Below are positions 1 to 64,000 of a DNA stretch of 64,000 nt, piece by piece. Origin of the DNA: Rutstroemia sp. NJR-2017a BVV2 (lineage: Eukaryota; Ascomycota; Leotiomycetes; Helotiales; Rutstroemiaceae); NCBI GenBank assembly GCA_002946415.1, contig NJPS01000045.1, forward strand, positions 434,001-498,000. Direction: 5' to 3'. A program made the position numbers and the translations under genes. The notes under the pieces are model-generated. The model worked only from the letters and a program-made list of their open reading frames with translations, did no database searches and was not told the DNA's origin. How positions within the stretch are numbered: the stretch's first letter is position 1; each line of letters begins with the position of its first letter.

Positions 1-284
1 AGTTGGAACAGGACGGGATAGTATCGCAAGGAACAACATCTTACTAACACCCCCTCTCTCCCCTCTAGGCCCAGTCCCAAGCAAAGAAAGACCAACCCGC
101 TATCGCCCCAACCGCCACTTCTACTACAGCAGCAGCAGATAATACAGTACTGGCGACGAATGCAAATACGACTACGAATGTTACGCCGCCCCCGAAGGAA
201 ATGAGCTGGAAGATTGATGCGGCGCATGGGAAGAAGTATGCGTGGTTGGAGGGGCTGGGGTGGTGGGAGACGGGGTCGGCGTAG
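1..284 (+). CDS. 3' end of an unidentified gene (last exon)
   Basis: Only the last exon is in the window. An intron ends at 67-68: a pyrimidine run and CTAG acceptor follow a TACTAAC branch-like site near 43-49. Coding resumes at 69 and runs 72 codons to TAG at 282-284. The exon starts with a Lys/Gln patch, passes through an Ala/Thr-rich low-complexity stretch and ends in a Trp-rich tail (MSWKID, KYAWLEGLGWW). I do not recognise the family. A GT at 20-21 could be the matching donor, which would put the end of the previous exon at 1-19, but this cannot be settled here. The reading frame and stop are clear; identity is unknown. Confidence 0.6.
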
Positions 285-1448
285 AGATAGAGGGGAGATA
301 GGGGGAGGAGAGGGAAGGGAGGGGAGATGGGGAGAGGGGAAGGAGGGGAAGAGGAACGCGGGAGAAAGTCGTTTGATGGGAAATGGATGGATGGAGTTAC
401 CTGGATTGGGTTGGGTTCGGTTAGGTTGCTTGCGGGGCAGAATGTGTATGTATGTATGTATGTATGCAATCGTTTTCATGGTTTGGGATAGGCTGGATGG
501 ATGGACGGATGGTTTGGTCTGGTTTGGATTGGATTGCTTGGATCTTGGGACATGGCTGGGCTGGCTATGGGATGGACAGACGGCGTTTTAATGGCTGGAT
601 GAATGCATTTGGGTTTGGATAAGGAGGGGAAACGGATATCTATCTGGTTTTGGGGGATGATATGAAAGCAAAAAAGGAAAGTTATCATGTATTGTGTTGT
701 GTTGAAACGTATGATGAGCAATGAGATGAGGTCTAATAACTCAGTCGTATCGTATCGCATCATATCATATCAAAAAAGACCATGAGTAAAAACAACGAAG
801 AAAGGAGCAAATATCATTGAGCATAGCATAGATAGGATAACTGCCGTAAATATAAAATATACTGTGATCTTACGTGCGCTGACTTGCTTGCCAGTCCAGT
901 CGATCTGAATGCCCCCTAGAAAAGAGGAAACTCAAAAGAGAAACTAAAATAACACATTTAACTGAAGTAAAAAATAAGCAATCCAAGCCCTCCCCCCGAA
1001 CCTCAAAGTCCCATTATCTTGTCCTGCCCTGTCCATCTAAACATCAACCGATCAAAACGCCTTCCGCAGCTAGCTAGCCAGCTGTATATAACATGTAGCT
1101 CAGTATAGTGCACCGCACCTCCTTCCCTGGGGGTGTGCCTAGATTGCGACGAGAATGAGAGACGAATATATACCGTAGGAACTGTAACTGAAATTGGAAT
1201 ATTGGAATTTGATATGCGCTGAGATGGTTTATTTTCCGGTGGAGCTGCGGGTAAATCTATTAGAGATAAGGTCAGCTTTTAGGCTGGGCGCATCTTGTGA
1301 TGAGGGTTAGAAGGGGGGAGGGGGAGCGCTTTTTTATCTTCCAATAATAACATCGCAGGTTGTGCGTGCCGTCGCAATCGCAGTCGCAATCGCAGAAGAA
1401 CCCAACTCAACCCGCGCACCCAATCCCCAAAGCACAAAACAAACAAAC
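285..1448. other. Intergenic: 3' flanks of two convergent genes
   Basis: No convincing gene is visible. The stretch lies between the stop of the left partial gene and the stop of the minus-strand gene at 1449, so it holds two 3' flanks. The first 350 bases are purine- and GGAT-rich. A TGTA tetranucleotide run lies at about 445-466 and degenerate GGAT repeats at about 492-530. Open frames here (for example 214-591) are products of this skewed composition. Confidence 0.5.
445..466 (+). repeat. TGTA tetranucleotide microsatellite
   Basis: About five tandem TGTA units in the 3' flank of the partial gene; simple sequence with no coding role seen. Confidence 0.8.
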
Positions 1449-1975
1449 TCACGGTTTCCTCTGCTCCGCCATTTGTCCCCCACTCGCATTCGCATCCTCT
1501 TTGTTCCAGCCCAATCGTGACTGATACGCAGGCCACGAACTCAGCGTCCACGCCTTGACCAGGAAGCCCTGCGTCTTGTCGACGTAGTTCTCGTTCTTCA
1601 TCTCTTTGACGCCGACGCGCACGCCGTCTTTGGTGAAGACGACGTTTTTGCGCTGCATTTTGTCCGAGGCGGCGACGGAGATCTTTTGCGTCGTGAGATA
1701 GATTTGGTAGCCGATGAAAGCGAGGCCGAGGAGGAAGAGGAGGAGGATGGCGAGGGGGAGGAGCTTGCTGTGGAGAGGGGAGGGGGTTAGTTGGGGGGTG
1801 GTTGGGGGGTGCATTTTGGGGGAGAGGGAGGGGGAGGGTTGATTCTGGGGGTTTGAGGAGGGGAGAGCGGTTGTGGGTTGGGTGCGTATCGTGTGTGTGG
1901 AGGACAAAGGACGTCGACGTACCTTAACGCAGAGCGGGGTGGAGGAGGAGGGGCTTTGGATGATCCCCAGGCCAT
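1449..1975 (-). CDS. Small single-pass membrane protein, conserved-looking, unknown function
   Basis: Two exons, complement(1449..1767, 1923..1975), give 123 residues. Exon 1 encodes a short Pro-rich start (MAWGSSKAPPPPPR). The intron 1768-1922 has a GTACGT donor and CCACAG acceptor, and splicing joins phase 2 cleanly. Exon 2 opens with a strong hydrophobic segment (about residues 19-38, LLPLAILLLFLLGLAFIGYQ) and then a charged region of about 80 residues. This looks like a type II or tail-exposed membrane protein with its bulk after the membrane helix. The longer unspliced frame starting at 1907 would replace the clean N-terminus with intron-derived Pro/Ser-rich sequence and is less likely. 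I do not recognise the family; a small mitochondrial or ER protein is possible but unproven. Confidence 0.65.
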
Positions 1976-2914
1976 TGTTTCGCTGATTTGAGGTTGCGAA
2001 TTGTGAACTTGTTTATTATCGGTAGCCCTATAGGTCTTTGGTGAATGGATTGAATCAAAGAAAAGCAGGAGAACCAACAAGGAATGTTGGAAACAGAGAA
2101 GGTGTTTGTTTAATATATATTAATAAGTACGGAAGAGCTCTGGAGAGGTGGGTTCAGGGCGGGATTAGGAACCTGGTTGGGCCCGGGCCCCTTCCAGTTG
2201 CCAGCTGCTCCTTCCGTTCCTTTTGCGCAGTCAGCGGGAGGCCTGCAATCTTACCTACGACCAGTGCTCACAAGCTCAGTTATTAAACCATTAAACCATT
2301 AAACCCGGAAATGTCCAGGAACCGCCACAGATGCAATGCACGTGAGACTGGGTGAGTAAGGGCAGTGTGGCGTTTTGCTTTGCTGCTACATTGCTAGGCG
2401 AGCAATCGATCTTTTGGTGCGGGACACTTTTTTAGGTTGAGCTTCAGGTGGTAATGGAAAGCCCGAAAAGGCCAGGATTTACTTTTGGGTGGCCGAGAGA
2501 ATTAATTCCATCTTCCACACACAAAACTCCCCTACCCTACCACAAGATCAATCAATGTCAGGAATGGCAATATCATAATCTTCGAATTCTAATTCTTCCT
2601 TCATATTGTCTAGATTGGCTTGGCTTCCACTTCTTTGGTTTCTGTTTCGTTTCCATTCCTTTTTCCTCGTACTCGAGAAGGATATACATTCGCAACGTGT
2701 TCCTTGAGAAACTACGTAGACCATTTAAGCTTGCGGGACATTTAACTTAACTTGACTGAACATCTATCTCGATACTCGCTCGACCTTCCCCACAACCCAC
2801 AACACCCCAAGCTCTCGAGGGCGACCACACAGCTTCTTGCGCAATTGCAATCCAGCTTGAAATCCCGAACAAGTGCTGCTAGGACACAGAACATACACTC
2901 AAGACTAGCAAAAT
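1976..2914. other. Divergent intergenic region upstream of the small TM gene and SEC24
   Basis: This 0.94 kb region separates two divergently read genes and must hold both promoters and the SEC24 leader. A TTAAACCA unit is repeated three times at about 2282-2306. Pyrimidine-rich leader-like sequence precedes the SEC24 start. No gene or RNA was recognised. Confidence 0.5.
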
Positions 2915-5813
2915 ATGGCGGCACCACAAGACGGATATCCTGGCCAGGGCTACCCCCCACCCGATCCCTATGCCCAGCAAAGCCCAGCGCAACCTGGCTT
3001 CGGCATGCCAGCGACCAGTCCTCCGCCGCAAGCAGGACAGCCCGAAACGGACGGCGGAAAGAAGAAAAAGAGGGGCTACGCTGCGCAAGCTTATGATTTT
3101 GGGCAGGGAGCGAATTCGACTCTGGGAGGACAGACACACGGGAATGCTCAATTCCAATCTTCTCAGGCACCTGCATATGGAGGATTCGCCGCTCCAGGAG
3201 ACCCTAATGCCGCATACGGCGCGCCGCTTGCTGGTGCTCAAGGGGGCCAGTTCTCCCCGCAGCCGTATGGCGGCGGTGTAGGTGGCTATCAACCTCCAGA
3301 TGCTGGGTATCCGGGTCCTGGTACACCTGTGACGCCTGGTATTGCGGGTATCACGCAGGGAATGGGCCAAATGGGTATGGGTGGACCGCAGCAACCGATG
3401 GCTCAACCTCAGCAGGCTCGTCCTGGTGCACCGGTTGTGTTGAACCAGCTTTATCCTACAGATCTTCTGAATCAACCTTTCAATGTGGCGGAATTAGATT
3501 TACCTCCGCCACCTATCGTATTACCTCAAAATGTAAGTTCAAGATGTGTACAAACTTCAAGAGCCAAACTGATCTGAGAAATAGTCGAGTGTTACCCCTT
3601 CTCCAGATGCGAATTGCCCATCGAAATATGTTAGATCAACCTTAAACGCTGTGCCTACGACGAACTCGCTCCTCAAAAAGTCAAAGCTTCCATTTGCGCT
3701 GGTTATTCAACCATATACTTCATTACACGATGTCGATGATCCGGTTCCAGTTGTCCAAGATCAGGTTATTTCACGTTGCAGAAGATGTCGGTCATACATC
3801 AACCCTTTCGTCTCCTTCTTAGACCATGGCCACAGATGGAGGTGCAATATGTGTAACCTCACAAACGATGTTCCACAAGCTTTCGATTGGGATGCCGCTG
3901 CACAAAAGAGCGTTGATAGATGGGAGAGACCCGAACTTAACCACGCAGTTGTGGAATTCGTCGCACCACAGGAATACATGGTTAGACCTCCTCAGCCACT
4001 CGTCTACCTTTTCCTGTTCGATGTCAGCGAGGCGTCGGTGTCGTGTGGCTTGTTGGCTACTAGTGCCAGAACTATTCTCGACAGTCTTGACAGGATACCA
4101 AATGCTGATCGAAGAACACGGGTTGGATTTATGGCGGTGGATTCGAGTTTGCATTATTTCTCTGTGCCAAAGGATTCGGAAGAGAATGGGGAAACAAACA
4201 TGCTTGTCATTAGCGATCTCGATGAACCTTTCCTCCCGGTGCCTCAGGAGCTATTGGTCCCATTGTCGGAGTGTCGATTGAATGTTGAAAAGTTCCTTAC
4301 GACTCTGCCTCAAATGTTCCAGATGAACCCAAATAATGGTTCATGTATGGGGTCAGCTCTGCGTGCTGGCCACAAACTTATCTCGCCCCTTGGCGGTAAG
4401 ATTGTTGTGATCAGTGCTTCGTTGCCAAACATTGGATATGGCAAGTTGGAGATGCGGGAAGATAAAAAGTTACTAGGCACTTCAAAGGAAAGCAGCTTGC
4501 TTCAAACAGCCAACAGTTTCTACAAAAGTTTCGCCGTCGAATGTTCAAAGAACCAAGTTTCTATCGATATGTTCTTGTTCTCGTCACAATATCAAGATGT
4601 TGCATCTCTCAGCAACCTCCCGAGATATACTGGTGGACAAACATACTTCTATCCCGGTTGGCATGCTAGAAGGAGCGAGGACGCCATCAAGTTTGCTACA
4701 GAGTTCAGCGATTATCTCTCGGCTGAAATTGGTCTTGAAGCTGTGTTGCGTGTTCGTGCTACTACTGGTCTTCGAATGAGCACCTTCTACGGTAACTTCT
4801 TCAACCGCAGTTCAGATCTCTGTGCTTTCCCCGCCTTCCCCCGTGACCAAAGTTACGTTGTTGAAGTGGCAATCGATGAATCACTCACGAAGAACTTCGT
4901 CTGCATGCAAACGGCCGTTCTACATACTACTAGCAATGGTGAACGTCGTATCAGAGTTATGACTTTAGCATTACCTACAACTACCAATCTTGCCGATGTG
5001 TATGCTTCCGCTGATCAATGCGCAATCACTACCTTCTTCAGCCACAAGGCTGTTGAGCGAGCATTGAGCGGTGGTCTCGAACCTGCACGTGAAGCTCTTC
5101 AATCGAAGTTGATTGAACTTCTACAAACCTTCAAGAAAGAGCTCGCAGGAGGAAACATGGGTGGTGGTGGACTTCAATTCCCTGCCAACCTTCGTGGCCT
5201 CCCAGTCCTATTCCTCGGGCTCATCAAGAACGTGGGACTTCGAAAATCGGCCCAAATCCCATCAGATCTTCGTTCCGCGGCTCTCTGTCTGCTGTCGACT
5301 CTGCCGCTTCCGCTGTTAATGCAATATACCTACCCGCGTCTCTACTCTTTACACGATATGCCAGATAATGCAGGAATCCCAGACCCCGAAACTAATCAAA
5401 TCGTCCTCCCACCTCCTCTCAACCTTTCCTCCGAACGCCTCGTTCCATTCGGTCTGTACCTGATTGATGACGGGCAAAATCAATTCCTCTGGGTTGGGAG
5501 AGACGCAGTCCCGCAACTGCTGGCCGACGTCTTTGATGTGACTGATCGGACGAAACTCAAGGTCGGGAAGAGCACATTGCCGGAACTGGACAACGATTTC
5601 AGCGAGCGCGTTCGTGCTGTCTTCCAGAAGGCCCGCGATTATAGATCTAGAGGCGTGGGCAGCATTGTGGTGCCGCATCTGTATGTGGTGAGGGAGGATG
5701 GTGAGCCGAGCTTGAAGTTGTGGGCGCAGACGCTGTTGGTGGAGGATAGGGCGGATCAGGGGATGAGTTTCCAGCAGTGGATGGGGACGTTGAGGGAAAA
5801 GGTTAGTTCTTAG
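2915..5813 (+). CDS. SEC24: COPII coat cargo-adaptor subunit Sec24
   Basis: Exons 2915..3532 and 3585..5813 encode 948 residues, the usual size of fungal Sec24. Sec24 pairs with Sec23 in the inner COPII coat and captures cargo at ER exit sites. Residues 1-206 are the typical disordered Gly/Pro/Gln-rich N-terminus. A zinc-finger pair follows (Cys271/Cys274 and Cys293/Cys296), then the trunk, beta-sandwich and helical domains and a C-terminal gelsolin-like domain ([21 protein letters not shown]). The 52-bp intron (GTAAGT...ATAG) falls exactly between the disordered head and the folded part and joins in phase 0. The ATG follows the leader directly and begins the family-typical [13 protein letters not shown] start. 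A GTTAGT just before the stop resembles a donor, but the uninterrupted LREKVSS end fits the family. Confidence 0.95.
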
Positions 5814-6520
5814 AAGGGTGGAAGAGAGATGGCTGATGGTTGGTTGGGTGGGTGGTGACTTGTGATTGTGGATGTGGAGTTATGAAATGTATGGATGGAT
5901 GGATGAATCGATGAATGGTTCGCATGGCATCAGATTAGGAGGCAAAAAAATAATGCTGACGTTCATCTTCTATTCTCTTTTTCCTTTTCTGAATCACTTA
6001 TTTGCAGAGGTCGTTCAATAAAGTATTTGGCAAAAATGAGCAATCAGTTCTTGTCTAGAATTTGTCCGTTCTTCCTCTGTGCTTGCATGCATTATAGATT
6101 ACTGGTAAAAGAAGGGGTGCTGTATGATGTTGTTTTTGAGGGAATAGCTTCTGCTAATTTACAAAGGACGGTAAAGGAAATCACGAAATCTAGCCTCGCA
6201 GGTCCCCTCCATCGAGGCTGTAGCAGCAGGGTCCAGTTTATGGTCCGAGCTTGTAAGGCTGTGGTGACAGAATGCAAGGCTGGTGTTTTTGTATTCACCA
6301 CTTTCTGGAATTAAATCAACGACTAACTTATTCTTCTCGTTGTTGTTTCTTGTTATTTACTTACAAGTCAACTTGTGAGGAGTCCCACTATACTATGATA
6401 TAATGATGATTCCTCTCTTTCCATTCTCGAGAACAAAATCTTAAACCTAATATAATCAATCCATCCTCAACCTCCTGCTCGTATACACACTAAACTCAAC
6501 CAACTCTGCCTAACTCAAAA
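5814..6520 (+). other. Intergenic: SEC24 3' flank and RMI1 promoter
   Basis: Between two genes on the same strand. GGAT-type repeats occur at about 5889-5925. The last 100 bases before 6521 are pyrimidine- and A-rich, like a fungal core promoter and leader. A 95-codon open frame at 6027-6314 has no recognisable product and is probably chance. Confidence 0.5.
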
Positions 6521-7635
6521 ATGTCCACCACCCCAATCCCCCCCCTCCTCCTCCAAACCCTCCAAACCCAACACTTCCCCCTCCCATCCCCCTCCTTCCT
6601 CCTCCCAATCCTCTCTCCCCTAACCAACACCCCCAACCGACCTCCTACCACCACCAGCACCCACCCCACCGCAACCACCCGCCCTCCTCCCCCCCTCCCC
6701 GCCCTCATCGCTACAACTAAACACCGGCTCCTCTCAGCCAATCTCCTAACCCCAGGTCTCCTGCACCCGAGCACCCGGGCCCTACCCCCAAACGCCAGCG
6801 ACCCGGGTGTGAAAGAGTGGAAATTGGACTTCGATGTACCGGTTCAGGTGGTCGACATCGTGGATGTGGGACGGAGTAGGGGGGAGGTGTTGGGGGAGGT
6901 GGAGATGGAACGGCTGGGGGAGAGGAGGAAGGGGAGGGAGGTGGTGAGGGTTGTTCCTAGTATGGATAACGAAGGAGAAGGAGGAGGGGGAGAAGGAAGG
7001 GGAAGGGGAGCAGCAGGAGGAGGAGGAGGAGGAGGAGGAAAAGGAGGCCCGTATAAGTTGCTATTGCAGGATATAGCCGGAACTACGATCTGGGGATTGG
7101 AAGTGGAGAGGATGGAGGGGAAAATAGGGTTTCCGCCGGTGTTGGGGGTGGGGGGGAAAATTATGCTCAGGAAGGGGTGTGGGGTTTGGAGGGGGGTGGT
7201 GGGATTGAGTGAGAGGGGAGGGAGGTGAGTGGTTTTCTCTTTCTTATTTTGCTTGCGGGGGAGGAGGGGCGGCGAGGCTTTGAATGAATTTGGGGGAGGA
7301 AAGGGAGGGGAATGGGGTATTTGAGTTTGGGGAGGGGGATGGAGATGATTGGGTGAGGGGCTATGTGATGGGGATGAGAAAGTTGAGCTGTATGTGGAGA
7401 GAGAGAAAGAGGGAAGAGGGAAGAGGTACAGCCGTTATAGAGAGAGACATTATGAGAGAGGAGCAAAAAGGACAACGTAGATAGAACAGCCAAAATAAAA
7501 CACATATAACTAACAACATACAGCTGCGTAATCCTAGGCGGGAAAATCGAAGCGCTAGATAAGGCATGGAGGGAAGGATGGGAAGAGCGATTGAGGAAGG
7601 AAATCGAGATGGTGAAGGCGGGGGAGGGGGAGTGA
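6521..7635 (+). CDS. RMI1: RecQ-mediated genome instability protein 1 (Rmi1), OB-fold
   Basis: Exons 6521..7224 and 7524..7635 encode 271 residues. Rmi1 is the OB-fold partner of Top3 and the Sgs1/BLM-type helicase and promotes dissolution of double Holliday junctions. The call rests on the C-terminal OB-fold: YKLLLQDIAGTTIWGLEVERM, then GGKIMLRKG..WRGVVGL, and across the splice CVILGGKIEALDKAW, which matches the family's closing GG(K/R)IEAL signature. The intron 7225-7523 has a GTGAGT donor, a CTAAC branch and a CAG acceptor, and joins in phase 2. At 299 bp it is the longest intron in the window. The linker before the OB-fold is a run of Gly and Glu encoded by a purine-rich tract, and the N-terminal 80 residues are Pro/Thr-rich. 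Family assignment is good; the low-complexity insertions are unusual. Confidence 0.85.
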
Positions 7636-9708
7636 GTGAATGAATGAATGTGGTTTGGCTTGGCGGGGATGGGAGAGGGAAAGAGGGGGGATGACTTTGT
7701 ATGGAGAGAGAGGATGCGATGCGAGGAGGAGGGGATGTTAGGCCTGTATTGGAATTTTTATATGGATGGTGGGGTGCGTGGCTGGGGATTATGAGATAAG
7801 ATGGTGCGGGGAAAGAACGATGAGAGAGGATAGTTGTGGGTTAATAGACTGGACGATTTGGTTGGTGATTGAAAGGGAGGGAGGGAAGGATGGATATAAG
7901 AGTCCGATCTGATCTGTTCTGGTCTGGTCTGATGGGAGGGAGACAGCTATACAAATATTCTCCGACTGTGAATGAGTGAGTGATTAAGTAAATCCGTGAG
8001 AGAAGTATCTTTAGAGTTCTTATTCACTCAGTTACTCAAACAACAAGCACACGAGAGAGCAGCCAGTCAGTCAGATATCAAGTCGCATCTTTACTCAGTC
8101 TTAAGAATAAGCAATGCACTGGTTCCTATGATAACGATATCGGCAAGCAGCTTGAGTGATTGATTGATTGAGAGACAAATGAGCATAGTATCTAACGATA
8201 AGTTATGTAGCTCGTTCAATAAGATATTATACACCCGGTGGAAGCTCACCGTTGCGAGGGAAGGGACTGGCCAGCTGGCTTAGGATTCAACTGGGCGTCT
8301 ACTCAATGTCCTCAGATCCATGGCACAAGCACACGATACGCAATTAAAGATAGGGGAGAAAGAAGAACTATATAAGATTGGGAAAGTTATATAAGGTGGA
8401 TACATACCAACAGATATGGAAGGGGAGACGAGTGTAGTGTATTAACCAACAAACTCCAGCATACTATATACCATACTTCACTGAACGATCTTGCATCCTA
8501 CAAGATCTTCCTTACTACACGCTCTTCCATGCTCCAAGATTCTTTTATACTCACTTATATATAGCGCAAAATAACAACACAAGGACTCGGTAAAGAAACC
8601 CTAGTTGCTAAACGCAGACAGAAGAATCAAAACCAGCTCCTCCCCTTCCCTTCCCCTCCCCCTTTTCCCTCTCCCTCTCCCTCTCCTCCTCCTTCTCCCT
8701 GCTTCTCCTTCTCCTTCTCCTTCCTAATATCACTATCCATTGCTCCAGATACTATCTGTCCGAATGCAACCTCACGTACGATGACACTCAAGACAACGCA
8801 ACTCAACTCAACCAACATTCACCCTCCAGAACGCAGGGCAGTCACAGTCACAGTCAGTTGTCAAAGTATTCAACCAAAACATGTCGAGAGCGCGTAGTCA
8901 GTTAACTACTTGCCACTTGCCACTGGACACACGCCCACTCAATCGAGCTATCGGTGAGAACAAGAACAAGAACACATAAGAAACCTCCGAGACAAAAGAA
9001 GCATGAACACGAAAGCACACGACAGCACGATAGTAGTAACAATCACACAACCCCTCACCACACGAGAAAACAAGCCCTAAAAAACTCTGCTAGCATTTAA
9101 TCCGCAACATAAAATCTCCCGCTCTCCGTTCATCCGTTCATCCTTTCATTCGTGCATTCATTCATAAATATCCCCATTTCCATTTCCATTTCTCTTCTTT
9201 CCATCAAGTCAAAATAAAAACACTATAAAAAAAAGATTCATATCCTCTTTCCTTTGCCTCGCACTCATCCCATCATGCTGCCCGCCGCTCTCCTATCTCC
9301 GATCCCGATTATGAAAGAACAAAAAAAAAGTGACAAAAAATCTTTCTCTCGCTACTCCCAGCATCCCATCCCATTCCTACTCCTATTCCATCCCATCCAT
9401 ACGTCCCTGCTATTTCCCTGTTTTTCTCCAACTTATCCAACCCAGCCATATACGAATATGACCTTTATCACCACATGTATGATGAGCCTCACGATCCTCC
9501 ATGTGTTTCTGTACATAAATAGGGGAGCCCGAGAGGAGAGAAGAAATTGCAAAGGCCTGTTCCATCTTTCTTTCCGTCTGTCTGCTTATCAACTTAAAAA
9601 CCGAATCCACATCGCAATACCATGAATTATAACCTTTTTCTAGAACGGGGACCAAATCGAACACTTCCAAGATATACATTGTCCAAATATTCGAGAACGA
9701 AGATCTGT
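7636..9708. other. Intergenic: convergent 3' flanks of RMI1 and the MAP kinase
   Basis: This 2.1 kb region has no gene I can support. It contains AATG and GGAT-type short repeats, a 64-base uninterrupted pyrimidine run (8637-8700) extended after one G to about 8725, and A-rich sequence at about 9210-9340. Both flanking genes end here. A 123-codon frame at 9254-9625 is low-complexity and likely untranslated. Confidence 0.5.
8637..8725 (+). repeat. Long polypyrimidine tract (CT/CCT repeats)
   Basis: From 8637 to 8700 every base is C or T. After a single G the run continues as CTT/CTC repeats to about 8725. It lies in the convergent region downstream of both RMI1 and the MAP kinase gene. Long homopyrimidine-homopurine tracts can form triplex DNA; function is not implied. 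Confidence 0.85.
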
Positions 9709-10982
<1,274 letters not shown>

Positions 10983-13209
10983 CGTGCGAGTATGATTGTG
11001 GTTGAGAAAATTTGCATAGAAGTTTCGGTTTGGAGAGGGAAATATGGGCGGGTTTTTGAGCGACTCGATACAACAACTGGAACCAGTAGGCAAATTTGGA
11101 ACACGCCCGATTGATTTACCTACGAGGACTGAGTGCTAAACTCGTGTGGTGAACTGACCCTGCGGAGCACACCCCGCTTGCCGGAACCAGTATAGCGCCG
11201 AATGGGACTACAATACAATCGACCAGCGAGCAGCAACCAAAGAAAGGCCGACCAAGTATTTTGATACATTTCACAGTACTTTTAGAGATTGTGGATATAA
11301 ATAATATACGAAGACATCACACGACGTAGTTTTATAAATACATCTCAAAATATGGATTTTGGAGCGAAATTTAGACGTTGGAGGTCGTAAAATGGCCTAC
11401 GATTTACCCAGATAGTGCATCCCCTGGTGCCCGACGAAACAATTCTCTAAGCGCCCGGCTGGAATCCCTCCTCAAACCCTTTTCTTACACCAGCAATCAA
11501 GAAAGCTTAAGAGCAATAAGAGCGACAAGAGCGACCAAGAACCATACCACCCATACCACCCATACATCCATACGCATCTGTAAGAACCAGCTCTCCATTC
11601 CAACTCGCCGATGTGCCAGTTTCACACCAACACACCCAACCGTTCCCACTATCACCGTTCCTTGAATCGTGATTGTAGGGTTCTGTTCAAAGCGTAAGCC
11701 AATGGGATAGCTCCATTGAACTACTCTCCGTAGCACAGCAGCACAGACAGCAAGGATCTATCCATGTCTTCTCCTTCTTTCTGCGCGCGGTCATCTCGTA
11801 CCTGACCATCATTCATTCCCTCTGAGTTCTGAGTCCTGACCAGTTCCAACCGACAACCTTTACTCGCGCGACTCCCAAATTCCCAGTCATGGACATACTC
11901 CAATCCTTGCGGTACATCTCGTACGAACTCCTTCTCCTTGAGGACTGAAAGCCGGCCGGAAAGACGCTTCTTTCAAACGAATGACTTCACATAACCCCGG
12001 AATAGCCATATATCTCATGCTATGCTATGCTTTCCTTGGAACCCGACTACTAGGTCCAGACCAGCTCGCTTCTCCCTGGCATGTCTGTTAGATACAAAAC
12101 ACCAAACGATCAAACAACAACGGGGATTCAAATAAATTAAAAAGGACCCTAAAGATCAGCATCGCCTGTCGAGTACCTAAGATTTTCCGGTTTCCTCTCC
12201 TTCATCCACAGCATTGGCTTTACAGCTTACGGCTGATAGTCTATCCGATCCGCTCATTCTCATACAGACTACAACATAATATATGTCCACTTTTACAGCA
12301 GTTTACTTACTTCTTACTCTGTCGCTGGTTCTAACCTCTGGGCATAGACCGAAACAGCTTATCATACGACATATGGTATAGAATTGCGATTCAACGTCCA
12401 GTCGATGTATCGAGGTACGCTTGATCCTACAACATCACCTCCCTACCTGCCTACACAGCAGCACAGCTACATACATAGCACTTGCAAGTTACTAGAAAAC
12501 GTAAATAAAGATACATACCAAACCAGGGAAAACCCCGTCAAGTATACCGTCTAAGTACTCAACATGTACACCCACTCCCGAGCATGAAAGATCTACCCCG
12601 TGACATGTCGCAAACCCACGGGATATTCGTCATTGCCGCGGGTTAAACATTTTGGGCATGAATGTTTCCTGACTATAATCGTCGGCATTATGGTGCCTTC
12701 CTACGGAATCCGTGGTCGGTGTTCGGAGAATGGCTGAGTTTGGATTCTGATGTTTGCTGTTGTGCAATGCGACGGATGCATCGCATAAGTGCTTCCTTCA
12801 TATGTGGGTCGTGAAGAGGTCGACGACTCCAGTCGAGCTGCTTCGTCATTGTTGTCCACTTACATAGTTATGCTCACTCATGTCGTCTCGCACGATATGC
12901 CGTTTTGGGCTATTGATTAGCCGAAGACCTGATTCACAAAGCAGCATCGTGAGAACTGTAATTGTGTATAATGCATGGCTCGAAAACATCGCCTCTTACC
13001 AACGCTTCATATGTACACCACGCAAATGACACAGGAACAATAATCATCCATGCCGTCATTTGTGCTATAGTTATACCATACAAACATATAACCACCTATG
13101 CAATTTCATTCACGCTCCCACAACCCCTCGTACCAAATAAGTTCCCAAGCTGCCTAACTCCCAAGCCATGCTCAACCATGCCCAATGCGAACTCCACCTC
13201 CACAGCATA
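10983..13209. other. Intergenic: long 5' region of the MAP kinase gene and 3' flank of the GH5 gene
   Basis: A 2.2 kb non-coding stretch, most of it upstream of the MAP kinase start. I see no tRNA, repeat family or protein signature. A 95-codon frame at 11378-11665 is Thr/His-rich without recognisable features. Confidence 0.45.
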
Positions 13210-15605
13210 TTACATAACCGCGCACTTACTCTGCTGACACTGCTCCAAATAGCCATCATCCTCCTCCTTCCTCAACCTCATACTCTGTCTCACAACACCT
13301 TGCACCTTAATACTCTGCTCGCCCTCCGCATGCCACCAACGCAGCTTCTGAATAAACCCACCATCCTCATCATCCGTAGCAATAATCCATTTCCCGCCCG
13401 TAACCTCGACCGTGCAACCCTCCTTCGGGAAATGAAACTCCGGCAGGAAGATCTCTGTGGGCGTGTCCTCCTTCGTCGCCGCGGGCGCATCGAGTTTGAG
13501 CGTGAAGGTGCAGTTGCGCAGGTCGAATCCGTAGGCGGAGATCTGGCCGACGGTGTAGATGGGCGAGGGACGCACGTAGGCTTCGGCGGCGCGGTAGCCG
13601 GGAGAGTTGGTGAGTTCAGGAGGGGCATCAGTGGGAGTCGATGAGATAGAGGGGGTTTTGAGTTTGGCTTTTAAGTTACCTGGGTTGACAGTGGACTCGT
13701 CTGAGAGTTCTTTTTTGGTTGTTTCGGCTGCTGCTTCATTTTCTACTAACGAAGTTGTTGATTCGTTTTTGGGCGTGGGTGGGGTGGCGTCAAGGGGCAG
13801 TGGTAGGTCGTCGAGGGAGAAAATTGATAAGTCTTCACCGTTCCACTGATCTCCCAGTTGATGTTTGTTCTATGAAGTGTTAGTCCAGTCCGATTATGGA
13901 ATGATACACACTTACCTGGCACATGTATAACCACAGTGTGTAGCCTGCCATGGCACTTCCTTCAACGGCAAAATGGTTGGCATCCATGGCCCCTGATTGA
14001 CTCGAGTAGTCGCCTGTCTTGTATGCATACTTGTCATCCATATCATAAGGAATTCCAAATTCAGTCAATACACATGGGTGGTTACCCATGTAGTCTTGAC
14101 CTTCCTTTCGGATAGCTGCTAATTGATCTTTGAAACAATTCCTGATTGCCGTCTCTCCAATTTTGACCGCAAAAGCAGGGGTTAAATATCGACCCCGCAA
14201 GATACCAAAGACATCCACATTCCAATAACGATTCCACTTCTTGGTCATAAGTGTAACGCCATCGTAGTAATGAGGAGCGTAAACCATCAAGGGATCGTCA
14301 TCCTCGGTGCCTTTGATGGAAGGAGGAATCTCCAACACGGGTGGCTGGCAGAAAAGTATCGAATCTTTGTGATGAGCTCTGATCGCGTCTCTATGTTTTC
14401 GATAATAATCCATATAATACGTATTTGTAAATTCTTGGTAATCAAGTACTTTTCCGGTGTGTGGATTCTTTCTGAAGTAATCTTTCTTCAATAGAGTATC
14501 CGTCGCTGGATCCCACACACCGTGCTGTGCCCATATACACTCACCTAGCTTCCACCCTGGATCACGCTTATAGGAGTACCTAGATTCGTCGTAATCCGCT
14601 GGCAACCATGTGCTCTGTCCTTGCGGATCAACGAGTACCTTGCCTGACTTATAGGGTCCCATCCCGCCAAAGTCCCAAGTGTCTATTTCGCAGGCCCTTC
14701 CGGATCCAGTCAAAATAGCTTGCCATGCGGTAGGAGATGTGCCCTTCTGTAGTTTTTGCTCTGTGGGAATGGCCGACAGATCCGTCCAACCAACATGCCC
14801 TCGGTTGGGTTCATTCATACTCTCCCATCCAATCACAACCTCATTCTCAATGTCACCAGCCTCGTGTATTCGTTGCGCAAGATGGGCACAAGCATTGATA
14901 AAGTGCTCTTGTAGATAGTCCTGGATATTCTTTCCATCGATTATACATTTCGGGGCAAAGTCTCGCCCGGCAAAGAAAAATGTGAATATTGTCTGGGTTG
15001 CAAGGCGGGTATAGTTGGTAGACCAAATCATCTTTGGAAAGTTTTCGGGTTCGGGGTATGTGTTGTGTACAATGGCCGCCTCGGTGGCAGCAAAACTCTG
15101 GGGATTAAGACCGCACGCATAGACAGTCCACATCGGCGCTCCTGATCCTCCTGTGAATCTCGACCACTGATCTGTCAGTACGATGCAAGATCAATAGTTT
15201 TGGGTCATAACTTACAACATCCTGATGGGGATCCATAAACACATAGAAGCCATAACTCTTTGCTACCCTCAGGATCTCAATCGTGTGCTGAATCCACTCT
15301 TCATCATAAATGCCAGGTCCCGCAGATTCGATTGCCTCCCATGTGAAAACATATCTTATTGTGTTGTAGCCCCAGCGCTTTAGTCGTGAGAAATGAATGT
15401 GAGCTTCCTCCTTGGGAAATGGTCGCGCATGAAAGTCGACATTGTCCCCGTGGAAGAAGTCCTCTGCGACATGTGAAGGTTGATCGGGATTGCTGGGGTA
15501 TTTGGCATCACCGGCTACGTTGATTCCACGTAGGGTGACCTCGCGGCCATGAGAGTCTCGAAAATGACCATTCTCGATCGTTAACCTTAGAGGTGCCATA
15601 ACCAA
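13210..15605 (-). CDS. EGH1: GH5 steryl-beta-glucosidase (Egh1/EGCrP2-like)
   Basis: Three exons, complement(13210..13869, 13916..15166, 15216..15605), encode 766 residues, close to yeast Egh1. The enzyme family hydrolyses ergosteryl-beta-glucoside and related glucosides. The N-terminus has the GH5 opening (LRGINVAGDAKYP), HFSRLKRWGYNTIRYVFTWEAIE and MDPHQDV|WSRFTGGSGAP, whose W confirms the first splice. The likely acid/base is Glu249 (WESMNEPN) and the nucleophile Glu499 (CVLTEFG). A Ser/Thr/Pro-rich linker inside a C-terminal beta-domain follows about residue 550. The protein ends CQQSKCAVM, a CaaX-type motif. The CaaX codons overlap a GTAAGT hexamer, so a further 3' intron cannot be excluded. 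There are two possible ATGs, 15605 and 15599; the first is used. Confidence 0.92.
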
Positions 15606-17249
15606 AACTGCGATTTGAAAATAGTAGAATTTGAGGTGTGGTGGTTTCCCAGAGATCGTAGAAGCTGCAGGATATTTGTGGCGCTGGGCAATCAGGATAC
15701 GATATCAGGTTCTCCTTATCAATGGCTGGTTATCAATGACGCTTGCTAGCACGCCGCACGTCTCACTCGATATAAAACACTTTTATAAACAACTCCAAAT
15801 AACTTAACAAACTATTATTTATCAAAAGAAAACACTATAATTTTATGTCGAAAGGACCGCATACTCCTTCACAGGTCTATAGATGTATCAATTACTAAGG
15901 AAATTGGTGATACCCATTACTCAACGCCTTACCCCCCGTTTGATTCGATCATATGGCAGGAGAATCAAAAGCCTTCTTTAGAACACGCTTTGGACCAGTA
16001 TCCTCAGGGCCTTTGGATTAGGTGTTGTGCAGTATATAAAATACTTGCGTAGGAGTACAAAGTAGAATACTTCAGATGTACGTTGCACAACAATCCCGCT
16101 TTGGCTGAATCAAGGGGTATACTGCCCAAATCACTACGGGTTTAGCCTGCTTGGAGGACTATGAAACCTGCGGATAGGACATTCTCTCATGCCAAGAATT
16201 AGGGGAGGCAGTAGATATCCCAAGAAGTACTCGACGAGGTTGCTTCAAGACACAATATCTAAACGAAGATGTCACAATGCTTTACCTGTATGTGTATCTT
16301 CGTCGACAACCGACATGACAATAGTGAATTTCAGCTGGCCCATGTGGTCAAGAATCACCCTCATGGCTCACATTGGCTCAAATTGGCTCGGATATAGCTT
16401 CACTGATAACGGTCACGTCAGGTTTGGACTACCAGGCAAAGGTTTCGTTGCATGTGCTCCTGGCCAACATACAACATACATATCCAGAATACGTACAGCA
16501 CCGAGAGAAAGATCGCAACAAGCAGCATTGCTGGGCTACAGTTGGCTACAACTTCGAGTCCAGCTGGTTTTCTATGACTCGGGCAACAAGTGCAGCAAAA
16601 TAGTCTGTGATATTTATATCGACCAGCTTCTGAATTCGTCGTCAGCTATACATTCAGCGAGGCGACGACTCTATGCTAGAGAAGGGTAGAGATTCAGGTC
16701 ATAACCAAAAAAGAACAACACTGAGAACAAGGTCACGAGATAGAAGGGGCAAATAGGACATATAAGAATTGCCCCCATTCTCCCCACCTATCAAGAACTG
16801 CTGGAAAGCGGTTAAACCCCACTTATAGATTGCTGCACCGAGACAACGATACTATGAGAGAACCTACTTGAGGCCTGGAACAGGTTGAAGCAATAGATAA
16901 TAACCAAATGAGTAGGGTGGAAATGTAGATCGGAGTGTTTGCTAGTACTCTGTAGACAGTGGATTGGTGAGGATACAAGGTGCTCCATATGGTTTGTTGA
17001 TGAGCCCTGAATCTAAAGTCCCAAGTCAGGTTTGTACGTGAAATTTGGAGTTGAGCTGAATAACAGCAGTAAGACTTTGTAAAGAATACATAGTTCAGCA
17101 CAAAGTCAAATCTCCACAACGCCGTAGCCCCTGTATACTCAACATATAAAAAGCTTTGTAGGTCTCTTGGGTAGAGATCAAGAAACTCATTCTTGCATCT
17201 TCTCAAGTACTCAACTTGGCTATTACCGTGATAAAAGAATACCACCAGC
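15606..17249. other. Divergent intergenic region between EGH1 and the cupin gene
   Basis: 1.6 kb between two divergent starts. An AT-rich segment lies at about 15775-15850. Open frames at 16189-16689 and 16823-17410 show no protein features; the second overlaps the cupin start antisense. No RNA gene was recognised. Confidence 0.45.
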
Positions 17250-17840
17250 ATGTCAGCAGATCGTCGCTGGGACAAACGTCGCTTCCAACTCGAGGAATCG
17301 ACAACTCTGAACGGTGGTGCTCGCACAGTCTTCATTGAGCACATGACGCCTGGCACGACAGTACCGCCGCATTTCCACACCCGATTCTCGGAGACGTTCG
17401 ACTTAATCAAAGGGTCTATTACAATCTACAGCAGCGATGAACCTGACCTCACCGTTTTGGAGGCATCAGCTCAAGAGCTCGAAGTTGGCAAGAAGGTTAC
17501 CGTTGCACCCAAGAAGTATCATCAATACAAAGTCGGTAGCAAGGAGGCTGTGCTACGGGTTATCGTGACGCCAGGAGACGCAGAATTTGAACAGCTGTTA
17601 AAAATCATCAATGGCTTTGACGAGGACGAGGCTTTGAAGAAGATGGGCGACAGTGTTGTGCTCATGGCGGTCATTATGGGATTGAGCGATGCACATCTTA
17701 TTGGTCCGGCGAAGGATATGTTGGCAGGCGTCATCAAGGAAAAGGAAGATGAAATTAATGCTTTACGAGAGGAGCTTCTCGCCAAGTATGATACTGAAGA
17801 AGCCCTACAGGACTTACTGGTCGAGCAGCCGTCTGTATAA
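17250..17840 (+). CDS. Cupin-domain protein with an AraC/mannose-isomerase-like metal motif
   Basis: A single exon of 196 residues. Residues about 20-115 form a small cupin barrel: VFIEHMTPGTTVPPHFHTRFSET gives His41, His43 and Glu48 of motif 1, and KKYHQYKV gives His91 of motif 2, so a metal site looks complete. Residues about 130-160 are a hydrophobic helix-rich segment (VVLMAVIMGLSDAHLIGPA), followed by a charged coiled-coil-like end rich in Glu/Lys. The substrate cannot be named. The gene is divergent from EGH1 and 286 bp upstream of SKI3 on the same strand. The ATG is the first in the frame and follows AT-rich leader sequence. Confidence 0.8.
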   Translation: MSADRRWDKRRFQLEESTTLNGGARTVFIEHMTPGTTVPPHFHTRFSETFDLIKGSITIYSSDEPDLTVLEASAQELEVGKKVTVAPKKYHQYKVGSKEAVLRVIVTPGDAEFEQLLKIINGFDEDEALKKMGDSVVLMAVIMGLSDAHLIGPAKDMLAGVIKEKEDEINALREELLAKYDTEEALQDLLVEQPSV

Positions 17841-18126
17841 ATAGTCAACGGCTTTCGGGAATGGACAAGCGGGATAGACGCTTTAAGGTCGGTACTTAGT
17901 GTGCTATAGTATGACGCTAAACTCATACTTAAGGTTAACGCTAGAAAGATAATCCGAACCGATGGAACCCCACGAAGCAAGGCTACCTTCGTCTTCTAAA
18001 GTGTGCGTGTAATGATGCAAGTAAATAGAAATGCAAACACTCGTTGAAAGAATTTTTCATTAGCAGGGCCAATTCCCATTCTCTTCCTTGGATAGCTATG
18101 CCGCATTCTCCAAATAACTACAAGTC

Positions 18127-21100
18127 ATGTCAGGAACTAAGGCAGCGTTGAAAGCTATAAATGCTGCCATACAATCTCAGGATTACGAGGAAGCTGCTCA
18201 ACAAGCCAGGGCACTGTTGAAGGCAGATCCTAAAAGCTACCAGGGGTAAGTACGGCCTGTTCTTTTTCTGCGAAACTTTACTTTCTCTGCTCCTTGGCTC
18301 ACTATTTTTCTCAGGAATATATTCTTGGGTTTCGCCTTCAGCAAGCAATCGAAATATGCCGAAGCAGAAGCGGCTTACGAAGCTGCAACGAAGATCAAGG
18401 AGGGAGAGACTCAAGCATGGCAAGGTCTGATTCAAGTGTATGAGAAACAAGGCGGCAACAAACTCAGTCATTATCAAACCGCAGCCTTGCGCCTGGCTCA
18501 GATATACCAAGCCCAGGACGACAAATATAAATGTCAGGACGTCATTGACAAGTTTCAAGCATTTGCCAAAAACCAGGGGACGCGATTGCAACATAGGAAG
18601 TCTCTAGAGATTGTGTTGCCTGAAAGTCCGATTTATGATTATCTCGAAGGCCGCGTTCCTCATCCATCTCACACCTACCAAATCATAGCCCAAATCACCG
18701 AATTCGACGAAAAGGAGCGGATAAATAAGGAAATCGGAGAACGAAGAACACGCCTAGGTGCAAAAATTGGCCAAGTCACCACCGAGGTCAAACGAGAAGT
18801 TCTGAAAGATAGTGATCTGGAGAACATTTACGCACAAATCATAAACTGGAGCAATGATGATGAAATTCGTCGTCAATATGAAGAGAAGCTTATCCAAAGA
18901 TGCTTAGACGTTCTGATTATTCTGCCGCCTGGCGAGCAGAAGAAAGAGAAACATGCCAAAGTCTTGAAGCTTGCAACGGATATGGTCATAATAAAGCATC
19001 CATTTAAACTGGCGTGGGACATTGCTATCGAATGGAAAGACCCGGAAAATGTTCAAGATCTTGATGTAAACATTCTCCGAGAATACACAGCATTTTTTCC
19101 TACCAGTGGCCTTGGTCAGGTTCTGCGAGGTTACATGTCTAGCGAAATCTCTCCATTCCCCCCTCCACCGCCTCCCGCCACGCCAGCTACACCTACTGCG
19201 AATGTAGATGAGAGCGAAGATGATGACGATGATGGAGGGGGAGTTGCATTAGACAGCCCTGTACTTGCAGAAGATCGTCTATGGCTTATGACCGAGGGCA
19301 TGGCAGATGCACCGACTTCCATTCTAGCTCATCGGTTAATGGGGGAGTATTATCAATTTCTTGAGGAGCACGAAAGTGTTGTCGACCTCATGCGAAATGC
19401 GAAACGACTTGCTTCGGAGGAATCAAACAAACTCAGTCAGAGTTTCAAGAACGCCTCTCGGGTCTTCACTACCCTGTTAGGAACTGCTCTCGTATTTTAC
19501 CAATCACCACGAAACCACCCAGAAGCAAAAGCCCTGTTTGATGGACTCCTTCAGGATGATGCAAGTTCTACTCCAGCGCTGATAGGCATTGGCCTAATTT
19601 ATGAGGAAGAAGATGATTATCCAGCTGCGGTTGACTTTTTGGGTCGTGCCTTGAAACGTGACCCGACCAATGTTCGCGTCAAAGCTGAAGCTGCTTGGGT
19701 GAAGGCGCTGAACGGTGATTATTCACTTGGACGTCAAGAGCTCGAAGAGTGTTTACCCGATATGGAAGCCAAGGATCTAAAATCACGAGACTTATTAGCA
19801 CAGACACAATACCGCATAGGTATTTGTCTTTGGAATATAGATTCATCCAAAGCAGCACGTAAAGATAGGAACGGGGCCTATTCGTACTTCTTAGCAGCGC
19901 TGAAGAGTAACCTTAACTTTGCCCCAGCATATACTATGCTTGGTATATTCTACGCAGACTACTTAAAAGATAAGAAGAGATCTCGGAAGTGTTTTCAAAA
20001 GGCTTTCGAATTGTCATCTGCAGAAGTAGAAGCTGCCGAACGGCTTGCAAGAATATTCGCAGGTCAGGGTGAGTGGGAGTTGGTGGAAGTTGTCGCTCAA
20101 AGAGTTGTTGAGTCTGGAAAAGTTAGACCAGCTCCAGGTTCTAAGAAAAAGGGTATCAGCTGGCCTTTCGCCGCACTCGGTGTTGCCGAACTAAACAAAC
20201 AGGACTACGCAAAGAGTATTGTCTCTTTTCAATCCGCATTGCGTATTGCTCCCACAGATTACCATTCTTGGGTTGGTCTCGGTGAGAGTTATCATAATTC
20301 AGGACGTTATATTGCGGCAACAAAAGCCTTCCAGCATGCAGAAAAATACGAGCACGAAATCGAGCAACGCCAGGATGGAGAAACTTGGTTCGCAAAGCAT
20401 ATGCTTGCTAACGTCAAACGCGAGCTGGGCGATTTCGATGAAGCTATAGATGGTTACAAGGCCGTGCTCAAGGACCGCCCATCAGAGTTTGGTGTCTCCA
20501 TTGCTTTAGTTCAGACATTGGTGGATAGTGCCTGGGATGGTGTTGAGAAAGGCTTATTTGGACAAGCTGCTCAGCGTGCTACAGAGACCATTGAGATAGC
20601 CAGCCAAATCGCAGAAAGTAGAACCGATGCTTTCAACCTCTGGCGTGCCGTGGGGGATGCTTGTGTTGTCTACTCTTGGGTACGAAGTCGTCTCGCAGAC
20701 TTTCCGGCTGCACAGATCGAAAAGCTCCTTACGACAGATGCCAAAGACGCCTACAATATATTTGCCGACGTTGATGGTGTTTCCGGCGATGTTGTCTTTG
20801 CCAAAGGATTATATCCTGCAGATGAGCAAGATGGAGTATACCTGACACGGTGCTTGCATGCTTCCATCTTAGCTCACAAACGAGCAATTCATGCTTCGTC
20901 TCATGATACACACGCTCAAGCTGTCGCCTATTATAATCTAGGTTGGATAGAGCATCGCACCCATGTTTGCCTTGCTACTGGGTTGAAGAAGAGATCTACG
21001 CGCTACCTGAAGGCTGCAGTACGATGCTTCAAAAGAGCAATAGAGTTGGAGGCTGGTAATTCAGAATTCTGGAATGCCCTTGGCATTGTCACTAGTGAAT

Positions 21101-22455
21101 TGAATCCAAAGGTAGCACAGCATTCTTTTGTTCGCAGTCTCTACTTGAACGAGAGAAGTGCTCAAGCATGGACAAATCTCGGAACACTTTACCTCCTACG
21201 GAATGACATTGAACTTGCCAACGAGGCTTTTACACGTGCTCAGTCAACCGATCCGGATTATGCACATGCCTGGATTGGTCAGGGTCTACTTGCACTCATG
21301 ATGGATGACGCGAGAGAAGCCAATTTACTATTCACACACGCCATGGAAATATCCGAGTCCTCATCCCTGGTTACCAAAAGACAATACTCACAATCCACAT
21401 TTGACCGAGTTTTGGCATCCAAAGACATCACCAATATATCGGACTTGGTACAGCCATTATTTGCGCTTGGTCAAATACAATCCATGGCTCCTGATGATAT
21501 CGTTTCTAAGCATCTCTCGACACTTCTACAAGAGCGTGTGAATGATATTTCAGTGGCCGTCAAAATCTTGTCATCGATTTGTGGGACAGCTGAAGCAGAT
21601 TATGAAGTTACCGAATCACCAGTGTCTCTATCACGATTCGCTCTAGCCAAAGCAGATTTGGCTCGATCACAACTTGCGAACCAAGAATACGAGCAAGCAA
21701 TAGAAAGCGGAGACACAGCCTTGCAACTTTGCGACGAAGACAGCGGCAACGAACTCTCCACGGAAGCTCGCCAAAAGTGTAGATTATCTGCTCATCTTAC
21801 CGTAGGACTCGCACACTACTACACGCAAAACCTCGACGCAGCTCTAGAATATTTCGAGCCCGCACTCACAGAATCGAACGGCAATCCCGATGCGGTATGC
21901 CTCCTCGCCCAAGTTCTCTGGGCTCACGGCGATGAGTCTTCTAAATCTAAAGCCCGTGATCATCTCTTCGACTGCGTGGAGTCTCATCCAGACCACGTTC
22001 CATCTGTTCTCCTCCTTGGCACCATCGCCCTCCTCGATAATGACGCCGCTAGTCTCGACGCGGTAACCTCAGAGCTACATACCCTCCGCACCAGCAAGTC
22101 CGTCAGCGCAGCCGACCAAGCGAGAATCGGAGAAGTTCTCCGCGCTATCGCTGCGTTCTCGGAAGATGAGCCAGAAGGAAAAGTCCTCGCGGAGGTGCAG
22201 ACGGATGTTTTCCTGCATCCGGCTTACACTCATGGCTGGGCTAGGCTGGCGAAGATCTCGGGTGATGGGAATGCTGCCGAAATGTCGGTTTTGACGGCGA
22301 GGAAGTCGGTCCCGCCACATGGGAAATTGGCCGCGCAGGATTTGGCAGAGGCACTGGCTGGAACAGGGAAGGTGGCGGATGCGCAGAGAGGGATTATGGT
22401 TGCGCCGTGGAAGAGGGATGGGTGGGCGAGCTTAGGGGAGGCGATTGCGGGTTAA
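18127..22455 (+). CDS. SKI3: Ski complex TPR subunit Ski3
   Basis: Exons 18127..18245 and 18315..22455 encode 1419 residues, the size of Ski3. Ski3 is the TPR scaffold that holds Ski2 and Ski8 and feeds mRNA 3' ends to the cytoplasmic exosome. TPR units run from the first residues (ALKAINAAIQSQDYEEAAQQARALL, NIFLGFAFSKQSKYAEAEAAYEAA) to the C-terminus, with many A-x3-W/Y-x2-L-G signatures such as HSWVGLGESYHNSGRYIAATKAF. An acidic/Pro-rich insert lies at about residues 315-340. The 69-bp intron (GTAAGT...CTCAG) interrupts the first TPR and joins in phase 2. There is no sign of frame damage over the 4.1 kb second exon. Confidence 0.95.
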
Positions 22456-22793
22456 GTGGTGTGAATTTGAGAACGAGAATATGAGATATGTGTGCACGTC
22501 AGCACGTGAAATGATGTGTATTTAAAATTATGAACTTCGTTGTGAAGAAAATGAAAATAGAGATTCTTCATTCATACCGCCAGGGAAATCATGTATGGAG
22601 TGGATGCACCATTCGAGTAGATTCTACAGCACGTTAGTATCGCACCATCAATCTGTCCATTCAGCTACCTAGTTAAGGTCTGTCAACGCATAAACAAGCT
22701 ATTTTTAGCTCTATTTACTTCAATAAAAGGCTTGATGGCGATGAATACCAGACAACGAAATACAAGAACTCTCCGCAATAGCTCTTCCTTCCA

Positions 22794-23036
22794 TCAATTT
22801 ACCTCTTGGTAATCCTCCCTCTCCACTACACCCTCGGCTCCCCTCAATACAGCCTCCTCCGCGCCACCGACCATCTCTCCCAAACCACCTACCACAAGTC
22901 CTGTGGGCACTACACGAGCCATCTCGCACGCCACGCACTGCACTCCGTCGATACGCCAGGAATAGAAGGATTTCATGGATAATGAGAGCTGATATACAAT
23001 CGATTGAAACAATTTCCTCTCCCAATTCAGCCACAT
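22794..23036 (-). CDS. Possible small protein or gene remnant, 80 residues
   Basis: An open frame of 80 codons with a protein-like composition, including a Gly/Val/Glu-rich segment (VVGGLGEMVGGAEEAVLRGAEG). It lies about 340 bp downstream of SKI3 on the opposite strand. Several Cys occur in VQCVACEM. It could be a small gene, the last exon of a decayed gene or chance. No family was recognised. Confidence 0.22.
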   Translation of the reverse strand: MWLNWERKLFQSIVYQLSLSMKSFYSWRIDGVQCVACEMARVVPTGLVVGGLGEMVGGAEEAVLRGAEGVVEREDYQEVN

Positions 23037-25801
23037 TACCGATTAAACTTATGCCTAATCCGATTCTCGTCTACATACGTAGCTTTTAAGCAGGATTTCC
23101 ATGGAATGACAACGACAATGTTCGATGTCTTGAGAGTTCGAGGAGAGTCTCTATTGTGAAGCAACTATATAAACTAGCTCATCACTCTAGAAGGAACAGT
23201 CGCTAAATTTACTTGATTCGCGCTCAAGGCTTGCTGCTCACCTCCTAACGCTTAATCTGCGTTCGTGGAAGTCGATATAGCAACCCTGGGTTCGAAGTAT
23301 ATGTTGTTAACCCAGCTAGCCCCCCATGGCTTAAATATAGTTCTGATAGACGGACAGACAGACTTCTTTTCGATAGGTAGTAGGTAGAGAACGAAGCAGA
23401 ACGATGAAACTCTGTCTGTACTTCTTCTCCCTCCTCCCTGTTTTTCTCTTCAATAAAAGTAGAAAGATACGTGGATATACTCCAATTCAAGGTCGATTTC
23501 CCCTCTTCTTCTAGGAAGGAAATCGCACTTACACTTGTAAGAACTGGTATACAGACGACAGACAGGTAGACAGAGAGGAGGAAAGAGAGACAGTGAGATC
23601 ACTCAACTAACCCCGCCCAACCGCAACCGCCACCTCCTTTTCCAAACCGAAGTTCCCTCCAATCCTCACAAGTACGTGCCCGCGTGCCCGCCCCCTTTTA
23701 TACCCCCCTCCTCAAGGCAGAAACGAAAACCTCAACGTTTTCATAACAACCTAGTTCGTCAATACAAACCACCCCTCCATCCTCCTTTCCCTCCCTTCCC
23801 CCCGCCCTAATAATCAATCTTCCATTCCTTTTCTTAATCTCAAAATTTTCGCATCTAGCTGTCGATCACCAGAATATAATATAATATGTAAACAAAAACA
23901 TAAACATAAAACCCCCCCTTTTTATGCTTACCCTACCCAACCCAACCTTTCCCTGCCTACACTACTTACAAGTCCAAGTCCAAGCTCCCTCCCTTTCCAC
24001 TTCCTTTCCACGAAACTATTTCCCTAAACAAACAGAAAGAAAAAAAAAAAAGAAAAAAAAACCTTTTGTGCCAAAAGAACAGAGCAGTTAGTTGGGTAGG
24101 TAGGTAGTGCTAGTGGTGGGTCGGATGGGAAATTTGGTCCGAGTCCGAGTCCTTGTCTTTCCAGGGGAGTAAGAAATTTTTGCTGAACCGAACCGCTCGC
24201 ATGGGGACGGGATTGGGACGGTAGGGTTGCGATGAAAGTGTGTGTGTAATTTCGGCAATGGAGATCCGGATAGCGTGGATAGGGTAGGGAGAAACATTTG
24301 TATATTATTTTTCCTTGAGGGGGGGTTTTGAAAAAAAGAGGATGCTATGGTAAGGATAGAGCGCGTGGGAAGAGGGATGGATGGGTGTTTGGATGGATGG
24401 AGATGGAGATGGAGATTAGATGGATGGGTACGAAGTGGGATTTTAGAGTTTGATATTGGGAGCACGGGGAGCGAGGAGAGCATGGAGGAAGGGAGATGGA
24501 TGGATGGGTATGTAGATAGAGTAGATAGAAATATTCCGATTCGATAGACTAGGTAGGTAGGGAAGGGGTCATAAGGAGGGAGGGGTTTGTTTACTTGTAC
24601 TTTTGACTTTGAGGGCAGAGAGAGGACGTTATTTGATAGATAGATTAAGTGCCTACGACGTGGTGGACGGTGAAGTACCTACCAGCCTGCCTGCTTTGCT
24701 GTACGGACACTAACTACAATATAAAAGCAGAAGCGCCCATTTTGTTGAGCACACCCAAGTACAAGTCACACCGATTCTTCTCTTCTTCTCTCCGCCCTTC
24801 TCTTCTCTCCGTCCTTTCGCCGCCGCCAAATTTTATCCAGGAGGCTGAAATGCCAGCAAGTACGGTACTCTGTAAGGAACTACCGAAACAACGGTGTGAG
24901 CCTCACTTCACCTCACCTTGTGCAGTACCGCCAACTCAGGCTCCATATCCGGTACATAACAATTTATGCTTTTATACAGTACGGTGTTACCCGGCCCTAT
25001 ATATCGTATCCGGACCCAGAGCGGGAAGAGCGGAGCTCCAGGAACCGGGGAACGGAACCTGTGAATAAGATCTCATGGAATTTCCTTACCACGCACATAC
25101 ACGTGGAAGAGCACGCGACTTACTGATGGATTGATCGTATCCACGATCCGATATTTGATATGATAAGCAAAAACATGCTCCATAAGTGTACTATCGAAAC
25201 AGTATAATACTTACCCACCCTACATCATCTACCTATACATTTATCTCCGATAACAGCCACACAACTCCGATCGATTCCGCCGTGCAAGTCGTGTGCATCA
25301 TTGATTTTTTGCGAACATGTGATGTAGTAGAATCGAATTTGAATCGAACGCGGCAGAGGATAGAGCTAAGGTTGGTTGCTTTTCTTGCAGTACCGAAGTT
25401 GCCGGCGGAAGAAGCTTGTGGTCATGTCATCGTGCGTAATGTGGATGGTGTGTGTTTTTTGAGGCTCTAGAGTTTATTGTAGGTTCGAGAAAGTAGGTTA
25501 GAGTGGAATGCGATTGGGTTCATTGGGTGAAGGCTGTTTAGGTGCAGGTCTCGTGCAGTAAGGAAGTAAGCAGTTGGTGTAAGAGCTCCCTCGATGGCTA
25601 TTCTTATGCTTATGCTACCTCTTCACACTCTCAAGAATAGTGGTTATTTATACTTCTTCATTAGACGCGCTGGCGATGGAATACTGTAGTTTGAGCTACC
25701 TAGGAAGTTGTTGAGGTCGACGTGATAGGATAGACAAACCAAGAAAAATATGAAACATGACCACAGCGGTAAGATCCATGATTCTCATCATTCCAGGATC
25801 G

Positions 25802-25843
25802 CCGTATTCCGTATTCCATATTCCGTTTTCCGTTTTCCGCATT
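25802..25843 (+). repeat. Six tandem heptamers (CCGTWTT)
   Basis: Six head-to-tail 7-bp units with one or two changes each: CCGTATT twice, CCATATT, CCGTTTT twice, CCGCATT. It lies in the gene-poor region and has no coding context. Confidence 0.85.
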
Positions 25844-28544
25844 TGCGGCCGCGCGAGTGCGAAAGTGGCTGGGTTCATTAATTTCATGCTAGCGTTATTC
25901 ACAAACCTCCCTATTGCTTGCGCAAGGCAGCTTCTTTCTGTCATAGATAGGTAGATGGATGGATATGAGTACTCACTGGCGCAGCACAGCGCTCATTAGC
26001 AAAAAACATACTTTCGTACGTAAGCAACTCACTCAGCCTTTGGCCCCCGCATCGCGTGGTTTGGTTTAACTTGAGAGGAGAGGTTTATTATTATCGCGTT
26101 GCCAAGCGTAAAGGTGCAGAATCCTGAGCGTTGATCGTCATCTTGCGACCCAGGTCGTTTCGCGGACCGCAGTGGCTGTATGTATGCGCGGGCGGCACTT
26201 CAATCTGTTCGTGCTGTGCCTGGGAGACGGAACAATTTATGTAAAAAAGGAGGTAGAGATAAGATGGGATGGATGGCATTTCTTTACGCGTATTGTGGCA
26301 GGCAGGCTGCAGTTTTATCATATCGCGACATCCTTCAGCTTCGCACTCGCACTCGCATTGAAATGATCTATCTCGGGATCCCCCTCGTACCATTGCATCG
26401 AATAAGGGTTCCTCGTTGCCGAAATGAAAATGCTTATTGGTGAGATGTTTGCGTCCTTTTGGTTGTGGTTTCATGAGGGCGAAATGAAAGGTGCAGACCC
26501 GGTTCGAAAACAGAAACGGTCGTCGTAACCACGAACACGCTTTCATGCCTCTGCTGCTCTCAGCCCACTTTGACGCCGGTGATACCTTGACTTGACTGAG
26601 TTGACTCTCGTAAACAGTACGGGAGTCAAGGTGAGGCGAATCCTTATCCCATCGTTGTTACATACCGTGCGCACCATGCCGGTAGGCTTCCTGTGTAATA
26701 ATAATATCGCAGCATCCTTCCCTCGTCTTATGTTATTCATTTCCCGATCCCGCCTGTGCTCGCATTCTCCCATACCGAGCCTCGAGCTTATGTAAGAGTG
26801 GGAAAAGCATGAAGTCCAGCACCGCCAATGAAATCATCAATCCACCCTCTGGGCCTGGCTCGGAATACCGGGCTTTGGTTGACACAGACAGGTCAAAGAC
26901 ATGGGTTAACATTTCGATGTGCTACGGTTTATGAGTGGCAGATCGCTTTCTGGCCAATCGTCGCGCTGCGGTCATTTAAGTTTCCCGGATGCCTTTCTGC
27001 CCTGCTCACCGAGAGAGCTTGCATAAAATGATAGACAGGAGTTGTGTAGATATACTTCTGTACCACAGTAAAAGTATCTGAGACCTTTGCTGGGCTGGGC
27101 TGGGACCGGGCTAGACATGTCAGTCGGTCGGTGATCATTGACCATGGGTGGGCTGTGATGGGATTTTGGAAGCTCATGGGTCTCTCACTAAAGGATCCTC
27201 TTTTTCCTTCTTTGTTGAACAGTCGAACAGTTAGGTACCTTAGGTAGGCAATTTCGCGTGTTGGCAGAAGAAACCCACCTATACTCAGTATCGTATTTCG
27301 TACATAGTAATGCATTCTCTCAGACAGAGTGTTTGATATCCTTCTTCGCCGCACAACTACAGTTGATTTGGTTATGATAGGTAGATGCGGACCTGCACTG
27401 TACCGTACCGCCGCATTTCCGGACACGTCGGACTCAGAGAGGTTATTAATCTTTTGACGTCGGTGGAAGACGGGTTTGGAAAAGTATGTTTATGTGTTTT
27501 AGAGATGACAAGGCCATTAGATGGGCTGGTTGGCAGATACTTTCTCATATGGCTGTTTTCGTCTGCTTATGTTACGGTAGCGGCAATGGCAACTGCAGCG
27601 GCAGCAATATAGATAGCTGATGGTTATGGCTTCATGCTCTGTAAAATGACCCCAACAAACAGTGACCGCAACAGCAACGGTAACACCGACGCCAACACCA
27701 GCATTAATCGGCGTCGATATGATTTCTAAGAAAGTGAAAAAGTCCCAATTTTATAATTTCACTAGCACATTCAGCACATCTGACTAGTACTTGCTTGTGC
27801 TTGTATCGTCGACATGCCAAGCCCTTCCCTTGCTCGCTCACTTAAAAGTAAACGCTCAAAGCCACACCCTCGACCCTCTTAAGTTGCGGCATCCCGGATC
27901 TGTTGGAAAGTGGAAAATGAAAAAGTAGGAAATTCCTCTTCCATCATTTTTGCCTACAAAGTACAACAACAGACGGACTAAGAAAGAAAGAGCGGTTTAG
28001 TTTGAAAGTAGTAAAAGTCCTAAAGCTTCCTAAAAAGCCCTTTAGCTCTTTCTTTCTAACATCCGCCTTTTCCATTCCACTTCCTTCACCTAACTATTAT
28101 TGTCATCATCATCCTTTTTCCCTTCCGCCAAAAACCTACTACTTCCCGACTCTAATTCCTCCTACCAACCTTACTCAACCACACTTTACTCTCCCGTCGT
28201 CTCTACTCTCTCACCTCACCCAACTCCATTTGTTTTTATGATCTCATAACACAACAACAATTAAAAACAATCACACGGAAACAAACAAAATTATCGACCC
28301 TCATGAGACGATCATAGATTTCGACAGTTCATACAAATCTAGCATCTTTCCTCCAAACCCGCCATCTTCCTCCTTTGTCTTGCGCCTCCCGATCCGTTAA
28401 CTCCGTTTGAAACCCTCCCAACCTCACTCTGCGAATCGTACCCAACACCAGGTCACAGCGACAGATTTAACGTTCGAATAACAAACTCCCAAGTTTTCCT
28501 GCTATTCCGAACTCTGCGACACCCTATCCTCCCTCATATCCACG

Positions 28545-29985
28545 ATGGCAGAATCAAATTACTACTCGGTGGGCTCACCAACTTTCACCAAGGCAAAGAT
28601 CCCGTTCTCATGGCCTTCGATACCAAATCCCATTCCGCGAAGATATCGACGAAGACTGCGGTCGAAGTTCCGCTCCAGTATCTCTCCTGCGTCATCGTTA
28701 GCTTCAATCGAGACTTCGTTCGACCCGCGCGACACACTAAGAGCTTTGAGGGCACACAGATGGTCGGCGTATGATGGACAATATTTAATTTTGATCATTC
28801 TTTGGGTATTCTCATTATCGATCAGTCAGGCTCCGGGGCCTCTGGTGAAGACTGGTGCGGCGTCTTTATTGATGCTTGCGCTCTTGATGCCTATCACAAG
28901 GCAGTTCTTCCTCCCCTGTTTACCAATCTTTACGTGGTTACTTTTCTTCTTCAATGCTCGGTATGTTTTTGGAACTTCTCATAAAATCACGTCATCTTGC
29001 TCAGGCGATTCCTCTGCGGTATCCTCCTATACCGCAGATGAGAAATGGCAACCAGCGGTATTTTTCTAACTTTCCATATAGCTTTATTCCAGCCGAGTAT
29101 CGACCTCACATCTGGGTCAAGGTTTTACCTGCCCTAGAAAATATCTTTTACGGAGCAAACTTGAGCAACATTCTCTCAGCACACAAGCACGTGGTTCTCG
29201 ATGTATTAGCCTGGTTACCTTACGGCATATTGCACTTTGGAGGACCCTTCGTATGGGCTGCGCTCATGTTCCTTTTCGGCCCACCCGGAACTGTCCCAGT
29301 ATTCGCACGAACATTCGGTTACTTGAATATCTGTGGTGTCGCCATTCAACTCATCTTCCCATGTTCGCCCCCATGGTACGAGAACATGTACGGACTCGCC
29401 CCGGCAAACTACGCTATGGAAGGGTCACCTGCAGGACTTGCCCGTATTGATTTGCTCTTCGGCCTCGATATGTATACCACGAACTTTACCGCTTCACCTC
29501 TCGTTTTCGGCGCCTTCCCATCGCTGCATTCTGGTAATGCGGTTCTCGAGGCACTTTTCATGAGCCATTGCTTCCCAAAACTACGACCTCTCGTGATCGC
29601 ATACGCTATGTGGATGTGGTGGGCAACAATGTATCTGTCTCACCATTACGCCGTGGATCTTGTGGCTGGTGCTTTCCTTGCCGCGATTGCTTTCTATATC
29701 TCCAAAACCAACTTCCTGCCGAGAATTCAGGACGATAAGACTTTCCGCTGGGATTACGATTACGTCGAGAGAGGTGACGCCCAAACCGGAATCCACGAAT
29801 ACGACCTCGCAGTCCTTGATCACGAGTTCCGCCACAACAGCAGTGACGAGTGGACGATCGGATCTTCGTCGTCGATTTCTTCTGGAGCCAGAAGTCCCGT
29901 GGATGAGAGCCAATCCGCGTGGGAGGGCGACACCTTGGCATCTCAAGCTTCAGACAGTGAGCTTAGCGAGGTCATTGTACGATAA
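28545..29985 (+). CDS. AUR1: Inositol phosphorylceramide synthase Aur1
   Basis: Exons 28545..28960 and 29082..29985 encode 439 residues. Aur1 transfers phosphoinositol from phosphatidylinositol to ceramide in the Golgi; it is essential in fungi and is the aureobasidin A target. The sequence has several hydrophobic segments (about residues 80-100, 105-137, 180-205, 210-232, 307-345). Lipid-phosphatase-superfamily motifs are FGAFPSLHSGN with His288 and YLSHHYAVDLVAG with His327 and Asp331. The 121-bp intron joins FNAR to FIPAEYRP in phase 2, which matches the family. The C-terminus is a hydrophilic Ser/Asp/Glu-rich tail of about 90 residues. Confidence 0.95.
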
Positions 29986-31584
29986 CTTCGTGTTTGCAAC
30001 AGCACTGCAATCCGACAGTAGCAATATCACTCGACTTTTTTTTCATTGTCGAGAGTTATTCTCATCATGATTTTACGGCATTATCATGTTACGGCGTTAG
30101 CATATGAGCGACTTCTACCCTTTTTAATTCATCATGGATCCAACATTATTCGGATCCTTAGACGAAAAACTCAACTTGTACATATACCACTTTTTTAAAC
30201 AACATTCGGGGCCATTCAATTCGAAGACTTGGATACAAGGAGTCTCCTACAGTATATACTAATGATAATACTGCCCCGAATTCGTTTCGTCTACTGGTGG
30301 TCGATCTGCAGCACCGTTTCGACATCACAACGGAGCGAATTCTCGGCGTTACCCTTTTTCGATTCTACTACTTCAATTCTTTTTATTGTCCATATTTCAT
30401 ATGGACATGGGCACTTTTTTATCAAACTCTTTTATTCGCCTACCTTTTTTTGTGTGAATAGAAAGTTGTCTTTCAAAACCATCGTTAGAGTTACCGCCGC
30501 TTTTTTCTTTCCTACTCCTCAGACAAATTATAGAAGGGAAGGAAGGGTTTTGTGCTGGGCTCGCTGTTTGTATATTCTATTCTTGAGACGAAACGCTTTT
30601 ATGAGAATGGGTTCTTGTTTTTTCTTCTTTGGAAGTCTTCCGCTGAATATAGAGGGGTTTATCGCAAGCTTCATGGTTGGGTGGGTGGATGGGTGGTTTT
30701 AATGTCATGGATGGGGCGATCGGTGGGAAGGGAAAAGGAAAGGAAAGGATGGGATTCAGAATGAGAAATTTGGGAGGGGAAAGTGCCGTTTCTGATGGGA
30801 TGGAGATGGGGATAGGGGATGATTGAAGAAGAGATTGTCGTTTGGATTTTTGGGACGGCAAACTTCTTTGATTGAGCTTGTGTTGGGGAAGTGGGGGGAG
30901 CAAGCGGACTCTTGGGTGATGATGAGAAGAGGGGGAAGGGGAGGGGAGAGATACGTGATTGGAGGAGTGATAACGAGGGTCGGGAGTAGTCGACTGTGGT
31001 TGATACATAATGAAATGGAAATGAATTGAAATGACTCCTATATCGTTGAGAATAGCACTCGATCGATATAAATAAACTACACGGTGCTTATCCAGTGATT
31101 CGCCCAACTGTGAATACTGCACCAGCTTCAAACAATGACAACTCAACATGAATATTTCAAAGGCTGGCTCACAAACAGAGGGTATAGAAGTATTTATACA
31201 CCTCTTAATCATCTATTTACTATCGTTTTTTACTGCCTACAGGTCCAATGTGGCTCTCCGACCCGTCGAGATTAGTTATGTCTCGGTGTATAGTAGGAAC
31301 CCCTGTTCGACTATCAAGGATGTAGGCATAAGGACCAGAATGGAAAAACCGAGGGGGTATGGAAAAGCTATCAGTGACATATTGAACTTTCAGAATAATG
31401 TAAACTAAAATTAATTTGGTATAAGTTATCAAACAAAACAACCTCTCACTGGCAAAGCAAGCGCCTGTCCGTCCAATTGACCTTTTTCATTCCTCCATCT
31501 CAGGACACGATCGAGTCACTGGCAACAATATTTGATTTGAAATAGATCTAAAGTCTTGAGTTGAATTGAGTATGACAGTTGCAA
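29986..31584. other. Intergenic: convergent 3' flanks of AUR1 and a hypothetical gene
   Basis: T-rich 3' flank of AUR1 up to about 30660, then GGAT/GGGA-rich sequence (about 30680-30960). The minus-strand frame 30577-31212 is Pro/Ser-rich because of this composition, and I do not call it. No RNA gene was recognised. Confidence 0.45.
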
Positions 31585-32277
31585 TCATCCAGTCCAATAC
31601 CCCTCAGAACCACATTCACACCACATGCTACCCGTGTCGGAATATGTTGTCAAGTAACTATCGTGGGCGTGTGCGCTCGCGGTCTGGTCTGTGCTGGGGA
31701 GAGGGAGAGGGAGAGGGAGAGGGAGAGGGAGAGTGGGAGTGTGTGGTGCGGCGGCAGGAACGTAGATGGAGGAGATCCCGTGCCAGGGCTGGGTGCTGCT
31801 GGGGGTGGTGTACCAGCGTTCCATGGGAGAAGCATAGTTTGCGAAGATGGTGGGACTTGCGTTGGTGGGGGGTTGGGGGTGTGGTTGAGTGTTGGTATTG
31901 GTGTTGATGGTGGTGGTTTGTTGCCATGGTCGATCGATGGACTGGTATTCTCCTGGGTGTTGGGGCGAGGGTTGGTGCTGGGTTGAGGGTTGGTGTTGGT
32001 GTTGGCTTGGTGCTTGAGAAGTGCTAGATGAGTGATCGTTGTGGAAACTATGCATGTTAGAGCTATGTATGTTGGAGTTATGCGGAAGCGAAGTATCGTT
32101 GCCAATGGTGTCTATATGACTCTTGCCGTCGGTTGTTTCCGGTCTTGTATGTTTCGTCTCTTCCTTGCGGCTGCTTCGAGATGCGAGATGGTTTCGTTTG
32201 GGGCCCATGATAGGTTCTTGAAAGGGATCTTGGCTGGTTTTGGGATTGAAGAAGGAGGCTTGTCTGAGTAGTGGCAT
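31585..32277 (-). CDS. Hypothetical Gln/His/Pro-rich low-complexity protein
   Basis: A single frame of 230 residues. Residues 1-60 are basic with Ser/Arg clusters, residues 85-140 are Gln/His/Asn/Pro-rich, and a Leu-Pro repeat at about 183-194 is encoded by the GAGGGA hexamer array on the other strand. Short ordered-looking pieces frame it (FANYASPMERWYTTP, WHGISSIYVPA, GSMWCECGSEGYW). Codon use is even and C-ending, as in real fungal genes, but two other frames are also open over the repeat, so the frame could be accidental. The function is unknown. It is divergent from the Clr5/ankyrin gene and could share the composite CCAAT elements. Confidence 0.42.
   Translation of the reverse strand: MPLLRQASFFNPKTSQDPFQEPIMGPKRNHLASRSSRKEETKHTRPETTDGKSHIDTIGNDTSLPHNSNIHSSNMHSFHNDHSSSTSQAPSQHQHQPSTQHQPSPQHPGEYQSIDRPWQQTTTINTNTNTQPHPQPPTNASPTIFANYASPMERWYTTPSSTQPWHGISSIYVPAAAPHTPTLPLPLPLPLPLPSTDQTASAHAHDSYLTTYSDTGSMWCECGSEGYWTG
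31701..31730 (+). repeat. GAGGGA hexamer array, five perfect copies
   Basis: Five exact GAGGGA units with partial units on both sides. Read on the minus strand they give alternating Leu-Pro in the hypothetical protein. Confidence 0.9.
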
Positions 32278-32828
32278 AAGAGGAACTCTGCTGAGTTCCG
32301 TAAGAAGGGAAGTAGGTTCTCGAATACGAATTGAAGGTTGAGTTTGAGCTGAACAAGAAGCAGAAAAGGACGAGAAATCGATGCACTTTATAATGCTTTC
32401 TATGGCCTTGCTCGGGTGTCTTGGGTCTCTCCCAAGATTATTTTTGCGAACTTATTGAGTCATTTTCGTATTGCTCCTACACGGCGGCTTTCAGTCGAAC
32501 CCCGCGGGGTAAGCCGTACCTTTTGAAGTGTCGGTTTTGGTCCTGACGAGTAGAAGACTCTAAATCCAGCCATGATGTGGAAATAACCACTGTACCATTG
32601 GCTGCGCACAAGAACCGTCATGTTGAAAGTTGGTAGACTAGTGCCTTTCATTTGCCGTTAAAAGTCATGCCGGATACGGGCGCCGCTATGGGAATGATTT
32701 TTGAATTGGCTGGATGCGCTGTAACAATCAATAAACCATGAGATCAGCTCCTCACCGATAGCTCATGGTATCTCACATAGATGACTCCTGCAATCCATTA
32801 TGGGCAGAGCTGTTTGAGATATCAGAAC

Positions 32829-32853
32829 TTTGGCGGTTTTCTGATCGACCAAT
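32829..32853 (+). promoter_or_regulatory. Composite TGGCGGTTTT-N8-CCAAT element (forward copy)
   Basis: TGGCGGTTTT at 32831-32840 and CCAAT at 32849-32853 are separated by 8 bases. The same pair occurs three more times in the opposite orientation at 33027-33263. CCAAT is the known site of the fungal Hap/CBC complex; I know no factor for the first half. Confidence 0.5.
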
Positions 32854-33026
32854 GCAGGTAAAGCAGATCCCAAGCTGCGCAGCCCAGATCATCTGCCATT
32901 AGCTAAAACCATAAATCTTCGTTTTCAAGCCCCTGTCTAAGCCATCCGTCTGATGCAGAAAAAATCAAGTCCGTGAGACACGGTCACCTCCATGCAAGGA
33001 AGATCCCAAAAGTACGAAACTATCCG

Positions 33027-33263
33027 ATTGGCAGAATTCGAAAACCGCCATGCAGGCGTCATGTCGGATTGGCGTGCCTCGGCTCTGATGCACCGTGATG
33101 GTGTTGACGAATCGCGGTTAACAGCAGAAAGTCGTCTTATTGGATAATTTGAGAACCGCCAGCATACACGCAGCCTCCAGAAAGTCTGTGTAACATTGGT
33201 GTAGCATTGGCTGTTTAGGCGGATATTGGGATGGATTGTTATTGGTCGAGGAGAAAACCGCCA
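33027..33263 (-). promoter_or_regulatory. Array of three composite CCAAT elements and seven CCAAT boxes
   Basis: On the minus strand three pairs are seen: 33027-33050 (spacer 9), 33139-33161 (spacer 8, with one C in the T run) and 33241-33263 (spacer 8). They recur every 102-112 bp. Additional reverse CCAAT boxes lie at 33068, 33195, 33206 and 33225. The array ends about 270 bp before the Clr5/ankyrin start. Confidence 0.5.
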
Positions 33264-33532
33264 AAGCCTTGCAAATTGCTGTCTGACCACCTCTGCAGCC
33301 GGGCGTCGACAAGCCCCAAGTTGAGCAAGATGGCGTTTGATGTTTTTGTGTATTAAGTTGGCCATATCCCCTCCTCATTGAAACCCGTCAACAGCGCAAA
33401 CATACTTTCACACACACTTTATTCTGGGTGTCAAAAATATCGCGAAGACTCCTCGACGGTCGACCCGTGCCAACCGTTCCCCATCCACCCACATCTAAAC
33501 AATTCTCAGCCTTATTATCTCCAGCCAGCAGG

Positions 33533-36500
33533 ATGAGACCACAATGGGAGCCTCACAAGGAGAAGATCAGAGAACTCTATTTGGACCAAGGATTGGCCTT
33601 GGCTGAAGTCATGTCCGTGATGAGACATGAAGGCTTGACTGCAAGGTAAGATACGATTTCGTCTCACAAAGCCAGCCGGCTTCGGATTGTGAAAGGGTCT
33701 AATCCATCTCTAGTAAGCGCAGCTATGAAAGGCAATTGAAAAGGTGGAAGTTTGAGAAGAATTGGAAATATGATGCTTTGAGGATAGTGAAAGCCAGGTA
33801 TACCAGTCTACTTCAGCAGAGAGTGATATTCGATGTTCGTTTTAATGGGAACTGTCTGGATGAACTGGTATGGAAGAAGTTTGATGATTATCGTGTTCCT
33901 CTCTCGGACAAGTATAGACGTACGTTTATTCTTTCCCAAACATTATATGCCTCGACTGACGGTACCAACTAGTTGAAAGATCACGTCTCCCCGAGAAGTG
34001 GACAATCACTCCACGCATCCCCGCTTTCTATTTGAGCTCAGTCACAACCACACAGCTGCCTTTCGAGTGTTTTCAAACCCAGTTCGATCAATTTGGTATG
34101 TGAAACGATCTTCTTCACTTATATATTAATATTCTAACATACCTCAGTAAACGCTAGTGGATTTATCGATATGCCTTTGCAAATGCGCGCGCTAGTTATA
34201 CCCGCCTTGCGTCGTGAAGCCTCTGCTTTACTTGGCGAACACCATTCAAATCTCATCAGAGACATCTTTCACAATCTTTGCGCTGTTATGCCGATAACAG
34301 AAGAAGACGAAATTTGCAGTCTTATCGGACAAATTATAGGATGGGATTCTAGCAGTGCTACTACGCAGTTCCTCAAGCTCGCGATATACTTTTTGTCGAA
34401 TAAGTTATTTGATAAAGATACAGACATATACTGGAATATCAATGATGAGCTGTTGCGTTGGTTCAAAATAGGGAACCACCATCGGCTCTTGAGGGGTATA
34501 CTCTCCTCTAGGACACCTACCATCGACGCCCTAGCAGAAGGCTTATTTGCTAGCGCTGTTAAAGCCGAAGATCTAGCTTTCTCGAGAATATTCCTTGAGT
34601 CGGGATTAAACCCTGATATCGAAATTGGTCACTGTGAAAAACATGGGGATAAACACTCCATTGAAATATACCACTCGTATGGAACGCCTTTGAACTTGGC
34701 GATTCAAAGAAGTAACATTGGTTTAATTCAGTTGCTTTTCGAGTTCCATGCAAACGCAGATCGAGCTTCAGGGTACGCACTTGTGTGGGCTATTGAAGCT
34801 GGAAATGTTGAAATTACAAGAATTCTTATTTCCGAGGGAGCTTTTGTAAATGCAGTCCCGGTATCCGGTCCAACAGCACTTCAAGCTGCTTTGAAAAGAG
34901 GTAACGTAGAAATAGTCAGGCTGCTGTTGGATACCAGGGCTGATGTTAACCTTTCTGGCAATGGTGAATACCGGTATATTGGATCCCCGTTATCTTGCGC
35001 TATTATCAGCGGAGTGCAAACTCTCGTCGACATGCTCCTTGATCGGGGTGCTAAGCTCGATCCTCGAGACGCAAGGTACATTGGTACGTCGTTACAGCTA
35101 GCCATTCGGTCCAAAAACGAAATGGAGATCGGACGCCTGCTGCAATTGAAAACGGATGTGAATGTGCCCGCTAGTGAACGTGATGGGAGAACAGCGCTTC
35201 AAGGCGCTGCTGAAAATGGAGACTTGGAACTCTGCCACGTGTTGATCCAGGCTGGCGCAGACGTTAATGCCGCTCCTGCTCCACGTTTCCCTTATGAAAG
35301 GTTAACAAAAGGAGTGACAGCATTGGTTGCAGCGGTGAACTCAAGGAACCACCAGGTTGTTGAACTCCTGGTAGAATCTGGAGCGGATATCAATGCAATC
35401 ATTTTCGCTGGGAATCCTGATACTGGTTGCACAGCACTCGCATCCGCAACTCATCTTGATGATGTTGAAATGGTGCAGTACCTCGTTCACAGCGGGGCAG
35501 ACCCAAGGCATGATGATTCAATCCTCTACGCTGTGGGTGAACGAAGGACGGAGTTGGTTAAGATTCTTCTAGGAGCTGGCGCAGATATCAATTGCCACAC
35601 AAAAAGGGGTAATCATGATCTGTTATATAAAGCAGTCGGAGTTGAAGATTTGGACTTTATTCGGCTTCTACTTAACTACGGAGCCCGCCCACGTCCGCAA
35701 TGTCTGCAGAAGGCAGCCGAACAGGGAAACCTCCCCATCATTCAGCTCCTGATTAACGCCGGTGCAAATATCAATACCTATCAGCCTACAATTCTTTCGA
35801 AGAATGCTTTGCAAGCTGCCGCCTCAATGGGAAACATGGATATGGTAAAATATCTGCTTGACCAAGATGCAGATGTGAACTGGCCGGCAGGGGATACGTA
35901 CGGATTGACAGCATTGCAAGCTGCGGTGACATCTGGATGTGTGGAACTCGTCCAATTCTTGATCACTCGAGGAGCAGATGTGAATGCTCCAGCGGCAAAT
36001 GAAGGGGGAATTACTGCTCTCCAAGGAGCCGTGCGAAGGAATAACAAGCCACTTGTGGACTTGCTTTTGGAGGCTGGTGCAAACGCTAACGATGAACCAG
36101 CCAATGAAGGAGGACTCAGTTCACTACAGCAAGCAGCAAGAAATGGGGAAGATGATCTGATTGAGACCCTGCTGAGTCATAAGGCCAGTATAAATGGACC
36201 TGTAGCGCTTAAAGATGGTCGGACTGCGCTTCAAGCAGCAGCGAAGAATGGGCACTTCACAACAGTGCGCCTTTTGCTTGAAAAGGGCGCGCATGTCAAC
36301 GCACCCGGGTCGCCCAGTGCAATTTCTGGCACCGCACTTCAACTTGCTGCGCAGGAGGGCTATGTACGCATAGCAAAAGCTCTAATTGATGCAGGAGCCA
36401 ATATAGATGCTCGTCGAGTAAAAGAGGACGGTTACGGGGGTACTGCACTCGAGTTTGCTGCAAAGTATGGCCGTATAGACATGTTGAAGTTGCTTCTAAA

Positions 36501-36684
36501 CTCGGGGGCAGATATAACAACTGGTGCTGGACGCCGTCAGCTGAGGAATGCGCTGAGAGAAGCGACAAAACATGGTCATGACGCAGCCGCAAAGTTTCTT
36601 GAATGTCATCAGATTTCAAAAGAGGATATGGGGGTTGCTGATGATCCGGTTGAGGCTGGTGTTTTTCAAATCATGGAAGAATGA
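33533..36684 (+). CDS. Clr5-domain protein with ankyrin-repeat array
   Basis: Exons 33533..33645, 33714..33919, 33973..34095 and 34148..36684 encode 992 residues. All splices are GT-AG and phase-consistent. Residues about 1-55 match the fungal Clr5 domain: a Trp followed by KEKIRELYLDQGLALAEVMSVMRHEGLTA, then SKRSYERQLKRWKFEKNWKY, a helix-turn-helix-like DNA-binding fold. Residues about 165-330 are helical and undefined. Ankyrin units follow almost continuously to about residue 975 (for example TALQAAVTSGCVELVQFLITRGADVNAPA). In filamentous fungi Clr5/ankyrin genes form large variable families of unknown role. The gene is convergent with the NLR-like gene, with 503 bp between stops. Start 33533 is the first ATG of the frame and begins exactly at the domain. 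Confidence 0.85.
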
Positions 36685-37187
36685 TTTCTCATCTAGCTGT
36701 TATTTAATACACAAGTTTTCGCGATAACGGAAATAGCCCTAAATGTAGTTGATTTGGAGTTTTGAATGGAAGCATACATATTGTTGTGAATATCTTCAAA
36801 TCCCCATTTAGGCTTATTTGGACTCGAAGGTTTAAGCGAGAAAGCTAAGGGGTGGTGGAGTGGTGCAGCGGGCATTCATAAGGAGATTTTCCTTGGGAGC
36901 CAACGATCTCAGCATCATTCAGTATGAATGCACGTGAAACGCTGAACCTGGGCCAGACCGGGCAACATTATGTATGGTCTAAGGCAAATTGCTTGCTAGG
37001 GTCTAATTGAAAAAACACTTTTCATTGACTGACTCAATCTGAAGATCGATAGTTCTACCCTAAGGTGGTAAGAATATCTCGACATATCACCACTCGAATA
37101 CTTTTGCAGCACCAATTCAAACATTTTGACTTGGTATTTACTTCGATGAGATAAGTTAGATACCCGAGAATCAGTAGCCAACCTTCT
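36685..37187. other. Convergent 3' spacer between the two ankyrin genes
   Basis: 503 bp between the stop of the Clr5/ankyrin gene and the stop of the NLR-like gene. AT-rich, no gene recognised. Confidence 0.5.
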
Positions 37188-40100
37188 TCACCTGAAGAAC
37201 CTCCCTTTCGCTTGACTGAGCGTGCTCTTAACATCAAATAGGCCAGGCTTAGGCCGCTCCGGAGAGCCATACTGATGATGATGTTCTTCTTCTTGACTTA
37301 TTGTACGCTGTCTGTCCGAATTTACCCCAAATCTCGTCGTTGGTCCAAGGGGCATAGCGTGGTACCTGCCGTTCTCAGACTGCGGTTCTTGTATCACAGC
37401 AGTAGATCTGTATACTTGCCCCGACTGTAAATTTCGTGGATGTTGGCGGGGATCGTTCTGCGAGAATAAATTTTGTGGCTGGGCTGGGTATCTCGAGTGA
37501 TCGTAGACTATCCTGTTCTCCGCATGAGGTTCTTCGAATTTGCGGTGTGCGCTTTCACCGTATGCAGTATCGAGACGCCGACTCTGGGTTGGATGAGACA
37601 CTGTGCCTAGTGCTGGTGGATTTGGTTGCTGGGTTTGTACCTGTTTTGCATAAGCTGGCGAACCTTGGTTGAATATTTGCAATTGGCGGGGAAGGTTGTG
37701 TGGCGGTGATGCCTCCAATTGCTGTGTGTTGGAATCGTACATTGGATTTTCACCCGGTTGGTATTGGTGTCGATGCTGTTGTTGAGGTGCAGGAATTGCT
37801 TTGCTGGATGGAGAACCACCACGAGCCATATTCTGCGAGTAGTCCCATTCATCTTTTGCTGGAGCAATTGGCTTTCTTCTCACGAGACCCCCTTGGCTAC
37901 CCTGCGGTATCGCATTTTCAATTTGATCAACTCTACTGACCTGTTGAGGAATATTACGGTTTGGTGCGGAATAGTTGTTGTAAATTGGTGCTGCTTGCGG
38001 ACGCCAATTTTCCTGTTTTTGAAACAAGACTTGGTTTCGCATTTGATCTGTTCTGCTGTACGTGGCTGAGTTTACGGCTGCGACTGAGCCTGGATATCTA
38101 TGCTCATTACTGGTCAGATTGTGCAAGTTATTCTGTATCGAATCTGGCTGAAGAACATCTGATACTGCAGTCTCCTTGTGAAGTTTGTCGTCTGATGGAG
38201 CTGCATTTCGGTCTCCGTCTACTTGATGCGTATATTTGAGACCAGGAGCCCCTTCACTTTCAGACGCGACTGAGTGTTCAGAGCCCGTCCTCTGGAGATG
38301 ATCCGATCCGGTTTCTGAGAACAGTCTCCGCAGGGGATGTTCTGAATGGTGCCTTTCGTGAAGATCTTCGAAATAATCCTTGCGAGAAGCGAGACTAGTA
38401 GAAGCTGCATCTATATCGCTTTCATGACTTGATTGAACTTTATCCCCGGCAGCAATCTTGGCCTCCGCTCTCGCTCTCGCTTCCGCCCTCGCCCCCACCC
38501 TCGCTTTCGCCCTCCCCTTCGTTCTCCCATTCTCAACAGCATTGACTATGGATTGGTTTCCCCCTTTGATTTCTTTCTCGATTTCCACCAATATAAAAGA
38601 AATATAATTGATCAGGTACTCTAACGTTAACTTAGAGTTGTTTTTAAAAGACGCCGCTTGCATGGCATTTTTACCATCGTTGTTTATATGCATAATATCG
38701 GCTCCTTTAGCCAAAAGGAAATTGACGAACTCTGAATCACACATAGACGCAGCAGCAATTAGAGCCGTGTCGCCATCGTTATTTGTGGCATCTATTGCTG
38801 CACCGGCGTCAATTAGACGCTCCAGAGGTTCAAGTTCCGAGGAATTCTTTGCAGAGAGTATCAGAGCAGTAGATCCATCATCGCCACCCACCATATTGAC
38901 ATCGGCGTGGGCCAAGATGAGCTTCTTAATGATTTCTGACTCACAATTCCTCGCTGCTGCGAGAATGGGGTAGTCGTCTTCACCTCCACTGAGGTTCGCA
39001 TCCGCGCCATGCTCAAGCAAGACATCAACAATCTCGTCCCAGCCTAGATCACAAGCCCCATAAAGCGCAGTCCGTTGCGGAAAGTTTGGGTTAGACGTAC
39101 GGGCGTTAACATCAGCGCCCCGAATCAATAATTCTTTTACGATATCAACGTGTCCTTCTACTGCAGCTGTCTGTAAAGCCCAGCCATCGTCGGAATTGAC
39201 GTCCGCACCGTGGTCTAACAGCAACTTAAGGATGTCGAGTGTACCGTCATATGCTGAAGCTGTGAGAGCATTACCGTACCTGTTGAGTATTAGTTTTTCA
39301 TGCATGGAAAGCCATCAAAAAATTTGTATACATAGAACCACGAAAGAAAAATATCGTGATGGCTATGGATGTCATAGGTGAAAGTTCAAAGTTGTAGATG
39401 AGCTGAGCTCGTACGAATTTTGAATAGGGACTTACTCTTCGCCACGAGCATTGGCATCAGCTCCGAATTTCTCCAACAACAACTGCACTGTATTCATTTT
39501 CATGTTGTCAGTTGTCTCATATAGTGAATGGTCCAGTGTTTCACTCGAGATATTCCCTTCCGTATATTCCCAAAGTGCTTCAAGAACTTCTAGATCATCG
39601 GTTCTTGTAGCTGCCTCATAGAAGACCGTGTCGCAAGAAAGGTTAGCTCTTTTCTGAAGAAGGACCTTTGTGATTTCCCAATTACCTCCCTCTGCGGCGT
39701 CATTCAAAGCGGCTTGGTAGTCGTTATGGCTATGCTGAAAACGTGAATCGAGTAGCTTGTTCAGTATCTCGATACTCCCAGCTGCAGCAGCTGCAATAAA
39801 CGCCTTGCTGTATTCTTCTGGAGCAAGCTGATCAGCGTACTTCTCCATCAAGTACTCTAGCATCGAAACATCAGAGAGTGAGGCAGCTTGTTCTAGTGGG
39901 GTCTCGACATCATCGCGATCGATGGACAATGAAACGCCGTTCTGTACAAGAACTTCTACCGCGGCGAAGTTGCCAGAAGATATAGCTGAGTTAATCACGT
40001 ATCCCGAATATTTGCTGTAGGCGTTAAGGCTTGCCTCTCTTTAAATCAATTTCCTCATGACTTCGATATGGCCTTTTTCAGCAGCAAAATGTAAAGGTGT

Positions 40101-43100
40101 ATCATCCTCTTCCTCTTCACCGGTGTTAATTTTTACGTCTCTGTCAAGTAACTCTTCGACCATGTCCGAGTTGCCGAATGCGCAAGCAAAACAAAGCTTA
40201 GAGAATATTTATGTTAGCTATTATTTTAGGATACATTTCGGATGGTATTGACTCACCGGGGTGTTATCAGATATTTCATACCCATCTAGTTCGTCTTTGT
40301 GTCCGTTTTCGATAAGCGCTATGAGCAACTGCCTAAACCCGATTGCCGCCACGATCTGTACCGCATTCATCTCTCCCAAAACTTCGTATTCGAAATCCTT
40401 CGTGTTTCGCTTGTATTCTACTAGCCATCGGCGTCTTATTAGCGAACCAGATTTCCAAAATTCCTCGTCGAGACTTAAATCATCCGCAAACCCAATGGTA
40501 GCTTTGCTACCATGCTTCAGCCAATTCTTGACCATATATGGCAAAACTCCCATTTTCTCGAGTTCTTCAGCTTCTGGATCAGGATCAGGCTCCGAATCCT
40601 CGTCCCAGTCGTGATCGTTATCCGATGAGTCATCGTCATCAACGCTTGCTTCCTCCTCTTCCTCTGAGTCTGTCTCTTCATCTGAATCTTCATCGTCGGA
40701 ATCGGTGGTATCAGATCCGGAGCCTTCCTCGTTCGTGTCAACACTATGCAGTGACGGAGCAACGTTCTCTGGAAAATCTAACTTCTCTTTGAGGTAAGAG
40801 AATGATCTGAGCGCCAGAAGACCATGCTGTCTTGCTATTTCTTGAGTGGATAATCCAAGCAAGTCATTGGCATTGCTGATCAGGTGCTGTTTTGCTGCAC
40901 TATTCATGAAACAAACAGTGCGGTTTACCGAGATAAGTGGCTTACACTTCTCGATGGATTGCCTAAGATCTTGTCTGTCCTGATCGGATCCATCTTGTCC
41001 ACATAGAACAGCAAATTCGGTCTCCGTGGGTTCCTCGACCGTAAGTATGAGAGCTCGGAGCATTTCCTTAACGTTTTCTCCATACTCTCCTGCCGTCCTA
41101 AAGATCTGAAGCCATGCATTTTTCAGTAAGGCATTTAGTTCCTGTGGCATCGCTTCAAGCATTCTTCGGACTCTCAACTCGCTTTCGGCTTCTGGTAGCT
41201 CTTCAAGCTGAAGGCACGTGATATCGATCCAAGAAGTATTTTGTGCTCGCTCCCCAATCAAGCTACGAATAAACCATGCAAGAGCCTTCTTGTACTTCTT
41301 CTCGATCTCCAATTTCTCCACTTTGCTCTTCGCATGTTTGCGCAGTGTGTTTTGGAATTGATTGCTGAACTTCTCATCTTCCAGGTTGATCACCCGGAGA
41401 CGTTCTACGTTCAATGCTGCTTGGATGGTATATGTCGCACGACTGGTGATGAACCACTTCACCATGACTCGACCGGGGTCCTCAGCTTGACGGCCTTCGA
41501 GCTCGAGCTTCAACAAGTTCAGCAGCTTAACGGTAGAGTCTAGGTGCTCAGGAAGTAGGTGTAAATTACTTAGAACAATGTAGACACGGCTTCCAGTAAA
41601 TTCGTCCGCAAGCATACCTTGTAATGCTTTCCACAAATTCTCCACTGTTGGCGTTGTTCGTGCTTTATTCTTTCCCTTTTCCTTGACCTTGACAAAATCT
41701 TTTGCAAATGACGCCAAGGATTTTTCCCGAGCAACAAGCTGCCAGATGATGGACTTTAGGCAATCCTCAGCATTGCAGTAATCTGTTGCTGTATCACACA
41801 TAAAATAAGCAAACAAGATTGAATCTTCGTTTGCTAACTCCGTAGCTTCTGTGAGATTCTCCAAATCATCCAAGACAGAAAGCATGACACCTGTCTTGCC
41901 TCTACCCTCCGCCCCCCGAACCCAGAGCCCGTCTACTTTCACGGTATAGCTTGACCGCCGCTCAAGTCCGCCCTGGTCAACCCAGCCGATATAGTCATGC
42001 TCTTTGGATATCAAGGTCGATTTTCCCGAATTTCTGATCATGATCTTTCGCAGATGGCCGGGATGCAATCGTGCACTATCTAATGCTTCCATTATTCCTT
42101 TGAAATCGATCAATTCAATGTCACGGGCTGAATTAATTCGATTTTTAGCTGTCAGGTAGGCTCCATGTATCGCTTTCTTCAAAATGTTTTCCACAAGATT
42201 CCATCGTCCATCTCTAGCGCTGTCGAATTTCACTAGATCTCTGTGATTGCTAGCTAAACCATAGTTGGGCACGTCGCCTTCGAATGTTGCCGAGGTCTTA
42301 CTGACAAACTCAGAGAGCTCCTTAGGTATGAGGCGCTTTGCCAAGCCAAAAACTGCCGGCAGAGCGGCCATTTGGCAAAAGTCAGTTGGCTGTTCCTCCC
42401 AGAAACATAACAGCTCGATCTTGTTCCTGGTTTTGGCTGAAACTCGTCTAAATTCATCTTTCAGTTCTCGCAACGCTTCGTTGCCGGGCTCCATAATTTC
42501 CAACAACTTAGACGTAGTGGCCTTGTGGTGCTTCGCTGCCCAGTACGCATACATGGCCGCGCATGCAGCAACTGGAGCTCCTGCGAAAGGCGTGCCGAAA
42601 AATATTGCAGCGGATATAGCTTCGAGCATAAGTGGAAAGGACTCCTGTTGGGCATTAAGAATTGTGATTGCCTTGGCGATAACTAACCCTCCCATGCTGT
42701 GTCCAATGAATACTATCGGTCTTTTCTTGCAGTCTTCTCTTCCGCTTCTCAAAGCTACCAAGAGGACCTTGGAAATGTTGTCCAGGAACTGGCTGACTTT
42801 GAGTGGGCCTTGCCATGCAGACTGATACTTGTATAGAAGTATCCGCGCTTTTGGAAACGACCCTTGAAGACCATCTGCACTTTTCATCCAGTTCCAGCCG
42901 GTCTTGGTCGACTTCCAACTCTCGTGCGGGTGTGCGCCCAATCCAGGGACAAATACAATACTGTAAAGAAAGGTGAGATAGACTATCTTTGGGACAGAGG
43001 GAAACATACTCGATGTTAGATGTGACGCTATTTCGTTCACCAGGATAGATTACTTCAAGCTCTTGTTGAATAACATCGTAAGTCTTAGCACGGTTGCTAA

Positions 43101-43143
43101 CACCTCCGGTAACTTTTCGGGTTCCTGAACGTTTTAGAGACAT
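37188..43143 (-). CDS. NLR-like protein: serine hydrolase + NACHT-like NTPase + ankyrins, interrupted by an in-frame stop
   Basis: Exons complement(37188..39279, 39436..40196, 40257..42960, 43010..43143). Splices are GT-AG and phase-consistent, 1897 codons in all, but codon 998 is TAA (40041-40043). Residues about 45-310 are an alpha/beta hydrolase (IVFVPGLGAHP, nucleophile Ser133 in GHSMGG, likely His284), as in SesB-like effector domains. A STAND NTPase follows with P-loop GAEGRGKT (394-401), a Walker B-like RVYIVLSNL and KWFITSR. A helical region, a 60-residue Asp/Glu/Ser block and ankyrins come next. Beyond the stop are at least eight more ankyrin units and a Gln/Asn/Pro-rich tail of about 400 residues. 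The predicted product is 997 residues, or the locus is decaying. This layout is that of fungal NLR allorecognition or immune receptors; a role here is inference. Confidence 0.8.
40041..40043 (-). other. In-frame TAA within an ankyrin repeat of the NLR-like gene
   Basis: The frame reads GHIEVMRKLI, stop, REASLNAYSKYSG. Ankyrin units normally have Glu, Lys or Gln here (LLxxGADVN type), each one base away from TAA. Coding-quality ankyrin sequence continues in the same frame on both sides, so this is a nonsense codon or a base error rather than a natural gene end. Confidence 0.8.
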
Positions 43144-43547
43144 TTTTTCGCTCTGTTCGGCTCTCAGGATTGATATGCTTCGATATCATCGAAGACATAT
43201 AGAGTTGGTTGGTATGTTGTCTTTCCTTTCGTTATTTGCTTTTTTCGGAGCATGATCGTTGATCTAATAGTGCGAAAAGATCCATTCTAGGGGTGGTATC
43301 ACAGAGCCTCGTACGGCTGAATGATGACTGCATCAAGGGTTGCAATTGTGGACTAAATTGAAACGGTTGCAGTCCAAATTCTGGAGGACATCAGGCTGTT
43401 CGATATCCGCCCCCATTTTGGGCGCATAATTACCCTATAGGACGGCAGAGTATGGAGTGGCTTGAGTCAGTACCACAACCAACCTCGCAATGAAAGGAAA
43501 GACAAAAGACCATTCTACTCTACTTTACTTCTCTTATCCATGAGACA
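43144..43547. other. Bidirectional promoter between the NLR-like gene and the DUF6601-like gene
   Basis: Only 404 bp separate the two divergent starts, so the promoters overlap or are shared. No repeat or gene was recognised. Confidence 0.6.
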
Positions 43548-44664
43548 ATGTCTACCGAGAACATCAAGGTGTATAGTTCAACAATGGAAGATAGCTGGAG
43601 CCAAGTAAGTGCAACTATGCGACGAGGGGCAGTCTAACTCTGCACAGAGACCTCCATTCGAGACGCAACTGCTGAAGGCCGAAACCACAAAGGCCGACCA
43701 GAAACGCTTGGAATCGCTTTTGCCTGCCTTATATCGTACATTTCGTGATGATCTAGCAGCTCCTAATCTGAAAGATTCGCAATGGATTGAAAAGGAATTG
43801 GACCTGAGCAGGCTGGCCAAGATGTTCAGGTATTTATGGTTAGCCGGCCGACCTATGCCGCCTCGACCGCTTCATTACCAATTGATCCTCGGACGAGACG
43901 TCATGGTGACAGAACAAATGGATCTACACCTGGTATGGTCGTCTAATCGGATAATGCTAAAACCTCTCCCACGATATCTACTGGAGAGACAGTTTTGGCT
44001 TCGATATCTGACGTGTCGAGACCAGTGCGGCTGTTCGATGAAATCCGGGCAGTCTGTGCAGAGCGATCAAGTCGAGTGTATTCAGCGACAGCGTTGGAGA
44101 ACTGCTACGGGTTTCCTGTTCTCGTATGCTGCGTTGATCTGCTTCGAAAGCGATTTTCGTATTGCGCAAGAGAAGCATCTCATCCCCGCCACAATAGCCT
44201 GGCCTTCCTGGAGAACTTTCGTCCAAGAACTGGACACAGAGCACATTTACGGCAGGGTCAACTCGCGGTTTCTGTACGGGGAGCTGCGGCTTGGACGATT
44301 GAGCAAAATTCATCGCATATCGCAACTGTCGCTCAGAGGTTATTCGCAGGCCTGGAACCAGTACTCGACGTTTTTCGAAAGAAACTTCGCTCTGATAGCT
44401 TCAATTGCAATCTATGTTGCCTTCATTCTGGGGGCAATGCAGACAGGTCTCGCAACAGGGGATTTGCAAAACAATAATATCTTCCAGTCGGCAACGTCCG
44501 GATTTGTCCTCTTCTCGATATTGGGGCTCATCTCCGTCACCGTTTTGCTGATGCTGCTATTCCTTCTTATATTTGCAAGCAACTTAATAGGAACGTTGAT
44601 GTACCGCAAGAGGCGGCTACACAACATCTCCAATCATGTACAAGGCTTGTCGGCGGTAGCATGA
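43548..44664 (+). CDS. Fungal two-TM protein of the DUF6601-like family
   Basis: Exons 43548..43604 and 43648..44664 encode 357 residues. The 43-bp intron has a GTAAGT donor, CTAAC branch and CACAG acceptor, and joins in phase 0. The start MSTENIKVYSS is the first ATG. The conserved core is LAKMFRYLWLAGRPMPPRPLHYQ, MDLHLVWSSNRIMLKPLPRYLL, a Cys-containing middle part, FLFSYAALICFESDFRIAQEKHL, IYGRVNSRFLYGELRLGRL and RGY. Two membrane helices follow at about residues 280-300 and 320-345, and a short basic tail. I recall this pattern as the Pfam family DUF6601, widespread in Pezizomycotina and without known function; that name is from memory. The gene is divergent from the NLR-like gene. Confidence 0.8.
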
Positions 44665-45814
44665 TTGTCTAAACAATGGCACTTCGCGGTGTGGTGTGAA
44701 GTGGCGGAACACTCATTTATGTAGGCAATAGCCAGAGAACAATGAGGGATCCGATAAAGAAGATGCAGAAGGAGGGAGCTCAGGTCTTGCTTGGGATATA
44801 TGAACTGATCGTGAGATGAGGGATGATGTGAGGAATTGAGATTAAGAAAGATTACTCGCTGTTATTTGGGCGGTTTCCTTATGTCCGTGTACCCCTCAGT
44901 CGAATAAGTATACGAATTTGGATTAGTGGACACCCAACAACCGAATGTGTAGTTCCGAGTTTACCAACTAATAAATTATTGATTCAGTTATCCATTGGTC
45001 TTTTTTCATTCATAGAGACCTTTCTACCCGCGCAACATGGAGTGGCGTGATACCTCGCAGCCAATTATGAAAAAGATGTAGCACCGAAGACTCGCGAGGA
45101 AGAAGAGGAGAAGGAGAAGGAGAAGAATAAGTGCAGGAAGTAGTGTGTCAGGGATAGAGAGAGTGAAGGAGAGCTAGAAAGAACTACGCTTCGCTTGAAG
45201 CGACGTGAAGTGAATAGGGATGGATATATACAGTCCCCATCGTCTTCATCATGATATTGATCTCGACAACATCTTGATATCAGCCAAACCAACCAACCAT
45301 CACAATACACCCAACCATCCCCAAGTATCAACCCGCAATCAGATCAGCCCATCACTGGCACAAAAAACGAAGCAGACAAAGAGTGACTGTCATATTCACC
45401 ATCAATCCCATCATCACATCATTAATCATTTCTCTCTACTCCTAGCCTAGAAAAGTTTTATAACCGAGTATCTGAAGTCCCAGTTCAGTTCCTTCCCCCC
45501 TGCTCCCGCTCCCACCCATACATGCATGATTATCATCATCATCATATAAAACCAAAATCTTCTCATCTGGAGAAGTATGTAGGTAGCCAGCGACCCTGCA
45601 AATAGCCTCAAAAAAAGAGTTCGAGAAGATAAAAGGAGAAAATAAAAAGCGTTATAATCCGCTCGCAAATGGATCAAAAAAGAAACTCCCGCCCTCCCAA
45701 ACTCTCCAGGTATGAAAAAGCGCAAATATCCGGTGTTGAAGGATGTGGGGAAAAATGGTGCAAGAGAAACTTGCTTTTTGTTTGGAAAAAGTTCATCAAT
45801 ACAACCAAATATCA
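44665..45814. other. Convergent 3' region between the DUF6601-like and CaM-kinase genes
   Basis: 1.15 kb, both flanking genes ending here. A GAA/GGA purine run lies at about 45091-45130 and ATC repeats at about 45530-45547. The short open frames have no features. Confidence 0.45.
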
Positions 45815-47162
45815 TTACCTTCCAGAAATCTTGGCCGCCCCAGCACTCCATAAGCCTCTCGTTGTGTCCGCTATTTTCCTCGTTTGCGCTTCGATTTGTG
45901 CTTCCGTTTGGCCTTGCCCTGAGCTCCTCTCAATTCCCCTCATGAATTCTTCCCTTTGTGACGCATCTACGTTGGCCGTTTCACCAGTACCATATCCCGA
46001 ATCTACGTCCATAGCTCCGTCTTGTCCCATATCGCTAACTCCCGAATCGTTGGTTTTTTGGTAATTCAGTGGCTTGGCTCCGCGTTGAGGATCGGTAGAT
46101 TGTACACCATCCATCATGCCCGCTTGACCTTCTCGAAGCTTGTTGATGGCGCGCACGGTGTCGATAGCGGCGTGGAGTGTTCTTCGTGCGTTGAAGTTCT
46201 TCTTCACCACTGGGAGCAAATCACTGCCCTTGCCATCCTTGGAGACGGATTCGCCGGTTACGAATGGATGCGATAATGCTTCGTGGGCTGTCATCCGTTG
46301 TGTAGGGTCTATCGTAAGGCATTTTCTGATGAACTCGCGAGCGCCGCGACTTACGCCTCTCCAGTATTCTATGGGTGTGAAACTGTAGTCGGCGATAAGT
46401 ATAGCTTGCATTTCTTCCAAGTTGGAGTCTCGATCAAATGGAGTGTATCCGCATAGCAAAAAATAGGTGATGACGCCAATGGCCCAGATATCTACTGGCT
46501 TTCCATGTCCGGTCTTCTTGAAGATTTCTGGTGCCATGTATCCAGGTGTTCCGCAGGTCGTCGTAAGAACGTGGAATTGTTCCTCGTCCATTATTCTACT
46601 CAGACCGAAGTCTGCGATAAGGAGGTCGGCATTATCTTCTGGCGTTCGGAAGAGTAAGTTCTCCGGCTTAAGATCGCGATGAACAATTCCATGGTCGTGT
46701 AGATAAGCCACCGCGGAAAGGGTGGCTCGAATAAGCTCTGCAGCGTCAGACTCGAAGTAGGAACCCTTCCGACAGATTCGATCAAATAATTCCCCACCAA
46801 GCGCCAAGTCGGTGACGAGGTATAGATTGTTTAGGGTCTCGAAGTAGTCGACTAATGTGAGAATATTTTGATGTCCCATCGACACACGTTTGAGTACAGC
46901 GATCTCATTGCGAACCTATGAGTGAACAAACAAATTAGTTAGACGCAAGGAAGGGGAGCAACGACATGCGACGCAAACATACCATGTGTTCTCTGCCAGC
47001 CATCAATCTTTTATTGATGACCTTCGCAGCATAATATCTCCCTGTATCAATGTGCACACACTCCTTGACGACAGAGTATGATCCTGCGCCCAAAGTCTTC
47101 CCGGTCTTGTATCGACATGCTTGGACCTGCGGTCTACCCTGTTGAGGGTCTTGGGAAGACAT
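45815..47162 (-). CDS. CMK1: Ca2+/calmodulin-dependent protein kinase
   Basis: Exons complement(45815..46915, 46983..47162) encode 426 residues, typical of fungal CaMKs. It has the Gly-rich loop GAGSYSVV, Lys47, HRDLKPEN with Asp141, DFG with Asp162 and the activation segment TTCGTPGYMAPE. After the kinase domain, residues about 297-322 (VKKNFNARRTLHAAIDTVRAI) form a basic amphipathic helix, the conserved autoinhibitory and calmodulin-binding segment. A Ser/Asp-rich tail follows. The 67-bp intron joins GREHM to VRNEIAVLKR in phase 0. The class is certain; the exact paralogue is less so. Confidence 0.92.
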
Positions 47163-49185
47163 CTTGTTTCGCGTTTCGGGGAAGAGATGGATGGGATTGT
47201 GCGCCAGGAAGTCGTCGCTAAGAATATAAAATCAAAGGCTCAAGCAAATGGGTAAAGTAAAGATTGTGGTGGATATGACAAAGGATCGGGTGAGATCAAT
47301 CCAGAACCGAATGTTTTGTCGGGGTTTAGCACTTAGCACTACTGTAAGCACTGCTTCTCTGGTTGGGTCGTAATTGATAAAATTGTATGGAAAGGATGAA
47401 CTCGGATTGCGGGGCAAAAGCAACCTAAATTTCACAACGGCTACTCCGTAAGGTTACCGACGACAGAAACAGATAGTTACAGACTGAGCCGTCAAGCTTC
47501 CGCCAAATCAAGGATGCCGAAGTGGATACAGGATACGGTACAGGACACAGCAGAAGGATAAGCAGAGACAGAAGCAGGAGTAGCAGCAGAAGCAGAACCA
47601 GCAGGAGCGAGGTAAGAAAGCACAAGTACTAGCAGTAGCAGGATAAGCAGTCACCAAAACTCAATTAAGGTGGTACAAGGGTCGAGGGACGAGGGGCGAG
47701 GGGCGAGGGGCTAGTTGGGTTGATTTGTTACCTCTTTCTCTGTAACCTACAAAAGTACAGTAAGTGGGAGGGGGGAAGGGAACTATTCAGTGAAAATAAG
47801 AAGAAAACAAGTTCATCTTCCACATGCACTCAGCCAGGTATCAAGTAGCAAATATCAAGATTCTAGTATCAATGTACTTCGTAGCTTCCTACGTAAGTAT
47901 GTACACTCAGCTAAAAATCCCCCCGGACCGTCCAATCGATACTTCCCAAGTTGTCAAGGCAGTTGTAGCCACCGATAAAAGATCGTAGATCTTTGCTGGT
48001 CCGCCCGTCTATTTTAAGCATTATTGGAGGGCTGGCGTGAGGGTACTTGTAAGACAGATCCTCGAGTAGCTCCAACTTTATTGGTCGCGTTTGATTTCAG
48101 GGGTCTGCTGTCTGCTGGCTACTCGCGAACGCAGAGCAGAGTCAACACAAGAGACAGCACGAGCACTCTAGAAATTCCATCATCTCAACATCTACTTGGC
48201 GTTGCTTGCTATCGTCCATTTGTACTGGTGCAGCAGCAGCAGCATCGATACTCCGATCGGCAACTCCATGCAATTTGCTTCGTCCACTCAACCTTTGTAG
48301 CTACATCCCAGCAATACGCCTACTTTCGACCCCTCGAATAATCGGCATCGGGTGCTTTCGCGCGATTTGCTCAAGGAATATCCAGCCTCAAACGCCATAT
48401 TCATGCATGCACATTCGTCAATGGCAATGTCATCTGAGAAATTCATCAAAAACACAAAGGAAAGTAAGGGAAAAGATACTCGCAAGTTATTCAGCATCTC
48501 TCTCGCAATTCGTATTCTTTTTCGGTGTAAAGTACTTCAACTAAGTATCGTATCCATCGCGTTTGATCTACACGTGATACATCTGCAGTCCCACCGCTGG
48601 AACTTACTTAGCCTCAACAGCTCCACCTAACCCTACCGCTACGACCGACGTACGCGTTGTCACAAATATAGCAGTTGAGCTCTGTACAACACCGCCTCCC
48701 CCGGTTCCCATACCAAAGCTCGGTGTTGTACTCCATCTACTTTGTACCGAAGTATTGATTCAAGTATTGTTCACCATAAGAACTTTAATGCCGTCTTCAA
48801 GGACTGCGCCCTGTCATAGGACCACAGTTCCACAAAAAGAGCAAAAAAACGTAGGTCTGCTCCGACTTAGTTACCTCGTGTTTCAATTCACTGTTAAGGC
48901 TGAGTGCTGTATTTGCGTTTTTCATTCTTAATGTTGCCTTGTCCGGCTTTTCTTGGCCATGGCTTTGCTTTGCTTTACTTTGCTTTACTGTATTTCAGCT
49001 CTTCCTGTTCTTCTTCCTTCTTCGCGACATTGTGTTGTTTCGTAATCACACTCATTTTGCGCCGTGTGATCTTATTCTCTGTTGTTTTACCGTCTTCTAT
49101 TTATCCTTCCGAAGTACATATTCGAAGTCGTCTATTTCGTCAGTGCTGGGTTGAAGTCGATATCCCGTGACGGTACCGAGTGACA
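47163..49185. other. Divergent intergenic region between the CaM kinase and the Ser/Thr-rich membrane protein
   Basis: 2.0 kb with no convincing gene. Imperfect AGCAGA-type repeats occur at about 47548-47640, GAGGGGC units at about 47683-47713 and CTTTG/CTTTA units at about 48960-48992. A hydrophobic frame at 48904-49170 stops before the next gene and is not joined to it by an obvious intron. Confidence 0.45.
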
Positions 49186-50685
49186 ATGGGTGACGCTGGT
49201 GGAAGTTCCAGCTGGGATCCGAATGGGCAGAACGGACAGCAAGCACCATACGGAACTCTCGGCCCAAGTAGTTCTGGAGAAGCTCAAGCTACAGCAACAC
49301 AGGCACCGGCACCATACTATACTACACCAACGAGCGTATATCAGTCGATATCGACGTCGGCTGTTACATATCCGTCTGCAATCGCTTCAACACCATTAAG
49401 CCAGACAAGTTCTCCCTTCCCCACATCTTCAGCATCTACATTCTCCACGTCGCTGTTAAGCCGGACAACATCTTCCTCGCCCACCTCCTCACCATCCACG
49501 CTCACTTCCTCCCCCGCCTCTTCAACATCTACGCTCGTCTCCTCAGCATTAGGCCAGACAACTTCTCCCTCCCCTACCTCCTCACCATCCACCTCCTCAA
49601 CCGGACTATCATCTTCACAACGAACAGCAATAATAGGAGGTATATTTGGTGGCGTGGGAGGAATTCTAATCATATCTGTCCTAGCCATATACTGCCTCCA
49701 AAGGCGAAAAGGCAGAAAGCAAGGCGAAAAAGGACCCGCCGAGCCATCAACCTACAGCCAGGTAAATGATTCATTCGCCGGCGTCTCCTTCGTCAAAAAT
49801 AACAGCCATTTCTCTACACCTCAATACTCCGTCATGAGCGATACATCCTATCAAGGTGCAGGCCAATATATGCATGACGGACAACCCACCCACTTCAACG
49901 TATCCCACGACGCCGCAATGGAAACCGACCAATTCCTCCCTGCATACGAACAACTCCCCACCCCGCACCCCCTCCACCTCGTCTCCACCACCGGAGCAAA
50001 CTCTTTCTCCCCATCCGACCCCTTCGCTTCCCGCCCTACAACGCGCGATCCTTTCACCGACCAAAACCGTCTTAGTCAACACACTATGACCATCTCCGAA
50101 CCAAATACGCCTATTCGACCCCTCCTCCGCCACGACACAATGGGCTTTCCCCTCGATGACGAAGACACCAGTTATCTCGCACAATCTCAATCCCAACCGC
50201 AATTCCCTGCACCCTTCCCCCTCGAACCCCTCTCCCCTCCCCCCACCAGACCTCTCCCCCTCCCCCCCTTCCAATTCCCCGCCCCCCAACGCACATACAC
50301 CAACACCTCCACGCATTCCCGCCCCTCCACCGCCTCTCTCTCCCGCACATCCAGCATCTCCTCCAACGCAACTTTCACCCCCGCATTCGTACAGCTTCTC
50401 AATCGCCAGTCCCAATCCCTATCACAATCCCAACCCCTATCGCAATCTCCACCACAATCTCCACCACCAGCAACCACCCACCTCCACCTTCACCGCCAAC
50501 AAACCAACACCAGTGAATATGAATACGGAGACATTGTATCCCCGCTGAGTATCCAGGGCAATTGGGGCGGGTTCGGGAATGTGGGGTTGAGTCGGAATAC
50601 GAGTCAGCGGACGCAGAGCAGTTTTGCGCCGAGTGTGATTAGTGAGACGGAGTTGGAACGGTTGGGGGTGGGGATGAGGTTTTAG
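49186..50685 (+). CDS. Ser/Thr-rich single-pass membrane protein (Mid2/Wsc-like layout)
   Basis: A single exon of 499 residues, starting at the ATG in a good context (ACAATGG); an upstream GTG in frame is ignored. Residues about 35-145 are Ser/Thr/Pro-rich with degenerate repeats (TSSPFPTSS, TTSSSPTSSP, TTSPSPTSSP), typical of O-mannosylated stalks. One membrane helix follows at about residues 151-173 (AIIGGIFGGVGGILIISVLAIYC), then a basic stop-transfer cluster (QRRKGRKQGEKG) and a long Pro/Ser/Gln-rich cytoplasmic tail. The layout resembles fungal wall-stress sensors, but there is no N-terminal signal peptide and no Wsc or cysteine-rich domain. A membrane sensor is plausible, not shown. Confidence 0.75.
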   Translation: MGDAGGSSSWDPNGQNGQQAPYGTLGPSSSGEAQATATQAPAPYYTTPTSVYQSISTSAVTYPSAIASTPLSQTSSPFPTSSASTFSTSLLSRTTSSSPTSSPSTLTSSPASSTSTLVSSALGQTTSPSPTSSPSTSSTGLSSSQRTAIIGGIFGGVGGILIISVLAIYCLQRRKGRKQGEKGPAEPSTYSQVNDSFAGVSFVKNNSHFSTPQYSVMSDTSYQGAGQYMHDGQPTHFNVSHDAAMETDQFLPAYEQLPTPHPLHLVSTTGANSFSPSDPFASRPTTRDPFTDQNRLSQHTMTISEPNTPIRPLLRHDTMGFPLDDEDTSYLAQSQSQPQFPAPFPLEPLSPPPTRPLPLPPFQFPAPQRTYTNTSTHSRPSTASLSRTSSISSNATFTPAFVQLLNRQSQSLSQSQPLSQSPPQSPPPATTHLHLHRQQTNTSEYEYGDIVSPLSIQGNWGGFGNVGLSRNTSQRTQSSFAPSVISETELERLGVGMRF

Positions 50686-51786
50686 GGGGTGGGATGAGAT
50701 GGGACGAGAAGGGGGATGGGATGGGATAATAGGGATGAGATGGGATGGGATGATGGGGATGGGATGAGAGGAGGGATAAACACGTACGCACGCAAACAAA
50801 CCGGTAGTTTGCTAAACGAAAAAGCAACGAACCTATGGGTATAACCGAACACGCATCCAGGAGCACGAAGACCTTACATTACAGTACAGCGCTTGTACAC
50901 GAAGACAAACTCTCAAAACATCAGACCGGGGAAAAGTCCGTCCAATAAGATACGGACGTATACATATAACGAAGATGGCGGTGGAGGATAATGGAAGGGG
51001 ATATGGATAGGAAAGGTTTGGTGGTGGAAATGGGACGAAGAAATGAATAACCTTTCGTTCAACTATGTATCTATCTATCTATCCGCATATAAGCATTTTC
51101 AGGCGCAAGCAAGCAAGGAATGAAAGGAGCAAAGGAAGGAAGAGGGGCGTTAAAGGCTTAATCAACTCACCAACTAGCAAATCAATCAAGAATATAACGA
51201 AGCAAAGATATGTTTTCAGTATTCACGCTACTCGCAGCAGATGGAAGAGAGATAGATGTCAAATCTATGCACTCTGCAGTATCAATCGTCCCAATGTAAC
51301 AGAATACAATACATACCACAGGACCAAATGCAGATACAGTAACGCAGCTATAGGTGAACTTTTTTTACGTATCGAATTCACGCTTACAGCAACCTTAAAT
51401 GCCGCTATTTTCTTTCACCATGATCACGATCACGATCACCGTCACCATCAATCAATCTTTCAGCCAATCAACCAAATCCTAATATCATACATACATACAT
51501 ATTTCCCCTAATACCACCCACCCATTATTAGCACCCTTTCTTGCTTTCCACTTCTCCCACCATTTTAAACCTCGAGACATAATTTTCCAATTATGAATGA
51601 GTAGAATACACCGATACGTTTCTCCCAGCCGTTTCATCGACCAACCAACCAACCAACCATGGAGGCACATATGCTGTGCTGCTCTATGCTCCTGCTATAT
51701 ATTTCACTTCACTATAGAAGGATAATACACACGCCCTAGATCCGATATAATCCCCGCTCCCATCCTCCTCTCCCCCCACACCCCAA
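50686..51786. other. Convergent 3' region between the Ser/Thr-rich protein gene and CWH43
   Basis: 1.1 kb without a gene. GGGAT/GAGAT pentamer-type repeats occupy 50688-50772, followed by AT-rich sequence with CATA repeats (about 51486-51501) and CCAA repeats (about 51641-51658). Confidence 0.5.
50688..50772 (+). repeat. Degenerate GGGAT minisatellite
   Basis: About fifteen GGGAT/GAGAT-like units immediately after the stop of the Ser/Thr-rich protein gene; simple-sequence expansion. Confidence 0.7.
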
Positions 51787-54700
51787 TTAAGCATAATACC
51801 TCGGCTCATCAAAAACATGGTACCTATGCCCTCTAACACCCTCGCCCCTAAACAACGCCGGGAACCTCTCCCCTTCGGGAACCACTTCCTCCGCCAACAT
51901 CTTATTCCTCTCCTGCTCGCTCGCACTCTCCTTCTCCCCCACCTTAAACTTCCCAACCTGGATCTCCGTATCCGTAATCGTAGATCTGGAAACCCTCGCA
52001 TACGCGGTCCTCCTCAGACCTTTATAAAGAATATACTCACACCATCTATCCCAATCACTCGGATCGATATCATGCATACCCGATCGTTCGCTCACGTACG
52101 TATTATAGTTACCCTCTAGCGGTTTCGTAACGAGGTACGAGAGCAGAATCGACGGGTTTGTCGAAGCGCCCATCAGATCGGCGAGGTACTCGGACTGGAG
52201 TCTGCGGTCCTCGGGATCTTCTTCCTGGCCTGAATGGAAGACGAATACATCGACCATTTCGCCATAAACATCCAGCGTAGCGGCAATTGCCGGAGCGAGC
52301 TCGCCCACGGGGGAAGGCAGGAGATGGTGCGTTGAGTTGAGGATGGGGAATTTAGAGAGTAAAGCGCAGCCCCAGGTGTGTTTGTTAGGGCCTGGTCCGT
52401 AGTCGACGTACATGCCGAGATCTTCGGCGAGGAATTGCGTGGTGTCGCGGTTGCCCATGATGATGCGTTGGAGGTCGGATTCGAGGAGCCCGATGACGTC
52501 GATTTCGAGTTCTTTGATGACATCACGCATGCGATATTCCGAGGACCACATGTCGTTGTCGAGACTGAAGTGAATGGTCCAGATACCTGCTGTGAAGATC
52601 TTCTCGTCTTTGTGGTATGGAACGTAGTCGTAAGTGGGGAATCGCAGGTATGCGGTTGAGACTGAAACCAGTTGAAGAGCGACCATGACATAGAGGTAGT
52701 AGAGACGCTGTTTTCGCGCATTGAGATAGGCGTTGAACCGTTTTCGTTGGGCAGCCGGAGTTGAAGAGACTGTCGCGAAGACACCGCACCCAATCAACAG
52801 CATTGTCGTGGTCATGACCCAATCCGTATGCTCGCGTACAAGTGGTCCACCAGGGACGAAAGCATAGGCTACAACCCAAACATGGAACAGGACCATGAAA
52901 TTATATACCAAGAAACCGATGCCGAAAGTTTTAGCAGGGCTTTTTCGAGCCGCAGAGCCAAGGAGTGGTACTGATGCTGCCATGAGGTAGACAGTCAATA
53001 TTAAGGCACCATAATATCCTTTCCAGTGGCTATAGAGCGTGAGCATGGCAGCACCAACGCATCCCAAGCCGTACATAGTCCAGCTACGTGCTAATGATTC
53101 GTTGAAAAGTCCAAGGACAAGACCAGCTCCCATGGCAGCGATCGTCCACGCACCATGAGGTGCTGAAATTGGACCGCGAACTGGGTAACCTTCCCACACC
53201 CACAGAATCATTGTGCTGGAATCTGAAAGCAATGAATGCAGAGCGAAGAAGAGACCACCTATACCAAGCCCTGCAAGAACTGATGACCCTTCATTTCGAC
53301 CTTGGACCGAAAGCTCATTTCCCGCTACTGGCGCTTTTCGTGTAGAGCGCAGAACGGCAAAAACGGCAATGATGAAACCATACCCGTTCAAGCCACCATT
53401 TTCGGCATGCGACGTTGGCCAGACAGGATTGTTTGTGTGAAACATAAACTTGACGACACTAGATGCGAGGAGACCAATAGTCCAAGCAGATATTCTAGAT
53501 TCTAGACGACCAGGTTGCCCTGCTTCCGCATACCAAGTAGCAGCCCATGAAAGGCATGACATCCAGATAGCGAAGCCAACAGTGAATAGTCTAGGCGCCG
53601 GACTGGTGATCTGATACGCCAAAAGTCCAACTAATGAAATTAGATGGCACGCTCGAAGGTTTCTGACAACCAGAGTTCGTATCGATCGAATGCCCAACAG
53701 AAACGGCGAAACGGTTGACATCACCATAACTTCATAGCCGGATATACCCATGTGCCATAGAGGGAAGTCTGTTCCGCGTGAGTGGATTGCCAATATTTAT
53801 AATTTTCATTACTTACACCAAACACATATACCAAGAGAAGTCAACATTGACCAAAAGACGAACTAAAATGAGATTAGCAAAAGTTCAAAGTAAAATTCGT
53901 GGGGAGACTTACGCCATTATAGACATCGGCTGCTGCATCAAAAGCTTCAGGCCACGAAAATGATTGGCCAAATACCTGTCCAACCTCCTTGTCTTTTCTA
54001 CTTACCGATTAGCATAGGAATTCCCACAAGGGCTTGGATATCACATACTCCTTCTCAAGAACTTTATCTGCTACCATCTCCGTGTTTCTAAAGATAATAT
54101 ATATTTTAGATATGTTCATATTGTACGATCTTCCCACACAAATGATATACATCTATTTCGGAAGCCAATTGACGTACCCCTTAGACACTCCCTTCACATC
54201 CTTAACAACCAACTCGAATGTCTCGAAATCGAGAGCTGTAACCGCATCGAATGCAACATCGAACAAAATAAGAGCCCATTCGAAGAAGGCGTATGTGGTA
54301 TACGCTAAAATTCACATTAGCATAGTTTCGCTGGTAGAGCTGAGGACTATCTTACCTCCAGCGACTTTGTGAACTTTGTGTTGTATGAAAAAATATACCA
54401 ATGGTACGAGGGTCCCAAAGAAGGACCCCGCAAGGTATTTTCGATATTTAACTGCTCGAGCATTGTTCGGACTCAAAGCCAAACATCCCAGAGTCCATGG
54501 CAAAGTAGCAACTAAGTATGAGATCATAAAAATATCATGCCAATCGTGGTCGTCTGTCGAGGTAACGTATGTCCATCCACCACAGGTGAATGTCCGGAAA
54601 ACACCCATAAACGCAACGAATTTAGGAAGAGTCGCGTTCTTTCGCGCAGTGAGAAGATACCATAATCCAACCAGAGCAAATCTAGGACCTTTGCATAATG

Positions 54701-55052
54701 TCAGACGCGTATAAACCCGCATAGCTGTCCTTTCAACATACCAGATGTAATGGCTATAAAGATCATGAAAAAAGAGCGTTCCGGGTATCGGTCCCCAATT
54801 GTCGCAGACACTGAAGGGAACCACTCGTCCGGATATCCATAGTATTCATTCTGAACGATCTTGTGGTAATGTAGTGACACGCCGACGATAAGTGCGCTTA
54901 TGAAGGCAGCTGTGAGTCACTGTTAGCAATTTCAAATGGCTAAGAAAATAATGTTGAGTGGCCTCACCATATGCGATAGCAGTATGAGCCCATGACACCC
55001 ATTTTCCAGAGAAAGCGAACACAACGTCGCCGTCCTTAAATTTGGGTGCCAT
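51787..55052 (-). CDS. CWH43: Cwh43, GPI-anchor ceramide remodelling protein
   Basis: Eight exons, complement(51787..53768, 53817..53862, 53913..53997, 54049..54087, 54178..54304, 54356..54688, 54742..54909, 54968..55052), encode 954 residues, essentially the length of yeast Cwh43. Cwh43 installs ceramide in GPI anchors in the ER. The N-terminal half is a multi-pass membrane region (Frag1/DRAM-like at the start), then the conserved [12 protein letters not shown] and about ten further helices. The C-terminal part, from about residue 700, is an exonuclease-endonuclease-phosphatase-like domain. Exon 4 from the end is only 39 nt, and two others are 46 and 85 nt. All junctions are GT-AG, and the phases close exactly. 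The gene shares a 437-bp divergent promoter with UTP6. Confidence 0.92.
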
Positions 55053-55489
55053 CTGTGATAGGATATCACTTTCCTATGCGAAATTTCTCATTCAAACGAA
55101 TGTTGTCCGGAGCATCCGAAAAGGTTGATAGTTTGAATGCAGGTCCTTTAAGTATAAATATTGGGAAGGATTGTGGAAGTAAGGTACGGACAAGAAGGCT
55201 GACTACTCCGAAAAGCCGAGGGCGCTAACGATATCGATTGGACCCCCCTCCAAGGTTATCGTTGCACGTTGCAGGCAGCAAATCGCAATTTCTTCCTTTC
55301 TGTGGTGGAGCTGTCTGAATTGTGCTCAATGCGCAACGCGTCAGTGGTTGAAATGACGCTAGTATCCCTGCCGTCGGACTAAGATCAATGCTACTTAGGG
55401 CAGACGGAATATTGTATCTCCGAGCATCAGAAATATTGGAAGAATTTCGAGAATTTCTAGTTGACAAGACAATCCTCGAGAATTATAAA
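55053..55489. other. Bidirectional promoter CWH43/UTP6
   Basis: 437 bp between divergent starts. The last 102 bp are also open in frame with UTP6 from an ATG at 55388, but the family begins at the later ATG. Confidence 0.6.
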
Positions 55490-56769
55490 ATGTCGGGCGC
55501 AAACGATAAGGCAAGATTCTATCTCGAGCAATCCGTTCCTCAGTTACAGGAATTCGAGCAAAAGAAGATATTTACCAAGGTTAGTTCACCAATTTCCATC
55601 CTTTGCCCCAATTTAGCTTTGCGCAAGAGCAGTTTCTAACGAGAAATTTCCTCTAGGATGAAATTCGAACTTTAGTCAAGAAGCGCTCCGATTTCGAACA
55701 CAGGGTATTGGTGAGGGGCTCAAAAGCTGTCGATTATGCAAGATATGCAGCGTGGGAAATAAGTTTGGAGCAACTTCGTCAAAAAAGATGTAAACGAATG
55801 CGCATCAAGGGCAGCTCGGCACACACAGGACAAGCGCGCATCTTCAACATATTCGAGCGAGGTGTGAAGAAACATCCGGGGGACTTAGCATTATGGATGT
55901 CATATTTGGAGTTTGCCCGAAACGCGAAGGCTACAAAGAAGTTCAAGGCCATCTTGACTGCTGCGATACGATTACATCCCACCAAGCCGGAATTATGGTT
56001 ATACGCGGCAAAATGGGCATTGGAGTTGGAAGCTGATATGAATGAGGCGAGGAGTTATATGCAGAGAGGAACCAGGTTCTGTACTATGAGTAAGGATCTG
56101 TGGATTGAGTATGCGAAATTGGAGATGATCTATCTGGCGAAGATCGCAATGCGGAGGAAGATTCTTGGTCTTGATATTGATAGAGCGATCGAAGCACCAA
56201 AGGAGATAGAGGAGCCAGCTACAGAATCCGGATTCGAGACCTCACAAGATGTGATTGCCATTCCCGAATTCCAGGACAACACAATGCAACCCAGTATGAT
56301 GGCAAAGGTTGGAGTGGACAAAGAAGCGGCTCAAGACCCCATGAATACTCCAGCGCTCAACGGTGCAATTCCTCTCGCCATTTTCGACGTCGCTCGAAAA
56401 CAGCCATTTTTCACACCGGCAGCAGCCGAAGACTTCTTCGATATGTTTGCTGCCTTCACTCAAGTTCGATGCCTACCCAGGATTCTTCAGCATGTTTTGG
56501 ATTGCATGCGGGAATCATATGCGAAGGAGCCATCAACGTGTAATTGTTATGTTCGCCAACCTTTGATCGGAATCGATCATAACTCACCCGAGTTCGCTGT
56601 GGCGCTTGGTTCATCGCTGAACAGATTGAAGGAATCAATGGAGGTTACGAACAATAAGACTCAATTATCAATGAAGACGAAAGCATGGATAGAAGGAATA
56701 CTGAAATACAGTGACCTTGATCCGGCAATTAAAACTGTGCTGGAACATACTGCGAGGAAGTTGGAGTAA
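55490..56769 (+). CDS. UTP6: U3 snoRNP / SSU processome protein Utp6
   Basis: Exons 55490..55579 and 55657..56769 encode 400 residues, slightly shorter than yeast Utp6. Utp6 belongs to the UtpB module of the SSU processome and is needed for early pre-18S cleavage in the nucleolus. The N-terminus (ARFYLEQSVPQLQEFEQKKIFTK, EIRTLVKKRSDFEHRV) is the family signature. HAT repeats follow (ALWMSYLEFARNAKATKKFKAIL, PELWLYAAKWALELEADMNEAR, KDLWIEYAKLEMIYL). The middle, about residues 175-240, is less conserved. The intron 55580-55656 (GTTAGT...CTCTAG) joins in phase 0. An in-frame upstream ATG at 55388 would add 34 residues. Confidence 0.92.
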
Positions 56770-57790
56770 AAGGAGAATTCTAGAAGGGGAAGAGATGTAA
56801 ATCAAGCCAGAATAGGTCATATAGTTATCACACTTTGATGGAGTTAGGTTGTCCGTTTGGAGCGTACATATATGTACTGGTCGTCCGTTTGCTACATTTA
56901 GTCGTGCGCATTTTTACAACGGGGAAAAAAGTGCAAATAATACCAAGGTCTCAGGTTCATCTATGCCATCTTCTCTTTGCATGCTGCCCCTTTGTACATC
57001 GCTAATGGCCAATCCAGTACGAGATCAGAAGATTATCACACAACCTGATGGCAACGCATAGGGTCTACCTAAGATTACAATCATCTCGCATCTCATCTTA
57101 GAAGCCATTCCGGGCTCACCACATTCGTGTATTTTCCTGTATACCATCCTTCAGTTTCTTGTCCCCCGTTATCTGTCTCATCGCCGACGCCAACTATTCT
57201 CAATTCATCTGCATTCATGTCATGTCCCAGCGGAATAGTGAATACCTGCAATGTGCAGTTCGATCAGGGAAAAGTACCAACGTACAGTCTTGTAGCAAGG
57301 AGATATAGATGAGAAGGGTGTGTTCAGCCTGGTACATATGCACAACGTTGGTGGTATATTCTGGATTGGGATTTGAAGTGGTAGGTTTGCAAGCTGATGC
57401 TGTCAATGCAGAGGAAGGCATGCGCTTCGAATAGCTAAAGAGAATATCGATGTATTAGAAGTGTTACTGTGATAGTAATGATCATTAAAACGGACCTAGA
57501 TAATAATAACCCCGTGGGCCGTGGATTAAACATAACATGATTCTTGAAAATTCATTCCTGTCCCCACAACACCGTGATCGAGAAAACACACTTATCAATA
57601 GTCGCCTGAAAAAGCATCGTGTCTGTTTGCAATATTGGTAGGCGCCGAGGTCGCGCATATCGGCTAATACCCTCTGCGAATCTCTCTTTCAATTTGTGTC
57701 CGCTTTTTGTAGGTATGCGCGAGCGCTTTCTCTAAGGATCTCCCAAGGGCACGGTTCCTAACCACCTCTACTTTTGCCCTCTTCCCATCA
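56770..57790. other. Convergent 3' region after UTP6
   Basis: 1.0 kb between the stops of UTP6 and the minus-strand hypothetical gene. I see no gene or RNA signature. Short frames (about 60-70 codons) are not supported. Confidence 0.5.
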
Positions 57791-58573
57791 TCATCTAATT
57801 CCGAAAACCGCCTCGAATGGTGCGCTACTCCAAGTTTTGAACTGCATGATGATCAGCTTGTTCACCTTTTGGCCACTTGCAAGGCCGGTATACAGCGCTT
57901 CAAGCTTGCTTTCCTTCACATTAGGATGCATCCGATGGAAATAGGTCTTTGAACCACCGATCGCCGTTCGAGCAGCTCCATGCACAACCATACCTAATGT
58001 CTCCCAGGCGTCTCTAGCTGGGTCACCTTTGACATCCGAGGATATTTCAAGGAAGCCGTTGTGACCGTCTGTATCTCTAGCAAAGACTGATGTGCGTACT
58101 TTCTGCTGGATCGTGGCAGGCATAGAGACACACAACTTGTCTAGAGGATACTCGATGGTGAGCTTCGAAGATTCCCTGAATGTCCATTAAAATTTAACCC
58201 AATGCTCTGGAGATCCCAATTCAACTCACCTTGTTATTTTCGCCGGCTTCCTTGGAATTTTCTCAGGCCGGAAATCTCTATACCACTCCCGAAGATCCTC
58301 GACCACTTTCTTTTGACCAACAAATTTAACCTTAGCATATCTCCTCCGAAATTGTCTACCCAAGGAGTGGTTCTTCTCAGGTACTAAGCAGCATACTGGT
58401 GTGAATTGTCGAAACATTTTTAGGAAGTGGTCCAAATGTTGCTCTGGATAACGTGTGTAGGTGCTATTTATGTAACAACCCCGCACTCTGGTCCCTCGAT
58501 CGATCACATTGGTGGCTGAGACATTTAAGGGTTTGGTGCGTTCCTTGCGAGCGTCTACAATTATGATAGACAT
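57791..58573 (-). CDS. Hypothetical protein, 242 residues, unknown family
   Basis: Exons complement(57791..58175, 58230..58573) encode 242 residues. The 54-bp intron (GTGAGT...TTCAG) joins in phase 2. The protein is basic in the middle (GRQFRRRYAKVKFVGQKKVVEDLREWYRDF) and has several Cys in the N-terminal half, with an alpha/beta-looking C-terminal half. No signal peptide or membrane segment is seen. An ATG at 58624 would add 17 residues. It lies 83 bp (33 bp with the longer start) downstream of the release-factor gene on the same strand, unusually close for this window. I do not recognise it. Confidence 0.65.
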
Positions 58574-58656
58574 TTTCGTACAGAAAAATAAGTAATTCTG
58601 TACTCGGTGACCAGAAGTAAACATTCTTCAAGAAGTTCGAAGGAATTCAGAATACT

Positions 58657-59551
58657 CTAAAAGTCACTGCTACCCTTTCGAGACTTCTTCTTGTCGCTAT
58701 GTTGCTTTTTCATCCTAAGCCTTGCAGCATTTCCAGCCGCCTTCCTGCAAAGCATGTTAGCACAATGAACACAATGAGCACAACACAACGTGAAAGCCAG
58801 CCTTGGCTCCTGAGATCATCTCTACATAACAGTCCGCACCAGCTCGTCTCTCCTGACAATCATCAAACCTCGCGCATTTCAGATATCATATAACGCCACG
58901 GAACATTGCCGCTCCCCCATGAAATGCAACTCGGTGTAAGAGTAGACAGAAGAAGATATTGCCACTCACAATTGCTCAACTTTTTTCTTCTGCTCGGCTG
59001 GTGTTACACCGGGTACAGATGCTTTGTATATACGCTTAATCTCCTCATGTAGCCTTCGATATGTCTCTTCCTTGTTGTCTACCTGACCCCTGTTGCTATC
59101 GCACTGGATCAGAATAGAATGAGACGAAGCTACATAGTACGAGCTATGAAGTAATTCACGATGAATCACCTTCGGCATGACGCTTTCAAGGGACTTCATC
59201 GGCCATACTGTAGTCGCTTTTGAACTCGTTCTATAATGATTTAGTAGCTATACTTGCAATTCTTGGTGAAGTGACGTACTTGTTCGTTTTTTGACCCCCC
59301 GGACCAGAAGATGCAGAAAATGTGGTCTTGGCCATTTTCTCAGGTATAGTGGAAACATCGAAGGCAGTGAACCACTTTCTGGCAATATCAAACTCGGCCT
59401 CGTCATCCGCATTAGGCTGGCCTTTGGAGGTAAATGTTCTGCAGTTGTATAGAAGCCCTGAATTGCCTTGCAACGATAACGTATAAAATGGCCGGATGAT
59501 GGGCCTATGAGAGAACACAGGTGTTCGAGAGAAGATGCTGTTGAAACTCAT
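58657..59551 (-). CDS. RSO55: Mitochondrial peptide-chain release-factor-like protein (GGQ domain, Rso55/MTRFR type)
   Basis: Exons complement(58657..58744, 58970..59230, 59280..59551) encode 206 residues. Residues 78-92 carry the RF-1 domain core SASSGPGGQKTNK (GGQ at 85-87), followed across the splice by TSSKATTVW. The C-terminus is a Lys/Arg-rich helix (AARLRMKKQHSDKKKSRKG) as in ribosome-rescue factors. The N-terminal 45 residues lack acidic residues and look like a mitochondrial presequence. Without a codon-recognition domain it should act in rescue of stalled mitoribosomes, as known for the family. Intron 2 is long (225 bp). The ATG at 59551 is chosen because the longer frame begins with TTG. 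Confidence 0.85.
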
Positions 59552-59999
59552 ATCCAGGTCGTCTTTCAGCAACTTGGGGATAGTTTAGACTGGTGAAAGC
59601 AATGATTTCGGAAGGCTACTGTTCGGCGAATGTTTCGAAAGGTGCTTTCCAGTCTGCTTTCCAGTCCATTGACTGTGGCTGGAATCTTGCTACAATTGCT
59701 TCAAAATGGCAATAAATGTTAGCTCGTCGACTCGAGGCGATTTTGAAGTCTTATGTAAGCAGTACTCTCTAAGTTGTCAGAATTAGAACATTATATTACC
59801 GACGATTATAGCTTCATGACTCCCCGCTTGCTTCTTGAGGATTTTCGATTTTTAAATCTTTTGTCATGAATGTGCGGGTTATATATGGATAGAAGTTACC
59901 ACTGGATTAGAAACTGTTGTGTAAGCGCTTCTACGAAAGTATTGATATATTATCATTTTACTTCGCCCTATCATCAAACAGCAGCGTCTTCAGCGCTAA
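59552..59999. other. Intergenic between the release-factor gene and tRNA-Thr
   Basis: 448 bp, upstream of both divergent genes. Moderately AT-rich; nothing else recognised. Confidence 0.5.
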
Positions 60000-60006
60000 G
60001 CCTTCT

Positions 60007-60018
60007 TAGCTCAGTTGG
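60007..60018 (+). promoter_or_regulatory. RNA polymerase III A box
   Basis: TAGCTCAGTTGG fits the A-box consensus and lies wholly upstream of the D-arm insert. Confidence 0.85.
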
Positions 60019-60022
60019 TAGA

Positions 60023-60077
60023 GTCAGTATACCCTTGCTTTGATACCTAACCACATAAATTCTAACATCATCTCCAG
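60023..60077 (+). other. 55-bp spliceosomal-intron-like insert inside the tRNA D-arm
   Basis: It begins GTCAGT, ends TCTCCAG, has a TTCTAAC branch-like site at 60060-60066 (a second CCTAACC earlier) and is as long as ordinary introns in this window. Its exact removal restores the D-stem pair GCTC/GAGC. Canonical tRNA introns sit only at 37/38 in fungi, so this position cannot be served by the tRNA endonuclease in the usual way. Confidence 0.75.
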
Positions 60078-60091
60078 GCGCGACACTAGTA

Positions 60092-60105
60092 ACTCATACT
60101 AAGAA
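60092..60105 (+). other. Canonical 14-nt tRNA intron at position 37/38
   Basis: It lies one base after the anticodon AGU. The ACT at its start, and another ACT within it, can pair with the anticodon as is usual in pre-tRNAs. Confidence 0.75.
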
Positions 60106-60119
60106 ATGTCGAGGTCAAC

Positions 60120-60130
60120 GGTTCGACTCC
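60120..60130 (+). promoter_or_regulatory. RNA polymerase III B box
   Basis: GGTTCGACTCC is a perfect match to the B-box consensus GGTTCGANTCC. Confidence 0.9.
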
Positions 60131-60146
60131 GTTAGAAGGCAATTAA

Positions 60147-60151
60147 TTTTT
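60147..60151 (+). terminator. Pol III oligo-T terminator
   Basis: Five T residues six bases after the discriminator of the tRNA; a second T run follows at about 60158-60162. Confidence 0.8.
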
Positions 60152-60383
60152 GTCAAATTTTTGTTCTCTTTTGCTTTGGGTAATTTTGCTGTTCCCAATA
60201 ATGGATAATTGCCGTTTGGAGTCTCGAAGTATAATGATGCCTGAGGCTTTCCTTTGCCTATTGTTCATGCTAATTATTCGTCATATTAGCAGACTCGGTA
60301 ACTTAGAACTAAAGGCATTTAATTTTTTCTCAACCTTGTTCATATGCTCATCGACTTCCTATTTGTATCCCATCCAACCATCA

Positions 60384-60412
60384 TCCATTCATCCATCCAT
60401 CCATCCATCCAT
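60384..60412 (+). repeat. CATC tetranucleotide microsatellite
   Basis: About seven CATC/CATT units upstream of the NAB3-like gene. Confidence 0.8.
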
Positions 60413-60784
60413 TCATCCTCAAATACCGCCCGCCATCATTCTGCGCATCATAGAGCAAAATCTCGATTACTCTCATCGCTCTTCACGTCCCATCCGCCAA
60501 AGAAAGAATAACTTGAATTTGATTGTAGTTCAGCCCAAAGCCGAAAGAACCAATCGAATCTTACTTGTCGGTCTGCTCACTGCCCACTGCTCACTGCACT
60601 TGACAGTTCTATCGCCTTATCCATTCTTCTATACTCTCCCCAAATCTCTCGCCCTACCTTGCCATCGAGAAAACTTGGAATTCACTGCCCTTATATCCAA
60701 AGCTTGTCTTATACCTAGCTTCCCTACACACCTCTTTGTGCATTCCATACCACCTCCCATATATGATTCATAACAAAGGCATTT

Positions 60785-63371
60785 ATGACTTCGGAACCAC
60801 CTGAGTTCCACACGAAGATTCGAACGCCTGTGTCTCCCTTACCTGTTCGACCACCAAATCCTCTAGATATCCCAGTCCTTCGAAATCAAATCGACCCTAC
60901 CTTTAACATGACGACAACGCACGAAGAAACAAAGAAGCCTGACGACTCTCCTCTGTCCGATGCAAGATTTTCAGACGCGTATGACGAGCAGGATGAAGAG
61001 ATCACAGGAGACAAGATAGAGGACGAGGAAGCGGAAGTCAGCGATGACTATGCTATGACATTTGAATCTGATGGAGAGGAAAACACAGATAGTCACGATC
61101 AATCACAGGCTGTTGACCAAGAGCCGAAGAACTCGTCTAACATAGTGCCATCGAGCGATTTGCCTACCTCAAATCCCAACGAACGACCTCCCATCTCTTA
61201 TTCTCAAAGTGGCCCTGAAACCCAACCCGCCCCTGCCATCCCTTCTCCTACTCTTCCCACGAATTCTGAATCTGCAGCTGCCCAAGGCTCTGATGATCCA
61301 TCCCATACTTCGACTATCGCTACGAATCCCATTGCCCCTGAGGATCCCACTGGTGGGATTGACATCCAGCAATTATTGGACAATATCACTGCCAATGCTG
61401 AAATAAATGCAGCCGCTGCCCGCCCAAGTTCCTCCTCTTCTAGCAATGCTCCCCCTCTCAAAAGCGGCTCTAGCTTACCCACTCATGCAAGCCTTCCTCC
61501 GCGCCCACAAGTCACCCAGCAGCCGCTACCAAAGCGTTCCAATTACCCCTCCTACGATGATGCGTATAAATACAATGCTGGAGCCCAAGGTTATTCACAT
61601 GCGCCCACTTCCTATAGACCTTCTGGTGTAACACCATCTTTGATTGCATCCGGTGCTCCTGGCACCGCTACTGACTCGAGATATGGCCTGCCCCCTCCCC
61701 CATCTGTTTCATTTACTCAATCCAATCAAGATCCCAATAGCCCCAAGCCATATCGACAATCTCAGCGAATGACATCTGTCGCATCTTCTGAAGGGCACGA
61801 TGATGAGCGACCCTGGGGACCAGCCGTCCAAAAGATTTATGACGAATTTTTGGATAGGGAACGAAAGTATGTGACGGAGGGGCTCTGGGAACGGTTCCCG
61901 AAGGGTTCGCGATTGTTCATTGGTAGGCATACCTCCTGTAGGAAATTCAAAATCTCTATTCACTAATCCATCTCTAGGCAATCTACCTTCAGAAAAATTA
62001 ACCAAGCGAGATCTATTTCATGTTTTCCACAAGTATGGCGAACTTGCACAAATATCAATCAAGCAAGCATATGGGTTTGTTCAATTCCACGACGCTGCTG
62101 CTTGCTATCGAGCTCTAGACATGGAGCAAGGCAAAGAAGTTAGAGGTCGGAAAATGCGTAAGTTACCTTTCTCTAAGTTTGAGAGAATAAACTAATATAT
62201 CTATCCAGATCTCGAGATTTCGAAAGCGCAAAAGAATACACGCAATGCTCAGAACGGACCTCAAGCGCAAGGAAGATCCCGTTCTCCGGACCATGCAAGA
62301 AATGGCTCAAACGGGCGCGGTCGGAATGAAGGACGGAATTCTGGCTACAACCACAATGACCGATATGGATCGCAACAACAGTATGATCGGCCACAGCGTA
62401 CACGTGACGATTACCGACCCGGAAGGTCGCCATCACCTTCTCGAGGTTACCGAGGCAGGGATGAATATACATCTCGCAACAGAGATTCGTACAATGGTAG
62501 AGACAGGCGCCGATCGAGGTCTCCGATATCAAGCACGAACAATGGCAGATATCGGGATCGCAGTCCAAGCCCGAGAAGTCGTGAAGCCAACGACGACGCG
62601 ATCCTTCAGATCCCCCGACGGGATCCTTCAAATGTCCCAGATGTCCAAATAATCCTCATGACAGAGCTAGATCGAGGGTTCGTCTCTTGGGTTGAAGGGG
62701 AGATGCGTGGTCGTGGAGTAAAGACGGAAGTGATGTTCCTCAGCCCTCGCCTACCTCTTCAAGCTGTTATACGGAGACAGATACTCGAAGGTGTGCTTGC
62801 AGTTTCGCAGTTAGATATGAGGTCACAGAATGCCAGCAAAATTCCTCTCCAGGTATTCGACCGCCAAGGTGGCTCTAATGCTGTTCGCTTTGACGAATAT
62901 CAAGATCTAGAGCCTAAGATCGCAGCAGAACTAGTCGTACGTGCCAAGTCTACGCAGCAACAGCCGCAATATCCCTCAAATACAGCACCAGCATACCAAG
63001 CTCCCTTAGCGGCGCAGAACGCAAACCTTGCTGGTCTCGTGGGTCAATTAGACAACTCGGCTTTACAGAAATTATTAGGTACTCTGAATAGCATGCCTCA
63101 ACAGAACCCCTCAGCTGCATCCGCAAACGCTGCAATTGATATTGCAGGCTTATTGAGTGGCTTTACTCAACAGCAACAACAGCAGGCGGCACAACCACCA
63201 CCTCAGCAAGCTTATCAGCAGGCGCAACCACCGGTGGATCCTTACGCTGGCTATAATAGCAATGCGGGATATGGGGCCGCTGCGAATGGATATCCAGCCC
63301 CGGATCAGAATGGACAGAGTGCACAGCAGGTGCAGAATATAATGGCGCAGCTGGCTAGGTTTAGACAGTAG
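60785..63371 (+). CDS. NAB3: Nab3-like RRM protein (transcription termination / RNA surveillance)
   Basis: Exons 60785..61922, 61978..62157 and 62209..63371 encode 826 residues. Nab3 binds short RNA motifs and, with Nrd1-type partners, ends non-coding transcription in yeast. Residues 1-330 are acidic and Pro/Ser-rich. A single RRM spans about residues 376-445, with RNP2 RLFIGNLP and RNP1 YGFVQF. An RS/RG/Asn-rich segment follows. The conserved C-terminal domain (DVQIILMTELDRGFVSWVEGEMRGRGVKTEVMFL) is characteristic of Nab3 and related proteins. A Gln/Pro-rich tail has a helix (ALQKLLGTLNSM) that could be the self-assembly segment. The two introns (55 and 51 bp) join in phase 1; the first splits the RNP2 motif. 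The identification is by domain order. Confidence 0.88.
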
Positions 63372-64000
63372 ATGATGGAATGGATAGAGAGGGTATTTCC
63401 AATGAGATAGAATCTAGCTCTTACGGGAAGGGTAGAGGTCGTTTTTCGTCCCTTAGTTGGCGATCAACGCTACTATGACTGACTGGCGTGGGGAAGGCTT
63501 ACTTATATGAGGTAATGGCAAGGCGCGTACTAATGAAATGAATTTACACTTCAATGTAAATATTCTATGGTGATACGTATTTTGTACGCATGCTAAGACA
63601 GGGGGAAGACGCGGGGAAGATGTAGAGATAGTAGGAAAGGTGGACGGAAACAGTTCTATGTAGCGCATATAGCAGACACAAGTTCTCTTCCCTTCATTTA
63701 GTGTAGGCTTAAGAATTCAATATATTCAATGCAGGATACCAAAGTAGCGTGTTCTAATTGTCTAACTCTAAATCTATGTCTTTCAAGTGAGAAGTGTAGT
63801 CTTTAGCTTGTTTCCTCTGTTATTTTTACACAAGTACTGTACAGTGGTGGAGATGGTCGTATATGATCGAGTCGAATCGCTGGCATGAAAAATAGAGATG
63901 GTAGAAAACTGAGCGCGTGGTTGTTTTGTTGCGTTACTTCATGTCTGGCTTGGCGGGCCACATGTTGGGTCTAGGGAGGGGATTAGTTGGTGAGGTTGCT
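63372..64000. other. 3' flank of the NAB3-like gene
   Basis: AT-rich 3' sequence to the window edge. No further gene was recognised. Confidence 0.5.

Follow-up and report, generated by a model that had tools for sequence, protein, structure and literature searches.

Putative spliceosomal introns in four families of nuclear tRNA genes of Rutstroemia sp. NJR-2017a BVV2

An interrupted tRNA-Thr(AGU) gene

The window analysed here, a stretch of 64,000 nucleotides from Rutstroemia sp. NJR-2017a BVV2, contains at 60000..60141 on the forward strand a tRNA-Thr(AGU) gene with two inserts, one of 55 nt delimited by GT and AG and one of 14 nt at position 37/38. The longer insert is very probably a U2-type spliceosomal intron residing in a working gene of Pol III type, and four tRNA families of this genome appear to carry such introns. 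Their assignment to the U2 type is based on their ends and branch motif, and from these sequences we infer that they are spliced in vivo. What seems to be new is the identity of the host genes, their number and the apparent use of two splicing machines for one precursor.

Organization of the gene is given in Table 1. The initial annotation of the window had described a tRNA-Thr(AGU) gene interrupted in its D-arm by a GT-AG insert, and both coordinates and fold bear this out: when 60023-60077 are removed, the acceptor, D, anticodon and T stems are fully paired. The 73-nt tRNA without stem mismatch that was proposed there was likewise recovered, as ARAGORN reports a 73-nt tRNA-Thr(agt) once both introns are taken out. 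With only the GT-AG insert removed, the program returns tRNA-Thr(agt) with a 14-nt intron, in agreement with the normal 37/38 intron of the annotation. The position of the longer insert, given as 22/23, has to be corrected, since its GT-AG ends place it at 23/24. The same joined sequence can be reached by one other cut only, located one base later, and the insert then has the ends TC...GG; in the preferred placement it ends in CTCCAG. Both internal promoter boxes and the T5 run, also annotated, are present, the A box being assigned by its consensus.

Table 1. Features of the tRNA-Thr(AGU) gene in the window
Feature	Position	Strand	Basis
TATA-like ATATA, 55 nt upstream of the gene (weak evidence)	59945..59949	+	sequence
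Exon 1: acceptor 5' strand, D-stem 5' strand, D-loop, positions 22-23	60000..60022	+	sequence, fold fit
A box TAGCTCAGTTGG, intact, upstream of the insert	60007..60018	+	sequence
55-nt GT-AG insert (putative spliceosomal-type intron) between positions 23 and 24	60023..60077	+	fold fit; both paralogues occupied at the same site
5' splice site of the insert, GTCAGT	60023..60028	+	GTCAGT or GTGAGT across three Thr copies
Branch-point motif TTCTAAC, second A 12 nt before the insert 3' end	60060..60066	+	CTAAC/CTAAT at 11-12 nt in three Thr copies
3' splice site of the insert, CAG	60075..60077	+	CAG in 3/3 Thr copies
Exon 2: positions 24-37, anticodon AGT at 60088-60090	60078..60091	+	fold fit
Canonical 14-nt tRNA intron at 37/38	60092..60105	+	fold fit; ARAGORN agrees after removal of the GT-AG insert
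Exon 3: position 38 to discriminator	60106..60141	+	sequence, fold fit
B box GGTTCGACTCC	60120..60130	+	sequence
T5 run, likely Pol III terminator	60147..60151	+	sequence

Paralogous tRNA-Thr(AGU) genes

One genome was examined, that of the window's own host (Helotiales, Leotiomycetes; 43.4 Mb in 79 contigs). The initial annotation had called for a count of other Thr(AGU) genes, and whole-genome search revealed two more, both interrupted at the same site as the window gene. They are located about 25 kb apart on contig C56 and their inserts are 55 and 54 nt long; the window gene lies on C40. Across the three copies, the insert begins with GTCAGT or GTGAGT (GTSAGT), contains the branch motif TTCTAAC or TACTAAT and ends with CAG. 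When exons and the 37/38 intron are taken together, 84-86 of 88 positions match, insert interiors have diverged and the flanks of the loci appear unrelated by eye. The most diverged copy displays a compensated change from T-A to C-G at acceptor pair 5-68 and a one-sided change from C-G to T-G at 6-67.

The 73-nt mature Thr sequence, used as query against the genome, retrieved exon fragments at the three interrupted loci only. Since an insert-free copy should match this query from end to end, no such copy is seen. A pattern reaching from the anticodon to the B box detected the same three loci and one additional match, which was judged by eye to be due to chance and not a tRNA.

Three further families with inserts

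Inserts delimited by GT and AG also occur in three other isoacceptor families. In tRNA-Ser(AGA), where the insert was first seen by eye among fetched tRNA loci, it is situated in the variable arm, immediately 5' of position 48, and is present in all three genes found. Survey and copy search detected three genes for tRNA-Pro(UGG), each interrupted at 10/11, and a single gene for tRNA-Ile(UAU), interrupted at 13/14. In total, ten interrupted genes of four isoacceptor families were found on six contigs. They contain nine distinct inserts of 52-59 nt, as two of the Ser genes are identical. Whole-gene or spliced queries against this single 79-contig assembly, with only the best candidates scored, found no insert-free copy of Thr(AGU), Ser(AGA), Pro(UGG) or Ile(UAU).

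After removal of the inserts, all tested stems of the cloverleaf are paired in Thr, Ser and Pro, and Ile has a T.T mismatch at 31-39. Genes for Thr, Pro and Ile additionally carry a 37/38 intron, which is missing from Ser. Among the Ser genes a compensated T-A to C-G change is found at 3-70; the three mature Pro tRNAs are identical.

The Pro insert has the 3' end TAG in two of three genes, where it rebuilds TAGTTCAGTGG, and CAG in the third. In these two genes (loci L158 and L186, compared with L156) TAG flanks the insert on both sides, so that the 3' end of the intron rebuilds the A box. This repetition of TAG may reflect the mechanism of insertion or selection on the promoter.

Splice signals and divergence of inserts

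All nine distinct inserts share GT, CTAAY and YAG. Their 5' sites are GTAAGT/A/C, GTCAGT, GTGAGT and one weak GTAATT; GTCAGT, found in two Thr copies, and GTAATT, found in one Pro copy, are less than optimal 5' sites. The branch A of CTAAY lies 10-15 nt before the 3' end in every case. For comparison, 19 mRNA introns predicted in the window were inspected, a small and noisy set in which several predictions are probably false: seven contain NCTRAY, which in six of them (46-77 nt long) stands about 10-20 nt from the end and in the seventh far upstream. TTTT is absent from the interrupted tRNA genes (9/9 entries), a weak observation, as only 4 of the 19 predicted mRNA introns have it.

Paralogue pairs are identical at 84/88 to 83/83 positions of exons and 37/38 intron, their inserts at 23-40 of 55-62. 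This is best seen in two Pro genes, with 83/83 identical positions in exons and 37/38 intron and 23/57 in the inserts. Conserved signals combined with free interiors are the pattern expected of inserts that must be spliced out, which suggests that these are.

Survey and chance controls

For the survey, ungapped B-box patterns were listed genome-wide, 160 places were fetched and tRNA folds were fitted to them with and without GT-AG removal. Pattern GGTTCRANYCC had 328 matches (100 listed) and GGTTCGANTCC had 113 (100 listed); all 70 matches of GGTTCGANCCC were listed, four of which, on C74, were dropped as duplicates of C25. After leaving out known genes, 124 new places were obtained, all of which were fetched; of the 90 matches of GGTTCAANTCC, 36 were fetched. 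The survey covers T-arms that conform to these four patterns, and not GGTTCAANCCC, so four families represent a lower bound. On C25 and C74, tRNA or pattern matches stand at identical coordinates (e.g. 983632, 1047262, 1085899); C74 appears to duplicate C25 at greater length, which doubles gene counts there.

Uninterrupted tRNA genes were recovered as well. At the strict setting, 52 tRNA anchors fit without GT-AG removal. An earlier list of 40 uninterrupted entries, three of them from a viral contig and one a Ser(AGA) gene under a false parse, includes Lys, Asn, Arg, Ala, Val, Gly, Leu, Glu, Asp, Gln and Pro(AGG) genes; several isotypes, e.g. Phe and Tyr, are in neither this list nor the interrupted set.

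Boundaries of the inserts were set by the tRNA fold and not by splice motifs. When all 256 pairs of start and end dinucleotides were compared with no branch condition, only GT-AG restored every one of the seven rescued 3' anchors, and did so at two strict settings; the runner-up restored four. At the loose setting 12 anchors were rescued, GT-AG accounting for seven; the other five look spurious and lie beside Gln and Trp genes. With loose fold settings, no Ser gene was among those needing rescue.

A finder requiring GT...CTRAY...AG and a full fold after removal detected seven distinct 3' anchors in 322,580 bases from 236 sources, many of which overlap, and its listed hits fall only in the four families described above. 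Reversed sequence gave none, each of ten block shuffles gave none, and eight controls with altered signals gave 0-2 anchors, each already in the real set. Chance GT-AG matches are ruled out by these controls. Further, CTAAY stands at the right distance in 9/9 inserts, compared with 1-7% of shuffled interiors. Applying the largest shuffle rate in each of the four families yields approximately 1e-5, a figure that is a guide only, since copies within a family are not independent and some of the finders required the branch motif (the dinucleotide test did not, nor did detection of the Ser insert by eye).

Transcription signals

Pol III genes need T-run terminators, and a run of at least four T is found 5-23 nt downstream of all ten interrupted genes. 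The B box is present; it was through the B box that the Pro and Ile genes were found. In Thr and Ser the A box is intact. The Pro and Ile inserts split it, so transcription of these two needs another explanation. TATA-like elements occur 47-49 nt upstream of all three Pro genes, and none was found within 70 nt for the Ile gene, one Thr gene and one Ser gene.

Alternative explanations

Of the two options raised by the initial annotation, removal by the spliceosome ahead of tRNA processing is favoured and silencing by insertion is disfavoured, since all copies found are interrupted, and conservation extends to splice signals and mature tRNAs but not to insert interiors. Intact paralogues or decayed stems would speak for silencing, and a check of this genome for both found neither. 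That the interrupted genes are pseudogenes, with working tRNAs supplied by unassembled copies or other isoacceptors, is very unlikely. The assembly is not closed, and according to a 2014 review, D- and T-arm insertions in eukaryotes are mostly confined to a single gene out of many synonymous ones, and such genes are supposed pseudogenes (PMC4090602). Here, on the contrary, 3/3 Thr, 3/3 Ser, 3/3 Pro and 1/1 Ile copies found are interrupted, for which reason a single-gene pseudogene was rejected. Mature sequences are conserved, with stem changes compensated and mature Pro the same in all three genes, and neutral inserts are not expected to keep three splice signals. In addition, inosine tRNAs are generally held to be required for ACC/ACU and UCC/UCU codons. 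An assembly error is unlikely, given nine distinct insert sequences on six contigs.

Removal by the tRNA splicing endonuclease, with the inserts acting as non-canonical bulge-helix-bulge (BHB) introns, is highly improbable as well. D-arm introns of this type, 22/23 among their sites, are known from archaea, and Cyanidioschyzon merolae has introns at non-canonical sites (PMC4090602); 37/38 introns are clearly used in this genome. However, the central 4-bp helix of a BHB reaches at most 3/4 pairs, in one Thr copy, and otherwise 0-2 (three offsets, 9 entries), and the fold of the window insert does not surpass that of shuffled versions (z -0.32). BHB processing does not require GT, CTAAY and AG, which are kept while interiors are not, and the sites (23/24, variable arm, 10/11, 13/14) differ from the 37/38 position used in fungi. 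As for self-splicing introns of group I or II, or chance GT-AG matches, their probability is negligible: 52-59 nt is too short for either group, as self-splicing introns are far longer, and chance is excluded by the controls. Group I introns do interrupt bacterial tRNA genes (PMC8450103), but Rfam reported no such family at the window locus.

Proposed maturation

If the inserts are spliceosomal introns, maturation can be outlined as follows. Pol III would start upstream of the acceptor stem of each gene and transcribe as far as the T-run, as the boxes and T-runs suggest. The spliceosome would then recognise the short intron by its 5' site, CTAAY and YAG and join the exons in the nucleus, in keeping with conservation of these signals. 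The D-arm, or in Ser the variable arm, could form only after intron removal, which would let RNase P, tRNase Z and the tRNA endonuclease act. The tRNA endonuclease measures from the folded tRNA body. Finally, it would remove the 37/38 intron of Thr, Pro and Ile, an order suggested by what is known of this enzyme.

A stronger claim is also likely. All cellular tRNA-Thr(IGU), tRNA-Ser(IGA), tRNA-Pro(UGG) and tRNA-Ile(UAU) would require the spliceosome, the Thr, Pro and Ile precursors would pass in fixed order through two unrelated machines, the spliceosome in the nucleus and then the endonuclease, and decoding of Thr, Ser, Pro and Ile codons would depend on the capacity for mRNA splicing. If true, there is a further way of splicing nuclear tRNA, essential tRNAs are made only via the spliceosome, a Pol III transcript other than U6 is an obligate spliceosome substrate and translation is coupled to mRNA-splicing capacity. 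Moreover, four sites in one genome allow the entry of introns into non-coding genes to be addressed.

Relation to known introns

Spliceosomal introns are found in another kind of non-coding housekeeping RNA gene, namely ascomycete nuclear rDNA, where the hosts are transcribed by Pol I and are not tRNAs. The closest analogy is U6 snRNA of fission yeast, a Pol III RNA with an mRNA-type intron that is removed in maturation (PMC10484740). U6, however, belongs to the spliceosome itself, and reverse splicing near catalytic residues is the supposed origin of its intron (PMC10484740), whereas the hosts in this fungus are tRNAs of four families, with four sites. The only U6 match reported in the genome (106 nt; L072, G000:C23:42069-42174, minus strand) contains no intron.

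The 37/38 introns removed by the Sen endonuclease also interrupt nuclear tRNA genes, here including those for Thr, Pro and Ile, but the new inserts are placed elsewhere, have spliceosomal signals and lack a BHB. Introns in D, T and other arms, sometimes next to a 37/38 intron, are described for archaea, C. merolae and nucleomorphs (PMC4090602, PMC3978253). Those of archaea and C. merolae have BHB-type folds (PMC4090602), in contrast to the 5' site, branch and 3' site in 52-59 nt seen here; those of the Guillardia nucleomorph are only 3-24 nt long and are described as of unknown mechanism (PMC4090602).

Eukaryotic nuclear tRNA introns are treated as removed by protein endonucleases and located essentially at 37/38, apart from some algae (PMC4090602, PMC8450103), and the tRNAscan-SE 2.0 paper limits eukaryotic tRNA genes to one intron (PMC8450103). 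In the main text of the 2014 review on tRNA introns, the string 'spliceosom' does not occur (PMC4090602). No earlier report was found in a search of literature without bioRxiv preprints and most subscription papers, PMC3978253, PMC3400036, PMC13149111, PMC6461891 and PMC4494063 being among the sources. Among viral and prokaryote genome contigs, search for relatives gave one match, to a tRNA of a viral contig, attributable to chance.

Behaviour of tRNA finders

Introns of this kind would also explain why tRNA finders can overlook or mis-name such genes, and gene sets seemingly without these tRNAs could be re-examined. ARAGORN with default settings called no tRNA in the window; with introns allowed, it reported the uncut Thr gene as a false tRNA-Val. 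The Rfam tRNA model scores the uncut window gene at 38.7 bits, above the 29-bit threshold, taking the middle as one long insertion. The gene is not listed by the faster Rfam scan of the whole window, and in the whole-genome Rfam tRNA scan the interrupted Thr genes are absent from the 63 scored of 1404 candidates.

ARAGORN was further tried on eight entries, comprising two of the three Pro inserts (Pro C5a stands for C5b, their exons being identical). With introns allowed, uncut Thr genes were called Val or Lys, nothing was reported for Ile or for the two Pro genes tested, and Ser genes kept their name but received a false intron of 48-50 nt. After GT-AG removal the calls were Thr(agt) with a 37/38 intron of 14-15 nt, Ser(aga) with none, Pro(tgg) with one of 11 nt and Ile(tat) with one of 34 nt. 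A correct tRNA with a sensible intron was thus obtained only after GT-AG removal. A run with the intron range option, which effectively proceeded without introns and was too permissive for boundary placement, was left unused.

The parse of Ser with a 48-50-nt intron at 37/38 and a 20-nt variable arm, proposed by ARAGORN and, for one copy, by our own fitter, was rejected. The anticodon hairpin (ATTGA-CTAGAAA-TCAAT) is unbroken and immediately followed by the variable hairpin; under the GT-AG parse, no 20-nt arm has to be assumed.

Two other loci were noted. At L076 (G000:C4:210896-211286, minus strand), a tRNA-Leu(TAG) is accompanied about 200 bases away by a copy whose 3' part alone looks intact by eye and which illustrates a decaying tRNA gene in this genome. 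At L049 (G000:C34:1185143-1185793, minus strand), two long tRNA-like matches adjoin; ARAGORN reads one of them as Met(cat) with a 65-nt intron, and its acceptor pairs poorly by eye.
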